A stretch of 48,196 nucleotides of DNA from Peptococcaceae bacterium (GTDB lineage: Bacteria > Bacillota > UBA994). Below the pieces are notes generated by a model that did not search any database, was not told where the DNA came from, and saw only the letters and a list, made by a program, of their open reading frames with translations. The number at the start of each line of letters is the position of its first letter. Position 1 is the first letter of the stretch. Shown one piece after another: positions 1 through 48,196 of this stretch. The position numbers were made by a program, and so were the translations under genes. Where the stretch lies: positions 1-48,196 of the forward strand of contig JAGXSS010000003.1 in assembly GCA_018334055.1 (NCBI GenBank), read 5' to 3'.

Positions 1-270
1 ACCTCCGGCATTGGCTTCCTTGATGCCCCCGGTCAGAGGACTCTTGCCCCCAAAAGATAGGCGGCCGGAAGAGGGAGCATTGGTCCCCGTGAGTAGCCCG
101 GGGGCGATAACCAACTTGTTAAACTGGCGCAAGGGATGACACTCTGGTGGCACCTCGTCTAGTAGGAGCTGCGAAGTCAGAGCGCGTCCGCCGAGTGGCA
201 GGTACTTCTCCGGCACATCTTCAAACTTTGCCTCTTGGGTCGACATGTTAAGGCGCAACATCTTGGGCAT
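1..270 (-). CDS. Aldehyde ferredoxin oxidoreductase, N-terminal part (cut by window edge)
   Basis: Tungsten/molybdopterin enzymes of this family oxidise aldehydes to acids with ferredoxin as acceptor in the cytoplasm of anaerobes. Only the first 90 codons are present. The translation starts MPKMLRLNMSTQEAKF and contains GRLSFGGKSPLTGGIKEANA near residues 70-89, the conserved N-terminal pterin/domain-1 signature of the AOR family (GR-S-GGKSPLTGGI-EANAGG). The ATG at 270 has AGGAGG at 281-286, about ten bases upstream. The gene is divergent from a MoaD/ThiS-like gene, a common partner of AOR genes. Substrate class (AOR, FOR, GOR, WOR5) cannot be decided from this fragment; the rest of the gene lies beyond base 1. 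Confidence 0.9.
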   Translation of the reverse strand, partial: MPKMLRLNMSTQEAKFEDVPEKYLPLGGRALTSQLLLDEVPPECHPLRQFNKLVIAPGLLTGTNAPSSGRLSFGGKSPLTGGIKEANAGG

Positions 271-375
271 CAGTCACAACCTCCTCGTATTTTTTGTTTC
301 ATCCACCTTATACTATTCTATGAGATGCAAGATCTTCCTTCAAAGAAAGACTTAAATATTCACAATATACGCAAT

Positions 376-403
376 AAAAAAAGAAGGAGGAAAAACTACC
401 TCC
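376..403 (-). terminator. Possible weak hairpin plus T-run in the AOR leader
   Basis: Read on the minus strand, a 5-bp stem (GGAGG at 399-403 paired with CCTCC at 386-390, 8-base loop) is followed directly by TTCTTTTTTT. It lies about 105 bases upstream of the AOR start and no minus-strand gene ends just before it, so if real it would act as an attenuator or stop antisense transcription. The stem is short; chance is possible. Confidence 0.25.
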
Positions 404-460
404 CCAGAGAACTTTAGGATGGAGAAACATAAGAGGCTGCCAAAAGATAGGGGTGCGAGA

Positions 461-739
461 ATGGGGACCATCGAGCTAAGGTATTTTTCTACTCTGCAAG
501 AAGTGATGAGCGAGCGCGGCTTCGCCTACCCCGCAATCTACGAGGTCGGCCAGGGCATGACTATCAGTGCATTGCTCGCTGACCTCAACCTCGGCGCTAC
601 AGAGGTCGAGGCCGTCATGCAAAACGGCAAGGTACAGGGTTTGGACACCCATATAATGCCAGGGGACCGAGTGGCCCTCGTGCCCCCCGGGACCCCCGGC
701 CCCTATCGCGTTATGCTCGGCATAAAAGGCCGAGCATAG
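461..739 (+). CDS. MoaD/ThiS-family (ubiquitin-like) protein, 92 aa
   Basis: Beta-grasp sulfur-carrier-like protein of the MoaD/ThiS family, normally involved in pterin cofactor sulfur insertion. The start MGTIELRYFSTLQEVM (ATG 461) follows AGGGG at 449-453; an in-frame upstream ATG at 419 has no usable ribosome binding site. The core ends MPGDRVALVPPGTPGPYRVM, where 'GDRVAL-PP' is the typical end of the fold. MoaD and ThiS proteins that act as sulfur carriers end in Gly-Gly; this one instead ends GIKGRA, so thiocarboxylate formation at the C terminus is not supported. The divergent AOR gene suggests a role around the tungsten/molybdenum pterin enzyme, but that is inference. Confidence 0.75.
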   Translation: MGTIELRYFSTLQEVMSERGFAYPAIYEVGQGMTISALLADLNLGATEVEAVMQNGKVQGLDTHIMPGDRVALVPPGTPGPYRVMLGIKGRA

Positions 740-742
740 GTC

Positions 743-807
743 TGTCCTGAAGGGACGGAGGAGCGCGACATGTCCTGATGTCCTGAAGGGACGGAGGAAC
801 GCGACAT
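743..807. repeat. Tandem REP-like left ends (29 bp x 2)
   Basis: Two head-to-tail copies at 743-771 and 779-807 begin TGTCCTGAAGGGACGGAGGA and end CGCGACAT, separated by 7 bases. The second copy pairs perfectly with the right-end repeat at 1604-1624. They lie between the MoaD-like stop and the transposase start, so they also form the transposase leader. Confidence 0.85.
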
Positions 808-846
808 CCATGATTAACATGCTAAGATTAGGAGGGGCGCAATAGC

Positions 847-1605
847 ATGCCACGCACTGCAAGACTTAGAAGTGTTTCGGGGGTCTATCATGTCATGACC
901 AGAGGGATTAACAAACAAGACATTTTCCTAGACAAGGATGACCGGTTCAGGTATCTCAAGACTTTGGCATCTGTGAAAGAAAAAACAGGCATTAGGGTCT
1001 ACGCCTACTGCCTGATGTCTAATCATGTTCACTTGCTATTGTCCGAGGGGCAAGAGAAAGTGGGCGATGTGATGAAGAGGATGGGCTCGTCATACGCTCT
1101 CTGGTACAACCACAAGTACGAGCGCTTAGGCTATCTTTTTCAAGACAGATTTCGTAGTGAGCCCGTGGAAATGCAGGCAGACCTCATGGCCGTGGTGCGC
1201 TATATCCATCAAAACCCGGTAGTGGCCGGACTTGCCTCCGACTGCTCACACTATGTCTGGAGCAGTTTTCTGGCCTATGCCTCAGGCAAAGAGCATGAGC
1301 CTGGCCTAACTGATACGGCACATGTCCTTGATGTCTTTAGCGGTATGGATCAGTTTATTACATCACATAGAAAGCCATGTGAGCGGCCCTTTGTCGAAGC
1401 AAATTATCAGAGTCGCGCTACCCCTAGGCAGATTCTGGCGGTGGCCAATCGCATACTGCGGGATCGCCCTCTGGAGTCTCTCAAGACCATGGGCGCAGAG
1501 GATCGCAACCGCTTTCTCCGTGAGTTGAAGGCGGTGCCGGGGACGAGCTATGCCCAAATTGCCTCTTTGGTGGGACTAAGTAAGAAAATGGTGGAGAGAG
1601 CCTGA
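847..1605 (+). CDS. REP-associated tyrosine transposase (Y1_Tnp/RAYT family)
   Basis: Single-strand-specific HUH transposase of the IS200/IS605-like Y1 superfamily, domesticated type that mobilises REP palindromes. The N terminus RTARLRSVSGVYHVMTRG is typical. The HUH pair is H60-V-H62 (MSNHVHLLL) and the catalytic tyrosine is most likely Y119 in VVRYIHQNPV. The remaining C-terminal half ends in a helix-turn-helix-like segment (YAQIASLVGLSKKMVERA). Length 252 aa is normal and no frame break is visible, so it could be active. The ATG at 847 is preceded by AGGAGGGG (830-837). It sits between matching inverted repeats and directly abuts csoR on the opposite strand. Confidence 0.9.
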   Translation: MPRTARLRSVSGVYHVMTRGINKQDIFLDKDDRFRYLKTLASVKEKTGIRVYAYCLMSNHVHLLLSEGQEKVGDVMKRMGSSYALWYNHKYERLGYLFQDRFRSEPVEMQADLMAVVRYIHQNPVVAGLASDCSHYVWSSFLAYASGKEHEPGLTDTAHVLDVFSGMDQFITSHRKPCERPFVEANYQSRATPRQILAVANRILRDRPLESLKTMGAEDRNRFLRELKAVPGTSYAQIASLVGLSKKMVERA

Positions 1606-1624
1606 TGTCGCGTTCCTCCGTCCC
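1604..1624 (-). repeat. Right inverted end of the RAYT element
   Basis: 21-bp perfect reverse complement of 788-808. It overlaps the last two bases of the transposase stop codon and ends two bases beyond the csoR stop codon, so it could also form part of the csoR transcript 3' end. Confidence 0.85.
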
Positions 1625-1625
1625 G

Positions 1626-1916
1626 TTACGACAGTTTCCCCAGGTACTTCTTGGCGTGGGTTATAGCTTCGTCTGTGCTCACACCCTGCTCGACGGCTTG
1701 GCGAATGGCACTCTCTAAGAGACAGGCGACCATGTTCAAGCCGACCTGCTCCACGGCGGCTTTTAAGGCAGCGACTTGGGTGACGATGTCCTCGCAGCTT
1801 CTCTTTTCATCGAGCATGCGCTGTATGCCTCGCGCCTGCCCTTCGATGCGGCGCAGGCGACTCTGTAAGTCAGGCGTCGCCTTTTCTAAGGTCTCGGGGT
1901 AAACGGTGTCCTTCAT
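1626..1916 (-). CDS. CsoR/RcnR-family (DUF156) transcriptional repressor
   Basis: All-helical DNA-binding sensor of the CsoR family, whose members sense Cu(I), Ni, formaldehyde or persulfide. The N-terminal part carries the family signature RLRRIEGQARGIQRML and then RSCEDIVTQVAALKAA. Numbering from the ATG at 1916 (GGAGG eight bases upstream), the first ligand Cys is C41, but the positions that are His and Cys in copper-sensing CsoR (25 and 29 residues later) are Leu66 and Ala70; the only other Cys is C65. It also differs from CstR, which keeps the second Cys. A Cu(I) role is therefore doubtful and a dithiol/persulfide or other ligand is possible. It is the last gene of a run with the NapH/FNR fusion (15-30 base gap) and thioredoxin; a CsoR-type palindrome lies in that run's promoter. 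Confidence 0.85.
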   Translation of the reverse strand: MKDTVYPETLEKATPDLQSRLRRIEGQARGIQRMLDEKRSCEDIVTQVAALKAAVEQVGLNMVACLLESAIRQAVEQGVSTDEAITHAKKYLGKLS

Positions 1917-1946
1917 TCTCTTTACCTCCACAATGGCTGATAATTA

Positions 1947-3401
1947 CTAGGCGCTTTCGGCGAATATAGCCTTACCCGACACTCCCTGCGAAGTGAGTTT
2001 CTTGGTGACTGCTTCAACCATGGGCTTTGAGCCACATACATAGACCGAATACCCACGCCAATCTAAGCCCGAAAGCGCATCGGTGACAAATCCTTTTTGG
2101 CCTATATACTGACCGCTTGGGTTCGCTACCACCTTGACATATTCAAATTGCGAAAATTCCTGTGCTAGAGCGCTGAAAACATCATCATAGAGTATTTCTC
2201 CCGGCGTATTGACACCATAGATGAGTTTAAATGCCTTCTTTTTTTGTACGAGAGCTTCAGCGATGGGCACAAAGGGAGTGATGCCAATTCCTCCGGCAAC
2301 GAGCAGAATTTTATCTGCCTTTTCGTCAATGAGCAGGGCGTTGCCAAGCGGTCCTTCGAGGTTGACATCTTGCCCTACCTTGAAATTATCAAATATAATC
2401 TCTGTGCCGTAACCTCCCGGGACGCGTTTCACTGTAAGGCGAACCTCTCGGTCGCTCCCCCTGCCGGTAATTGAGTAAGCGCGAAATATCTCCGGACTAT
2501 TTTCGATTTTGATCAAAAAATACTGCCCGGGAAGGTAGCTTACTTTTGGTGGCATTATAAATTCCAGCGTAAACTCACGCACATCGTCGGCAAGGGCGAC
2601 TATCCCCTTGATACGGGCCTTGATGGCTTGTCTAGTGTCGTAACCGCGCCGGTCGGTGGCCGCGCCGCGGGCGAAAGCCTGAGACTCCGTTTCGAGAGTG
2701 AGAATTTTCGCCGGACAGTTCTCGATACAAGTGAGGCACCTGATGCAAGCAAGATCATCAAATTGATTTTTGTCCGAAAAATTCGTATAGGGCACCCTCT
2801 GCATGGGGCAGGTACGAGCGCATTTGGCGCATTTATGGCATTTTTCAATGGCAGAGACGGTAATCTTTTGGTCGTGTTTTTTCGTCAGCCCTAATTTCTT
2901 GCCCAGACTATACATAAACATCTGCATTATGCCCATCGGACAGAATTGACACCAAGTGCGCGGCGTAACAATAAGACCGAGGATGCCGCCGGCCACTGTA
3001 ACCATCAGGTAACTATTCACAAAAACAAAGCCCAGCCTATCCCAAAAGGGCAGCGTCCCCCATAGGGCCGAGACGAGGATGATCCTGCTAAGCATGTTGT
3101 ACATAAACCAAGTTAAGACAATGCCCTGCGTAACCTTAGACTTGAGAAAACTAGGTATTTTGGCATTGCGACTAAAGGGCAAAAGCAACCGGTCAAAGAG
3201 ACTGCCATGGGCACAAAAAGTGCCGCACCAGTAGCGCCCCTTAAAAAGTGAAATTGCGGTCAGAGAGAAAATTACTCCGAGGACGAGCAGGCCGAGCCTA
3301 GGGAACCATAATCCGCCGAAAGCTACAGTGAGGGTAAAAATCCAAGCATAACGACGAATTGCTGTAAACGCGCGGTTGGTTTTCATGTAAAATCTTTTCA
3401 T
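1947..3401 (-). CDS. Membrane 4Fe-4S protein fused to FNR-type flavin reductase
   Basis: Two-part electron transfer protein of 484 aa. Residues about 15-165 hold membrane segments and two CxxC-type motifs, CGTFCAHG (59-66) and CQFCPMG (151-157), as in NapH/polyferredoxin (quinol-side) proteins. Two bacterial-ferredoxin clusters follow: C188/C191/C194/C198 and C219/C222/C225/C229. From about residue 260 comes a ferredoxin-NAD(P) reductase module: flavin-binding RAYSITG (307-313), then LLVAGGIGITPF and a C-terminal YVCGSKPMV nucleotide motif. It could pass electrons between NAD(P)H, iron-sulfur carriers and a membrane or soluble acceptor. The ATG at 3401 has AGGAGG at 3407-3412. It lies between thioredoxin and csoR in one transcription unit. 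Exact donor and acceptor are unknown. Confidence 0.85.
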   Translation of the reverse strand: MKRFYMKTNRAFTAIRRYAWIFTLTVAFGGLWFPRLGLLVLGVIFSLTAISLFKGRYWCGTFCAHGSLFDRLLLPFSRNAKIPSFLKSKVTQGIVLTWFMYNMLSRIILVSALWGTLPFWDRLGFVFVNSYLMVTVAGGILGLIVTPRTWCQFCPMGIMQMFMYSLGKKLGLTKKHDQKITVSAIEKCHKCAKCARTCPMQRVPYTNFSDKNQFDDLACIRCLTCIENCPAKILTLETESQAFARGAATDRRGYDTRQAIKARIKGIVALADDVREFTLEFIMPPKVSYLPGQYFLIKIENSPEIFRAYSITGRGSDREVRLTVKRVPGGYGTEIIFDNFKVGQDVNLEGPLGNALLIDEKADKILLVAGGIGITPFVPIAEALVQKKKAFKLIYGVNTPGEILYDDVFSALAQEFSQFEYVKVVANPSGQYIGQKGFVTDALSGLDWRGYSVYVCGSKPMVEAVTKKLTSQGVSGKAIFAESA

Positions 3402-3436
3402 GCTAGCCTCCTAAATTATCCATTTGACCGCGCAAA

Positions 3437-3760
3437 TTACTTTCTGGCGAGAACTTGGTCAACGAGGTCCTTGAGTGCTTTTTCGGACAACACCCCCGTT
3501 ACTCGCTCTACCTCCTTGCCACCACGGAAAAACAGCATGGTGGGTATGCTCATAATGTTGTATTGGCCTGCAGTTTGCTGATTTTCGTCGACATTGAGCT
3601 TGGCAAACTTGATCTTATGTCCGTACTCCCTGTCTACCCGGTCGACAATGGGGCCGAGCATGCGGCAAGGCATGCACCAAGGCGCCCAAAAATCTACCAG
3701 AACAACCTCTGACGCATCCAAAATCTCTCTCTTGAAATTGCTGTCTGTTGCTTTTAGCAA
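3437..3760 (-). CDS. trxA: Thioredoxin with CMPC active site
   Basis: Small cytoplasmic disulfide reductase, 107 aa, the standard thioredoxin length. The active site is DFWAPWCMPCRMLGP with C29 and C32; the usual second residue Gly is replaced by Met (CMPC instead of CGPC), which may shift redox potential or partner choice. The cis-Pro loop SIPTML and the C-terminal GGKEVERVTGV are present. The start is TTG at 3760 with GGAGGAG about seven bases upstream. It is the first gene of the unit trx, NapH/FNR fusion, csoR and is divergent from a thioredoxin-reductase-like flavoprotein, which is likely its partner. Confidence 0.92.
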   Translation of the reverse strand: MLKATDSNFKREILDASEVVLVDFWAPWCMPCRMLGPIVDRVDREYGHKIKFAKLNVDENQQTAGQYNIMSIPTMLFFRGGKEVERVTGVLSEKALKDLVDQVLARK

Positions 3761-3792
3761 GTAAAACTCCTCCTCCGCTTCGGTTGACTACC

Positions 3793-3808
3793 ATACCCCG
3801 TAGGGTAT
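3793..3808. promoter_or_regulatory. CsoR-type operator palindrome
   Basis: ATACCCCGTAGGGTAT is a palindrome (6-bp arms, centre CGTA); on the minus strand it reads ATACCCTACGGGGTAT, very close to the known Bacillus CsoR box core TACCCTACGGGGGTA. It lies immediately downstream of the predicted start point of the thioredoxin-csoR transcript, between two divergent genes, consistent with autoregulated repression. Binding by the local CsoR homologue is inference. Confidence 0.75.
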
Positions 3809-3815
3809 AAAATAT

Positions 3816-3844
3816 ATTCTAGATTGACAAGTGCGCTTTGTCAA
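3816..3844 (-). promoter_or_regulatory. Sigma-A promoter of the trx/NapH-FNR/csoR unit
   Basis: On the minus strand TTGACA (3844-3839), a 17-base spacer, then TAGAAT (3821-3816). The start point would fall near 3809, right at the CsoR-type palindrome. The -35 region is part of an inverted repeat TTGACAA-N7-TTGTCAA (3824-3844), so a TTGACA also faces the divergent gene, although that side has only a weak -10. Confidence 0.75.
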
Positions 3845-3870
3845 GCGCTAATACCTAGGGAGGTATCGTT

Positions 3871-4722
3871 ATGGAATTAGATGTCGCCATCATTGGGTGC
3901 GGGCCGGCAGGCCTATCGGCCGCCATCAATGCTAAAATCCGCAAAAAGACGGTCAAAGTCTTTGGCACAGAGGTGTGTAGTGCCAAACTGGAGAGCGCAC
4001 CCTGGGTAGAAAACTACCTTGGGATGCAAACCACGGGCACGGAGCTCGGGGCGATGTACTTGCGCCATTTCACGGACATGGGTCTTAAAATTCACCGCAC
4101 GCGTGTAGACACCATCGTCTCAACCGGGACCGGCTTCATGGTGGCCGCCAAAGGGGAAATTTACGAGGCGCGTACCGTTATTTTGGCTACCGGTATTTCT
4201 CAGACCACATACTTGCCAGGTGAACGTGACTTCGTGGGACGTGGCATTAGCTACTGCGGGACCTGCGACGGCCCACTCTACAAAGGGAAGGCGGTAGCGG
4301 TCATCGGTTACACCGCGGAAGCCGTTGAAGAAGCAAAGTTCTTAGCCACTATCGCCTCCTTGGTCTACTATATTCCGCAGGGGACGGACATGACCGGCCC
4401 ACACCCAAATATCGAAGTAGTACACGGCCGACCAATCGGCATTTTGGGCGAAGGCTCATTAACCCGTCTCGCCTTGCGGGACAAGGAACTCCGCGTGGAC
4501 GGGGTCTTCATTTTCCGCGAGACCACCCCGGTGGAACAGATCCTCGCCGACTTGGAGTTGTCTCAAGGAGCGGTACACGTGGACAGGCAGATGGCGACCA
4601 ATATCCCGGGTGTTTTTGCCGCAGGTGATTGCACAGGTCGGCCATTCCAACTTGCCAAGGCTGTGGGCGAAGGGGCCGTGGCAGGGTTAAGTGCCGCAGC
4701 CTATCTCGATAAAAGGTCCTAA
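3871..4722 (+). CDS. Thioredoxin-reductase-like flavoprotein without clear NADPH motifs
   Basis: FAD-dependent pyridine-nucleotide-disulfide family protein of 283 aa. FAD binding is shown by GCGPAGLSAA (9-18) and the C-terminal FAAGDCTGRPFQLAKAVGEG. The redox pair is CGTC (C129, C132), followed by DGPLYKGK as in thioredoxin reductases. In NADPH-using TrxR the next motif is GGGxSA-EEA and later HRRxxxR; here the first is degraded to IGYTAEAVEEA (145-155) and the second is replaced by VYYIPQG. The ferredoxin-dependent flavin thioredoxin reductases known from clostridia also lack these motifs, so a ferredoxin-type donor is a reasonable inference. ATG 3871 follows AGGGAGG (3857-3863). It is divergent from trxA and shares the CsoR-operator region. 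Confidence 0.85.
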   Translation: MELDVAIIGCGPAGLSAAINAKIRKKTVKVFGTEVCSAKLESAPWVENYLGMQTTGTELGAMYLRHFTDMGLKIHRTRVDTIVSTGTGFMVAAKGEIYEARTVILATGISQTTYLPGERDFVGRGISYCGTCDGPLYKGKAVAVIGYTAEAVEEAKFLATIASLVYYIPQGTDMTGPHPNIEVVHGRPIGILGEGSLTRLALRDKELRVDGVFIFRETTPVEQILADLELSQGAVHVDRQMATNIPGVFAAGDCTGRPFQLAKAVGEGAVAGLSAAAYLDKRS

Positions 4723-4724
4723 CT

Positions 4725-6146
4725 TCACTCGTCATCCTCACCCTTGATGACCGCCAAAGGTTTAAAGCGAGCGACTAAACGCGTCATGCCGAGCTCGGCC
4801 AACACGCCCGTGACCTCATCAATATCCTTGTAGGCTGCGGGCGCTTCATCAACCACCGCCTTTAGATTGCGGGCGTTCACGAGGACTGCGCCTAGATTGT
4901 CTCTTAACTCCGCTTCGCTGATCTTTCGCCGCGCTTCGCTGCGCGACATCTTTCTACCGGCCCCATGGTTGACCGAGAAGAAAGTTTCGTCTAAGAGTGG
5001 CGTCCCCACTACTACATACGAGCCTCGAGCCATGTCTCCCGGCAGCAAGGCAGGATGGCCCGTGCTTTGGTATTGCAGCGGATTTTGAGGGTGCCCCGGA
5101 GGAAGGGCACGGGTGGCTCCCTTTCTATGCACAAGAACCTTTTGCCCGAAATGCATCTCGAATTTGGCAATATTATGAGCAACGTCATACACTTGCCTGA
5201 CCTCATTAGACTTTGTTCCTATTACCTCAGAGAGCGCCTCACGCGCCGCATGCGCCATCAGCTGACGATTGGCGAAGGCATAGTTGACAGCACAACTCAT
5301 AGCCGCCAAGTACCGCTCCCCCTCAGGCGATTTAATGGGCACAGCAGCTAGGCCTTTGCTCGGCAGGCGCAAACCATAGCGCGGAGCAGCTTCAAGCATC
5401 AGCCGTGAAAAATCCGTGCAAGTCTGATGCCCCAGTCCGCGACTGCCGCTATGAATAAGAATGACCAAGGCTCCTCCTCTTAAAGAAAAGGTCTTTGCCA
5501 CCTCTTCATCCATAATTTGCGACACCGCACAAAACTCGATAAAGTGGTTGCCGCCGCCTAGGGTGCCGAGTTGTTCGGCGCGTTTGTGGGCGGTTTTAGT
5601 GAGCGCTTCGGGGTCCGCGCCCGGCATCTGTCCTTCTTCCTCGGTAACGGCAAGATCAGCCCTCATGCCATAACCCTTATCTACCACCGTTTTCGCACCT
5701 TGCACGAAGATATCCTGCAATGCACTCCCCCGAAATTCGGCATACTGAGTCTTCTTGCCGATTCCGGTGGGGATTCTGCTCTCGAAGGAAAGCATCAGCT
5801 GACGCAAAGCCTTAGTTGACAACGATGCTGCCGGAACATCAGTGGCGAGCAATCTAACCCCACAGTTTATATCCATACCCACGGCCCCTGCCGAAACCAC
5901 TCCAGTGTGTGCCTCGGCGGCAAAGACCCCGCCGATGGGCATGCCAAAACCGCTGTGCATATCCGGCATACCGAGGACATGCTTGAACACCCCCGGCAAA
6001 CAAGCGACGTCCCGGAGCTGCTTCAGGGAGTCGTCGTCCCCTAGTTGCTCGCGCAAAGCATCACTCAAGAACACTCTGCCCTCTACCAGCATATCGCCCT
6101 GCTTCTCTAGACGGTAGCGGTTGGGGCCTACCTTGGTGAGCATCAT
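4725..6146 (-). CDS. rtcB: RtcB RNA-splicing ligase
   Basis: GTP/Mn-dependent ligase that joins RNA 2',3'-cyclic or 3'-phosphate ends to 5'-OH ends, used in RNA repair or tRNA healing. Visible family motifs: GMPDMHSGFGMPIGGVFA, VGMDINCGVRLL (metal-binding Asp and Cys), LGGGNHFIEF, and the guanylylated-His motif SVNHGAGRKMSR near the C-terminal third. The chosen start is ATG 6146 (MMLTKVGPNRYRLEK) behind AGAGGGGG; an in-frame TTG at 6173 lies inside a tandem repeat and has no ribosome site. About 473 aa, typical. It follows rnhA by about 40 bases and is probably cotranscribed; the convergent flavoprotein gene ends 2 bases away. Confidence 0.95.
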   Translation of the reverse strand: MMLTKVGPNRYRLEKQGDMLVEGRVFLSDALREQLGDDDSLKQLRDVACLPGVFKHVLGMPDMHSGFGMPIGGVFAAEAHTGVVSAGAVGMDINCGVRLLATDVPAASLSTKALRQLMLSFESRIPTGIGKKTQYAEFRGSALQDIFVQGAKTVVDKGYGMRADLAVTEEEGQMPGADPEALTKTAHKRAEQLGTLGGGNHFIEFCAVSQIMDEEVAKTFSLRGGALVILIHSGSRGLGHQTCTDFSRLMLEAAPRYGLRLPSKGLAAVPIKSPEGERYLAAMSCAVNYAFANRQLMAHAAREALSEVIGTKSNEVRQVYDVAHNIAKFEMHFGQKVLVHRKGATRALPPGHPQNPLQYQSTGHPALLPGDMARGSYVVVGTPLLDETFFSVNHGAGRKMSRSEARRKISEAELRDNLGAVLVNARNLKAVVDEAPAAYKDIDEVTGVLAELGMTRLVARFKPLAVIKGEDDE

Positions 6147-6159
6147 CTCGCCCCCTCTC

Positions 6160-6193
6160 ATTAGCCTCAGCAATTAGCCTCAGCAATTAGCCT
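6160..6193. repeat. 13-bp tandem repeat at rnhA end
   Basis: ATTAGCCTCAGCA occurs twice in full (6160-6172, 6173-6185) and partly a third time (6186-6193). It includes the rnhA stop codon (6187-6189) and fills the rnhA-rtcB gap up to the rtcB ribosome binding site. Looks like a local slippage duplication. Confidence 0.85.
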
Positions 6194-6639
6194 AAGTTTT
6201 GTTGCCTTTGCTTAGCGATGGCCTCACGGGCGAGGACATCGCAACGTTCGTTCTCCGCCACTCCGGCATGCCCCTTAACCTTAACCCAAGTTACGCGGTG
6301 CGTCCTGGTCAAAAGGAGTAGTTGCTTCCACAGGTCGGAATTCGCCACCGGCTGTTTCGTGCTGTTTAACCAGCCGTTCACCTCCCACCTGGCAAACCAG
6401 TTCTGCAAAAAAGCATTTACCAAGTAGGCACTATCGCTATACAAGGTTACCGCACAGGGCACTTTGAGGGCAGCTAGACCTTCTACGGCCGCTCTAAGTT
6501 CCATGCGCTGATTAGTGGTCATGGTTTCCGCCCCTTGCAACTCTTTGCGTTTATCGCCACTCACCAGCACTGCCCCCCACCCACCGGGGCCGGGATTGCC
6601 GGAACATGCACCATCAGTATAAATAACTACTTCTTTCAC
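6187..6639 (-). CDS. rnhA: Ribonuclease HI
   Basis: Cytoplasmic enzyme that degrades the RNA strand of RNA:DNA hybrids. All catalytic residues are in place, numbered from GTG 6639: D9 in YTDGACSGNPGPGGWG, E47 in TNQRMELRA, D69 in LYSDSAYLV, H124 in VKGHAG and D134 in ERCDVLA. The basic handle region around NWFARWEVNGW is present. GTG 6639 is preferred because GGAGG sits five bases upstream; an ATG four codons earlier (6651) is possible but has no good ribosome site. About 150 aa, normal. It heads a probable rnhA-rtcB pair and is separated from the NYN gene upstream by a strong terminator. Confidence 0.95.
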   Translation of the reverse strand: MKEVVIYTDGACSGNPGPGGWGAVLVSGDKRKELQGAETMTTNQRMELRAAVEGLAALKVPCAVTLYSDSAYLVNAFLQNWFARWEVNGWLNSTKQPVANSDLWKQLLLLTRTHRVTWVKVKGHAGVAENERCDVLAREAIAKQRQQNLG

Positions 6640-6761
6640 AGCTTCCTCCATCTAAGACCCACGCCTTGCCCTTTAGTCTGAGGCATCCTTGGCATGCTTC
6701 TACTGCCATGGAATCTTGTATGTTTCGAGGATATTTTACCACAACGGGAGGGAACCGTTAC

Positions 6762-6798
6762 GAAAAAAAGCCGACCAACTCTCTTTGGTCAGCTTTTC
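6762..6798 (-). terminator. Intrinsic terminator after the NYN-domain gene
   Basis: On the minus strand AAAAGCTGACCAA pairs with TTGGTCGGCTTTT around a short loop and is followed by a T-rich tail. It lies about 25 bases beyond the NYN gene stop and upstream of rnhA. Confidence 0.85.
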
Positions 6799-6821
6799 GT
6801 AGAGTCGAGCTGCGTAGTCGG

Positions 6822-7607
6822 CTAAGAGGCCGCGACCCGCAAGATTTCCTGGACAAAAGGATGTTCACGATTCAATCGACACGCCGTGGTGGGAAAATCC
6901 GCGTTGACCGGGTTCGGGACCTTGTAGGTCTCGAGGATGCCATCATTGATGGCGCGCGAGACAACTTTTTGTGGGTCAGCCAGACTCCCAAGCACACGGT
7001 TAGTCAATAGCTTTAAACCGACAAAGAGCATGCACGACCGTTCTAGGCCATCGATTTTGCGGATTAGGTAGGCGACATCCGGAGTTATTACACCGGTCTC
7101 CACTGTCCTATCTTTCTCGATGCTCAAAATGTCTTCTACGGTGCAAAAATCATCGGCATACTGCTTGAGATCTCGGCTCGTAGTGCGTTCCACGCCCACA
7201 ATGTGAACTCGCTTGCGCCGCGTGCGGAGTTTCTTTATTACTTGAATCATATCCCTATCGCCGCAGACGATGTAGTAGAGGTCAATATCCCCCCTAGTGT
7301 AGACCAACTCTAGAGCATCTAGCGAGAGTTCAATATCGGCGGCGTTCTTCCTTCTTCCCTCTTCGGAGGAGACAGAGTAGACATGTCTCGGTTCTACCGA
7401 GCGCCGTTGCAGTTCAGTTTGTAGCCCCTTAAACTCGGCGTGGTCGAAATCTGCGTAGGCCAGCATCATCACAACTTCGCCATGCCTACTAGCATGTTGG
7501 CGGAGACCCTCGACGAGTCTCCCAGTCTCTGGGGTGAAGCCGTAGGAATTCTTGGTACTCCAGTAGACATTTTCATAGTCAATAAACATCGCGACATTAA
7601 CAGTCAT
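6822..7607 (-). CDS. NYN-domain (PIN-like, DUF88) putative ribonuclease
   Basis: NYN/PIN-like fold proteins are metal-dependent RNases; this one is cytoplasmic with no signal or membrane segment in the chosen frame. The acidic active-site motifs are visible: AMFIDYENVYW at the start, AADIELSLDAL in the middle and CGDRDMIQVIKKLR before the final strand. The last ~90 residues, after VITPDVAYLIRKID, form an additional domain I cannot name (possibly winged-helix-like). ATG 7607 is chosen because AGGGGG precedes it by about eight bases and homology-like sequence begins there; the longer reading adds only a hydrophobic non-conserved stretch. Neighbouring rnhA and rtcB give an RNA-metabolism context. 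Confidence 0.8.
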   Translation of the reverse strand: MTVNVAMFIDYENVYWSTKNSYGFTPETGRLVEGLRQHASRHGEVVMMLAYADFDHAEFKGLQTELQRRSVEPRHVYSVSSEEGRRKNAADIELSLDALELVYTRGDIDLYYIVCGDRDMIQVIKKLRTRRKRVHIVGVERTTSRDLKQYADDFCTVEDILSIEKDRTVETGVITPDVAYLIRKIDGLERSCMLFVGLKLLTNRVLGSLADPQKVVSRAINDGILETYKVPNPVNADFPTTACRLNREHPFVQEILRVAAS

Positions 7608-7689
7608 ATAGCGCCCCCTAAAATAGATTCGGCTAATTAATGTTGCCCACCACCTCCCTAATATATGCGCAATAAGAACGGCCGAAAGC

Positions 7690-7730
7690 ACCAGGCTGCC
7701 TATCAACATAATATTGATAAGCAGCCTGGT
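7690..7730. terminator. Long hairpin downstream of pdxT
   Basis: Inverted repeat of 17-base arms (7690-7706 and 7714-7730, one mismatch) with a 7-base loop, between the pdxT stop and the NYN gene start. There is no strong T-run on the minus strand, so it may be a processing or transcript-stabilising hairpin rather than a simple terminator. Confidence 0.6.
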
Positions 7731-7753
7731 TTAGACCGATTCTGGCATTTTTC

Positions 7754-8308
7754 TTAAGCGTGCTGTAAGAACAAGGCATGGAGCCGTGTGTCGGCGGTCA
7801 TCTCCGGATGAAAGGTGCAGGCCCAAAGATTATTGCTGCGCACGCCGATAATGTCCTCGCCTAACTTGGCGATAACCTCCACCGAGGCCGAGACGGACCG
7901 AATCAGTGGCGCACGGATAAAAACTAAGGGAAAGTCATGCAGCCGCCCCACTGTCCCTTGGCCGACAAAGCTATCGAGCTGTGACCCATAGGCATTGCGC
8001 TCTACCGCAATGTCTAGTACCCCTAGGTAATTCTTCGTCTCGCCAATGATGTCCTTCGCCAATAATATGGCCCCGGCACAGGTCCCCATGGTCGGTTTGT
8101 TGGCCGCAAAATCCCGGAGCGGTTCGCGCAGTTCATTGCGCTCGATGATCTTGCCCATGGCGGTGCTCTCGCCCCCCGGCAAGATGAGGGCTTGCAGACC
8201 CCGGAGATCTTTTTCGCTCTTTACCTCTCTGGCCTCGTGCCCCAGTCTTTGTACGGCTCGCAGGTGCTCGCGAAAAGCGCCCTGCAAGGACAAAACCCCG
8301 ACTATCAT
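7754..8308 (-). CDS. pdxT: Pyridoxal 5'-phosphate synthase glutaminase subunit
   Basis: Class I glutamine amidotransferase that releases ammonia for PdxS in the deoxyxylulose-independent vitamin B6 pathway. Start [16 protein letters not shown] at ATG 8308; glycine-rich PGGESTAMGK; nucleophile C77 in GTCAGAILLA; catalytic H167 and E169 in FHPEM. 184 aa, typical. The ATG overlaps the pdxS stop by one base (TAATG), so translation is coupled. A longer in-frame reading upstream is only the shadow of pdxS. Confidence 0.97.
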   Translation of the reverse strand: MIVGVLSLQGAFREHLRAVQRLGHEAREVKSEKDLRGLQALILPGGESTAMGKIIERNELREPLRDFAANKPTMGTCAGAILLAKDIIGETKNYLGVLDIAVERNAYGSQLDSFVGQGTVGRLHDFPLVFIRAPLIRSVSASVEVIAKLGEDIIGVRSNNLWACTFHPEMTADTRLHALFLQHA

Positions 8309-9174
8309 TACTGGCCGCGCTCCGCAAAGGTAGTCTCTAGCCGCGCTATTTCTAGACCCGCCATGGCAGTGCCGAGACCACGCGAGATATGTGCCAGTCT
8401 CTCTTTGTCGGCATAATGAGTGGTGGCTTCGACTATCGCGGCGGCACGGCGCGCCGGATTGGACGATTTGAAAATACCCGAGCCAACGAACACCCCATCG
8501 CATCCAAGTTGCATCATCAAGGCGGCATCAGCAGGGGTGGCCAGGCCGCCGGCCGCGAAATTAACAACGGGAAGCTTGCCTAAGCGTTTTACTTCCTGGA
8601 GCAGGTGGATTGGCGCGCCAAATTCCTTGGCCAAGGTCATGAGTTCTTCGTCCGGCGCGAGCTGTACGCGGCGCATCTCAGCGAGCATGGTGCGCATATG
8701 ACGCACCGCCTCAACCACATTGCCGGTACCCGCCTCGCCCTTGGTGCGTATCATGACCGCCCCTTCGCCGATACGGCGCAGAGCCTCGCCGAGATTACGA
8801 GCACCGCACACAAAGGGGATCTCAAATTTGTGCTTGTCGATATGGAACTGGTCATCAGCCATCGTCAGAACTTCACTCTCGTCAATAAAGTCGATGCGCA
8901 GAGCCTCGAGTATCTGCGCCTCAACAAAATGCCCAATGCGCACCTTGGCCATGACTGGGATGGTCACCGCCTGCTTAATCTCAATAATAAGCTCTGGGTC
9001 ACTCATGCGGGCAACCCCACCATCGCGGCGTATATCAGAAGGAACACGCTCTAGCGCCATGACCGCACAGGCGCCAGCAGCCTCGGCTATTCTGGCTTGC
9101 TCGGCATTGACTACGTCCATAATTACGCCGCCCTTGAGCATTTCGGCTAGTCCTCTGTTTAACTCGGTCCGCAT
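8308..9174 (-). CDS. pdxS: Pyridoxal 5'-phosphate synthase lyase subunit
   Basis: TIM-barrel synthase that makes PLP from a pentose phosphate, glyceraldehyde 3-phosphate and ammonia, as dodecamer with PdxT. Seen: [20 protein letters not shown] near the start, catalytic lysine K77 in [15 protein letters not shown], second lysine in [10 protein letters not shown], and the phosphate site [23 protein letters not shown] 9174 has AAGGAG about eleven bases upstream; GTG/TTG codons just before are in frame but worse spaced. 288 aa, typical. First gene of the pdxST operon, with a strong sigma-A promoter and a divergent MocR-type regulator. Confidence 0.97.
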
Positions 9175-9189
9175 TGCCAAACCCACTCC

Positions 9190-9276
9190 TTGACATCTAT
9201 TCAGTGTACCGATACAGTTAAAAGTGTATGGCGTACGCTGTCACACAAATTATAGCGCTCACAAAGTCTATGTCAA
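9190..9276. promoter_or_regulatory. Divergent pdxST / mocR promoter region with repeated operator-like motif
   Basis: Minus strand: TTGACA (9276-9271), 16-base spacer, TATAAT (9254-9249), driving pdxST. Plus strand: TTGACA (9190-9195), 17-base spacer, TACAGT (9213-9218), driving the MocR gene. Two similar direct motifs AGTGTA-N3/4-GTAC-like lie at 9203-9215 and 9222-9235; the first contains the palindrome TGTACCGATACA (9205-9216), which overlaps the plus-strand -10. The position fits MocR/PdxR autoregulation and pdxST control; the binding site assignment is inferred. Confidence 0.65.
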
Positions 9277-9290
9277 GGGAGTGATTGCAA

Positions 9291-10625
9291 TTGCTATACT
9301 TGCGTCTCGCTGACCACTTGCGAGCGAGCTGCCTAGCGCTGGCCCCGCATAGTAAAATGCCATCAGTACGCGCCCTGGCCAAGGAGCACCAAGTCAACCC
9401 TTCGACTGTGGTAGCGGCCCTTAAACTGCTAGAATCAGAAAAAGTGCTTTACTGCCGCCAAGGCAGCGGTACCTATCGTGCACCCCATGCCACTCTGCCC
9501 CTAGAGCATTTCGAGGAGCTGCGCTCAGCCATAGATTTCACTTCAGGAACACCCTCGCCGGAATATTTCCCGGTTGCCGACTTTAAGGAGGCTTTTAACA
9601 CTGTGCTCGACCGTGATGGCGGGCAGGCCTTCGCCTACCCTGATCCGCAAGGCTATTCACCCCTCAGGCAATCCATCGCCAAGTACTTGAGCAGCCAAGG
9701 CATGAACCTGGCAGCTGACAATATCCACATTACCTCAGGCGCGCAGCAGGCCATCTTCCTGCTCGGGCAGCTACTTTTATCCCCGGGGGACTATGTCCTC
9801 ATGGAATGCCCCTCATACAGTGGGGCGTTGCAAGTGTTTGCCGCCGCGGGCGCCAAAATCATCGGCGTGCCGCTTGGCTACCAGGGCCTCCGCCCTAAGG
9901 AATTGGTTCAGGCCCAAAAACACTCCCCAAGACTCATCTATACCATCCCCAACTTTCACAACCCTACCGGCCTTAGCTACAGTCAGGACGCCCGCCAGAC
10001 CCTCATCGACTATGCCCGCCGGCATAATTACTACATCATTGAGGATGACCACATCACCGAACTCTACTATACGGGCACTCGGCCGCGTTCGCTCTGGCAA
10101 GATGCCCCTGACCGCGTGCTTTATATCAAGAGCTTTTCTAAAATCTTTATGCCTGGCCTGCGCTTAGGTTTTCTCGTCGTTCCTAGAGAGCTTAGTGCTG
10201 CACTTAACAAGGCTAAACAAACGGTAGACCTCGGAAGCTCGGGCATCACACAGCGGGCCCTCCAATTATACTTGGAGAGCAACAAATGGCTGCAGCACCT
10301 AGACACTCTGCGCTCAGTATATGGGGAAAGAGCTTCTGGCCTGTACGCGGCATTAAAAAACCACCTCAAGGGCGAGGCGGTGTTTCATCCCCTCCGAGGT
10401 GGCATGAACTCTTGGGTGGGACTCCCTGCGGACACGCATGTGCCATCGCTCTTGAAGTCTGCTGCAGAGCAAGGGGTCAGTTTTACGCCTGGCGAACAAT
10501 TTAACCTCCCACCGTATGACTACAAAAACTACCTGCGATTAAGCATTGCGGCGACCAGCCTCGAGCAAATAGATGCCGGCATCGCCATCATTGCCGCCAG
10601 TCTAGCGCGACAATGTCATCAGTGA
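9291..10625 (+). CDS. MocR/PdxR-type regulator (GntR HTH + PLP aminotransferase domain)
   Basis: Chimeric regulator: an N-terminal GntR winged helix (SVRALAKEHQVNPSTVVAAL, then YCRQGSGTYR) and a fold-type I aminotransferase domain from about residue 80. The PLP-lysine motif is YIKSFSKIFMPGLRLGF; FHNPTGLSYS and EDDHITELYY are also typical. Members divergent from pdxST sense PLP and control its synthesis, so a PdxR role is likely from position. The start chosen is TTG 9291 (MLYLRLADHL), nine bases after AAGGGAG; TTG 9285 is closer than usual to that site. The 3' end overlaps the convergent metallo-hydrolase gene by 7 bases. Confidence 0.88.
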   Translation: MLYLRLADHLRASCLALAPHSKMPSVRALAKEHQVNPSTVVAALKLLESEKVLYCRQGSGTYRAPHATLPLEHFEELRSAIDFTSGTPSPEYFPVADFKEAFNTVLDRDGGQAFAYPDPQGYSPLRQSIAKYLSSQGMNLAADNIHITSGAQQAIFLLGQLLLSPGDYVLMECPSYSGALQVFAAAGAKIIGVPLGYQGLRPKELVQAQKHSPRLIYTIPNFHNPTGLSYSQDARQTLIDYARRHNYYIIEDDHITELYYTGTRPRSLWQDAPDRVLYIKSFSKIFMPGLRLGFLVVPRELSAALNKAKQTVDLGSSGITQRALQLYLESNKWLQHLDTLRSVYGERASGLYAALKNHLKGEAVFHPLRGGMNSWVGLPADTHVPSLLKSAAEQGVSFTPGEQFNLPPYDYKNYLRLSIAATSLEQIDAGIAIIAASLARQCHQ

Positions 10626-11425
10626 TCGGCTACCGAATCGGTCAAGAATGTCGCTGCTGATGCGCTCGCCACGGTGAGCGCCCCTTGGTATTGTATGCGG
10701 CGCAACCAAGGTGTAATTGTGCGCAATGCCTGGGAGGGCGAATTGCAATCAAGGCTGAGGTGAGCGAGCATTATGCCCTTGGTACGTTCTGTCACCAAAG
10801 CTGCCAAAGCCTCTCCGGCCTCGTCATTAGACAAATGCCCATACTTACCCATGACCCGTTTTATTAAGGACCAAGGGCGACCGGAGTTAAGCTCCATGGC
10901 GCGGTCGTGATTACTCTCAAAGATGAGGTAGTCACAGTCACGGCTACCGCTCAACACTTCTGGAGTAAATTCGCCTAGGTCGGTGACCACGGCCACACTG
11001 GTGCCATCGGGAGCGGTAAGGCGAAACCCAAGCGGTGCGACGGCGTCATGAGACTTCCGAAACGCTGCCACCTGCAGAGACCCCGCTTGGACAGAAGATC
11101 CATGCTCGAGGGTCGCACACAAATTATCAGGCATACTAGAAATGGACGGCTGTGCCGCCCAAAAGAGGCCGGAACTATAGACCGGCACATTGTACTTAGC
11201 CGGAAACGGCGTCTTCAGCTGCATGGAACGAATGTGATCGCCATGTTCATGGGAGACAAATACACCTGCTAGAGCGTGTGGGTCTACGTTTGCTTCCTGC
11301 AGACTCTTTTCGAGCCGCCGAATGGGCACGCCACAATCCACTAAGACATTCGTGCTACCCCAGCCCACGAGGTAGGCATTGCCGTATACACTTGAACTAG
11401 CCAAAGACACCACTCGCAACTCCAT
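10619..11425 (-). CDS. MBL-fold metallo-hydrolase, YycJ/WalJ-like
   Basis: Single-domain metallo-beta-lactamase-fold hydrolase of 268 aa; YycJ/WalJ relatives are linked to DNA/RNA end processing and cell-wall regulation in Firmicutes. The start MELRVVSLASSSVYGNAYLV is the usual beginning of this subfamily. The metal motif is SHEHGDH (H59, H61, D63, H64), later residues include SHD, VTDLGEF and LSLDCNSP. The chosen ATG 11425 has a GGGTGG-like site; a longer reading to 11566 runs through a repeat and is not conserved-looking. There is no WalK/WalR nearby, so the pathway is unknown. Confidence 0.85.
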   Translation of the reverse strand: MELRVVSLASSSVYGNAYLVGWGSTNVLVDCGVPIRRLEKSLQEANVDPHALAGVFVSHEHGDHIRSMQLKTPFPAKYNVPVYSSGLFWAAQPSISSMPDNLCATLEHGSSVQAGSLQVAAFRKSHDAVAPLGFRLTAPDGTSVAVVTDLGEFTPEVLSGSRDCDYLIFESNHDRAMELNSGRPWSLIKRVMGKYGHLSNDEAGEALAALVTERTKGIMLAHLSLDCNSPSQALRTITPWLRRIQYQGALTVASASAATFLTDSVADH

Positions 11426-11487
11426 CACCACCCGAACGATTATACCACAGCCAAGCGAGCCCCAGATCGCACGAGAAAAGAAAAGCG

Positions 11488-11519
11488 GGGGAACAGAGGG
11501 GACGGTTCTTCGTGTTCCC
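11488..11519. repeat. Solo GGGACGGTTC-type repeat hairpin
   Basis: GGGAACA (11488-11494) and TGTTCCC (11513-11519) form the arms around GGGGACGGTTCTTCG. The core matches the ends of the MITE-like copies at 14.1 and 15.3 kb. It lies 10 bases past the MFS transporter stop, so it could serve as its 3' hairpin. Confidence 0.65.
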
Positions 11520-11529
11520 AGGCTCTTTC

Positions 11530-12753
11530 TTAGGCCAAGTTGAACTTGTGCTTGAGAACCAAACATAGCCCTACGCCAACGGTTGCTAAACTCCCGGCGA
11601 TTAAGAACGCTGGGGTAAAGTTGCCGGTGGCGTCATAAATGGCAGCACCCGCCGCAGGCATGAACGCGCCAAAAGCCAAGCTGGTAAAGACCAGTCCATA
11701 ATTTACGCCGAGGTGCTTGGTGCCAAAGGCAGCGGCTGTCAGCGCGGGGAAGGTGGCCAAGACAACCGCTAGGCCCCAACCGACCAGGGCCGCAGCCATG
11801 TACAAGGTCACGGCACTGACGGCAATAACGTTAAACAGAAACAGCGTCACAGCTTGAACGGCAAAACTCACTGCCATTACCCTCACTGTGCCAAACTTGT
11901 CGCTCAAGTAGCCCGCGATGGGTCTGCCGAACCCGTTAAAGCCAGAGAAAATCGCTACGGCTGTCGCGGCTTCGGTGGCACTAAGGCCCATAACAAGCCT
12001 GCCAAAAGGCGTAATTAGGGCCGCGCAGAGCATACCGCCTGCTATCACTACGCCAAACGCGAGCCACATCACCCAGAAAATAGGCTTGAGCAAGACCTCC
12101 CTCGGCGAGACGTCAGGTGCGGACGCGACCTTTCGTTTGCGGGCCGGCGTAGCCGTACCAGTTTGCAGAACGCCCTCGGCAGGGTTCTTAATTATCCATA
12201 CGGCTAAAAGGCACATGGCAAAGCCAATAACTGCGATGAGCACCAGCGTTCCTTCGACACCATAGACCGGAATTAGGTAGCGAGCCTTAACAGGTGCTAC
12301 AAAAGTGCCTGCTAGCCCGACACCCATTACGGCGCAGGAGATAGCGAATGCCGGGCTATCAGGGAACCATTTTCGTACAGGCGGTGCTACGCAGGCGTAA
12401 ATTGTTCCCGCACCAATTCCACCCGTAAAGCCGTATGTCAAGAACAACCACCATGGGTAGGGGAAGTGCCCTACCAGCGCGGCCCCGCCAAACCCAAGCG
12501 CGATAAACACGGCCCCGAGCAGGCAGGTCTTCTTAGGGCCGATAGTGTCCTGCATGCGCCCCGCAGGAACCATAACCAACGCGAAAACCAAAAAAAAGAT
12601 CGTAAACGGCATGGCCGCCTCCGTCATAGTCCAGTCAAACCTCTCCACTAACGGAACCACCATCGGTCCCCAAGCATAGGCCACTCCCGCCAAAAAAGCC
12701 AGCAGAAACCCTGCGAAAACAATACTGTACCGCGTCCAACTTTGATTAATCAT
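11530..12753 (-). CDS. MFS transporter, OFA (oxalate/formate antiporter-like) family
   Basis: Cytoplasmic-membrane carrier of about 407 aa with twelve hydrophobic segments. The N-terminal WGPMVVPLVERFDWT, the loop GRMQDTIGPKK and the motif YGFTGGIGAGTIYACV match the OFA family of monocarboxylate/oxalate-formate exchangers. The ATG at 12753 has GGAGG six bases upstream; seven codons of upstream in-frame sequence lack a site. It stands alone between repeat-rich gaps. Substrate cannot be assigned: the key Arg/Lys residues of OxlT would need an alignment. Confidence 0.85.
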   Translation of the reverse strand: MINQSWTRYSIVFAGFLLAFLAGVAYAWGPMVVPLVERFDWTMTEAAMPFTIFFLVFALVMVPAGRMQDTIGPKKTCLLGAVFIALGFGGAALVGHFPYPWWLFLTYGFTGGIGAGTIYACVAPPVRKWFPDSPAFAISCAVMGVGLAGTFVAPVKARYLIPVYGVEGTLVLIAVIGFAMCLLAVWIIKNPAEGVLQTGTATPARKRKVASAPDVSPREVLLKPIFWVMWLAFGVVIAGGMLCAALITPFGRLVMGLSATEAATAVAIFSGFNGFGRPIAGYLSDKFGTVRVMAVSFAVQAVTLFLFNVIAVSAVTLYMAAALVGWGLAVVLATFPALTAAAFGTKHLGVNYGLVFTSLAFGAFMPAAGAAIYDATGNFTPAFLIAGSLATVGVGLCLVLKHKFNLA

Positions 12754-12959
12754 GCGTCGCCTCCAAGAATTCACGTTGATACATGAATTCGCCCCAGAGC
12801 GCCACTTTACCTGCCGACGAGAGGAGGGGAACCGGCGGAGTGTGGCGCGTCAAGAAAATGGAAAATGGGAACGGAAAGAACCGTCCCCCGTGTTCACTCC
12901 CTGCCCTGCAACTCGCTACAGACAAAAGCGGACATAAGGAAAGGGACTGTCCCTTTGTC
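12754..12959. repeat. Repeat-rich gap with solo repeat ends
   Basis: The 206-base gap between the stalk-domain gene stop and the MFS start contains GGGAACGGAAAGAACCGTCC (from 12867), matching the right end of the MITE-like copies, and the palindrome AAAGGGACTGTCCCTTT (12940-12956) only three bases beyond the stalk-domain gene stop. GCGCCAC (12798-12804) and GTGGCGC (about 12842-12848) form a wider inverted pair. No gene is seen. Confidence 0.6.
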
Positions 12960-14093
12960 CTATCTGACAGCCGTCGTCAATCTGAACTGGTCGTTTTCGA
13001 GCACCATCATCACAACGCGTCCGCGCAGTTTATCTATCTCGACATCCACGCGGATTTGTGTGGACGCGAGCACGCGAAAGAATCCTGCGTCCGGCATATC
13101 AACAAGCAACTGCCATGTTTCCGTGGACGCGCTGCTGGCGATTAACTCGGCACTCAATAGCCGCTCGCGCTGCACGCCAATAAACCGCAGCCGGAGGAAG
13201 CAACGCAGCAGGTAGGCCCGCGGTGCACTGGCCAGCTCCTCACCGACTAACTTCCCACCATGACCGATGTAATTCCCCCGTGTCGTCAGCGTTGGCTCGA
13301 TAGCCGCGTTGCTGTTCGCAAAAATAACGCCGATACTTGGCGTTCCCGGCCCCACAAAACCGGACCCAATGCGCGCCAAGACCAGCGGGGCATGACGAAA
13401 AATCAACTCGGCATCAGCCGGCCCACCCGACCGTGCTCTTATGAACACGAGTTCTTTACTGGCGTCAAACTCCTCGGTAGTATTGGCAGCCTTGTCTAGT
13501 AGCGAGCCCGCGAATTTTCGGTTGGCGAAAGAGTCCTTGTTGATAATCGCCAGCAAGTTCTCTAGCGAGCCGCGGTCGCTAGGCACAGCATTAATGCGCA
13601 AGCCCCCTTCAACACTCCAATGGTAGCTCCACCCAAATTCGTCTACCGCAAAACGCCAAGTTAGCGGGAAGTAAGTCACGCCTCTGAAGTTGAGCAGCGG
13701 CCAGGGCTCGTTCCTGTTGTTTATTCTCTTGCCGTTGACCGTGATGCCATAGGTGGGAATTGTCACTGTGACGTCCCCGCTCTGGTTTATCGTCGTCTCA
13801 TCGGCAATAAATGCGCCCGCCGACTCCGCCCTAGTGACTATGAGGCCCTCACGTTGTGACCACTGCGTGGTCAACCCCATAAAGCGGGCCAGGTTATAGG
13901 TGAGCGGAATATAGGTGATGTTTCTGTGGCGCAATAGCGGAAAACCAGCATTGACATTGTTAATGGTGATGCCATTAAGTACTACGTTCTCCTCGACAAT
14001 CGTAGCCCTCACGGTAGCAGCGCTACCCGGCGTTACAGCTTGGGACAACAAGAGCCCTACGGCCATCATCGCTACCAACAATTTCTTAATCAT
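12960..14093 (-). CDS. Secreted protein with copper-amine-oxidase-type N-domain (stalk domain)
   Basis: Exported protein of 377 aa. A signal peptide covers residues 1 to about 27 (MIKKLLVAMMAVGLLLSQ, cleavage near GSAA). Two stalk-domain repeats follow: about 35-85 (ITINNVNAGFPLLRHRNITYIPLT) shortened as INNVNAGFPLL and ITYIPLTYNLARFMGL, and about 118-165 (INNRNEPWPLLNFRGVTYFP, FPLTWRF, WSYHWSVEGGLRI). The remaining ~200 residues are not recognised. In Firmicutes such domains occur in cell-surface proteins. ATG 14093 has AGGAGG six bases upstream. It stands alone, flanked by repeats on both sides. Confidence 0.8.
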   Translation of the reverse strand: MIKKLLVAMMAVGLLLSQAVTPGSAATVRATIVEENVVLNGITINNVNAGFPLLRHRNITYIPLTYNLARFMGLTTQWSQREGLIVTRAESAGAFIADETTINQSGDVTVTIPTYGITVNGKRINNRNEPWPLLNFRGVTYFPLTWRFAVDEFGWSYHWSVEGGLRINAVPSDRGSLENLLAIINKDSFANRKFAGSLLDKAANTTEEFDASKELVFIRARSGGPADAELIFRHAPLVLARIGSGFVGPGTPSIGVIFANSNAAIEPTLTTRGNYIGHGGKLVGEELASAPRAYLLRCFLRLRFIGVQRERLLSAELIASSASTETWQLLVDMPDAGFFRVLASTQIRVDVEIDKLRGRVVMMVLENDQFRLTTAVR

Positions 14094-14124
14094 GTACATC
14101 CTCCTTTGTTTGTTGTGAACAGAT

Positions 14125-14363
14125 GGGACGGTTCCTTGCGTTCTCGCGGGCAGTAGTGTGGTATCATTCTTCTGATCGCAGCTTTTTAAGTAGATCTTTA
14201 ACGTCCCAGCGCAGTAGGGTCAGCTTTCGCTTCGCGAGACAGCGACACTTCTAAAGGTAACGCGCAAAACGGTTTACAATACAGAGTCATGCTGAGCGAG
14301 AACTAATCCGCCATGACAGAGGAACGGACCTCGGGCGAATAAAGGAACGGCAAGAACCGTCCC
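14125..14363. mobile_element. MITE-like repeat, copy A (239 bp)
   Basis: Starts GGGACGGTTCC and ends GAACCGTCCC, 10-bp perfect terminal inverted repeats. The body matches copy B at 15.3 kb over most of its length, e.g. both have CGTTCTCGCGGGCAGT, GTGGTATCATT, GCGCAGTAGGGTCAGC and AAAGGTAACGC. No open frame is convincing. It accounts for the 330-base gap between the stalk-domain gene and the protease gene. Confidence 0.75.
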
Positions 14364-14423
14364 CTGTGTCCCTGTCCCTGAGGCGCCTCCCTTCTTTCGA
14401 ATCCTAGGTCAGCCAGCTCTGCT

Positions 14424-15167
14424 TTAAGGTCGGTACTTCGCTTTAGCAAACGCGTACCAAGCGGCATAAAACTCATCTGCGCTCATTCCTAAGACCTGCT
14501 GGATGTCGCCGCCATGCAGTACTAACTCGCGTACTGCCTCATATCCGTGGTGTTCCACCAGATACTCCATTATTGTATAGCCAATCTGGTAAATCTCTGG
14601 GTTTCGCAGGGTGTCTGTGACACTCGTAAAACGCAGATGGTTCCCTGTCCCCAAGAATCTTAGGTTCTCTGGCTTAGAGAACTGCCTTGCCTCATAGAGG
14701 GCTATACTTTCCCACAGCCATGCTATATGAGGTGGAGTAAATGGCCCAATCCTCTTGGTCAGGACATGAGCTAACTCGTGGACCGCCACAGTGATAAGCG
14801 CCTGGTAGTTGTGTACTGGTCCTGGGTTCTTGGGCGAGACCATGCGAATCTCGCTGTCGCCCCATGCCACCCCTACAGCCCAATTGGGTAGGTTTGGCCT
14901 GCCGATTGCCCTGTGAAAGTCTCTAAGACGTGGGTAAAGGCGCACCGTTATGAGTCCGATCCTGTCAGGCCGGAGGTTGACGGTGATTCTGGCATAGTTG
15001 TCGATTAGGGCATCCAGCACGTCCATCGCTGCGTCTTTGTGCCCCTCGGGGTAGTAGAGTAAAAAATTTCCCGAAGAAGCGGTCAGCGTCGCACCCTGCT
15101 TGGCTGGCTCGGCACACCCGACCAGCACAAACACAAGAAGTAGCAGCAAGACAACGACTTTACGCAT
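14424..15167 (-). CDS. Lipoprotein metalloprotease, peptidase MA-like
   Basis: Exported, lipid-anchored zinc protease candidate of 247 aa. A lipoprotein signal MRKVVVLLLLLVFVLVGC places the modified Cys at C18. The gluzincin motif HELAH is at 130-134 and the third ligand is probably E153 in WLWESIALYEA, matching peptidase MA / DUF2268-type minigluzincins. Substrate unknown. ATG 15167 follows GAGGGG at five bases. The gene is flanked on each side by a copy of the same MITE-like element in the same orientation, so it sits in a repeat-bounded cassette. Confidence 0.8.
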   Translation of the reverse strand: MRKVVVLLLLLVFVLVGCAEPAKQGATLTASSGNFLLYYPEGHKDAAMDVLDALIDNYARITVNLRPDRIGLITVRLYPRLRDFHRAIGRPNLPNWAVGVAWGDSEIRMVSPKNPGPVHNYQALITVAVHELAHVLTKRIGPFTPPHIAWLWESIALYEARQFSKPENLRFLGTGNHLRFTSVTDTLRNPEIYQIGYTIMEYLVEHHGYEAVRELVLHGGDIQQVLGMSADEFYAAWYAFAKAKYRP

Positions 15168-15322
15168 CAATTCCCCTCACTTCCATGAGTTTGTTGCACC
15201 AGTCTTCCCTGCCTATTATCTCACATAGCGGTAATTTGCGGCAAAACAAAATTTCAGCCGAGTAGCCCGGGGGACCCTCACCCCCAAGCCCTCACAGAAC
15301 CGAAAGAACAGATGGAACAGAT

Positions 15323-15602
15323 GGGACGGTTCCTAGCGTTCTCGCGGGCAGTGATGTGGTATCATTTTTCTGACCGGAGCTTTTTAAGGAGATATTTACC
15401 TCCTAGCGCAGTAGGGTCAGCCTTCACTTCGTGAGACAGGGACACTACTAAAGGTAACGCACAAAACGGTTGACAAGACCCTCCTGAGCGAGGACTAATC
15501 CGCCCCGGCAAAGGAAAAGAAAGGAAAGGAAAGAACCGCGAAGGAAGTAAGTAAGGAAGGAAGGAAGGAAGGAAGGAAGGAAGGAACGGTGGGAACCGTC
15601 CC
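15323..15602. mobile_element. MITE-like repeat, copy B (280 bp)
   Basis: Same ends as copy A: GGGACGGTTCC at 15323-15333 and GAACCGTCCC at 15593-15602. The first ~190 bases align with copy A with scattered substitutions. It is longer because of a purine-rich run with a (AAGG)n stretch just inside the right end. The 535-base gap 15168-15702 holds this element, 155 bases of leader with no visible feature before it, and the helicase terminator. Confidence 0.75.
15553..15586. repeat. (AAGG)n microsatellite inside MITE copy B
   Basis: About 8.5 perfect AAGG units in a longer purine-only tract starting near 15510. Absent from copy A, so it expanded after duplication. A spurious Pro/Phe/Leu-rich reading frame crosses it on the minus strand. 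Confidence 0.95.
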
Positions 15603-15641
15603 CTGCGTCTAGCGGCGAAAACATCATTCCCAGCGAGCATG

Positions 15642-15684
15642 AAAATTCGGCATAGCCGTTGTTAAACGACGATGCCGAATTTTT
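15642..15684 (-). terminator. Terminator of the DEAD-box helicase gene
   Basis: AAAATTCGGCAT and ATGCCGAATTTT form a long stem with an inner CGTT/AACG stem; on the minus strand it ends in TTTTC. It lies about 20 bases past the helicase stop and is symmetric enough to work both ways. Confidence 0.85.
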
Positions 15685-15702
15685 GAGGATGGCCTCTTTT
15701 AG

Positions 15703-17127
15703 TTAGTCATTCCGGTAACTTGATTGGCTGCGCCCCCGTGTGTCCCGATGCGTCCTCGGTCTGGGATAATGGGGGGTGCTGTGCGCGGGACGGGGACGGC
15801 GCTGGCTCCTGAGCGGGATATCCTCGGTGATCATGACCGGGGTTTCGTCCGGCTCCTTAGTGAGCATCTTTAAGGCCGCAGCTACTAAGGCCACCGAATC
15901 GGCCCTAGCTAGGAGGGCTTCTGCCGCCGAAGTATAGTGCTCGATGGCACCTTCTTCGACTATCTGCAGGAGCTTTTCCATGCTCAAGCGGCGCTGCCCT
16001 TCCAGAGCCTCGCTAAAGCTTGGGCTGGGACGGCGTTTAATTTTACGGTTAATTCTCCGCTCAATGACTCTCAAGAGGTCGAGCTCCCGCGGGGTGACAA
16101 AGGTGGTCGCTTGACCGCTACGGCCCGCCCTACCGGTTCGTCCCACACGGTGCACATAGCTCTCGGGGTCCTGGGGAATGTCAAAGTTATAGATATGCGA
16201 GACGCCCTCGATATCTAGTCCTCTGGCGGCCACGTCGGTCGCCACTAAGATATCGATGGTCCCCTCGCGGAAACTGCGCATGACCATGTCTCGCTTGCTC
16301 TGGGTGAGGTCGCCATGGATGCCCATAGCCGCATAACCGCGCTTGATGAGCGCTTCGGATACCTCGTCCACGCGGCGCTTGGTGCGGCCGAAGACTATGG
16401 AAGAACCGGGGGCAGAGGTGTCGAGCAGGCGGCAAAGGAAATCGAACTTCTGCCCTTCCTTGGCCTCGGTGTAGAATTGCTCGATGGCTGAGACGGTGAG
16501 CTCATTGACCGGTGCCGCCACTTGCAAGGCGTCGCGCATAAAGCGTTTTGCCAAGTTGCGGATGGCCTCCGGCATGGTGGCGGAGAACAGCATGGTCTGC
16601 CGTTCCGCCGGGGTCTGCTCCAATATTTTTTCAATGTCTTCGATAAAGCCCATGTTGAGCATCTCATCGGCCTCGTCCAAGACGACGAAGTTGACATTTT
16701 GCAGACGCACGGTGCGGCGGCGCAAATGGTCTAGCAAACGGCCGGGCGTGGCCACGATGATTTGGGGATAGGTGCGCATGGCGCGTATCTGGCGGTCAAT
16801 TTCTTGCCCCCCGTACACGGGCAGACTGCGGATTCCCTTTACTTGGCCGATGCGGTTCAGCTCCTCGGCTACCTGCATAGCCAATTCCCGCGTAGGCGCA
16901 AGCACTAAGGCTTGCACATAGTGGACATTCGTTTGAATGCGCTCCACCAGAGGAATGCCAAAAGCGGCGGTCTTGCCGGTGCCGGTCTGCGCCTGGCCGA
17001 TGACATCCTTGTTGTCGAGAGCATAAGGGATCACCTGGGCTTGAATGGGAGTCATCTCCTCAAAACCCATCTCAGTGATAGCCTGCAGCACCTGCGGGCT
17101 TAGTGTTAAATTAGTGAAATTAGACAT
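15703..17127 (-). CDS. DEAD-box ATP-dependent RNA helicase (CshA-like)
   Basis: Cytoplasmic RNA helicase of 474 aa; CshA relatives act in mRNA decay, ribosome assembly and cold adaptation. Motifs in order: Q motif ([10 protein letters not shown]), [13 protein letters not shown], Ia PTRELAMQ, Ib [57 protein letters not shown]. After the core comes an acidic/leucine dimer-like region and a basic tail rich in Arg, Pro and Ser ([18 protein letters not shown]), typical for RNA binding. ATG 17127 has AGGAG eleven bases upstream. The leader is about 180 bases long, as in cold-regulated helicase genes. Confidence 0.93.
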
Positions 17128-17312
17128 GTTTTACATCTCTCCTGTAATCTTCTTTATGGTACTCCGCCAGGAAAAGGGCTTCGACAAGCACACTCTTTTC
17201 TAGCATGCCCAACAAGAAGACCTTCTCTTAAAATCAATAAGCCCCCACCACATTGCACAGTGCCGGAGGCTATAAATCACACCGAACGGGAGGCGAGTCA
17301 CCACTTCTTTGT

Positions 17313-17341
17313 ACTATAGCATGTTTTGGCGGGCAATGCAA
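17313..17341 (-). promoter_or_regulatory. Sigma-A promoter with long leader for the helicase gene
   Basis: Minus strand TTGCAT (17341-17336), 17-base spacer, TATAGT (17318-17313). The start point would be near 17306, leaving a leader of about 180 bases before ATG 17127; no known riboswitch pattern was recognised in it. Confidence 0.55.
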
Positions 17342-17377
17342 GAAAAATCGACGCCGCCGATCGGCAAATTGTGCCGC

Positions 17378-18172
17378 TCAGACATACAGATCGCGCCTAC
17401 CGTACATCAAGTAGGTGCCGACCAGCGAGGACACAATAATCACTGCCGATACGACCAAAAAGACCGGCGCAAATCCTAGCGCCTGCAACAGTTGCGGCGC
17501 GGCAAAATAACTGAAGGGCGTAATATACTTGAGAAAAGCTAGGCTCTCGCTGAGACCGGTAAGCACAGAGGCAAGGTACAAGGCAAATATTACGCCAACC
17601 CCTAGGCCACCCGACAATTTGTACCGCCTAGTTGCCGCCGCCATGAGCATGCCAACGCTTAGGAAGATAAGTTTGAAGACAAATGTAGAGGCGGTCACTA
17701 GGAGCAAGAACCGCGGAAACTCCGATTCTACCTCGTAGGGCAAGGTAAAGACAAGAATGCTGCCGACGACCACCGCCAAGAGAATGATACAACTGATGAC
17801 TGCAGCTATCAGTTTGCAGCTCACCACTTTTGGGCGGGTAACTGGCAGGGTCATGAGGAACCCTGCTGTCTTGTCGCGCTCCTCCTTCGCGATGATGTTA
17901 TTCCCCAAAAGCAAGGCATAGATCCCCAAGGCAAGGTTGAGAAAGGGAACGGTGACGGACAGGTAGCCGCTCACCGTGGTCAGGTTGGCATATTGCATTC
18001 CAAAAGCGGCCAGCATCTCAGCCGGCATGGCCTCGATAAGCTGCACCATCTCTGGATTTTTATAGTATGCCGCAAACTCGAAAAACATCATCCAGACAAA
18101 GGCGGACATAGACAGGCTCCAATAGAGCAGCAACTTGGCATGAGCCCAGAGTTCTCTCCTGACAATGTTCAT
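17378..18172 (-). CDS. ABC-2 type transporter permease (third gene of ABC exporter)
   Basis: Integral membrane subunit, 264 aa, six hydrophobic segments with the first at residues 15-35 and the last at 240-258. Between segments the signature AKEERDKTAGFLMTLPVTRP is characteristic of ABC-2 permeases, which export drugs, lipids or peptides. ATG 18172 has AGGAGG five bases upstream. It lies 9 bases after the companion permease and shares its operon with the ATPase. Substrate is unknown; no peptide or immunity gene is adjacent. Confidence 0.82.
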   Translation of the reverse strand: MNIVRRELWAHAKLLLYWSLSMSAFVWMMFFEFAAYYKNPEMVQLIEAMPAEMLAAFGMQYANLTTVSGYLSVTVPFLNLALGIYALLLGNNIIAKEERDKTAGFLMTLPVTRPKVVSCKLIAAVISCIILLAVVVGSILVFTLPYEVESEFPRFLLLVTASTFVFKLIFLSVGMLMAAATRRYKLSGGLGVGVIFALYLASVLTGLSESLAFLKYITPFSYFAAPQLLQALGFAPVFLVVSAVIIVSSLVGTYLMYGRRDLYV

Positions 18173-18181
18173 ATCTTCCTC

Positions 18182-18988
18182 CTACACCGCCGCGTGCAGG
18201 TCGCGCCGCATAAACATGAAGTACGCGACGACGTTTGCAGCGACGATAAAGACTAGGCTCAAAGTGACCAAGGGCATGTTCCAATCCCCCCGCTGCAAGA
18301 TATAGTTAGGGTCAAAATGGTTGTAGGGCGAGACTAAGGCCAAGAGCGCTCCCCCCACTATCCTTTGTAAGGCGCTGATGGCATAAAGCACGAAGGCCAA
18401 GCCTACGGCGGGGCCGATTACACTGGTAATCTTCTTGCTCAAGGCGGTGGCGAGGAAGCCGGCGCTAAAGAAGAAAAGCTGGAACAAGGGAACGCTGAGC
18501 AGGAGTGAGATAACCACGCCCACATCATAGACCATGCTGCCTCGAAACCACTCGATAGACAAGAAAGTGCCCATAATTAAACCAATGTTGGTAATAAGTA
18601 ATGCCGCCATGGCCGCGACATACTTATACAACAAAAGGCGACTTCTACTGACTGGTTTGGAGTAGAGAAAGTCTGCCGTGAGCTCCCTCTCCTCCACCGA
18701 CAGAAATTGAAACCCATAGTATGCGCTCTGGATTGCCAAGCAGAGTTGGACAAAGGCAAAGACAAAGGCAAAAAACCCCGCCACGGTAGCCAAGGACAAC
18801 CCGCCACTCATGCCAAAGGCCCGGAGGAGTTCCTCTGGGTAGTGCTGAAGAACAAGGTCCACCAAGGCGGCATCTCTCGCCAGCACCGGATACATGGCCA
18901 TGAACATGACGAGGATGGACCACAACGATATAATCCAGAACCACAGCGACCCAACATACTTCTTAAACTCAAAGTTAATTACATTCAT
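18182..18988 (-). CDS. ABC-2 type transporter permease (second gene of ABC exporter)
   Basis: Second membrane subunit, 268 aa, with about six transmembrane segments. It carries the same type of cytoplasmic signature as its partner (SVEERELTADFLYSKPVSRS), indicating that the two permeases are paralogues forming a heterodimer. The ATG at 18988 overlaps the ATPase stop (ATGA), showing translational coupling in the order ATPase, permease, permease. Confidence 0.82.
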   Translation of the reverse strand: MNVINFEFKKYVGSLWFWIISLWSILVMFMAMYPVLARDAALVDLVLQHYPEELLRAFGMSGGLSLATVAGFFAFVFAFVQLCLAIQSAYYGFQFLSVEERELTADFLYSKPVSRSRLLLYKYVAAMAALLITNIGLIMGTFLSIEWFRGSMVYDVGVVISLLLSVPLFQLFFFSAGFLATALSKKITSVIGPAVGLAFVLYAISALQRIVGGALLALVSPYNHFDPNYILQRGDWNMPLVTLSLVFIVAANVVAYFMFMRRDLHAAV

Positions 18989-19869
18989 GGCGTCACCGGC
19001 CCATAGTAATGCATGAATATCTCCTCCAAGGAGGGGTCCTCAATTACTGCATCCACTAAGTCAAGAGCTGCCAGGGCGGCCAGCAACGAATCGATGTTGC
19101 CCTTGTAAAAAAACTTGACGGTGTGGTTTTCCTGCAGCAGGTTAGTTACCCCGTCAAGGCGTAAATTGGCGGTTGCCACACCCTTGGTTCTCAGGCTGAC
19201 CCTCTTATAGTTGTCCTGACGCATGGTCTCGATGTTTTCAATTTTAATCAAGTTACCATCTTTCATGATGCCCACCCGCATGCACATATGCTGCACTTCG
19301 GAAAGTATGTGGGAGGAGAAGAATACCGTGGCCCCCCGCTTGTTTTCTTCGAGGACGAGTTCAAAGAATCTCCGTTGCATGAGTGGGTCAAGACCACTCG
19401 TCGGTTCGTCCAGCAACAGGAGGTCTGGTTCATGCAAGAGTCCTTGCACTATGCCCACCTTTTTTTTGTTGCCGTAAGAGAGTTCTTCGATTCTACGGCC
19501 TAAGTCTAGCTCCATGGCCTCGGACAGCTCATGGATGCGCCTCCGGCAGTCCTTCCCATAGAAACTGGCGGAGTAGAGGAGCAAGTCCATGACCTTCATC
19601 TGGTCATAGTAAAACACCTCTGAGGGCAGGTAGCCGATGCGTCGGCGAATGTTATGACCCTGGGATATACAGTCCTCACCAAAAATCCTTGCCCCCCCAC
19701 GGGTGGGAAAAACCAATCCCAGTATGGCTCTGATGGTCGTGGTCTTCCCTGCCCCGTTAGGGCCGATAAAGCCGAAAATCTCGCCTTTTTCCAAGGCAAA
19801 GCTCAGATTTTCGACTCCGCGAACTTTACCATAGTACTTAGTCAGCCTATCAACCTCGAGAACGTTCAT
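18985..19869 (-). CDS. ABC transporter ATP-binding protein (ABC exporter)
   Basis: Cytoplasmic ATPase, 294 aa, powering the two downstream permeases. Walker A GPNGAGKTTTIRAILGL (35-51), signature loop LSYGNKKKVGIVQGL (unusual LSYGN rather than LSGGQ, but common in this subfamily), Walker B LLLLDEPTSGLDP, H-loop SSHILSEVQHM. The last ~90 residues form the accessory domain seen in ABC-2 exporters. ATG 19869 has GGAGG eight bases upstream. First gene of the operon; it is divergent from the FMN riboswitch region. Confidence 0.9.
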   Translation of the reverse strand: MNVLEVDRLTKYYGKVRGVENLSFALEKGEIFGFIGPNGAGKTTTIRAILGLVFPTRGGARIFGEDCISQGHNIRRRIGYLPSEVFYYDQMKVMDLLLYSASFYGKDCRRRIHELSEAMELDLGRRIEELSYGNKKKVGIVQGLLHEPDLLLLDEPTSGLDPLMQRRFFELVLEENKRGATVFFSSHILSEVQHMCMRVGIMKDGNLIKIENIETMRQDNYKRVSLRTKGVATANLRLDGVTNLLQENHTVKFFYKGNIDSLLAALAALDLVDAVIEDPSLEEIFMHYYGPVTP

Positions 19870-19968
19870 TATCTATCCCTCCATCGTTCTATCTCCGGCC
19901 TTCCCAATCAAAAACAACCGCCCCGCCACCCCCACTGCCTCGCCCCGTGGACGCTCCAACATTCTTGC

Positions 19969-19998
19969 TTGACGAACGCCACTACCTTGGTGTACTCT
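19969..19998 (+). promoter_or_regulatory. Promoter of the FMN riboswitch-ribU transcript
   Basis: TTGACG (19969-19974), 18-base spacer, TACTCT (19993-19998); start near 20005, just before the aptamer at 20019. Confidence 0.5.
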
Positions 19999-20018
19999 AA
20001 GAAAGAAACTAAATAATA

Positions 20019-20134
20019 ACCTTCGGGGTCGGGTGCAATTCCCTACCGGTGGTAATGCGCAAGCTAGCCCACGAGCCAATTGGCAGACCTAGTGTGATTC
20101 TAGGGCCGACGGTACAGTCCGGAATAAAGAAGGT
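20019..20134 (+). ncRNA. FMN riboswitch (RFN element) aptamer
   Basis: Closing stem ACCTTC/GAAGGT (20019-20024, 20129-20134). Conserved pieces in order: CTTCGGGGTCGGGTGCAATT, CCCTACCGGTGGTAATGCGC, AGCCCACGAGCC, TTGGCAGACCTAGTGTGATT, CTAGGGCCGACGGTACAGTC, CGGAATAAAGAAGGT. This is the standard six-helix FMN aptamer, which shuts off riboflavin uptake or synthesis when FMN is plentiful. The downstream gene is ribU. Confidence 0.97.
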
Positions 20135-20160
20135 ATGGCATTATTTTTTGTGCTATGTTT

Positions 20161-20196
20161 GCGCCCCGATGGTCATCGGGGCGCTATTTATTATTA
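20161..20196 (+). terminator. Riboswitch expression platform terminator
   Basis: GCGCCCCGAT-GGTC-ATCGGGGCGC is a perfect 10-bp stem followed by TATTTATTATT, 26 bases after the aptamer and 15 bases before the ribU ribosome site. It is the likely ligand-controlled terminator. Confidence 0.85.
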
Positions 20197-20210
20197 AAGG
20201 AGGTCTCAAC

Positions 20211-20765
20211 TTGAACAAGTCAACCCGCAACCTCGTCATTATCTCGATGCTGGCCGGCATGAGCTACATCCTCATGTTTGCCCTGCAAATCCCCCTCATT
20301 CCGGCCGCGCCATTTTTGAAGTACGACCCTAGCGACGTCCCCGCACTCATTGGCGCTTTCTTGCTTGGCCCCGTGGCCGGGGTGGTCATTTCTTTTATAA
20401 AGGTTGCCCTCTTTTTCATAACCAAGGGTACCGGCGGACCAGTTGGTTCAATCCAAAATTTCTTGGCCTCAGCCTCTTTTGCCTTGGTCGCCGGCCTCGT
20501 CTACAAGAAGATGCCGACCAAGATTGGCGCGTTGGTGAGCATGGTCGCCGGCGGACTGGCCATGACCGCAGTCATGCACATCTCTAACGCCACCTGGGCC
20601 CTAGCCGCTTGGGGAGTACCCGAAGATGGTCGTACGGCCATGCTACTGACGATGATACTACCCTTCAACCTAGCGCGCATGACGGTCAGCACAATCCTCA
20701 CCTTCCCCCTTTATCTCGGGGTTATGCCGATACTGAAGCGCCTAGGTTGGTCCTTTAACGGCTAA
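20211..20765 (+). CDS. ribU: Riboflavin ECF transporter S component
   Basis: Membrane substrate-binding subunit of an energy-coupling factor importer, 184 aa, about six transmembrane segments. Family-typical text: LQIPLIPAAPFLKYDPSDVP near residues 25-45 and FFITKGTGGPVGSIQNFLAS (shown in part), which match RibU rather than other S components. The FMN riboswitch upstream confirms the ligand class. TTG 20211 is taken as the start because AAGGAGG precedes it by seven bases; an upstream in-frame ATG lies inside the riboswitch. The shared ECF ATPase/T units are not in the window. Confidence 0.95.
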   Translation: MNKSTRNLVIISMLAGMSYILMFALQIPLIPAAPFLKYDPSDVPALIGAFLLGPVAGVVISFIKVALFFITKGTGGPVGSIQNFLASASFALVAGLVYKKMPTKIGALVSMVAGGLAMTAVMHISNATWALAAWGVPEDGRTAMLLTMILPFNLARMTVSTILTFPLYLGVMPILKRLGWSFNG

Positions 20766-20806
20766 AAAAAGGGGAGTGTCCGGCACACGGGCGCTCCTCT
20801 TTTTTG
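20764..20806. terminator. Bidirectional terminator between ribU and yitT-like gene
   Basis: A-run plus GGGGAGTGTCCG / CGGGCGCTCCTC imperfect stem plus T-run (TTTTTTG). It begins at the ribU stop and ends six bases before the stop of the convergent gene, so it can serve both. Confidence 0.8.
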
Positions 20807-20811
20807 TTCTA

Positions 20812-21675
20812 TCACGGTGCTGTTCTATTGGAGCGGCGAAATGGGTTGTAGGCGGCAAAACGTCCCACGACCTCATCCACATCCGAAATGGTCACGAAGG
20901 CCGCCGGGTCTATGCCAAACACCACTTCTTTAAGTTGAGCCAGTTCAAAGCGGGTGAGGATGCACATAATTATTTTGCGCTGACTGTGTTCATATGCGCC
21001 TTCGCCGTAGAAAAAAGTGACGCCACGCCCCAGCTTGACGTTGAGGGCATCGGCCAATGCATCAGACTTGCTCGAAACGATAAGCGCTTTTTTCTTATCC
21101 CGCGACACTTGCATGGAGTCGACAATTCGCGCGGTGACAAACATGGCAATTAGAGTGTAAAGAGCCGCGTTCAGGTCAAAGAGCAGGGCCCCAAGCCCCA
21201 CGATGATGGCGTTAAAGGCCATCAGCACTTCCCCAATGGAAAGCGAAAACTTGCGATTCAAAATTACGCCCAAGACATCGGTGCCCCCCGTTGAAGCCCC
21301 CACCTTAAACACCAGCCCCAGTCCTATTCCATTGAGGGCTCCCCCAAATACTGACGCTAGGAGGATGTCTTCAACAGCCGAGCTCACCGGCACTAGGTCT
21401 AAAAAGGTAGAAAAGCTGAGGACGGCTAATGTAGTAAGCAAGATGAACTTGCCACCCACATACTTATATCCTAGGTACAGAATAGGGAGGTTAAGCACAA
21501 ATACCAAGATGCCAATGGGCCATCCCGTAATTGTGCCGATAATAATGCTCAAGCCAGCCACACCACCGGCCAGCATGCGGTTAGGCAGCAGCATCAGGTT
21601 AAAAGATGCGGCCGAAGAAAGTGTGCCGATAAGAATGACTAGGACCGGCCATAGATAGTTCCTCAATGCTTTCAT
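20812..21675 (-). CDS. YitT family membrane protein (YitT_membrane + DUF2179)
   Basis: Polytopic membrane protein of 287 aa with five to six hydrophobic segments in the first 190 residues and a soluble C-terminal DUF2179 domain (KALIVSSKSDALADALN, GRGVTFFYGEGAYEHSQRKI). Typical YitT text: NLMLLPNRMLAGGVAGLSII and GGTDVLGVILNRK. Function of the family is not settled. ATG 21675 has a GGGGGG site. It stands alone between the convergent ribU and the divergent GDT1 gene. Confidence 0.9.
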   Translation of the reverse strand: MKALRNYLWPVLVILIGTLSSAASFNLMLLPNRMLAGGVAGLSIIIGTITGWPIGILVFVLNLPILYLGYKYVGGKFILLTTLAVLSFSTFLDLVPVSSAVEDILLASVFGGALNGIGLGLVFKVGASTGGTDVLGVILNRKFSLSIGEVLMAFNAIIVGLGALLFDLNAALYTLIAMFVTARIVDSMQVSRDKKKALIVSSKSDALADALNVKLGRGVTFFYGEGAYEHSQRKIIMCILTRFELAQLKEVVFGIDPAAFVTISDVDEVVGRFAAYNPFRRSNRTAP

Positions 21676-21761
21676 CAGCAGACCCCCCTTAATGATTCAC
21701 TTGAGTATACCACGCCTTGGCCTCATTGCGGTCCATTGCTAGTATGTATGTGCTACTGTGC

Positions 21762-21767
21762 TATAAT
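21762..21767 (+). promoter_or_regulatory. Extended -10 element upstream of the GDT1-like gene
   Basis: TGCTATAAT gives an extended -10 (TG-N-TATAAT) about 75 bases before the start codon. No convincing -35 was found. The leader that follows was checked for a yybP-ykoY manganese riboswitch and no clear match was seen. Confidence 0.4.
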
Positions 21768-21841
21768 CATCTCGCTACCTAGGGAATCCTTGCCCCGGCA
21801 AAGGAGTGCCCCTGGCAGAGTACCACTGAGGAGGATTTTGC

Positions 21842-22510
21842 GTGATACTACACCTCATCACAACTGCCATGGTAGTCTTTCTGGCCGAGCTTGGCGACAA
21901 GACTCAACTGATGTGCATGGCCTTTGTGGCCAAGTTTGGCATGCGGCAGGTCTTTATGGGCGCAAGCGCAGCCGCATTATTAAACACCGCCCTAGCTGTA
22001 GTCCTCGGCGAAGGATTAACTAGGGCTATCCCGCTTACCACGCTGCAAATGCTTGCTGGTATAGGATTTCTTGGTTTTGGGTTTTGGACCATGCGCCAAG
22101 GAAGGCGCAACGAAATGTGCCCGACGCCGACCTCGCGGTCTAGGCACCCCTTTTGGACTGTGTTCTTTTCTTTTTTCTTGGCCGAATTTGGCGACAAGAC
22201 ACAACTTGTCACCCTTGGTCTAACCGCCAAGTTTGACAACCCGCTGCTTATCTGGGTGGGAGCAAGCGCCGGCCTAATAGCGGCACAACTCGTCGGCATC
22301 GGCATGAGCGGCTACATCAGCAAACGCCTACCCCCTACTTTTCTGCAAAAGAGCGCGGCAATAATGTTTCTAGCCTTCGGCAGTGTCACCTTATACCAAA
22401 GCGTTCCGCCCTACTTACAGCACCCCTTGGTGGTGCTCGCCTACTTGTGCTTACTGGGCACAACCGCTTTGGTCATGCTCCGCCGACAGCAGGTGCCGAG
22501 ACGCACCTAG
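21842..22510 (+). CDS. TMEM165/GDT1 family cation exporter (UPF0016)
   Basis: Membrane protein of 222 aa with two homologous halves, each bearing the family's metal-binding motif: AELGDKTQLM (about 15-24) and AEFGDKTQLV (about 116-125). Members move Mn2+ or Ca2+ out of the cytoplasm. A short charged loop (RQGRRNEMCPTPTSRSRHP) separates the halves. GTG 21842 has GAGGAGG about eight bases upstream. It converges with the SbcC-like gene, with a single base between stops. Confidence 0.9.
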   Translation: MILHLITTAMVVFLAELGDKTQLMCMAFVAKFGMRQVFMGASAAALLNTALAVVLGEGLTRAIPLTTLQMLAGIGFLGFGFWTMRQGRRNEMCPTPTSRSRHPFWTVFFSFFLAEFGDKTQLVTLGLTAKFDNPLLIWVGASAGLIAAQLVGIGMSGYISKRLPPTFLQKSAAIMFLAFGSVTLYQSVPPYLQHPLVVLAYLCLLGTTALVMLRRQQVPRRT

Positions 22511-22511
22511 C

Positions 22512-24923
22512 CTAGACAGTCCCCACCGCCTGACCCCAGCCTTGCAAGGTGTCGCTATGGCTAAGGAGGAGGCACTGCCGGCCGAGATTTTGCAGTGCCA
22601 CGGCGATGTTCGCCAGGCGTTTTTGGTCTGTGGTCAAAAATGGGTCATCAAAAACCAAGGGGACGACTTGGCCAACGCCTACGAGGTCCGCAATGGCGAG
22701 GCGGAGAGAAATATAAAACTGGTCACGAGCCCCCTGACTGAGAGCCTCGGGGGACACACGGTGGCCGCTTTCAGTGACCACCCAAGTAGTAAATCCTTCG
22801 TCAATGACCACTTCTCGATTCCCTCCCGCTATGTGGGAAAAATGACGGGTGGCCTGCTTCTCTAAGAGACTACGCGCCGCCGCATGAAAATCTGTGGCGG
22901 CTTTTTGTATCGCCCTAATCGCCAGCCCAAGGACCTGCGCCTCCCTCCGGACGCGATTTTCTTCGGCCATGAGACTGGCCAACTGTTCTTCCCCTTGCGC
23001 AAGGTTTTCGGTCTGCTGTCCGGTTAAGTACCCCTGTCGGTGACGCAGAGAAAATATCTCCATTTCTACCGCACCCAAATGTTCGCGGATCGCTATTAGT
23101 TCACCGGCCAGGTCTTTTTGCCACAATGTCAGGGCAACGGCATCCACTGCCGCCTCTAGTGCCGGCAATCCCATGTGGAGGGACACTAGCTCCTGCCATT
23201 CCCGGCGCGCCAATTGCATAGCGGTGGCGCAATCTAGTTGCCAAGCGGCCAGATTATGGAGGTCGGCGCATTGATGATGGGCCAACAAGTGAGTAAGCTT
23301 GTCTTCTTTGGCTTTAACACTTAGTTCCGCTTCTTTTTCGAGGTAGGCCGTCTCCCTATCTAGCTCGCTCCTCCTTAGTTTAAGTAACGCATACTCATCG
23401 CCTTTTTTAGCAAGTTCTGCCCAAATTACCTCATCTATTGCCGCTAACTGAGCAGTATCCCGCTCACCCTCCCGGTTGGGAAGCATGGCGCACACCGCCG
23501 CCATGAGCGGGGGTTGCAAGACCAGCTGTCGGCGTAAGAATTCTTGATAACGGCGCTGCCTCTGTACTACCCGCTCGGTCGCCCCTAACAACATCTCGCC
23601 CCTAGCCTGCTTAGGAAGAGCACTGGGGTCTTTTCTGCGCCAGACTAGCGCTAAGACCACACCAAGCGCCACAAACAACAGACCCACCACTGCTGCCGCT
23701 ACGCCCTCGAGCAAGAGCCACGCCATTGCCCCAGCCAGCATGCCCAACAGCGCAAGCCAGATATTGGGTCGAGAGCGCGCGCCCTTTCCCGTCAGAGCCA
23801 GCGACTCCTTCGCCTTTCCTTCCTCTTCCTCCGCAACAACTAGGTCTTGCCGGAGAGCTTCCTCTGTATTGCTCTGTTCCATGACGAAGCGCCGTACCGT
23901 GCGCACGACCTCCCCCGGCTGTTCCCCGAGGAGGGCCATACTTTCGCCCGCGGCTATTTTCTTAACAATATCTTCTCGCGCCAGAGTTACTTGCTTTAAG
24001 GCCGGCGTGGTCCTACTGACTAATCGCTCCCTCTCCTCGGCCAGTGCTACCGCGAGACTTTCCGCCTGACGAAAGTCCTCGTTCACCTTGAGTGCCTTTT
24101 CCCGGCAAAGGCCATACCGCTCGCGTAGCATAATCCATCTTTGAAAATTAGAGTGGAGCGACTCTAGGGCTTCTAGCTGTTGCTTAGTCTTAACCTGCTC
24201 CTCTGCCTGTTGGCAGAGACTTTCTTCAATGTGTTTGAGCTCACTCGTTGTTTCGTTCTGCTGGGTGAGCAATTTTTCCAACTCTTGCCTTCTATGGCGT
24301 AAGACCTCCAGTTTGCGGTCGATACGGCCCTTGCCAAGATTGGGCACATAACTTGACCACTCGATAGTCAGGGCTTTCAGTTCTTCCACCAAGGTGTTTT
24401 CCGCGCCCCGAGAAGTCGCACCTCCACCAGAGAGAAGTTCCTGAACTTTGGCATCTATCTTATCCTCACTGGGCATCGGTTGGGTCACAAAGTAGCTACG
24501 GCGAAACGTGTCACTATTCACCATGCCGAAATGCGTCTCCAGAAAGTCTAGGTAGGGCCGATTGGGCCTACGAGCTTCGGGCTTGTGTTCACCCTCGACA
24601 ATCTTTACCCACCGCCCTTTATTGTCGACGCTTTTCACCTCGATGCCATTTGTGCCAAACCTTCTGGTGACGCTATACTCCGTAGCGCCACTGCTAAACC
24701 ACAATGTCCCCTCAAATTTTGCACTCTGTCCCCAAGGCCGGTAGCGTTCAATCGGTGCCCCAAGCCCGAACAACACAGCACAAAGACCCTCGGCCATGGT
24801 TGTTTTGCCGCTCTCGTTTGGTCGGATAAAAACATTGACGCCTTTTGCGAAAGTAAAGTCGGCCTCACCGGCATACAGTCCAAACCCGCAAAGTTGCAGC
24901 CTTTTGAACATCACCTCCGCCAT
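22512..24923 (-). CDS. SbcC/Rad50-like AAA ATPase (YhaN type)
   Basis: Large P-loop ATPase of 803 aa. Walker A IRPNESGKTTMAEGL (33-47) at the N terminus; long coiled-coil arms; in the middle two adjacent hydrophobic helices (IWLALLGMLAGAMAWLLLEG and VVGLLFVALGVVLALVW), so the arm tip is membrane-inserted; then ABC signature LSQGARDQFYISLRLA and Walker B VPLVFDDPFLTTD, and H-loop LLLSHSD near the end. This is the YhaN layout rather than SbcC with a zinc hook. ATG 24923 has GGGAGG eight bases upstream, directly behind the SbcD-like gene (1-base gap). The pair probably forms a nuclease-ATPase complex. Confidence 0.85.
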   Translation of the reverse strand: MAEVMFKRLQLCGFGLYAGEADFTFAKGVNVFIRPNESGKTTMAEGLCAVLFGLGAPIERYRPWGQSAKFEGTLWFSSGATEYSVTRRFGTNGIEVKSVDNKGRWVKIVEGEHKPEARRPNRPYLDFLETHFGMVNSDTFRRSYFVTQPMPSEDKIDAKVQELLSGGGATSRGAENTLVEELKALTIEWSSYVPNLGKGRIDRKLEVLRHRRQELEKLLTQQNETTSELKHIEESLCQQAEEQVKTKQQLEALESLHSNFQRWIMLRERYGLCREKALKVNEDFRQAESLAVALAEERERLVSRTTPALKQVTLAREDIVKKIAAGESMALLGEQPGEVVRTVRRFVMEQSNTEEALRQDLVVAEEEEGKAKESLALTGKGARSRPNIWLALLGMLAGAMAWLLLEGVAAAVVGLLFVALGVVLALVWRRKDPSALPKQARGEMLLGATERVVQRQRRYQEFLRRQLVLQPPLMAAVCAMLPNREGERDTAQLAAIDEVIWAELAKKGDEYALLKLRRSELDRETAYLEKEAELSVKAKEDKLTHLLAHHQCADLHNLAAWQLDCATAMQLARREWQELVSLHMGLPALEAAVDAVALTLWQKDLAGELIAIREHLGAVEMEIFSLRHRQGYLTGQQTENLAQGEEQLASLMAEENRVRREAQVLGLAIRAIQKAATDFHAAARSLLEKQATRHFSHIAGGNREVVIDEGFTTWVVTESGHRVSPEALSQGARDQFYISLRLAIADLVGVGQVVPLVFDDPFLTTDQKRLANIAVALQNLGRQCLLLSHSDTLQGWGQAVGTV

Positions 24924-24924
24924 C

Positions 24925-26043
24925 CTAGTGCCCTCCCTTAAACGCGCGCAGCCCGCGCCTCATGGCTTGAAAGAGCAGCTCTTTCTCTTCTACAAGCGGG
25001 GTGCCCATAGCTTCTGTCAGGAGCCCTTTGACAAAAAACCCACGCACGCTCATTTCTCTACCTACCTCTTCTAGGTAACTGACGGAGAATTCATCGCTAT
25101 TATCTACTACCTCACAGTGGTAGAAAAGGCTCTGGGCTAAGGCGGCGACCTTGGCGCTTTGGACCCCCGGTGCGGCAGTCCCGGAAAGAACGAGGCGGAC
25201 AATGGCCTGCTCGTCCTTCATTGTCGCTAAATATTCATCTACTTCTGCCTCCGTAAGCCCATCAAGTGGCATCTCCATGACTTTCTGCGGGCGAGATAAA
25301 ATGGGGACCGTTCGCAGTTCTACCCGCCCCGCACTGAGCTCTACCAGTTGCACTACTCCGGTACCCAGATCATCAAAGCCCTTGGACATAGTGGCCCCGC
25401 AGTAAGCCGCAACACCATTGCCTACTCTAGCGGCTTTCGCTTGATGAAAGTGGCCAAGGGCTATGTAATCGTACTTGGCTATGGCTAAAGAATTGCTCGC
25501 AAGGGGCAGACTGCGCCAGGTGACCGGGCAATCTAACGAACCATGAAACACTCCCACATGAAACCCAGCACTTTCTAAGCGGGGCAAGTTGGTGAGAGGC
25601 GCACCACACTTGGTGATGCCGCCGGTATAGGCGACGCTGTAAAAGTGGATGGCCTCGCCCCGGATGACCCTACTGCCCACATGGCTTGGCTCCGGTGCCG
25701 TCACCAAAAGCCCGGGCCAGCGATCTGCATAGAGGCGATAGACACTGTCGCGATAGCTAATCTCGTCATGGTTGCCGGGTACGGTCAAGAGCAACTTTCC
25801 CTGCTGCGTCAGATGGCTTAGTTGCTGTAAGACGGCCTCGACGAGGGGCGCATCCGGACTGTGGTGCTCAAAGAGGTCGCCGGCAATAATCACTACATCC
25901 ACCTTATGGCTGGGGTTTAAGGCGACAGCTACCGCCTTCTTGAGCAGTTGATTGCGCTCCTCGGCCCTTTCAGCGGCCTTGGCACCGAGGAACTTTGGCT
26001 GCCAGCCTAGGTGCAGGTCTGACAAGTGTAGCAATGTTATCAA
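24925..26043 (-). CDS. SbcD/Mre11-like metallophosphoesterase (YhaO type)
   Basis: Calcineurin-like DNA exonuclease subunit, 372 aa. Phosphoesterase motifs: LLHLSDLHLGW (I), VIIAGDLFEHH (II), TVPGNHDEISY (III), GVFHGSLDC and ALGHFHQAK (IV-V). The C-terminal ~100 residues are the cap region. TTG 26043 is preferred because AAGGAG lies eight bases upstream; an upstream GTG in the same frame has no site. It is followed by the SbcC-like ATPase with almost no gap, as in YhaO/YhaN. Role: likely processing of DNA ends, by family. Confidence 0.87.
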   Translation of the reverse strand: MITLLHLSDLHLGWQPKFLGAKAAERAEERNQLLKKAVAVALNPSHKVDVVIIAGDLFEHHSPDAPLVEAVLQQLSHLTQQGKLLLTVPGNHDEISYRDSVYRLYADRWPGLLVTAPEPSHVGSRVIRGEAIHFYSVAYTGGITKCGAPLTNLPRLESAGFHVGVFHGSLDCPVTWRSLPLASNSLAIAKYDYIALGHFHQAKAARVGNGVAAYCGATMSKGFDDLGTGVVQLVELSAGRVELRTVPILSRPQKVMEMPLDGLTEAEVDEYLATMKDEQAIVRLVLSGTAAPGVQSAKVAALAQSLFYHCEVVDNSDEFSVSYLEEVGREMSVRGFFVKGLLTEAMGTPLVEEKELLFQAMRRGLRAFKGGH

Positions 26044-26126
26044 TTCAAGCACTCCTTCTCTCTGCGCCACCTCGACGGCTTAACTGGGGATGGTATACTA
26101 AGGTCGATGATAGGGGGAATAAATAG

Positions 26127-26930
26127 GTGGAGCACATCACCAGCACCCGTAACCCGCAACTGCAAGAGATGCGCCGTTTGCACAAAAAAACTCACCGTGA
26201 AGCATCCGGGTTCTGCCTCGTCGAGGGCATTCAACCCTGTTTGCGAGCCATCGAAAACGGTCTCCATGTTGAGTTTTTGATTTATGCTCCGGAATTGCTA
26301 AAGAGCCCGCTCGCCCTGATGCAGATAGCCGACTTACAGCGGCGGCGTATCAAGGTCCTCACGGCGAGTAAGGAGGCCTTTACGACTATATCCGAGCGCG
26401 ACAACCCCGTCGGGCTTGCTCTGGTTGCTAAAGCCAAACCCCTTGACCTAGGCAAGATCACTGTCGGCAAGCTCTCCATCCTCACCGCACTCTTTAACAT
26501 CAAGAACCCGGGAAACTTGGGTACCATTGTGCGCACCGCTGACTCAATCGGCGGCAGTGGGGTCATCCTCGTCGGTCAGACAGCCGACCCCTATGATCCG
26601 ACCTGCATCAAGGCCAGCATGGGTACAGTCTTTAGTGTACCATTGGCCAGGGTGGCCACAGAAGAGGGCTTCTTGGCTTGGTGCCATGACCGGCAGGTCG
26701 CCCTCATCACTACCTCGGCGCAGGCAACCATGGACCTAGCTAATGCTAAGTTTGACTACCCCTGCGCGGTGCTCATGGGCAGCGAAGGGCCCGGCCTCCC
26801 TCTCGATATTCTCACCGGAGGTCACTGGGCGGTGCGTATACCCATGTATGGCCAGGCCAACTCCCTAAACTTAGCAGTAGCGACCGGAATCATCCTCTAC
26901 GAGGTGAGGCGGCAACTAGGCCAGAACTAA
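26127..26930 (+). CDS. SpoU-family RNA 2'-O-ribose methyltransferase
   Basis: SPOUT (knotted) methyltransferase, 267 aa, with N-terminal substrate-binding domain (TSTRNPQLQEMRRLHKKTHR, EASGFCLVEG) and C-terminal catalytic domain. SpoU motifs: 1 FNIKNPGNLGTIVRTADS, 2 AVLMGSEGPGLP, 3 IPMYGQANSLNLAVATGII. Motif 3 has Gln before Ala-Asn-Ser-Leu-Asn where many members have Ser/Glu; otherwise standard. Target is probably 23S rRNA or tRNA; not decidable. GTG 26127 follows AGGGGG by nine bases. Overlaps the convergent cyclophilin gene by 4 bases. Confidence 0.9.
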   Translation: MEHITSTRNPQLQEMRRLHKKTHREASGFCLVEGIQPCLRAIENGLHVEFLIYAPELLKSPLALMQIADLQRRRIKVLTASKEAFTTISERDNPVGLALVAKAKPLDLGKITVGKLSILTALFNIKNPGNLGTIVRTADSIGGSGVILVGQTADPYDPTCIKASMGTVFSVPLARVATEEGFLAWCHDRQVALITTSAQATMDLANAKFDYPCAVLMGSEGPGLPLDILTGGHWAVRIPMYGQANSLNLAVATGIILYEVRRQLGQN

Positions 26931-27535
26931 CGGGTAATCTTCCGCGGTTCTGCATAAGTGACCCCAAAAGTATCCACGGTCACTTTCTTCATCGTGGCTC
27001 GCGGCTCGAGAGCTACGCCACCCGCAGTTTGGTCGCTAGGCCCCATGACGATGCGGTCAACCACGTCCAGGCCGGCAGTGACGCGACCAAAGGCGGCATA
27101 AGAGCCATCTAAGTGGGGAGAATTCTGGTGCATAATAAAAAATTGCGAGCCAGCCGAATCATAGATCGCTGAGCGGGCCATGGAGATGACTCCGCGCTCG
27201 TGCTTAAGGCTATTGCGCACCCCATTGCTAGAAAATTCACCCTTGATGCCATACCCGGGGCCGCCCATGCCGTTACCGTCTGGGCATCCGCCTTGAATCA
27301 TAAACTCAGGGATAATGCGATGAAAGACTAAACCATCGTAGAAGCCTTTCTGCACCAAATAAACAAAATTATTCACAGTCTGCGGCGCTATTTCTGGAAG
27401 AAGCTCGACCTTGATGATGCCACCGTCTGCCATCTCAATCGTGACTACGGGGTTAGGCTTGGCCTCTCTTTGACAACCTGTCAGCGAGAGCAAGAAGAAG
27501 CTGGCGACCAAAACGACAATGAACAGTTTTTTCAC
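26927..27535 (-). CDS. Peptidyl-prolyl cis-trans isomerase, cyclophilin-type lipoprotein
   Basis: Exported, lipid-anchored cyclophilin (foldase) of 202 aa. Signal MKKLFIVVLVASFFLLSLTGC gives a lipobox LTGC with Cys at 21. Core motifs: FHRIIPEFMIQGGCPDGNG (catalytic Arg), GVISMARS, SQFFIMHQNSPHLDGSYAAF and FGRVTAGLDVVDRI. Acts on secreted proteins outside the membrane. Monocistronic by position. Confidence 0.93.
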   Translation of the reverse strand: MKKLFIVVLVASFFLLSLTGCQREAKPNPVVTIEMADGGIIKVELLPEIAPQTVNNFVYLVQKGFYDGLVFHRIIPEFMIQGGCPDGNGMGGPGYGIKGEFSSNGVRNSLKHERGVISMARSAIYDSAGSQFFIMHQNSPHLDGSYAAFGRVTAGLDVVDRIVMGPSDQTAGGVALEPRATMKKVTVDTFGVTYAEPRKITR

Positions 27536-27677
27536 GAAACTATGCCTCCCAATATCTTCGGTTATTTATGGCGACCCATTACTATATTAGACACTGCCAG
27601 TCAATTTTCCTGCTATACAGCCGCAGGAAGGAATATCCGGTCAGCAGGGCGAAACAATAAAGAAAGGAGGGGCGCAT

Positions 27678-28211
27678 GTGTACTACTCACCGCGACAGAT
27701 GACGGTCATAGCCTTAGTCGCCACTGCTACTGCAGCCAGCGGATACCTATTGTATACGGTAATACCTGTGCCCGGGCTTAAGTTTGCCCTATTGGCCCCG
27801 CTGCTTAGCTTGATGGTGGCACTGCCCCTCTCCCTGCTGCGAAAACGCGGGGCGCTTTTAGCCACCTGTTTGGTTTTGGCCGCCGTCATGGGCCTCATCA
27901 ACTTCCTCATGAGCATGGCGATTGCCATCGCGGGGGTGATAACCGAGGGTTTATCCTGGTTACTTTTCCGCGGAGCTAAAACGCCTGGGGCCATTCGCGC
28001 GACCGCCGCAACTTTTCCCACGATATCTTTGATGATAACCGCCATGATTGCGCACTTTGTCACGGGGAGCAGGCTTCTCAATGTTACCTGGCCTGTTTTT
28101 GGTGCCTTAGTGCTCTTGACACAGGCGCTAGGCTTGTTAGGGGCCTGGGTGGCGGAACAGGTGCTCCTGCCGCGCATTGTCTTGGCTAGGCAGAGGTTCG
28201 AGCGCGAATAG
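27678..28211 (+). CDS. Small polytopic membrane protein, function unknown
   Basis: 177 aa, five to six predicted membrane helices, ends in a short basic tail (LARQRFERE). The first loop IPVPGLKFALLAPLLS and the overall size recall S components of ECF transporters, but no specific vitamin or metal family can be recognised. GTG 27678 follows AAAGGAGGGG; an ATG two bases earlier opens a different, very short frame. No ABC/ECF genes are adjacent. Leader 27536-27677 contains a small hairpin CCTGC-N9-GCAGG but no known riboswitch pattern. Confidence 0.65.
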   Translation: MYYSPRQMTVIALVATATAASGYLLYTVIPVPGLKFALLAPLLSLMVALPLSLLRKRGALLATCLVLAAVMGLINFLMSMAIAIAGVITEGLSWLLFRGAKTPGAIRATAATFPTISLMITAMIAHFVTGSRLLNVTWPVFGALVLLTQALGLLGAWVAEQVLLPRIVLARQRFERE

Positions 28212-28228
28212 ACCCAGCAAAGCAGGAA

Positions 28229-28249
28229 TCTTCGCCCATATGGCGAAGA
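28229..28249. repeat. Perfect 8-bp hairpin before sodA
   Basis: TCTTCGCC-CATAT-GGCGAAGA, located 17 bases after the membrane-protein stop and 36 bases before the SOD start. Without a T-run it is more likely an operator or mRNA-stability hairpin than a terminator. Confidence 0.55.
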
Positions 28250-28284
28250 AGACCTCGGTACGTAAAAACGAAAGGTGGGTACTT

Positions 28285-28878
28285 ATGACCAAGAAACATG
28301 TTTTGCCGGAGCTGCCCTATCCATATGCCGCTCTAGAGCCTTACTACGATGAAGCCACGCTAAAGCTTCACCACTCCAAGCACCATCAGGCCTATGTGGA
28401 TGGCTTGAACAAAGCGGAAGACAAGCTGGCTGAGGCCAGAGTGAGTGGCGATTTTGCCCTCATCAAGCACTGGCAGCGAGAATTGGCGTTTCATGGCAGC
28501 GGCCACCTCATGCACTCTCTGTTCTGGAAAAATATGACCCCAAATGGTGGTGGCGAGCCAAGCGGGCATATTGAAAAGCATCTTATCGAGAGCTTTGGCA
28601 CCGTTGAGGCTTTCAAGAAACAATTTTCTGCCGCCGCCGCAGCGGTGGAGGGTTCGGGCTGGGCTCTGCTAGTCTACTCTGCGGGACTTAAAGGCCTCTA
28701 CATCACCACTATTGAAAAACACCAGGACGTCGCTCTCATCGACGGGTTGCCCCTACTCACCATCGATGTCTGGGAACACGCCTATTATCTAAAATTCCAA
28801 AACCGACGCGCTGAATGGATTGCCTCATGGTGGAACTTGGTCAACTGGGCGGACATCAACCACAGAATTGAGCATTAA
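28285..28878 (+). CDS. sodA: Superoxide dismutase, Fe/Mn type
   Basis: Cytoplasmic SOD of 197 aa. Metal ligands by pattern: H29 (LHHSKHH), H77 (GHLMHSLFW), D161 and H165 (DVWEHAYYL). The segment ELAFHGSGHLMHSLFWKNM and NGGGEPSGHIEK match the Mn/cambialistic group more than FeSOD, though the metal cannot be fixed from sequence. ATG 28285 has AAAGGTGG upstream; longer in-frame starts are not conserved. Converges with the glycyl-radical activase gene, whose product is oxygen sensitive; a shared terminator lies between. Confidence 0.95.
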   Translation: MTKKHVLPELPYPYAALEPYYDEATLKLHHSKHHQAYVDGLNKAEDKLAEARVSGDFALIKHWQRELAFHGSGHLMHSLFWKNMTPNGGGEPSGHIEKHLIESFGTVEAFKKQFSAAAAAVEGSGWALLVYSAGLKGLYITTIEKHQDVALIDGLPLLTIDVWEHAYYLKFQNRRAEWIASWWNLVNWADINHRIEH

Positions 28879-28889
28879 GCCTCTGCTAA

Positions 28890-28923
28890 ACAAAGAACTG
28901 ACCTCGCTGGGTCAGTTCTTTGT
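28890..28923. terminator. Terminator between sodA and yjjW
   Basis: Perfect 14-bp stem ACAAAGAACTGACC / GGTCAGTTCTTTGT with a 6-base loop. Its right arm overlaps the last codons and stop of the convergent yjjW gene (28912-28914), so both genes use it. Confidence 0.88.
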
Positions 28924-29628
28924 GCATTGCGTGACGCCATATTCCTGAGCCAATCTTTGCAAGGCTGTCATGTATGCATCTGTGGGTACAGGCAGATGGG
29001 CGTAAGCGCCGATTACCCCCTGAGGGCGAAACCTAATCAGCTTGTACCTGACTTGTTGGTCAGCGCTAATGAGCCTACTGATGGTGGCGACGGTCTGCTC
29101 ATTGTTTAAAACATCCGGCACAATAACGGTGCGAATCTCATAGACCAGTTTTTCCGCTAGCGCATAGCGCAAATTGGCAAGGACCAGGTTGTTCCCTACC
29201 CCGGTCAGGGCCATATGCTCGCCCTCATCGCTGGCTTTGACATCAATGATGAACTTATCGACATGCCGACCAAGCAGCTGAAATGCTGCCGGAGCCAGAT
29301 GAGCATTGGTGTCCACAAAGACTTCGATGCCAAAGCTTTGGAGGTACCTAGCAAGCTCCAGCAAGAACTCATATTGCAGGGTGCATTCGCCGCCCGAAAT
29401 CGTGACCCCCTGAATAAAGTCCCGATACTTAAGTATCTCTAATCCCAGTTCCCGATGGTCCATGGCGCGTACTCCTGCGCTAAACATGCTACTATCGTAG
29501 GGCGCTTGGGTTTCGGGGTTATGGCAGTAGGCGCAGGCAAAATTGCAGCCCTGCAGAAAAACCGCCGTGCGGTTCCCTGGGCCGTCCACGGCGCTAAAGG
29601 GGATTATCTTGTGCACAAAACCTTGCAT
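28912..29628 (-). CDS. yjjW: Radical SAM glycyl-radical activating enzyme, YjjW-like
   Basis: Installs a glycyl radical on its partner using S-adenosylmethionine and a 4Fe-4S cluster. Cluster motif C28-x3-C32-x2-C35 in GCNFACAYCHNPET; GGE motif in VTISGGECTLQYEF; later DVKASDEGEH. At 238 aa it is shorter than the E. coli protein and lacks the extra ferredoxin insert between strand 1 and the radical SAM core. Its ATG at 29628 directly follows the yjjI stop (TAAATG), so the two are coupled. The substrate protein is therefore almost certainly the adjacent YjjI. Confidence 0.9.
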   Translation of the reverse strand: MQGFVHKIIPFSAVDGPGNRTAVFLQGCNFACAYCHNPETQAPYDSSMFSAGVRAMDHRELGLEILKYRDFIQGVTISGGECTLQYEFLLELARYLQSFGIEVFVDTNAHLAPAAFQLLGRHVDKFIIDVKASDEGEHMALTGVGNNLVLANLRYALAEKLVYEIRTVIVPDVLNNEQTVATISRLISADQQVRYKLIRFRPQGVIGAYAHLPVPTDAYMTALQRLAQEYGVTQCTKN

Positions 29629-31128
29629 TTAGCTCTCCCTCGCCCTAATCTTCCTTTGGAGGACCCCCAGGTTATCAGCAGCACCTTTGCCTAAGACCAC
29701 GGCGCTATTAGCCACCTGTTCTCCCCTCGCCAACTTGGCCATTTCAGACCTCTTCACCAAATAGCCGGTAATCCTCACCACGTCGGAATCTGCCGAATAG
29801 GCCGAAAAATAGCGTAACCCGTTTTTGAAGGCCCCTTTAAGAATGTCCACCACGAATTTGGGGTTGTTCTTTACTGTGGAGTCAAAGCTAAAGACGTCGC
29901 CAATTCCGGACGGGAAGTATTGATGAAAGCGAGCGGCCTGCATGATGTGCTCATAGAGTTCCGGCTCGTCGCCGATCGGAATGCGGCAACCCGGCGAGGT
30001 GTCTTTATCCGTGTCTATGCCTACTTGGGCGTGGAGCAGGTACCTGCCCTGCGAAAAGTGCAGATGCGGGTTGGTATGCGCGGCCACCAAGGCGGCCAGC
30101 TGGGCGATAATTTCGATGCCGAGGGAGTTTGCCTCTTCACTATGACCGAAACGGGCACCTTTGTCCGCGGGGTTGCCCAAAAAGTAATTGACACATTCAG
30201 CGAGACCGACGACACCAAACATGGCCGTAAATCGCTCTAGGCGAAGCAGATTTTCGGCGACGAGGAAGTTACCCGAGAAAAAGCCCGATTCTTCCACCAG
30301 GAAGCGCACTCTCTCGTCCATGTAAAGAAGCATGTGATGCACTGCTCGCGGCAAGGCCTCATCCCTAAACTGTGCATAGTCCGTCGCCGATAAAGACAGA
30401 CGGTGGAGATTAAGCCTCACCAAGGTAAAGCTCCCCCCGCCTACCGGCAGGCCATTGTAGCAGCTGACAATGGCATAGTCCTCGCCAAAGTCGGCCTTAA
30501 ACATGGCGTGATTGGCAAAACTCGGCTTAGCGGTCTGCAGTGCGGTTTCCACCGCCTGTAGAAGCCTGGCGTCGCTGGTATTGTGGTCACACTTGAGAGT
30601 CAAATTGGGCACCGCGGCTTGTAGCTCCGCGGCAGCCCCGAGCAGCAGGCGACCGGCCAAAGTGTCGCGGGTGCTTAGGTTGCCGTGGCAAAAAGAATCG
30701 GTGATGGTGCGATCTATATGCCGCAAAAAGTGCTTAATGGTCCGCGCCGAGGCGGCATCATCTGTGACAAAGGGCTCGAGCAAGGTGTCTAATTCGCCGA
30801 TGTAGACAGGGAAAGTAGTAATCGACGGCACATGTTTGTAGAGTATGAGCAGACTGTGCACCGCATCTTCTAGTGTCTTTGGCGGAGTAAGGGCGAGAAA
30901 CTCACTGCCCACTTGCATAAAACGGGCATAGTCAGGCACGACATAACGCGGTCGGTAGGGGGCATTACCCTCGAAAAGATCGCAGATGATCCTCGCTTGG
31001 CGCAATTCCTCCACCTCAGGGTGGATTTTTAGCACCTCGAGACTGTTTTCAGCTGCTCGCGCCAAGGCCACCACCTTCTGGTGGTAGGTTAGCTTGGCAT
31101 CCTTGACGATATCTATGATTTTACTCAA
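29629..31128 (-). CDS. yjjI: Glycyl-radical enzyme YjjI (DUF3029)
   Basis: Uncharacterised glycyl-radical family protein of 499 aa. The C-terminal radical loop is SDVVRITGYLVKRSEM, with the Gly in R-I-T-G-Y. A candidate thiyl cysteine is in VSCYNGLPVGGGSF. Other conserved text: HTNPHLHFSQGRYLLHAQ and FFSGNFLVAENLLRLERF. Reaction unknown for the whole family. ATG 31128 overlaps the nth stop (ATGA). It lies in the chain glycosyltransferase, nth, yjjI, yjjW. An oxygen-labile enzyme, next to a superoxide dismutase. Confidence 0.9.
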   Translation of the reverse strand: MSKIIDIVKDAKLTYHQKVVALARAAENSLEVLKIHPEVEELRQARIICDLFEGNAPYRPRYVVPDYARFMQVGSEFLALTPPKTLEDAVHSLLILYKHVPSITTFPVYIGELDTLLEPFVTDDAASARTIKHFLRHIDRTITDSFCHGNLSTRDTLAGRLLLGAAAELQAAVPNLTLKCDHNTSDARLLQAVETALQTAKPSFANHAMFKADFGEDYAIVSCYNGLPVGGGSFTLVRLNLHRLSLSATDYAQFRDEALPRAVHHMLLYMDERVRFLVEESGFFSGNFLVAENLLRLERFTAMFGVVGLAECVNYFLGNPADKGARFGHSEEANSLGIEIIAQLAALVAAHTNPHLHFSQGRYLLHAQVGIDTDKDTSPGCRIPIGDEPELYEHIMQAARFHQYFPSGIGDVFSFDSTVKNNPKFVVDILKGAFKNGLRYFSAYSADSDVVRITGYLVKRSEMAKLARGEQVANSAVVLGKGAADNLGVLQRKIRARES

Positions 31129-31766
31129 CGGACATCCTCTCCTTTATGGTGGGGGCATAGATTACGTAGGGGGCAGAGGTGACACTGGGGGTGTCGCGCA
31201 TGGCAGATTCTTCGCCCGTGCCAAATGAGCAGGTGATGCATGGGCCCCCAATCCTCTATGGAGAGCAGGGCACACAACTCCAACTCGACTTTTTCTGCGG
31301 TCTTAGCTGAGGTGAGCCCCAGGCGGCGTGCCACGCGAAAAACATGGGTGTCCACGCCTAGTGCCGGTACATTAAATGCAGTGTTCGCCACCACGTTGGC
31401 TGTCTTTCTTCCCACGCCCGGCAAGGAGCGCAAGTCCTCTACCGTCTCCGGGACTTGACCGTTATGCCTTAAACACAATTCACGACAGCAGTTGACAATG
31501 TTCTTGGCCTTGTTTCTGTACAGCCCACAAGACCGGATGTCTGCTTCTAAATCCACGGGGGCTACCTGCATGAGTTCACACGGGTGAGCATACTTGGCAA
31601 ACAAAGCTGGCGTCACTTGATTGACGCGAGCATCGGTGCACTGCGCTGACAGGATGGTTGCCAACAATAGCTCAAAAGGACTGCTAAAATTGAGCTCGCA
31701 CTTAGCATGCGGATAAAGCTCCCTCAGCAGTCCAATAATTTGTCCTAGCCCTAGGCTATCTACCAT
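31125..31766 (-). CDS. nth: Endonuclease III (DNA glycosylase/AP lyase)
   Basis: Base-excision repair enzyme removing oxidised pyrimidines, 213 aa. Helix-hairpin-helix LPGVGRKTANVVAN with the catalytic Lys, catalytic Asp in GVDTHVFRVARRLGL, and the 4Fe-4S motif C-x6-C-x2-C-x5-C in CHARHPQCHLCPLRNLC near the C terminus. The start overlaps the upstream glycosyl-phosphate transferase by 7 bases and its stop overlaps yjjI (ATGA), so all are cotranscribed. Confidence 0.96.
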   Translation of the reverse strand: MVDSLGLGQIIGLLRELYPHAKCELNFSSPFELLLATILSAQCTDARVNQVTPALFAKYAHPCELMQVAPVDLEADIRSCGLYRNKAKNIVNCCRELCLRHNGQVPETVEDLRSLPGVGRKTANVVANTAFNVPALGVDTHVFRVARRLGLTSAKTAEKVELELCALLSIEDWGPMHHLLIWHGRRICHARHPQCHLCPLRNLCPHHKGEDVR

Positions 31767-32707
31767 CTACTAGCAAACATTACTACCAGCGCAGTGAGGG
31801 AGAAACAGATACTGATCAAGTACATGACGAGCACCGTCTGCTTCTGGCTGAGCCCCGCCTGCAACAGGCGATGATGGGTATGACCGCGGTCCGCCACATG
31901 TACGGGCTTGCCGCTGAGTAGTCTTCTAAAGATGTTATAAACAGTATCAACGATGGGGAGCCCCAGTACCAAGACCGGCACTAACAGGCCAACCAAGGTC
32001 GCCGACTTAAAAGCGCCTTCCACTGATACCGCCGCCAAGACAAAGCCCAAAAAGTACGCCCCGCCATCACCCATGAACGCCTTGGCGGGATTAAAGTTAT
32101 AGCGCAGAAAGGCCAGCGTTGCCCCCACCAATACTAGTGACACCAACATGGTTGCCGGTTGCCCCATAAAATAGGCGATAATTGCCATGGTCAAGGCCGC
32201 TATATTCACTATTCCACAGGCCAAGCCGTCCAGTCCATCCATGAAATTGATGATGTTCGTGATGGCCACTACCCAGACCACCGTGACTAACAAGCTCATG
32301 GTCGGGGACAAGTAGACTAGCCCCCCCGAGAATGGGTTAGACAAAAACTGCACCTGCACCCCGGCCCAGTACAAAACCATAGCTGCGACTAGCTGACCGA
32401 CGAGTTTAGGCGCCGCGGCAAGGTCACCACCCCGGCTCTTCACCCAATCATCGACCAAGCCAACCGCAAAAGCAATCGTACCCCCGAGGAACAGACCTAG
32501 AGCCACCCTTCTATCAATGGGGAGAGCAAAGATAATCAACGATACCCCAAGCCACAAAGCCGCCCCCACAAAGGGCATGGGTTTTTCATGAACCTTGCGG
32601 TGACAAGGTTGATCTGCCAGGCAGTAATGCACCGACAAGTTATACACGCGCGGCATGAGGGCCGAGACCACCACAAAAGCGCCAACAAGCGAAATGAAAT
32701 TTAACAC
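31760..32707 (-). CDS. WecA/TagO-like undecaprenyl-phosphate glycosyl-1-phosphate transferase
   Basis: Polytopic membrane enzyme (about ten helices, 315 aa) transferring a sugar-1-phosphate from a UDP-sugar to undecaprenyl phosphate, first step of wall polymer or polysaccharide synthesis. Motifs: DDWVKSRGG, ITNIINFMDGLDGLACG, NPAKAFMGDGGAYFLGF, and the WecA/TagO-type GHTHHRLLQAGLSQKQ, which separates it from MraY. GTG 32707 follows GGGGGTGG. Its overlap with nth is unusual functionally; no other wall-polymer gene is adjacent. Confidence 0.9.
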   Translation of the reverse strand: MLNFISLVGAFVVVSALMPRVYNLSVHYCLADQPCHRKVHEKPMPFVGAALWLGVSLIIFALPIDRRVALGLFLGGTIAFAVGLVDDWVKSRGGDLAAAPKLVGQLVAAMVLYWAGVQVQFLSNPFSGGLVYLSPTMSLLVTVVWVVAITNIINFMDGLDGLACGIVNIAALTMAIIAYFMGQPATMLVSLVLVGATLAFLRYNFNPAKAFMGDGGAYFLGFVLAAVSVEGAFKSATLVGLLVPVLVLGLPIVDTVYNIFRRLLSGKPVHVADRGHTHHRLLQAGLSQKQTVLVMYLISICFSLTALVVMFASRW

Positions 32708-32778
32708 AGTCCACCCCCACTGCCTTCTATGACTATTCTAAATGGGCCAGTCCTAATTGTCTAGCATCTAGTTCTTGC

Positions 32779-33651
32779 CTATTCTTTTTTGTATGGCTCG
32801 CCTAAAGATGCCGGCGCCGTAGCACGCCCTACAAAACCCGCCAAAACAATCATCGTGAAAACATAGGGTACGGCTTGAATGAGCTGGCTGGGAATGCCGC
32901 CACCCTGCAAACGCATCTGTAGCGCTTCAGAAAACCCAAAGAGCAGTGCTGCTCCAAGAGCACCCACCGGGTGCCACTTGCCAAAGATCATCGCGGCTAA
33001 AGCTATAAAACCCCTGCCTGCGGTCATGTCCCGCACAAAGACACTCAAAGTACCAATGGAAAGGTGGGCCCCCGCAATTCCTGCGAGCATGCCACTCAAG
33101 ACCACACAGGCATACCTGAGGCCAATGACGTTAACGCCCACCGTGGCCGCAGCCTTGGGGTGTTCACCCACCGCGCGAATGCGCAGTCCCCATGGAGTGC
33201 GGTACAAAACGATAAAGGCAGCGATGACAATAAGCGGCGCAAGATACACTATGGGGGTGAAGGGCCCGACATTGGGTAGGCGATTGACCGCAGGACTCGT
33301 CCCCGCGGTGCCAAAAAAAACATGCATTAAGAAAACCGTGAGACCAGCCGCCAACATGTTTATGGCGACGCCACTCACCACCTGGTTAGCGCGGTACTTA
33401 ATGCTCACCACCGCGAAAATATAGGCCAAGATGCCGCCAACGACGAGAGCAGCCAACACGCCGAGCCAAGGACTACCGGTATAGTACGCCACAACAACGG
33501 CTGCGAATGCACCAATTAGCATCTTGCCCTCGAGAGCAATGTTAACAACCCCGGAGCGTTCGGCGAAAATACCCCCTACTGCCGCGATGACGAGAGGTGT
33601 CGCCGCCCTGAGTGTCGCCATCAAGAGCGTCATGTCAAACACATTCCACAT
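32779..33651 (-). CDS. Nucleoside ABC transporter permease, second subunit (YufQ/NupC type)
   Basis: BPD_transp_2 family permease, 290 aa, eight to ten membrane helices, with ERSGVVNIALEGKMLIGAF near residues 30-48 and VFVRDMTAGRGFIALAAMIF in the C-terminal half, both typical for the BMP-linked nucleoside transporters. It starts 2 bases after the other permease stop, so it is the last gene of the bmp operon. Import of purine/pyrimidine nucleosides is inferred from family. Confidence 0.9.
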   Translation of the reverse strand: MWNVFDMTLLMATLRAATPLVIAAVGGIFAERSGVVNIALEGKMLIGAFAAVVVAYYTGSPWLGVLAALVVGGILAYIFAVVSIKYRANQVVSGVAINMLAAGLTVFLMHVFFGTAGTSPAVNRLPNVGPFTPIVYLAPLIVIAAFIVLYRTPWGLRIRAVGEHPKAAATVGVNVIGLRYACVVLSGMLAGIAGAHLSIGTLSVFVRDMTAGRGFIALAAMIFGKWHPVGALGAALLFGFSEALQMRLQGGGIPSQLIQAVPYVFTMIVLAGFVGRATAPASLGEPYKKE

Positions 33652-33653
33652 CT

Positions 33654-34727
33654 CTAGGCTACCCCTTTCTTTCCGTATGAGATTATGGCACGCACAATCT
33701 GGTCCGCCGCCACGAAGAAGATGATTACTGCCTGTAAAACCACGATGATGTCCGAGGGGACATCGGTCGCAAAACTAAGCCAGACGCCACCGCTCGAGAG
33801 GGCGCCAAACAGAAGCGCCGCCAAAATTATGCCCACCGGATGATTTCGTCCGAGCAGAGCCACCGCAATGCCCTCAAAACCGAAACCCGGGGAAAACCCG
33901 AGGGCGAGCATGCGATCAAAACCGAGAATTCGCTCCGCGCCTGCCAAGCCCGCTAACATGCCGGAGAGCACCATAGCCATGATAATGCGCTTAGCAACAT
34001 TTATACCTGCGTACTCAGCTGCTTTGGCGTTAAGTCCGACCGCTCTAATTTCATAGCCGGTGGTGGTCTTCCAAAGGAGGTAGTACAAGCCCACTGCGGC
34101 GAGTAGGGCCAAGATAAACCCAAAATTCAGACGGGCCGTAATGCCTGGGAGAAAATCGCTGAAACGTGCCAAAACAGCGGTTCCCAAAACAGCCGGAGTC
34201 TTAGGTATCATCTCGCCCGGGGCGCGCAACACTTCGACCACCAAGTAGGCGAGCACGGCGTTGGCGACGAAATTAAGCATGATGGTGTTGATGACTTCGT
34301 GGATGCCACGCCGTGCCTTGAGCCAGGCGGGGATAAATGCCCACAATCCTCCGGCGGCAACAGCTGCCAGTAGAGTCAACGGCAAATGAACCGCCATCGG
34401 CAACCCACGCAACTCTGAGCCGACAACGGCAGCGGCCAGCGCTCCCATCATCATCTGCCCTTCGACCCCGATATTAAATAGTCCGGCCCGAAACGGCAGG
34501 GCCACTGCCAAACCGGTAATAATGATGGGCGTCGCGCGAGTCAGCGTGCCGAGTAAGCTGTTGAAACTGCCAAAAGCCCCGTGGAATAGGGCGGCGTAGG
34601 CCCGTACTGGGTTCTCACCGATAAAAAGAATGATTACTGCCCCCACCAACAACCCAAGGGCAATGGCGGCTAAGGGGACAAGAAGCTCTTGCAGGCCGGA
34701 TTCCGTTTTTTCCTTACTGCCCGTCAT
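33654..34727 (-). CDS. Nucleoside ABC transporter permease, first subunit (YufP/NupB type)
   Basis: BPD_transp_2 family permease, 357 aa. Typical text: FRAGLFNIGVEGQMMMGALA, GIHEVINTIMLNF and GFGFEGIAVALLGRNHPVGI. ATG 34727 has GGGGAGG seven bases upstream and lies inside the 3' end of the ATPase gene (14-base overlap), so the two are translationally coupled. Confidence 0.9.
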   Translation of the reverse strand: MTGSKEKTESGLQELLVPLAAIALGLLVGAVIILFIGENPVRAYAALFHGAFGSFNSLLGTLTRATPIIITGLAVALPFRAGLFNIGVEGQMMMGALAAAVVGSELRGLPMAVHLPLTLLAAVAAGGLWAFIPAWLKARRGIHEVINTIMLNFVANAVLAYLVVEVLRAPGEMIPKTPAVLGTAVLARFSDFLPGITARLNFGFILALLAAVGLYYLLWKTTTGYEIRAVGLNAKAAEYAGINVAKRIIMAMVLSGMLAGLAGAERILGFDRMLALGFSPGFGFEGIAVALLGRNHPVGIILAALLFGALSSGGVWLSFATDVPSDIIVVLQAVIIFFVAADQIVRAIISYGKKGVA

Positions 34728-36270
34728 GGCCCGGCCTCCCCTCTCCTGCTTGTTGCATATCTTCCGGCATAATTCCGGCCATCATCAGGCCGATTTGTTC
34801 TTCGGTCACTGCGTTGCTCATCACGATGCCCATGATTCTTCCCTCGTAAATGACGGCTACCCGATCACTTAGTGAAAGAATCTCCGAAAGCTCGGGTGAT
34901 ACCAGCAAGACGGCCTTGCCGGCATTGCGATGCTCCACCAAGCGACGGTGGATAAACTCTATAGCACCTATATCGACCCCGCGCGAAGGCTGCGAAGCAA
35001 TCAAAAGGTCGGGCTCTTGGTGCATTTCCCGGGCAATAATGACCTTTTGTTGATTGCCGCCAGAGAGCGAGCGGGTGTTTGTTTCTGCGTTAGGGGTTCT
35101 AATGTCAAATTCCTCGATGAGTCTATTCGCATGGCTGGTTATTAGCTCTGCATCTAGAAAGCCGCTCCGGGCAAAGGGTGGTCGATAATGAAAGCCGAAG
35201 ATAAGGTTTTCCTTGACGGTAAAGTCTAGTTCGAGGCCACGTTTTTGGCGGTCCTCCGGGATATGCCCCACCTTGCTCTCTTTTATCTGTCGCGCCGTAA
35301 AATTGGTGATGTCCGCACCATTTAGGCGCACGCTGCCGCTCGCAGCACGCCACAGGCCGGTCAAGACTTCGACTAACTCAGTCTGTCCATTTCCTTCTAC
35401 TCCGGCGATACCGAGGATCTCACCTGACTTGATATGAAAATTAATATTATCGAGCACCTTTTCTCCGCTGACATCACGGGCCACTAAATCCTTAACTTCG
35501 AGGATGGTTCTCCCTAGCTTGGCAGCTGGCTTACTCACTTGCAGCAAAACATGTCGCCCTACCATGAGGTTGGCTAGTTCCGGCGGGGAGGTGTCCCTGG
35601 TCGCTACCGTGCCCATCACTTTGCCCCGGCGCATAACGGTGATGCGGTGGCTAATCGCCATGACCTCATTGAGCTTGTGGGTAATGAAAATAATACTCTT
35701 CCCTTGGGCGGTGAGGTTCTGCATGATGGTGTATAGCTCTTTTATTTCTTGGGGGTTGAGAACCGCAGTCGGTTCATCGAGAACAATAATCTCAGCGCCG
35801 CGATAGAGAATTTTGAGAATCTCCACCCTTTGCTGCACGCCTACGGGTAATTCCTCTATTTTCGCATCCGGCTTAACACGCAGGCCGTAGCGCTCGGAAA
35901 CCTCTGCTACATTACGCCGCGCTTGGGCAATGTCTAGCAGGGGCCCCCGACGAGGCTCAGCACCAAGGACGATGTTTTCAGCAACGGTAAAAGGGTTCAC
36001 CAGCATGAAATGCTGGTGAACCATTCCTATTCCTTTGAGAATTGCTTGGTTAGGGTTCAGCATTTTCACTGGCTCACCCTTGATGAAGATCTGCCCCTCG
36101 TCGGGTTGGTACAAACCAAACAAGATGTTCATCAAAGTAGATTTCCCAGCGCCATTCTCCCCGATGATAGCGAGAATCTCCCTTGGGAACAAGCTAATGT
36201 TTACATTATCGCTGGCGAGTACCCCGGGGAATCTCTTTGTAATCTGTCGCATTTCTAAAATGGGTTGCAT
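34714..36270 (-). CDS. Nucleoside ABC transporter ATPase, double domain (YufO/NupA type)
   Basis: Tandem ABC ATPase of about 518 aa, the layout of ribose/nucleoside importers. First domain: Walker A GENGAGKSTLMNILFG and Walker B EIIVLDEPTAVLNP. Second domain: altered Walker A GVEGNGQTELVEVLTG, signature SLSGGNQQKVIIARE, and a degenerate Walker B DLLIASQPSRGVD, all normal for the family. ATG 36270 (MQPILEMRQITKRFPGV) is preferred; an in-frame TTG at 36291 has no ribosome site. Confidence 0.93.
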   Translation of the reverse strand: MQPILEMRQITKRFPGVLASDNVNISLFPREILAIIGENGAGKSTLMNILFGLYQPDEGQIFIKGEPVKMLNPNQAILKGIGMVHQHFMLVNPFTVAENIVLGAEPRRGPLLDIAQARRNVAEVSERYGLRVKPDAKIEELPVGVQQRVEILKILYRGAEIIVLDEPTAVLNPQEIKELYTIMQNLTAQGKSIIFITHKLNEVMAISHRITVMRRGKVMGTVATRDTSPPELANLMVGRHVLLQVSKPAAKLGRTILEVKDLVARDVSGEKVLDNINFHIKSGEILGIAGVEGNGQTELVEVLTGLWRAASGSVRLNGADITNFTARQIKESKVGHIPEDRQKRGLELDFTVKENLIFGFHYRPPFARSGFLDAELITSHANRLIEEFDIRTPNAETNTRSLSGGNQQKVIIAREMHQEPDLLIASQPSRGVDIGAIEFIHRRLVEHRNAGKAVLLVSPELSEILSLSDRVAVIYEGRIMGIVMSNAVTEEQIGLMMAGIMPEDMQQAGEGRPGHDGQ

Positions 36271-36317
36271 GGTTTCCTCTCCCGTTTCCAAGCGTTTCCG
36301 GAAAAAACTACTGTTGA

Positions 36318-37409
36318 CTATTCGGAACGAACGACGATTCTACCATCGGCAATTTGCGCTGCCAAGTCGGTGATCAGCTGACGCACCTCGGCAGGGATAG
36401 CATCCTTCATCCTTTGGATTAAAGCAATTTGGGCAGCATCATTCTTGAGAGCAGCCTTTTCTACATCGGTCACGGCGGCCAAGTCGGTCAGGCCAACGCC
36501 GCCCTCTTTAACCCCAAAGGAACTAGCTCCGGCAACGAACGCGCCTTCCTTGGTAGCCTTGACGGCCCCAAATACAGCGACATCGACGCGCTTCAGCATA
36601 CTGGCCACTATGGAACCGGGCTTGATCCAGTTTTGATTGGAATCCACGCCGATCGCCTTAACACCCTTTTCGGCGGCCGCTTCAAAAACGCCCTGTCCAC
36701 TGCCGCCGGAGGCATGGTAGACAATGTCCGCGCCTTGAGCGATCTGCGCTAGAGCGAGCTCTTTGCCGCGCACCGGATCTCTAAAAGCTGCACCGGTTGT
36801 GCCGATGTAGGCCGATAGTACCGCTACGTTTCTTCCGCGGAGGGTGTTGACATGTTCGACACCATGGGCAAAACCTTTTTCGAACCTGCCGATGAGCGGA
36901 ATCTGCATGCCGCCGACAAAGCCAACCTTGTTTGTTGTGGTGAGCATGGCGGCTAAGGCACCGGCCAAGAAAGAGCCTTCGTGCTCTCTAAATACAAGAG
37001 ACTTCACGTTAGGAAGGTCAATGACCGTGTCGACCACGGCGAACTTCTGGTTGGGGAATTCGGCGGCCACTTTTCTGATGGCGTCAGCTTGGAGGAAACC
37101 TACCCCCACGATGAGGTCAACTTTCTGTTGAGCAAAGAGGCGATGGAATTCTTCCATTTGCGGCACTTCTTTTGGCTCTTGGTAGGTGTAGACGATGCCA
37201 AGCTCGGCCTTGGCTCTCTCTAGACCGACGATGGCGGCGTCATTAAAAGAGTTATCCCCTCTGCCACCTGTTGACAATACAACTCCGACCGTAAAGGCCT
37301 TTGGTGCGGGTTCGGGTTCTTGCAGCATGGGCGGAACTACTACCAAGGCAATGATGACGACTAGGGCGACGACCGCGGCTACTAGTAACTTGGTGTTTCC
37401 TTTTAGCAC
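36318..37409 (-). CDS. BMP-family nucleoside-binding protein
   Basis: Periplasmic-type binding protein of the BmpA/PnrA family, 363 aa, delivering nucleosides to the downstream transporter. An N-terminal hydrophobic helix (LLVAAVVALVVIIALVVVPP) is followed directly by mature sequence; no lipobox Cys is present, so it is anchored by the helix or released, unlike the usual lipoprotein. Family text: LSTGGRGDNSFNDAAIVGLE, VFREHEGSFLAGALA, DIVYHASGGSGQGVFEAAAE and VDSNQNWI. GTG 37409 follows AGGAGGAG by five bases. First gene of the operon, behind a strong promoter. Confidence 0.92.
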   Translation of the reverse strand: MLKGNTKLLVAAVVALVVIIALVVVPPMLQEPEPAPKAFTVGVVLSTGGRGDNSFNDAAIVGLERAKAELGIVYTYQEPKEVPQMEEFHRLFAQQKVDLIVGVGFLQADAIRKVAAEFPNQKFAVVDTVIDLPNVKSLVFREHEGSFLAGALAAMLTTTNKVGFVGGMQIPLIGRFEKGFAHGVEHVNTLRGRNVAVLSAYIGTTGAAFRDPVRGKELALAQIAQGADIVYHASGGSGQGVFEAAAEKGVKAIGVDSNQNWIKPGSIVASMLKRVDVAVFGAVKATKEGAFVAGASSFGVKEGGVGLTDLAAVTDVEKAALKNDAAQIALIQRMKDAIPAEVRQLITDLAAQIADGRIVVRSE

Positions 37410-37443
37410 TTTTACTCCTCCTTATGTTATATACGTCTCTAAA

Positions 37444-37465
37444 TTGATGATACTGCTATCATCAA
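37444..37465. promoter_or_regulatory. 9-bp palindrome in the bmp operon leader
   Basis: TTGATGATA-CTGC-TATCATCAA, perfect arms, about 30 bases downstream of the predicted start point and 35 bases before the GTG start. Candidate operator or leader hairpin; the regulator is not identified. Confidence 0.55.
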
Positions 37466-37499
37466 AGCGGGACCAGCTTTAATAATTCCATACAACACG

Positions 37500-37528
37500 A
37501 TAATAAATGAACGGCAGGACTCTGTCAA
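37500..37528 (-). promoter_or_regulatory. Sigma-A promoter of the bmp-nup operon
   Basis: Minus strand TTGACA (37528-37523), 17-base spacer, TATTAT (37505-37500). Start near 37493, giving an ~85-base leader. Confidence 0.75.
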
Positions 37529-37536
37529 AGTATTTT

Positions 37537-38487
37537 TCAACATCTAAGATCTAGGTCTTCCACGCAATTGGCGAGCGCATCACGAAATTCATTATGCGGC
37601 CAACACCGAAGCGCCGCCAAAGCAAACTCCCTTTGTTGTCGCATCAAGACACCCAAGCTCTGAATCGCGCCAGAATCGCCAATCCACCCCCTCACTTCGG
37701 GCAAATGGTCGACAGTTAGTGTGCCCTCCGCAAATCGCCCCATCAGCCCAGCGTGTGGTGCCAACTGCGAAGCCAATAATATGGGCAGAGTGACGACACC
37801 CTCACACATATCTCGCCCTAAATCCTTCCCCAAAATATGGGCCTCTCCAAAATAATCTAAGTAGTCATCTTTCATTTGAAAGACCACGCCAAGATGCTCG
37901 CCAAACTCTCCGGCGAGCGAACGCATCGTGTAAGGTGCTCTGGCCACAGTAGCCCCCAATTTAGCCGCCAGCGAAAATAAGGCTCCGGTCTTCGCCCTTT
38001 GCTGTTCAATACAGGCCGGAACAGTGAGCGCAAGATTGCCCTGCATGGCGAGCTGCCGGAGTTCGCCGCGCACCATTCTCTCTACAGCTTCGGCGACCTC
38101 ATGCACCCCTTCGTCGCCCAATTTACTCGCGTGACGAAGTGCGGCGGCAAAGCAAATATCTCCCCAGAGAACGGCATTCTTGCTACCATAGTTTCCCTGC
38201 GCAGCAGGCTCGCCCCTCCGAACATGCGCATTGTCGATGACATCATCATGCAGGAGTGAGGCAGAGTGGAGAAACTCTACGGCGGACGCGGCCTCAACGA
38301 GCCTCTCCCTGCCACCCCCAAGAGCTAGACCGGCATACAGCAACACTGTCGGGCGCAGCATTTTGCCAGGCCGCAAACAAGGGGCTTTAGGCACTTTTGC
38401 AGAACAACCAAGCGGCAAGGACGCAAACAATTGCTGGATATTTCCTTGCACCAACAAGAGCTCCGCTGCGATTGCAGAATTAGACAA
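37537..38487 (-). CDS. Polyprenyl diphosphate synthase (heptaprenyl/octaprenyl type)
   Basis: Trans-prenyltransferase making the isoprenoid side chain of quinones, 316 aa. First Asp-rich motif LLHDDVIDNAHVRRG, second QMKDDYLDYFG, substrate residues RPGKMLRPTVLLYA. The start used is TTG 38487 (SNSAIAAELLLVQGNI), ten bases after GGAGGAGGG; the frame stays open for 90 more codons upstream, but that part is low-complexity and translates a pyrimidine-rich tract, so it is likely non-coding. No menaquinone or methyltransferase genes flank it. Confidence 0.88.
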   Translation of the reverse strand: MSNSAIAAELLLVQGNIQQLFASLPLGCSAKVPKAPCLRPGKMLRPTVLLYAGLALGGGRERLVEAASAVEFLHSASLLHDDVIDNAHVRRGEPAAQGNYGSKNAVLWGDICFAAALRHASKLGDEGVHEVAEAVERMVRGELRQLAMQGNLALTVPACIEQQRAKTGALFSLAAKLGATVARAPYTMRSLAGEFGEHLGVVFQMKDDYLDYFGEAHILGKDLGRDMCEGVVTLPILLASQLAPHAGLMGRFAEGTLTVDHLPEVRGWIGDSGAIQSLGVLMRQQREFALAALRCWPHNEFRDALANCVEDLDLRC

Positions 38488-38729
38488 GGCCTTCTGCCCT
38501 CCTCCCTTAGCATGTCTTGCTAATTTTTGCCTAAAGCGACATCCATTATGCGAGAAAGGCAGCGAGAAAGAGAGGAAAAGAGGACGAGAGGAAGGAAGAC
38601 GGGCTCGAAGTGGGCCGAAGCGAGGAGTAGAGGGCGAAGGGGAGAGGACGCAAAGGATGCCAACAGTTTTTTGGGCAATACATACGGCGCTACTGCGATA
38701 AAACTCCTTCCCCTTCATCCCACTGCGCC
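38488..38729. other. Purine-rich non-coding gap
   Basis: The 240 bases between the prenyl synthase start and the nrdG stop contain about 100 bases (38551-38650) of almost pure A/G on the plus strand (GAGAAAGAGAGGAAAAGAGG and similar). No promoter or gene is convincing. The same kind of purine tract occurs inside MITE copy B at 15.5 kb. Confidence 0.6.
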
Positions 38730-39476
38730 CTATCTGCGTCCCACTTCGAGCGATAGTCCCCATCCTGATGAGCAGTCCGAACGCACACTAACCTTTTCAA
38801 ACCGCTCCATTAAACACTCTTTCATTGCACTCATTGCTGCTTGTATCGGCGGCACAAACACTCTGCCACTCAGAGTGCCAGAGGCGGAGTTGACAGCCTG
38901 CAAAACAAAGTGCTGCCCGCCGCCCACAAAATCGGCCATAGCCACGATATCATCATGGTCTGTTAAATCAGAGGACACCGTAGTGCGAAACTCATAGGGG
39001 ACGCCGGAGGCCTTGATGAGTGCTATGGACCTCCGCAGGCGACTCAGGTCGATACCGGTCAGACCACAGGTAGCCGCATACTTACCGGGGCTGTTTTTTA
39101 CGTCCATGGCGACATAGTCGAGGAGCCCGTAGCGCAGGAATCCGCCTAAAGCCTCCGGCTCATAGCCGTTGGTATCGAGCTTGACCTTGAAACCGAGCTC
39201 CTTTACATGCCGCAAAAAAGCGGGCAAGAATGGTGCGAGAGTGGGCTCGCCACCACTGATGCACACGCCGTCAAGTATCTGCCGTCGTCGCCTTAAGAAA
39301 GCAAAGACATCGTCCCACCCTATGACTGGGGCTGTCCTTTGTACTAAGGAGCGATTATGGCAGTAGGGACAGCGGAAGTTACAACCGCCAACGAAGAGCA
39401 CGCAGGCCACCGTCGCCGGAAAATCGATGACGGAGGTTTTTTGCAGTCCACGAAAGCATCTCTCTTGCTCAATCAT
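38730..39476 (-). CDS. nrdG: Anaerobic ribonucleoside-triphosphate reductase activating protein
   Basis: Radical SAM enzyme that makes the glycyl radical on NrdD. Cluster motif C-x3-C-x2-C in GGCNFRCPYCHNRSL; GVCISGGEPTLAPFL; later LDTNGYEPEAL and AMDVKNSPGKY. At 248 aa it is the long form found in many Firmicutes and archaea rather than the ~155 aa E. coli form. ATG 39476 overlaps the nrdD stop by 8 bases. Expected substrate: the adjacent NrdD. Confidence 0.93.
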   Translation of the reverse strand: MIEQERCFRGLQKTSVIDFPATVACVLFVGGCNFRCPYCHNRSLVQRTAPVIGWDDVFAFLRRRRQILDGVCISGGEPTLAPFLPAFLRHVKELGFKVKLDTNGYEPEALGGFLRYGLLDYVAMDVKNSPGKYAATCGLTGIDLSRLRRSIALIKASGVPYEFRTTVSSDLTDHDDIVAMADFVGGGQHFVLQAVNSASGTLSGRVFVPPIQAAMSAMKECLMERFEKVSVRSDCSSGWGLSLEVGRR

Positions 39477-41592
39477 TGGCCGCGCTTCCACTGGAAAGCG
39501 CAAACTCCAGCCTATCTCTATATTCTTCTTTTTTTCCTAAATTCCAGTTTTGTACAGGGCGGTGGAACCCCACTACCCTTGTCCATATCTCGGCCCGGCG
39601 GCCGCAGACCTGGCAAATTGCCTGCTCACCCCTGAGATAGCCGTGCTCATCACATATCGAAAAGGTAGGCGAAATGGTGAAGTACGGTAGGCGATAGTTC
39701 TCTAGCACTTTGCGCACTAGTTGTTTACAGGCCTGGACATCGTCGATTGCTTCGCCCAAGAAACCATGAAAGACAGTGCCTCCTGTATAGCGAGTCTGTA
39801 GTTCGTCCTGCAAATCTAAGGCATCAAACATATCTGCTGTATGGCCTACGGGAAGTTGGGTTGAGTTGGTATAATATGGCTCATTCACGCCTGGAATCAC
39901 CATGGTAGCGTAGGCCGCGCGGTCAAGCTTGGCCAAGCGGTATGCTGTACCCTCCGCCGGGGTCGCTTCAAGATTATAGAGATCACCCGTTTCCTCTTGA
40001 TAATCAGCTAAAACGTGGCGCATGTACTCGAGTACACGCAGAGCAAAGGCCTGTCCTGAGGGAGTGGCAATGCTCTCCCCAACCCCGCAAAGATTGACTA
40101 TTGCCTCATTCATCCCGTTAATGCCGATGGTGCTGAAGTGGTTCTTCCAATATAAACCAAAGCGGTCCCTAACCGAGTGCAAGTAAAATTTGCTGTATGG
40201 ATACAGCCCTAGTTCGGTGTTTTTCTCGAGTACTTTGCGCTTGATGTCGAGCGAAGACTTGGCTAGGTCCATGAGGCGATGCAGACGTGCGAGGAATTCT
40301 TCCTCGGAGCTGGCTAGAAAACCAAGACGTGCCAAGTTAATGGTCACTACCCCGATAGAACCCGTGAGCGGGTTCGCCCCAAAGAGACCGCCGCCGCGTT
40401 TACGCAACTCGCGGTTATCTAGCCGCAAGCGACAACACATGCTGCGGGCATCTTCCGGAGACATATCGCTATTGATGAAATTGGCGAAGTAGGGGATGCC
40501 ATAGCGGGCCGTCATCTCCATCACCGCGTCCACTACCGGACTGTCCCATCTAAATTCTTTCGTTACGTTGTAAGTCGGGATGGGAAAGGTAAAGATTCGA
40601 CCGCTGGCGTCACCCTGCATCATAACATCGCAGAAGGCAAGGTTAATCATGTCCATCTCGGCCTGAAATTCGCCGTAGCAAGACTCTTGTAGCTCACCAC
40701 CAATGATAACCGGCTCTGTTGCCAAGGTGGATGGGCACACCAAGTCCATCGTGAGATTGACAAAGGGGGTTTGAAAGCCCACCCGCGTTGGCACATTGAG
40801 ATTGTAGACAAATTCCTGCATGCCTTGACGCACTTCTCGATAACTCAAATTATCATGGCGCACAAATGGTGCCAGGTAGGTGTCAAAGGAGCTCACCGCC
40901 TGTGCCCCCGCAGCCTCGCCCTGCAAAGTATAAAAGAAATTAACCAACTGACCTAAAGCGGTGCGAAAGTGGCGCGGCGGTGCAGAGGCGACCTTGCCGG
41001 GCACGCCTCTAAACCCTAACTTCAACAAGTCCTCGAAGCTCCACCCACAGCAATACGGCGCGAGTAGCCCTAGGTCGTGGAGATGAAAATCGCCACCATT
41101 GTGGGCGTCGCGAACCTCTGGGGGATAGATCTGATGAAGCCAAAACCCCTTGGTTACCTCGGCGATGACATGGTTGTTTAATCCCTGCAAGGAAAAATCC
41201 ATGTTGGCATTTTCGTTAACGCGCCAATCCTCCCGCCCAACATATTCTAGGACCAACTTCTGCGCGTCGACAAAGGACTTCTTGTTCTGGCGTATATCCT
41301 CGTGCTGGAGGCGGTAACGAATATAACGCTTGGCTGCTTGCCTTTCGCCTACGTCCATCAGGGTCTCCTCAACGGTGTCCTGGACTTCCTCTACTGTAAG
41401 GCAGACATTTGCCAATTGCCGCTTGCTGAGAGCATGAATTGTCCGGTCGGCAATAACTTCGGCCAGTTTCGCAAGAACCTCCCGGGTTCTTTCCGGGTAG
41501 TTGGCGATTAGCGCCTTGTGAATGGCCAAAGTTATTTTTTCTTGCTTAAATTCCGCGCGCGAACCATCTCTCTTTATTATCTGTGCGAACAA
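39469..41592 (-). CDS. nrdD: Anaerobic (class III) ribonucleoside-triphosphate reductase
   Basis: Makes dNTPs without oxygen via a glycyl radical; 707 aa. An N-terminal ATP-cone (IIKRDGSRAEFKQEKITLAI) precedes the catalytic barrel (HNGGDFHLHDLGLLAPYCCG, TPFVNLTMDLVCPS, GINGMNEAIVNLCG). C-terminal zinc/radical region: SICDEHGYL, AICQVCGRRAE and TRVVGFHRPVQNWN, with the radical Gly in R-V-V-G-F (Phe replaces the common Tyr). Start TTG 41592 (MFAQIIKRDGS) has GGAGG nine bases upstream; a TTG at 41601 is too close to that site. TATAAT occurs at about 41650-41645 on the minus strand, but no good -35 was seen. Confidence 0.95.
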   Translation of the reverse strand: MFAQIIKRDGSRAEFKQEKITLAIHKALIANYPERTREVLAKLAEVIADRTIHALSKRQLANVCLTVEEVQDTVEETLMDVGERQAAKRYIRYRLQHEDIRQNKKSFVDAQKLVLEYVGREDWRVNENANMDFSLQGLNNHVIAEVTKGFWLHQIYPPEVRDAHNGGDFHLHDLGLLAPYCCGWSFEDLLKLGFRGVPGKVASAPPRHFRTALGQLVNFFYTLQGEAAGAQAVSSFDTYLAPFVRHDNLSYREVRQGMQEFVYNLNVPTRVGFQTPFVNLTMDLVCPSTLATEPVIIGGELQESCYGEFQAEMDMINLAFCDVMMQGDASGRIFTFPIPTYNVTKEFRWDSPVVDAVMEMTARYGIPYFANFINSDMSPEDARSMCCRLRLDNRELRKRGGGLFGANPLTGSIGVVTINLARLGFLASSEEEFLARLHRLMDLAKSSLDIKRKVLEKNTELGLYPYSKFYLHSVRDRFGLYWKNHFSTIGINGMNEAIVNLCGVGESIATPSGQAFALRVLEYMRHVLADYQEETGDLYNLEATPAEGTAYRLAKLDRAAYATMVIPGVNEPYYTNSTQLPVGHTADMFDALDLQDELQTRYTGGTVFHGFLGEAIDDVQACKQLVRKVLENYRLPYFTISPTFSICDEHGYLRGEQAICQVCGRRAEIWTRVVGFHRPVQNWNLGKKEEYRDRLEFALSSGSAAND

Positions 41593-41709
41593 ACGGCACA
41601 ACCTCCTTCACCCACTACCGATACACTACCAATAGGGTACATCCATTATACTACATACTAGATGTTGTGGGTGGCCTAAATGCAGATGTAATATTTGCCC
41701 CACATGCTG

Positions 41710-42213
41710 TCAAAAGGCTACCTTTTCCCAAGACACATGCTCCATTAAAATGGCCACAAATGCTTCGAGACCAACTTGGTCTGCCAGCCCAAAGCGCCCA
41801 ATGCTCGGGCTATCAATATCTAGCACGCCATACAGTTGCCCCTCTTTCACAAGGGGGATGACGATTTCCGATTGCGAGGCGGTATCACAGGCAATGTGTC
41901 CGGAAAAAAGGTGAACATCAGGGACTAAGATTGTCTCGCGCCGCAACGCCGCCTGTCCACAGACCCCGTTACCCACTACAATGCTACTGCAAGCAGGCTT
42001 ACCCTGAAATGGTCCTAGCAGCAACAGTCCGTTTTTAATTAAATAAAAACCTACCCAATTTATGTCCGCTAACTGATGATGAAGCAAGGCCACCGCATTG
42101 CAACAAGCCGCAAGCCATTCGTCCTCGTACTCTACAAGATATAGTAGTTCACTATTTACAAACTGATAAAACTTCTCGAGGTCAAAATTTGGATACTTTT
42201 CTGCTCTATACAT
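41710..42213 (-). CDS. msrC: Free methionine-(R)-sulfoxide reductase (GAF type)
   Basis: Single GAF-domain enzyme reducing free Met-R-sulfoxide with thioredoxin, about 167 aa. The three redox Cys are C75 (GKPACSS), C85 (GNGVCGQAAL) and C109 (GHIACDTASQSEIVIPL), spaced 10 and 24 as in the E. coli enzyme. WVGFYLI is also conserved. ATG 42213 has GGGGGC about eight bases upstream; sequence before it is not conserved. It fits an oxidative-stress role beside sodA and thioredoxin genes of the window. Confidence 0.93.
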   Translation of the reverse strand: MYRAEKYPNFDLEKFYQFVNSELLYLVEYEDEWLAACCNAVALLHHQLADINWVGFYLIKNGLLLLGPFQGKPACSSIVVGNGVCGQAALRRETILVPDVHLFSGHIACDTASQSEIVIPLVKEGQLYGVLDIDSPSIGRFGLADQVGLEAFVAILMEHVSWEKVAF

Positions 42214-42243
42214 CAGATAGCCCCCACAGTTATATTTTCCATA

Positions 42244-42266
42244 CCCTGCTCTGAGCAGGGTTTTTT
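42244..42266 (+). terminator. Strong plus-strand terminator-like hairpin without an upstream gene
   Basis: CCCTGCTCTGAGCAGGG followed by TTTTTT. It lies between the divergent msrC and NlpC/P60 genes, 107 bases before the latter. No plus-strand gene ends upstream, so it may be an attenuator or stop antisense reading from msrC. Confidence 0.6.
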
Positions 42267-42372
42267 GCCGCTTGGAAAACAATACTTCTTTTCTTTCTTA
42301 GAGAACATAGCTTACAATTGCTTTAAGCTGTCCTGTTAAATGACAGCAATCCAAAATAAAGGAGAGGAAATA

Positions 42373-42840
42373 ATGAAGCTCAACTGGCAGAAAGCAATGG
42401 CGATCCTTGCATTAGCACTGACTGTAGCTCTTGTTCCCTTGCCCGCAATCGCCTCAGCCAATGGTGCACGCGGAGCCCGTGTCGTCAGCGTAGCTTTAAG
42501 CTACCTAGGACGTCCATACGTCTTTGGGGCAACCGGACCACGCACCTTTGACTGTAGCGGCTTCACCCGCTACGTGATGAACCGGGCAGTTGGCATTAGA
42601 CTGCCACGGACAGCTGCTTCTCAATCTAGGGTGGGACGTCGCATTGACCGCACCACACTGCAGCAAGGCGACCTAGTATTCTTCCAGAACACCTACAAGC
42701 CCGGTGTTTCCCACGTCGGTATTGCGCTAGGCAACGGCCGGATGGTTCATGCTTGGACGCGAGGCGGCGTAAGGATCGACCGCCTGAGTCAAGCCTACTT
42801 TGTGGCCAAGTACCACAGCAGCCGCACAGTCCTGCGCTAG
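42373..42840 (+). CDS. Secreted NlpC/P60 peptidoglycan endopeptidase
   Basis: Cell-wall peptidase of 155 aa cleaving D-Glu-diaminopimelate type bonds. Signal peptide residues 1 to ~28 (cleavage near AIASA-N), then a single NlpC/P60 domain: C61 in FDCSGFTRYVM, H114 in GVSHVGIALG and third polar H126 in VHAWTRGG. LPRTAASQSRVG and LQQGDLVFF are typical. No separate wall-binding domain. ATG 42373 follows AAAGGAGAGG. A clean terminator follows the stop. Confidence 0.93.
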   Translation: MKLNWQKAMAILALALTVALVPLPAIASANGARGARVVSVALSYLGRPYVFGATGPRTFDCSGFTRYVMNRAVGIRLPRTAASQSRVGRRIDRTTLQQGDLVFFQNTYKPGVSHVGIALGNGRMVHAWTRGGVRIDRLSQAYFVAKYHSSRTVLR

Positions 42841-42847
42841 TGACAGC

Positions 42848-42874
42848 GAGAGCAGTCTAAGACTGCTCTCTTTT
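42848..42874. terminator. Terminator after the NlpC/P60 gene
   Basis: GAGAGCAGTC-TAA-GACTGCTCTC, 10-bp perfect stem, then TTTT. The tail touches the stop codon of the convergent nucleotidyltransferase-like gene (42873-42875). Confidence 0.9.
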
Positions 42875-43397
42875 ACATGCGATCGTGAACGAGCGATTTA
42901 AGGTTTGGCAGCCTTTTTATGTCCTTCGGCAGCTCGCCCGTATAGGCACCAGGTTCTTCGCGCAGGTGCTGAATACATGCGGCAGGGTCAAGGGCGTAGA
43001 CTAAAACTCCCTCCAACAAACCATTCTTTTCTCTGGGGAATGCATCCTTCGGCCAAAGATAGCTTTTGTCCAAACGATTATCATAGGTGATCGTACCATC
43101 CTGCTCATCAGTCCAGAGTAGCGTCCAGCTAAGTTTTAGCTTGCCACGCATGGCCACAAAAGAATTAGGCATTATATCGACGATGCTAAAGCCAGCCTCT
43201 GTCAGCAAGATGCGCGCAGGCGCGGCATCTTTGGCGTACAGATAAAATACAATTTCCGAGTGGTCATGTTGGTGGGCCGGGTCAAGGGCTAAAAATGCCC
43301 ATCCGCCCCCTACCCACGCCCGTATGTTCGCCTTATCCATCAGCTCTACCACCTGGATTATGGTGCGAACCCTCCGGGCGCGCCGTTTTGCATCCAT
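42873..43397 (-). CDS. Nucleotidyltransferase-fold protein with eroded active site
   Basis: 174 aa, resembles the small aminoglycoside/lincosamide nucleotidyltransferases (MNT/ANT type): WVGGGWAFLAL, then a position equivalent to the usual H-x-D-I-D metal motif, DPAACIQHLRE near the end. In active enzymes the metal motif reads like REHDDIDL; here it is HDHSEIVFYL, so the two catalytic Asp are Glu and Val. Activity of the classical kind is doubtful. ATG 43397 has AGGAGG eight bases upstream. Converges with the NlpC gene. Could be an inactive relative or a different kind of NTase-fold protein. Confidence 0.55.
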   Translation of the reverse strand: MDAKRRARRVRTIIQVVELMDKANIRAWVGGGWAFLALDPAHQHDHSEIVFYLYAKDAAPARILLTEAGFSIVDIMPNSFVAMRGKLKLSWTLLWTDEQDGTITYDNRLDKSYLWPKDAFPREKNGLLEGVLVYALDPAACIQHLREEPGAYTGELPKDIKRLPNLKSLVHDRM

Positions 43398-43417
43398 ACA
43401 GAGGCCTCCTGCTCTGT

Positions 43418-45028
43418 CTATAACCCTAACTGTTCTTCGATACGCACGATTATTTCCTCGTCATCGGCCTTAAGGGCAACTGCTTGCAACTTGCCGGCGG
43501 ACAGAAGGGCCGCTTCTACTACTGCGGGGTCAAATTGCCCTCCGGCACAGGCCTTAAGAATCTCCAGCGCCTCAGAGAAGCTACGCGCCGCCCGGTAAGG
43601 GCGGTCTGAAGTAATGGCGTCAAAAGCATCCGCTACCGCCACAATGCGCGCTCCAAGCGGGATGGCCTCGCCAAAGCGCTGTCCCGGGTAGGACGGATAG
43701 CGGTGATTCATCTCGCCGTCCCACCTCTCGTGGTGATAAAGCACCACTTCCCTGACCTCGTCGTATCCTTCTACGCTCTGCAAGATGCCCGCCCCAATTT
43801 GGGGGTGCTGGCGGATTTCTCGGTGCTCTTCGGGCGAAAGCTCGCCGTCTTTAGCGAGTATATAGTCCGCTATGCCGACTTTACCGATATCGTGCATGAG
43901 CGCACCCAGGTACAGGGTGAACAGCTTCTTGCCTGAAAAACCCATTTGCTCGGCAATAATGTACGCCGCGCGCGCCACTCGCTGGCTATGATTGCCCGTG
44001 TTAAAATCCTTGATCTCAATCGTTGCCCCCAAGGCGCGAGCGGCGTTGAGCAGCATCTTCTTGAGCTTGCGCTGCTCAGAGAAAAGCGACAAACTAGAGT
44101 GCATTAACTGCCTCTTTTTGCTATCAACTTGGCTCTCCAAGTACATCCCCATGAAAATCAGGCCCAAGACTAAAGTGGCCAAGCCAAACGCCCCCGCTAG
44201 AATCGGGAAGAAAGACGGTGCATCCCCCACCTCTATGGTCGGCCCGAACCAACGGGCGTACAAGTCCTCCAACACGCCGTTGGCCTCAAGCCGTAGAAGT
44301 CCTTTGTTCAGGATGCTGACCAAGACTTCGTCACTGTGGAGCGAAACCGCCATGGCGTAATCACCCGAGGTATTACCTAAAGGGTGCACCTCCCAGCGGT
44401 CTAGCCCGCGAAAGCCCACCAAAAACCTAGCCACCCAGTACTGCTCTACCCAAGCGTCGACCACGCCGTCCGCTAACATCTTAAAACCTTCTTCCGGCAT
44501 GACCACCGGATAGACCAATACACCCTGTTTCTCCATCATCTCATAGGTGGCGGAGCTCCTCTGTGCCGCCACGCGCAGCCCCGGCAAGTCACTCAAATTT
44601 TGCAGAGCGCTATCTTTAGGGACAATGAGCGCATGAAAGGTGGTATGGTAAGGTTCAGTAAACCGATACATTGTAAGGCGCTCAGGCAAAATGCGCATGC
44701 CGGTAATAAAGTCCGCCTCGCCGCGCCCGAGCTGCGCGCGCATTTCTCCCCACGGGCCTTGGGCATGCTCTATCGGTACGCCGAGAACCGCTTCGAGGGC
44801 ATGCACTAGGTCGCGCTCAAAGCCTGCCGCGCGACCGTTTCGGACATAGGAAAATGGCGGAAAATTGTCGTCGCCGAGCGCGAGCAACGAGCCGCGCGCG
44901 GCCAGATACTCTTGCTCGGCTGCGGTAAGGGTGTAGCGCAGGCTCGGAAACAACATGGGGGCGCTAGAGGCGGCCAAAAACAAGAGTAGCAATACATAAA
45001 GCGCTATGTACCAACGAAGCCACCGCAT
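43418..45028 (-). CDS. Periplasmic-binding-domain sensor with HD-GYP-like output
   Basis: 536 aa. Residues 1-25 are a signal/anchor helix; about 38-262 form an extracytoplasmic solute-binding (SBP_bac_3) domain (LGDDNFPPFSYVRNGRAAGF, LGRGEADFITGM); one membrane helix at about 273-295; a linker; and a C-terminal HD domain of HD-GYP type: H347, H379-D380, H408 (QHPQIG), H432-H433 and D467 (VADAFDAITSDRPYR). HD-GYP proteins hydrolyse cyclic di-GMP. The GYP loop is altered: WDG is followed by EMNHRYPSYPGQRFGE, with an extra segment and SYP in place of GYP. Single gene; ligand unknown (amino-acid-like by domain). Confidence 0.85.
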   Translation of the reverse strand: MRWLRWYIALYVLLLLFLAASSAPMLFPSLRYTLTAAEQEYLAARGSLLALGDDNFPPFSYVRNGRAAGFERDLVHALEAVLGVPIEHAQGPWGEMRAQLGRGEADFITGMRILPERLTMYRFTEPYHTTFHALIVPKDSALQNLSDLPGLRVAAQRSSATYEMMEKQGVLVYPVVMPEEGFKMLADGVVDAWVEQYWVARFLVGFRGLDRWEVHPLGNTSGDYAMAVSLHSDEVLVSILNKGLLRLEANGVLEDLYARWFGPTIEVGDAPSFFPILAGAFGLATLVLGLIFMGMYLESQVDSKKRQLMHSSLSLFSEQRKLKKMLLNAARALGATIEIKDFNTGNHSQRVARAAYIIAEQMGFSGKKLFTLYLGALMHDIGKVGIADYILAKDGELSPEEHREIRQHPQIGAGILQSVEGYDEVREVVLYHHERWDGEMNHRYPSYPGQRFGEAIPLGARIVAVADAFDAITSDRPYRAARSFSEALEILKACAGGQFDPAVVEAALLSAGKLQAVALKADDEEIIVRIEEQLGL

Positions 45029-45108
45029 CTAGTTCCCCCCACCCCACATTATCGCCGCCTGAAAAACCTATTTCGACCTATTTCGACACGCAGTGCACCA
45101 TTTCCCTC

Positions 45109-46698
45109 TTAGAGAGGCCGGTATTTCGCCACAATAATTTCTGCTAAACGCAGTCCGTCCACTGCGGCTGACATAATGCCCCCCGCATATCCCGCCCCCT
45201 CGCCGGCGGGATACAACCCCTTAATATTGCTTTCATAACCCGTGTCGCGCATCAGCCGTACGGGAGAGGAACTCCGCGTCTCTACTCCGGTGAGCAGGGC
45301 GTCAGGGCAGGCGAATCCCTTAAGCTTACGGTCAAAGTTGTGGATAGCTGCCTGCATATTTTCCACCACGAATTGAGGCAGACAAGCGGCCAAGTCGGCA
45401 CCTTTCACCCCCGGCAAGTAGCTTGAGGATACCTTGCCAAGCTCGGTGGTTTCCCGCCCGCGGAGAAAGTCGTTTAACTTTTGCACCGGCGCCCGGTAGT
45501 CGCCGCCCCCGATGATAAATGTTCTTTCTTCCCACCTACGCTGGAAATCAACACCTGCCAAGGGGTGGTTGCTGCCAAAGTCTGTCGGTAGCACCCCAAC
45601 TAGGAGGGCACTATTGGCATTAGGTCGGTCGCGCGCCTGCTCGCTCATGCCATTGGTGACCAGTCGGCCCTCTTCGGAAGCCGCCGCCACTACAGCACCA
45701 CCCGGACACATGCAAAAAGTGTAGGCGGCGCGTCCGCCCGGTGGACTGTGAGCCAATTTGTAATCAGCCGGACCGAGATTGGGGTGACCGGCGAAGTCGC
45801 CGTACTGTGCTTCGTCAATCAGCGACTGCGGGTGCTCAATGCGCGCCCCGATGGCAAAGGCCTTCGGCCCCATCTCTACCCCACGTTCAAGGAGCATGGC
45901 GAGTGTATCGCGCGCGCTATGCCCCAAAGCAAGGATTACCGCTGCAGATAGATAAGTGCTTTCGCCATTGACGATGACGCCTTTTATCGCACCCCGGTCG
46001 ATTACTATATCGGTCACTTTGGCGCGAAACCTTACCTCCCCTCCCGCGCTGATAATGCGTTCTCTGAGATTTTTTACAACGCCGCGCAAGACATCAGTAC
46101 CTACGTGCGGCTTCTGTAAAAATAAAATATTGGCCGGTGCGCCTGCCGCCACTAGATCGAGTAGTACCTGGCGACACCGCGGGTCACGAATAGTTGTAGT
46201 GAGCTTGCCGTCAGAAAAGGTCCCCGCGCCCCCCTCGCCAAACTGCACATTGCTTTCGCTGTCGAGGCGGCCCGTACTCCAGAATCCCGCCACTTTTGCT
46301 GTGCGAGCATCGACATCGTCACCCCGCTCGAGGAGCAATGGCCGATAGCCGCGCTCCGCCAGTAGAAGCGCGGCAAAGAGCCCTGCCGGACCAGCCCCCA
46401 CAATGATAGGCCTACCTTTAAGGGCTTGTTGCCCACTCGGAATCTCTGGGTATTCCACATCAGGGAGCGCGGTAATGTCATTATCGCGCCCCAAGATGGG
46501 GTAATGGCGAAAATTGTCAAGTTCGACATCCACTATGTAGACAAAGTGCACCTTGCGCTTGTCCCGCGCATCTATCGATTCCCTATGAATGGTATATTTG
46601 CCGAGAGCAGATGGAGGCAAGCCGAGCTTTGCCAGAACCGCACGCTCTACCAGCCCACGCTGCTCTAAAGGGACTTTGATGTTGCTTACCCGTATCAT
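45109..46698 (-). CDS. Uncharacterised FAD-dependent dehydrogenase (COG2509)
   Basis: 529 aa flavoprotein. An N-terminal ~95-residue domain (RVSNIKVPLEQ, IHRESIDARDKRKVHF) precedes the FAD-binding fold with RPIIVGAGPAGLFAALLLAE, then FGEGGAGTFSDGKLTT, PGGAVVAAASEEGRLVTNGM and GLYPAGEGAGYAGGIMSAAV. This exact architecture is the COG2509 family, widespread in anaerobes, with no assigned reaction. It lies 12 bases after the flavodoxin-like gene, suggesting cotranscription and perhaps electron exchange, but that is inference. Confidence 0.87.
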   Translation of the reverse strand: MIRVSNIKVPLEQRGLVERAVLAKLGLPPSALGKYTIHRESIDARDKRKVHFVYIVDVELDNFRHYPILGRDNDITALPDVEYPEIPSGQQALKGRPIIVGAGPAGLFAALLLAERGYRPLLLERGDDVDARTAKVAGFWSTGRLDSESNVQFGEGGAGTFSDGKLTTTIRDPRCRQVLLDLVAAGAPANILFLQKPHVGTDVLRGVVKNLRERIISAGGEVRFRAKVTDIVIDRGAIKGVIVNGESTYLSAAVILALGHSARDTLAMLLERGVEMGPKAFAIGARIEHPQSLIDEAQYGDFAGHPNLGPADYKLAHSPPGGRAAYTFCMCPGGAVVAAASEEGRLVTNGMSEQARDRPNANSALLVGVLPTDFGSNHPLAGVDFQRRWEERTFIIGGGDYRAPVQKLNDFLRGRETTELGKVSSSYLPGVKGADLAACLPQFVVENMQAAIHNFDRKLKGFACPDALLTGVETRSSSPVRLMRDTGYESNIKGLYPAGEGAGYAGGIMSAAVDGLRLAEIIVAKYRPL

Positions 46699-46710
46699 CC
46701 GGCTTGACCT

Positions 46711-47205
46711 CTACCTCTCTCGCAGCTTATTACCAAGAATCTTGGCTTGGCCGATGCTCTCGGCTGCAGCTTTTCGCCCCATGTGGAAATCGCAGTCACC
46801 CACGACCTCGCCTTGGGCTATTTCGCGCATATCGCGCAGGCAGCTGCCAGGGCCGCTGCCATGAGTGCAGAACAAAAACAACTTCTTCCCCCGCAAGGCT
46901 GGGGACTTCAAGAAAGTGCGCAGCGGCGGAGCCATAGTCCCGGCCCATACCGGGGTGCCGACAATAATCAAATCATAATCCTCATAGCGGACTGTCCCCT
47001 CCTCTAGGGCCGGCTCGGATTTGAACACCGCCTCTTTTCCTCCCTTAATATAGAGGTAGGCGCCGCGCAACGGGTACTGCTTGAGGGGCACAATTTCGGC
47101 ATAATCGGCATTGATTTCCTTGGCCATAGTTTTCGCCACCAAGCGGGTGTTTCCCGTCAATGAAAAGCACACTACCAACTTGGTTGTTTCGTTTGAAGTG
47201 GTCAC
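46711..47205 (-). CDS. Flavodoxin-like protein
   Basis: FMN-binding electron carrier, 164 aa. The phosphate loop is FSLTGNTRLVAKTM near residues 14-27, with Thr/Gly/Asn-Thr as in flavodoxins; later GTPVWAGTMAPPLRTFL and FCTHGSGPGSCL are the isoalloxazine loops of the flavodoxin_4/5 type. GTG 47205 follows AGGGGGTGA. It is the first gene of a pair with the COG2509 flavoprotein. Confidence 0.88.
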   Translation of the reverse strand: MTTSNETTKLVVCFSLTGNTRLVAKTMAKEINADYAEIVPLKQYPLRGAYLYIKGGKEAVFKSEPALEEGTVRYEDYDLIIVGTPVWAGTMAPPLRTFLKSPALRGKKLFLFCTHGSGPGSCLRDMREIAQGEVVGDCDFHMGRKAAAESIGQAKILGNKLRER

Positions 47206-47392
47206 AACCTCACCCCCTAAGTACTATTCTAGACTAGTCTACCAAACTAATGACCATCGCGCACCCCCCGCCCTTGGCCGACAGAAATTCTGCCCAAGCT
47301 AAGGAACGGAGGCAGACAAAATTTGATTCTTTTAAAAGTATCGGATTGCATAGGATGTTGTGTTACTATAGCTATCTGGCAGTTTGTGGGGA

Positions 47393-47725
47393 TTGACTAA
47401 TCTGAACCTTAAACAATCGCCTAGGGATAATGGCAGGGTCTATCTCTCTATCAACTCCCTGAACCCCATCGCTCACTTCCAAGAGGTGGCCCGTAAGATG
47501 ACTGCGGAAGATATGGCCAAGAAAAGCTGACTCTGACCGTAAATATGGATGAGACGCTACCTATGAATGCCGAGGGCAGAAAAAACTTCGGCTGTGCTGC
47601 TATCCTTAAAATCTATCACGAGCTTGGACTGGACGATTTCCTTAAGAACAAGGCCAGGCATGAGCCTTTCAAGTACAACACCAATTCGATAATGATGTTG
47701 TTTACCATTTCAAGATTGCTGCGGA
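47393..47725 (+). pseudogene. Truncated IS1634-like transposase remnant
   Basis: Two adjacent frames look like one transposase N terminus: 47393-47530 (FQEVARKMTAEDMAKKS then stop) and, in the other frame, from about 47521 (EKLTLTVNMDETLP, GRKNFGCAAILKIYHELGLD, NKARHEPFKYNTNSIMMLF, ISRLLRS). The junction near an AAGAAAAG run indicates a frameshift. The second frame resembles the N-terminal part of IS1634-family DDE transposases. The sequence is cut at about 47725, where the tandem repeat array begins. The DDE catalytic part is absent. Confidence 0.6.
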
Positions 47726-48196
47726 GTGCCGGCGCTACAACCTCCCGGGTAGCGGCGTGACATGGCACGCCGACCCTCCCCCGTCGTAACCCAAGGACCG
47801 CCCCGAGGTCGCCGGCTTTTGTGCCGGCGCTACAGCCTCCCGGGTAGCGGCGTGACATGGCACGCCGACCCTCCCCCGTCGTAACCCAAGGACCGCCCCG
47901 AGGTCGCCGGCCTTTGTGCCGCCGCTACAGCCTCCCGGGTAGCGGCGTGACATGGCACGCCGACCCTCCCCCCGTCGCACCCAAAGGACCGCCCCGAGGT
48001 CGCCGGCTTTTGTGCCGGCGCTACAACCTCCCGGGTAGCGGCGTGACATGACGCCGACCCTCCCCCGTCGTAACCCAAGGACCGCCCCGAGGTCGCCGGC
48101 TTTTGTGCCGGCGCTACAGCCTCCCGGGTAGCGGCGTGACATGGCACGCCGACCCTCCCCCGTCGTAACCCAAGGACCGCCCCGAGGTCGCCGGCC
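47726..48196. repeat. 95-bp tandem repeat array, at least five copies
   Basis: Units start GTGCCGGCGCTACA at 47726, 47821, 47916, 48012 and 48105 (periods 95, 95, 96 and 93), the last running to the window end. Each contains CTCCCGGGTAGCGGCGTGAC, GGCGTG-ACATG-GCACGCC (inner hairpin), CCCTCCCCCGTCG, ACCGCCCCGAGGTC and a CGCCGGC-TTTT-GTGCCGGCG hairpin at the unit junction. Differences are few (C/T and A/G changes, small indels). GC-rich compared with neighbours. Apparent reading frames here are by-products of the repeat. It is not CRISPR: no spacers. Confidence 0.9.

Follow-up and report, generated by a model that had tools for sequence, protein, structure and literature searches.

Four genes in the 48,196-nucleotide stretch of Peptococcaceae DNA analysed here (the window) are best read, in our view and at a probability of roughly 0.6, as a stress regulon that senses thiol redox state (oxidants or persulfides) through a CsoR-family repressor not of the copper type. 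They encode a CsoR-like protein, a NapH/4Fe-4S/FNR fusion, the thioredoxin TrxA and a flavoprotein, and all are intact at the positions given by the first-pass annotation (Table 1). That annotation had read them as a CsoR-controlled thioredoxin module in which the fusion feeds electrons to the reductase; its FFTR-type reductase, CsoR-family control and shared regulon are supported, conservation of the neighbourhood and the electron chain from fusion to reductase are not.

Table 1. Genes and predicted regulatory sites of the locus, in window coordinates.
Feature	Position	Strand	Details
csoR-like CsoR-family repressor gene	1626..1931	-	101 aa; PF02583, E 2.7e-21; alignments and residue classes
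NapH/4Fe-4S/FNR fusion	1947..3401	-	484 aa; Fer4_5, Fer4_10, FAD_binding_6, NAD_binding_1
Thioredoxin A, active site WCMPC	3437..3760	-	PF00085, E 2.9e-30; TIGR01068, 128.1 bits (cutoff 96.8)
FFTR-like flavoprotein gene	3871..4722	+	283 aa; CGTC; without NADPH motifs
CsoR-type operator-like palindrome TACCC-CGTA-GGGTA, TACCCCGTAGGGTA	3794..3807	.	only strict TACCC-N4-GGGTA site in the genome
Second, weaker palindrome TACCTAGGGAGGTA, doubtful operator	3852..3865	.	overlaps FFTR ribosome-binding site
Promoter-like TTGACA-17-TAGAAT, trx-fusion-csoR side	3816..3844	-	11/12 matches
Promoter-like TTGACT-18-TAAAAT, FFTR side	3784..3813	+	10/12 matches

By sequence the flavoprotein is ferredoxin-dependent flavin thioredoxin reductase (FFTR)-like. 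It belongs to the same reductase family as the clostridial structures 6gna, 6gnb, 6gnc and 6gnd, which are listed under the title thioredoxin reductase and which we take to be FFTRs; it matched 6gna, 6gnd and 6gnc at E-values of 1.2e-78, 3.1e-77 and 3.1e-74, with the next thioredoxin reductase at 2.8e-38. As the first-pass annotation had described, it lacks both NAD(P)H motifs, GxGxxA and HRRxxxR (as defined in section 6 of PMC10880999), which the genome's own NTR keeps: in the alignment it reads GYTAEA where the NTR has GGGDTAVE. The redox CxxC of its disulfide domain lies in the sequence YCGTCDG, and relatives at E<=1e-60 are found in 118 of 398 genomes of the phylum.

The csoR-like protein matches the Pfam model PF02583 (Trns_repr_metal) with 76.2 bits, over a cutoff of 22.8. 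Copper-type CsoRs bind Cu(I) through Cys36, His61 and Cys65 (Mtb numbering). In the window protein the first cysteine is kept, His61 has become Leu and Cys65 Ala, and the Tyr that precedes Cys36 in copper-type proteins is missing. Its cysteine pair, Cys46/Cys70 (C-X23-C), is spaced unlike those of the dithiol CsoR-family proteins compared, and any disulfide between the two is putative. The protein groups in a clade of seven members (support 99/96, on few columns), all encoded beside Trx or FFTR; in some other Trx-linked CsoRs His61 and Cys65 are retained, and metal binding is conceivable there. No CopA or CopZ match lies within 2 kb of the window gene.

The trx and fusion genes are separated by 35 bp and the fusion and csoR genes by 15 bp, gaps so short that a single trx-fusion-csoR transcript is plausible, and the FFTR gene diverges from this run across a 110-bp gap. 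The CsoR operator named by the first-pass annotation is real as a sequence, being the palindrome at 3794-3807, which we take to resemble CsoR sites; it suggests CsoR-family control of the locus and gives the GC-rich palindromic operator typical of the superfamily a candidate that is conserved in place. Two promoter-like sites, one per side, were predicted between 3700 and 3900, against a mean of 0.4 in shuffled sequence. The palindrome overlaps or adjoins both, beginning 8 bp past the -10 box on the trx side and sitting inside the spacer on the FFTR side, and since it would serve two divergent promoters, one repressor could close trx-fusion-csoR and FFTR alike. The degenerate form TACCY-N4-RGGTA is no more frequent in the 2.38-Mb genome than its reversed control (six sites each), and two of the six fall within this gap; the identical 14-mer occurs ten times in 329 genomes, six of them beside csoR or trx genes (the source genome and its relative G001 included). 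The second palindrome is present in G001 and absent at the same place in G002, and was set aside as a second operator on this ground and for its overlap with the ribosome-binding site. An Rfam scan of the window returned one FMN riboswitch, unrelated to the locus, and a scan of genome contigs a single locus, QLUC01000021.1.

A CsoR profile match (E<=1e-18) was found in at least 179 of 398 genomes, among the matches listed. We examined 68 CsoR-family loci (76 profile hits less nine duplicate loci, plus the window), mostly best matches; low-scoring CsoRs are under-sampled in this set, and near relatives (families f51 and f22) are included. Neighbouring genes with no Pfam call took their names from BLAST comparison with references drawn from the loci or from inspection of their translations. 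In the 273 kb around these loci TACCY-N4-RGGTA occurs 36 times and its reversed control not once. When the loci are split by the copper-type Tyr, the operator is present at 31 of the 58 without it and at none of the 10 copper-type loci, and Trx lies within 2 kb at 28/58 and 1/10, respectively. CopA or CopZ matches within 2 kb (references from locus L130) show the reverse, with 0/58 against 6/10. Thiol, sulfur or peroxide genes (Trx, TrxR/NTR-like, rhodanese, AhpC, rubrerythrin, TusA, HdrA-like or YeeE) are nearby at 37 of the 58, in contrast to the name of the family's Pfam model, metal-sensitive repressor; the operator is absent at 27 of the 58 and the listed redox genes at 21. Trx on the same strand within 2 kb recurs at 28 of all 68 loci, in 10 families, and two other families have csoR, trx and FFTR as three consecutive genes (trx-csoR-FFTR at L195, csoR-FFTR-trx at L216).

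These counts bear on the alternative that the locus answers thiophilic metals, the CsoR-like protein sensing Cu(I), Ag(I) or Hg(II) through Cys46/Cys70 while the thioredoxin system, together with a metal-reducing NapH-type protein, mends what the metal has damaged. Such a role would suit a member of the CsoR family, an operator that resembles CsoR sites, a NapH-type protein (CcoG is a NapH-type cupric reductase) and the FFTR genes found beside CopZ-like genes at L130, L135 and L152, with a CopA-like gene as well at L130 and L152 (all named by reading translations). Given the missing His61, Cys65 and Tyr, the distribution of copper genes above, and a separate copper-type CsoR in the source genome (L047) with no such operator within 2 kb, we regard it as quite improbable.

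The first-pass annotation had tied its reading to conservation of the neighbourhood in relatives, and here it fares poorly: the four genes are together in only two of eight family genomes (G000 and G001, which are near-identical), and none of the 13 further full-length fusion loci that we read has this arrangement. Regulation appears to be better conserved than the neighbourhood, judging from predicted sites, with relatives keeping the DNA switch where the genes are scattered. The fusion is present in six of the eight genomes (all except G003 and G006), and five of these six have a predicted operator 25-44 bp ahead of the fusion gene or of the trx operon that includes it. The distance is 36 bp for a stand-alone fusion gene in G005, 44 bp for another in G004, and 25 bp for trx-fusion in G007. 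Strict sites are no more frequent in the family genomes than the control (16 vs 16), and only their positions are telling, with 7 of the 16 (15 fetched; G004:C76 left out) standing 19-87 bp ahead of a csoR, trx, FFTR or fusion gene. These sites, at genes that are not neighbours, favour the earlier suggestion that Trx, FFTR and the fusion may share one regulon. The operator is absent from all nine full-length fusions outside the family, and from csoR homologues beside AhpC or rubrerythrin in genus g2 within the stretches scanned.

In G002, csoR and FFTR are divergent with no trx or fusion between them (L088), and the fusion, with a trx one gene off, is found elsewhere on that contig at a distance of about 110 kb; the four-gene island was therefore rejected as an ancestral unit. 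That the fusion is a chance insertion between csoR and trx, foreign to a regulon of Trx and FFTR only, might be argued from this arrangement, from the lack of an operator at the G002 fusion itself, and from the REP-type (Y1) transposase gene that adjoins csoR in the window (847-1605) and in G001 and that may have moved together with the fusion. The operators upstream of the fusions in G004, G005 and G007, and another that precedes a NapH-only relative in G148 by 26 bp, make this highly improbable. In G007, where gcv genes follow trx-fusion, a role as substitute for the glycine-cleavage L-protein was set aside, as a dihydrolipoyl-dehydrogenase-like gene (by reading) ends the cluster.

The fusion joins a NapH-type membrane domain, two 4Fe-4S motifs and an FAD/NAD-binding FNR module, and its AlphaFold2 model has a mean pLDDT of 87.4 and a pTM of 0.78. 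NapH/MauN ferredoxin-type proteins match one half, with which it shares two Fer4_5 CxxxC/CxxC membrane motifs and the two 4Fe-4S motifs, and BenC/NqrF-type FNR modules match the other. Cys59, Cys63, Cys151, Cys154 and the eight ferredoxin cysteines are invariant in 23 aligned sequences. It scores below the NCBIfam napH cutoffs (TIGR02163, 41.5 vs 213.05 bits; NF007013, 46 vs 234), and none of the best 25 of 50 NCBIfam matches reaches its curated cutoff. All 50 matches listed in a fold search were FNR-type reductases; alignments that extend further (flavohemoglobin, SpNOX) reach an rmsd of 13-16, so that none of these 50 is a solved relative of the membrane half. Full-length relatives occur in 15 of 398 phylum genomes, and NapH-only relatives in the same phylum.

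That the fusion is a dedicated feeder, passing electrons from NAD(P)H or the membrane through its 4Fe-4S centres, directly or via ferredoxin, to FFTR and thioredoxin, was the electron chain first put forward for this locus. The fusion gene lies behind the shared operator with trx on one side and csoR on the other, which fits such a chain; its FNR module most resembles reductases that supply iron-sulfur centres with electrons (BenC 1krh, CarAd 7c3a, NqrF), and within the family FFTR (E<=1e-60) accompanies four of six fusions and is missing from G003 and G006, which have no fusion. However, G005 and G007 carry a putatively operator-controlled fusion without FFTR at this threshold, co-occurrence across the phylum does not exceed chance (FFTR in 6/15 fusion genomes vs 112/383 others, p=0.39), and a NapH match within about 1.5 kb is missing at 28 of the 30 best FFTR loci, a few flanks ending at contig ends. 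The flavin of the cyanobacterial Gloeobacter FFTR has a potential of -448 mV (PMC12796991), so low that NAD(P)H could not drive such an enzyme without extra energy. We therefore consider a dedicated feeder unlikely. Another route to reduced ferredoxin may exist, since NqrB/RnfD/RnfE-type subunits (PF03116) occur in all eight family genomes; PF03116 cannot tell Rnf from Nqr, and the fusion as an Rnf replacement was set aside on this distribution.

In the thiol-redox regulon that we favour, the reduced repressor would bind 3794-3807 and close both FFTR and trx-fusion-csoR, including its own gene. Oxidation or persulfidation of Cys46 and Cys70, which stand in place of the copper site, would release it; FFTR, driven by ferredoxin, would then reduce TrxA, which could repair protein disulfides or persulfides and re-reduce the repressor. 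With less confidence, we see the fusion as an NAD(P)H-linked iron-sulfur flavoprotein of the membrane, induced along with the rest, that might pass electrons to and from the pyridine nucleotide pool with low-potential or membrane carriers as partners, and so support the thiol system rather than act as a dedicated FFTR donor.

Several known systems resemble parts of this scheme. The persulfide-sensing CsoR-family repressor CstR likewise has no copper ligands, and a rhodanese gene follows trx-csoR at three of four loci in the sister family f3; the dithiol pair of CstR is C-X28-C, unlike the C-X23-C pair here. The targets described for CstR are cstAB-sqr/tauE (PMC6299908), as against Trx/FFTR here. 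TTHA1953 of Thermus thermophilus is a two-cysteine CsoR-family protein that binds DNA more weakly when oxidised, although an addition that left binding undiminished is also described, and it represses a thioredoxin (soxW) gene among others (PMC10318464). It shares with our proposal the redox-sensitive cysteines, the thioredoxin target and an inverted repeat with a 4-bp spacer, the length of which matters for its binding; it differs in its cysteines (Cys39/Cys68, X28), its operator consensus (TACTATACCTTGGTATGGTA), its control of the sox operon and a gene unlinked to its targets (PMC10318464). RexT of Nostoc, too, comes from a family of metal sensors yet responds to H2O2 and controls thioredoxin; it is cyanobacterial and of the ArsR-SmtB family (PMC8960804). 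In clostridia, copAZ-csoR operons are also described (PMC3519856).

The question addressed is when anaerobes with several thioredoxin systems use the ferredoxin-driven one. Clostridioides difficile also has several, with Trx and FFTR encoded together (TrxA1/TrxB1, TrxA2/TrxB4) and trx genes under SigB, SigA and sporulation sigma factors; neither CsoR nor NapH occurs in the main text of that study (PMC10880999). Anjou et al. take their results to point to one shared regulator, as yet uncharacterised, for the oxygen-induced trxA1B1 and trxA2 (PMC10880999), and our analysis names a candidate regulator class, operator and cysteine pair for another lineage. A bolder reading, tentative and with the odds somewhat against it, is that a CsoR-family branch new to description, in which a C36-C60 pair (Mtb numbering) replaces the copper site, may be a dedicated sensor of thioredoxin redox state in anaerobic Bacillota, running through TACCC-N4-GGGTA a ferredoxin-powered thioredoxin reductase and a NapH-4Fe4S-FNR membrane oxidoreductase serving as an electron valve that connects NADH, ferredoxin and the membrane. 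Besides the thioredoxin system of this locus, the source genome carries its NTR and a TrxB-Trx pair beside grd-like genes (grd named by reading).

The trxA, fusion and csoR genes are separated by intergenic gaps of 35 bp and 15 bp, and the flavoprotein gene diverges from this run. In a PDB search the flavoprotein matched 6gna (E = 1.2e-78), 6gnd (3.1e-77) and 6gnc (3.1e-74) best, which we take to be structures of ferredoxin-dependent flavin thioredoxin reductase (FFTR), with the next thioredoxin reductase at 2.8e-38; NADPH motifs are absent from it and present in the NADPH-type reductase (NTR) on contig C68 of the same genome. Judged by sequence, the protein is an FFTR-type reductase. Contig C34 carries a TrxB-Trx pair adjoining grd-like genes (named by reading), so that the genome (2.38 Mb, 109 contigs, 95.8% complete; the window begins at the first base of contig C3) holds three kinds of TrxB, as does C. 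difficile according to PMC10880999. A fusion with 94% identity is found in QLUC01000021.1, from a metagenome-assembled genome (Bacillota bacterium isolate BS524).

Coordinates of the genes and predicted control elements of the thioredoxin locus
Feature	Position	Strand	Remarks
CsoR-family gene	1626-1931	minus	101 residues
NapH/4Fe-4S/FNR fusion	1947-3401	minus	484 aa
trxA	3437-3760	minus	WCMPC
FFTR promoter-like site	3784-3813		TTGACT-18-TAAAAT; operator inside spacer
Operator-like palindrome	3794-3807		TACCCCGTAGGGTA; between trx and FFTR
trx promoter-like site	3844-3816	minus	TTGACA-17-TAGAAT; operator 8 bp past -10 box
FFTR-type flavoprotein	3871-4722	plus	283 aa; divergent from trxA-fusion-csoR

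The relaxed operator word TACCY-N4-RGGTA occurs six times in this genome (reversed control, 6), with two of these sites inside the 110-bp trx-FFTR gap, and the strict word TACCC-N4-GGGTA occurs once (control, 2). A promoter scan returned two sites, exactly those on the trx and FFTR sides, against a shuffled mean of 0.4. The sequence evidence makes the palindrome a putative repressor site; this one predicted operator is common to both divergent promoter-like sites, in a geometry that would also allow csoR to regulate itself.

The first-pass annotation had proposed that the fusion passes electrons to the FFTR and on to thioredoxin under a CsoR-family sensor, with conservation of the neighborhood as one test. 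Among the eight family genomes (G000, our own, to G007), G001, which belongs to our genome's genus, has this four-gene set at 94-100% identity, and the neighborhood is not retained in the other six. In G002, of the same genus, csoR (78%) diverges from FFTR (80%) with TACCCCTGTGGGTA and neither trx nor fusion in between; its fusion lies about 110 kb away, one gene from a trx. The fusion follows trx and precedes lplA-gcv-like genes in G007, follows moaD-AOR-like genes in G004 (names by reading), stands alone in G005, and is absent from G003 and G006.

The strict operator occurs 16 times in the eight genomes, as does its control, and for seven of these sites the gene starting 19-87 bp downstream is csoR, trx, FFTR or the fusion (one each in G000, G001, G007, G005 and G004, two in G002; distances in G000 and G001 were taken from gene coordinates). 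Eight of the other nine were read: four are intragenic, two fall in terminator-like hairpins and two are intergenic. No strict site was found in G003 and G006, which have neither fusion nor FFTR. A perfect operator lies 25-44 bp upstream of the fusion or its trx operon in five of the six fusion-bearing family genomes, ahead of the fusion itself in G004 and G005 and ahead of the trx that precedes it in G007, G000 and G001. Allowing two mismatches still gives no site for the fusion of G002. Outside the family, none of nine full-length fusions is preceded by the operator within 300 bp at up to one mismatch. Among 11 further NapH relatives, which are NapH-only or split or run off a contig end, one is so preceded, in G148 at 26 bp. 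The family conserves the predicted regulation more than the gene order, and within it the fusion is, by its upstream sites, a member of an operator-defined regulon. The exact 14-mer occurs ten times in 329 genomes (control, 6) and adjoins trx, trx-trxB or csoR at six (G000, G001, G143, which also has a NapH-like gene, G224, G026 and G180). A site in G260 at a contig end may be a seventh, since the acyl-CoA-dehydrogenase-like gene adjoining it resembles one that flanks csoR-trx at locus L179.

The window CsoR retains Cys46, which corresponds to Cys36 of the Mtb protein, and has Leu for the copper His and Ala for the second copper Cys; Cys70, one residue ahead of the copper-His position, completes a C-X23-C pair. 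A CsoR profile search matched at least 179 of 398 phylum genomes, and 68 loci, mostly best matches, were divided by the residue preceding the first Cys. The ten copper-type loci, with Tyr, have CopA/CopZ within 2 kb at six, Trx at one and the operator at none, whereas the 58 without Tyr have CopA/CopZ at none, Trx at 28, any thiol, sulfur or peroxide gene at 37 and the operator at 31 (Fisher p = 2e-6, 0.036 and 0.0014 for CopA/CopZ, Trx and operator, kinship ignored). In the 273 kb around the 68 loci the relaxed word was counted 36 times, against no occurrence of the reversed control. Same-strand Trx lies within 2 kb at 28 loci (10 families) and within 200 bp at 20 (8 families). The window CsoR clusters with six proteins of families f1 and f3 (support 99/96, from few columns), all members adjoining trx or FFTR; in f3 a rhodanese gene follows trx-csoR at three of four loci. 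More distant C36-C60 proteins of genus g2 adjoin AhpC or rubrerythrin genes, with an AhpF-like gene also at L095; no such operator was found within the stretches scanned there, which counts against one operator code common to all. In two other families (L195, L216) csoR, trx and FFTR are also contiguous; the CsoR proteins there belong to different cysteine classes.

Full-length fusion relatives (E<=1e-130) occur in 15 of 398 phylum genomes, and 19 further genomes match at E<=1e-50, most across the NapH half only. Twelve membrane and ferredoxin cysteines are invariant across 23 aligned sequences. Among the matches listed, the FNR half is nearest in sequence and fold to BenC, CarAd, GcoB and NqrF-type reductases (model pLDDT 87.4, pTM 0.78). 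Genes named by reading or BLAST place the fusion near ferredoxin enzymes: AOR-like in G004, and 2-oxoacid:ferredoxin-oxidoreductase-like in both G060 and G242. A NapH-only relative in G148 adjoins NfnAB-like genes, and other fusion copies stand alone. FFTR is present in 6 of 15 fusion genomes versus 112 of 383 others (p = 0.39), G005 and G007 have operator-bearing fusions and no FFTR at E<=1e-60, and PMC12796991 gives a cyanobacterial FFTR flavin potential of -448 mV, its authors favoring low-potential iron-sulfur donors over NADPH. The data therefore do not carry the proposed feeding of FFTR by the fusion.

We propose that the reduced CsoR-like protein would repress, that oxidation or persulfidation of Cys46/Cys70 would release it, and that FFTR would reduce TrxA using ferredoxin, with Trx returning the repressor to its starting state. 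An oxidant or persulfide signal is suggested by the neighbors (Trx, FFTR, rhodanese, TusA, YeeE, AhpC, rubrerythrin) and by the CsoR-family protein TTHA1953, which represses a thioredoxin gene and whose DNA binding, according to PMC10318464, is weakened by cysteine oxidation and left undiminished by one addition. CsoR-family redox control is known; here it would act on a ferredoxin-driven thioredoxin system via an unusual cysteine pair. Our literature searches found no CsoR-Trx-FFTR regulon and nothing joining CsoR with FFTR, and for CsoR with NapH only work on photodynamic treatment; an earlier description may exist in surveys of persulfide-sensing CsoR proteins.

At L170, L171, L174 and L211, NapH-like membrane iron-sulfur genes diverge from non-Tyr CsoR-family genes, with TACCC-N4-GGGTA sites in the intervals; in families f112, f16 and f35, CsoR proteins may repeatedly control genes of the NapH type. 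At L199 and L219, a CsoR with C60-H61 adjoins TusA, MvhD-like (by reading) and HdrA-like flavoprotein genes across a gap with operator-like sites, a possible sulfane-sulfur regulon. FFTR genes adjoin CopZ-like genes in three f74 genomes (L130, L135, L152), with a CopA-like gene too at L130 and L152 (by reading), and FFTR may be part of copper defense there. On C68 (L047, 7141-7350), a CopZ-like heavy-metal domain gene between a copper-type csoR and the NTR has TGA at the first Cys of GMTCxxC (GMT-TGA-GSC), with selA- and selB-like genes after; its product is a candidate selenoprotein metal chaperone, and Rfam gave no match at E<=0.1 in this stretch.

A REP-associated tyrosine (Y1) transposase-like gene adjoins csoR in the window (847-1605) and in G001, and was not found in the interval between the MoaD-like gene and csoR in G002. 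An extra MoaD/ThiS-like gene lies upstream of the transposase gene (window 419-739; L034, 2171-4170), and in G001 it faces an AOR-MoaD-ThiF/MoeB-like run. An FMN riboswitch (RF00050, 109.7 bits) lies at 20015-20138 of the window.

Follow-up and report, generated by a model that had tools for sequence, protein, structure and literature searches.

Two MITE-like elements with RAYT-type ends on either side of a putative protease gene found in two genera of an uncultured Bacillota family

In a contig from a Peptococcaceae bacterium, two short non-coding sequences in the same orientation lie on either side of a gene for a lipoprotein with a weak peptidase MA-like match. The arrangement raises the question of whether the two sequences and the gene form a mobile unit, or whether the gene and its flanks have separate histories that meet at this locus. 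The window, i.e. the whole stretch of 48,196 nt that was analysed, is contig C3 of an assembly (G000) of 2.375 Mb in 109 contigs that is 95.8% complete.

Structure and relatives of the two elements

Element A occupies positions 14125–14363 (plus strand, 239 bp) and element B, the second copy, positions 15323–15602 (plus strand, 280 bp). Coordinates and sizes proposed in an earlier note, which was made from the sequence alone, proved exact to the base. The sequence GGGACGGTTC starts at 14125 and at 15323 (plus strand), and GAACCGTCCC terminates at 14363 and at 15602, giving inverted ends of the form GGGACGGTTC(n5)GTTC; the terminal inverted repeats are 19 nt long and, in B, 89% complementary. 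Aligned in the same orientation, the two copies have 90% identity in their first 84 bp, 87% in the 85 bp that follow and 85% in the tail block, and BLAST gives 85% identity across a 208-bp alignment (E = 4.5e-62), in agreement with the shared inverted ends and matching interior that the note had described. The extra length of B is mainly a GGAA microsatellite near its tail. No credible ORF was found inside A or B, as the note had also claimed; on the minus strand of B a 92-aa ORF runs through the microsatellite. MITEs are defined by a size of 70–300 bp, terminal inverted repeats of 15–30 bp and lack of coding capacity (PMC3733652), and the two elements, with their 19-nt ends and no notable ORF, have these properties.

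The exact end sequence GGGACGGTTCnnnnnGTTC occurs 15 times in the assembly, always in the form GGGACGGTTC(n5)GTTC. Three further end-bearing loci hold remnants of genes for RAYTs (REP-associated tyrosine transposases). Both ends and a decayed RAYT reading frame are present at C65:115-935, and the middle of this frame matches the C-terminal part of the NCBIfam family REP_Tyr_transpos (positions 104–146, E = 4e-6). C43:3141-3657, a locus 83% identical to C65:115-935, likewise has both ends, with one mismatch in the second, and its decayed RAYT frame contains three stops; at C1:36935 RAYT fragments lie alongside the end. Both terminal inverted repeats of A and B are present also on RAYT-encoding elements of the same genome (C65 and C43).

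The similarity extends into the subterminal sequence. With the 19-nt end removed first, alignments were compared with those of 2000 shuffles. The heads of A and B (~40–60 bp) align to the heads of C65 and C43 in a way that only 0–3 of the 2000 shuffles equalled, and the tail of B (~40 bp) aligns to the C65 tail with no shuffle as good (0/2000); the tail of A alone gave no significant alignment to the C65 tail (151/2000 shuffles as good). The sequence in common with the RAYT-encoding elements thus amounts to ~50 bp at the head (A and B) and ~40 bp at the tail (B). No homologue of the ~115-bp centre (about 14175–14290) was identified in RAYT elements. In contig C40 of G001, a near relative (record QLUC01, MAG 'Bacillota bacterium isolate BS524'), there is an 86-bp unit with ends of the A/B type and tail sequence, without the middle.

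Intact RAYT genes with inverted GGGACGGTTC ends were found in G002 (C10:69104-69995) and G007 (C33, L142:1162-2043), so the association between these ends and RAYT genes is wider than G000. No intact RAYT of the lineage matching A and B was found in the G000 assembly, 95.8% complete as it is; by protein comparison the RAYT nearest to the decayed lineage is that of G004 (C52, 60%). Since their ends, heads and tails are as in the decayed RAYTs, since intact RAYTs have GGGACGGTTC ends, and given the copies in G001, we regard A and B as non-autonomous RAYT derivatives; these similarities establish, at the level of sequence, a common origin with RAYT elements. The MITE-like character, mobile origin and RAYT-type mobiliser put forward in the earlier note agree with this picture. 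Its further suggestion of a mobiliser in common with the RAYT at 847–1605 holds at superfamily level only. That gene (plus strand, intact, 252 aa, also present in G001) belongs to another lineage, shows about 40% identity to the decayed A/B-matching RAYT over the part compared, and has GGGACGGAGG ends at 752/788 and 1618, not GGGACGGTTC ends. The ends of this RAYT are of the type GGGACGGAGG(A/G)(A/G)CGCGACAT-like. Elsewhere in the window, at 47672–48196, a ~95-bp unit is present in four to five copies in tandem, and 41 bp of it recurs at C65:29-69 beside the decayed RAYT.

A DNA search of 60 relatives for A and B gave G001 alone, and the exact interior pattern was found among GTDB genome contigs in QLUC01000021 of the same MAG alone, with no occurrence (0) in viral contigs. 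A and B are the only two long copies in G000. The further copies on which the earlier note had made its mobile reading depend do exist, as partial copies at C43, C65 and G001 C40. Contig C124 of G001 has one copy orthologous to A, adjoining the same gene; A is 86.4% identical to it (13.6% differences), as against 96.4–97.8% (2.2–3.6% differences) for the flanking genes. A short intergenic stretch compared between G000 and G001 shows 11% divergence. There is no sign of constraint on A, as it has diverged more from G001 than the flanking genes have. The divergence of A from B (~15%) is about equal to that of A from its G001 orthologue, which rules out a recent duplication of A into B; both elements look old and unconstrained.

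Empty sites in relatives, to which the earlier note had pointed, did not emerge: no clean one was obtained for A or B. The G001 contig ends within the tail of A, and the position of B in G001, considered as a clean empty site, was rejected because of the RAYT 3′ fragment and the restriction–modification locus present there. Two single ends were also tried. The end in C40 of G000 is kept in G001 (94%). Around the end in C4 a region is absent from G001, but a gene duplication and a RAYT fragment complicate this locus. Two RAYT-type tails lie at the left edge of the extra segment (L037:2672-4229), which also contains a duplicate (81%) of the gene beside it and a RAYT 3′ fragment of 250 bp.

A RAYT, i.e. 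an HUH single-strand transposase of the IS200/IS605 superfamily, would in the past have acted in trans on the GGGACGG ends, recognising them and copying or moving A and B as single strands; with such movement no target duplication is expected. The RAYT family of A and B looks inactive, since the assembly yielded no intact RAYT that matches, and for the same reason we infer its action in trans as a historical event.

Transferred genes and the ends beside them

The gene between A and B (14424–15170, minus strand) encodes a peptidase MA-like lipoprotein; its match to Peptidase_MA_2 is weak and below cutoff (E = 4e-4), so the label 'protease' is tentative. The block 14380–15256 is 95.3% identical in G005, a genome of a different genus, which gave the sole high-identity match among 20 relatives; the helicase gene is 70% identical between G000 and G005. 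Contamination of the G005 contig was rejected as the cause of the 95% identity: other genes of the contig are 92% identical to the sister species G003 and about 64–70% identical to G000, so that the contig is native. In G005 neither A nor B is present beside the protease gene, and in the G001 assembly, which has A, the protease gene was not found. The paired unit of A, protease and B that the earlier note had implied finds no support in these two observations, and G005 also gives a negative answer to its question of whether the protease gene always lies between the copies.

In G005 the genes follow one another as protease–grpB–MFS, the MFS gene being read in the opposite direction. The window has lost grpB; its MFS gene is turned around with respect to the protease gene and is separated from it by another gene and A, and the downstream border of the protease gene falls at the ribosome-binding region of grpB, its 3′ neighbour in G005. 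The gap in G003 still has sequence similar to the promoter and 5′ part of the protease gene. Clean excision of protease–grpB in G003 was considered and rejected, as the alignment suggests a protease 5′ remnant and hence a deletion; the difference between G003 and G005 looks like an internal one. Between the protease block and B lies a 46-bp piece (15257–15302, minus strand), probably a group II intron truncated to its 3′ end, with a sub-threshold match to Rfam RF00029 and an 82.6% match at C43, where a similar 46-bp piece flanks the decayed RAYT. The ~85-bp region 15173–15256 upstream of the protease gene recurs (83%) upstream of an unrelated gene at L169:2845-2930 (G000 C78); it is possibly a dispersed promoter repeat.

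An MFS transporter gene of the lactate/oxalate–formate type (11530–12774, minus strand) is 95.6% identical in G005 and 97.3% in G001; the MFS gene of G002 is 70% identical and located elsewhere. Within the G005 genus, relatives of the gene share 84, 77 and 76% identity with the G005 copy, and this gradation suggests the G005 genus as its source. Protease and MFS genes are parts of a 4.1-kb insert absent from G002, where homology to the window reaches up to 11484 and is back at around 15640–15840 near the 3′ end of the helicase gene. The insert occupies a slot of variable content, flanked by a metallo-hydrolase gene and a gene for a DEAD-box helicase. In G001 the same slot holds the MFS gene, the 12960–14099 gene and A; towards the helicase gene it has a RAYT 3′ fragment and then a type I restriction–modification locus. 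The latter locus (L057:2962-5161 in G001 C185) adjoins the helicase gene where the window has B and the protease gene.

Six of the 15 exact ends of G000 lie within 11499–15602. The MFS gene is bracketed by an inverted pair of them (11499, plus strand, and 12887, minus strand), which the earlier note had overlooked. A REP-like RAYT-type end, GGGAACAgaGGGGACGGTTCttcgTGTTCCC (11485–11520, plus strand), marks the left joint of both the insertion and the MFS block, and a RAYT-type end in the inverse direction (12868–12893, minus strand) marks the right joint of the MFS block. The part of this block alignable to G003 is 11525–12864, and homology to G005 begins at 11527; on either side the block comes to within about 5–10 bp of the inverted GGGACGGTTC pair. 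Since G002 homology extends to 11484 and that of G003 starts at 11525, the left end lies at the boundary between old chromosome and imported gene. The edge of the protease block lies 10 bp from the outer edge of A and about 50–60 bp from B, past the 46-bp intron remnant. In G005, protease–grpB lies between GGGACGG repeats of that genus's own type (L047:5656-5696 and 7096-7137), which has dozens of copies in sister genomes.

Two other loci of G000 were picked solely for carrying an end. In C43, ~43 bp separate an end from a 2.1-kb peptidase gene with 91.6% identity to G003; in C87, a 605-bp block of 83% identity stops ~6 bp short of an end. Between L036 (G000 C43) and L181 (G003 C5) the order of neighbouring pieces has changed, and RAYT-type ends lie close to the breakpoints. 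A control comparison set 400 kb of other G000 sequence and the window against 360 kb of G003; alignments of at least 200 bp summed to about 49 kb, and none exceeded 78% identity except that of the MFS gene. The control covers about a fifth of each genome, so the association of ends with joints is a lead and not a statistic. The positions of RAYT ends at or near joints of transferred genes, as mapped by these alignments, are the unexpected part of the result.

Possible origins of the bracketing

If A and B were the ends of a composite transposon, a 1,478-bp unit (14125–15602) that brought in the protease gene, we would understand why the outer ends (plus at 14125, minus at 15602) are arranged as in a RAYT element, why the G005-homologous block fits between the copies and why G001 has A with no protease gene found. 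This origin is improbable: the G005 gene is without A and B, the ~15% difference between the copies, about that of A from its G001 orthologue, is not that of a recent pair, an intron remnant separates the protease block from B, and the downstream border at the grpB ribosome-binding region looks like a deletion joint rather than the edge of an excised unit. Duplication, next to the protease gene, of a gene for a structured or regulatory RNA would likewise give two copies flanking one gene and an orthologue of A in G001. We rejected it as very improbable on folding, Rfam and divergence. Fold energies of the interior are not more favourable than those of shuffled sequences for either strand (z = 0.59 and 0.43), searches of A and B against Rfam returned 0 family matches, A diverges faster than its flanks, and the partial copies at G001 C40, C43 and C65 speak against the structured RNA confined to one locus that the earlier note had named as its alternative.

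Two further explanations concern the ends as a class. The GGGACGG ends may themselves have driven gene movement, with host RAYT ends bracketing passengers and RAYT action inserting and excising cassettes. The close joining of the MFS block to inverted ends on either side, the coincidence of its left end with the limit of G002 homology, the dispersed repeats around protease–grpB in G005, the block limits in C43 and C87, and the control, with its lack of other alignments above 78%, all favour this. On balance we hold it unlikely, as the protease 5′-like sequence kept in G003 points to internal deletion and not to clean excision, the control sampled about a fifth of each genome, GGGACGG repeats are so dense in the g2 genus (29 per 100 kb) that the G005 arrangement is likely a coincidence, and the preference of the repeats for intergenic sites biases them towards gene borders. 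That same preference may be sufficient: RAYT elements and group II introns would settle in intergenic sites downstream of genes, and the genes would be transferred by ordinary recombination. All the window's sites lie between genes, B follows the terminator-like hairpin of the DEAD-box helicase gene at a distance of ~36 bp, and REPs have been described as located mainly 3′ of coding regions (PMC3733652); it is the strong concentration of ends, six of 15 in 4.1 kb and about 2–60 bp from four block borders, that this explanation accommodates poorly. We give coincidence combined with recombination about an even chance and rank it above RAYT-driven movement. A bolder version of the latter, in which RAYT ends are splice points, transferred genes dock between the recipient's GGGACGG ends, REP transposases serve as a gene-cassette system, and the MFS segment (11499–12887) is a cassette with A and B as leftovers, is more doubtful still.

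The reading that we hold with good confidence is that A and B are internally deleted derivatives of the RAYT family, that the protease gene is a separate, horizontally shared gene, and that the bracketing reflects ends at transfer joints. The joints could have come to lie at the ends either because RAYT ends promoted them or because the repeated ends served as sites of recombination or insertion.

Relation to known systems

RAYTs are usually discussed as transposases that spread only their own short palindromes, and REPs have been studied best in proteobacteria. Here RAYT ends and MITE-like derivatives lie at joints of genes exchanged between genera in an uncultured Bacillota family. If the association holds genome-wide, it would imply a role of REP/RAYT systems in shaping gene content, for which G000, G001, G005 and G003 would be natural test pairs; if it fails, A and B are still clear cases of internally deleted RAYT elements outside proteobacteria.

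REPINs are reportedly short hairpin doublets present in high copy. They have been characterised as REP doublets mobilised by RAYTs (PMC3116915), and A and B resemble them in having two inverted REP-like ends and in being non-autonomous units related to a RAYT. The two elements do not fit REPINs in size or number: there are two long copies of 239–280 bp and 15 genomic ends, and the ends alone fold weakly. With MITEs the elements have in common their size, inverted ends, absence of genes and origin by internal deletion of a larger element; they differ from them in that the parent is a single-strand (HUH) transposase element, for which no target-site duplication is expected.

TIRtrons or TIRYTs are RAYT-like transposases with terminal inverted repeats (Di Nocera et al. 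2013, PMC3733652), a class that has been equated with subclass 2.1 (PMC6006769) and whose long terminal inverted repeats share the consensus GGGGWSAS (PMC3733652). The ends found here read GGGGACGG or TGGGACGG and agree with this consensus in at best seven of eight positions, GGGGACGG being one position off. A C-terminal helix-turn-helix, a TIRYT trait, gave a weak sub-cutoff match in the G002 RAYT and none in five other RAYTs. A and B differ further in keeping a ~200-bp interior, and the ends here also flank unrelated genes. Common to both systems are IS200-like Y1 transposase genes, inverted GGGG-type ends and further copies of these ends scattered singly or in groups, and the TIRtron/TIRYT class is the closest description of the A/B family.
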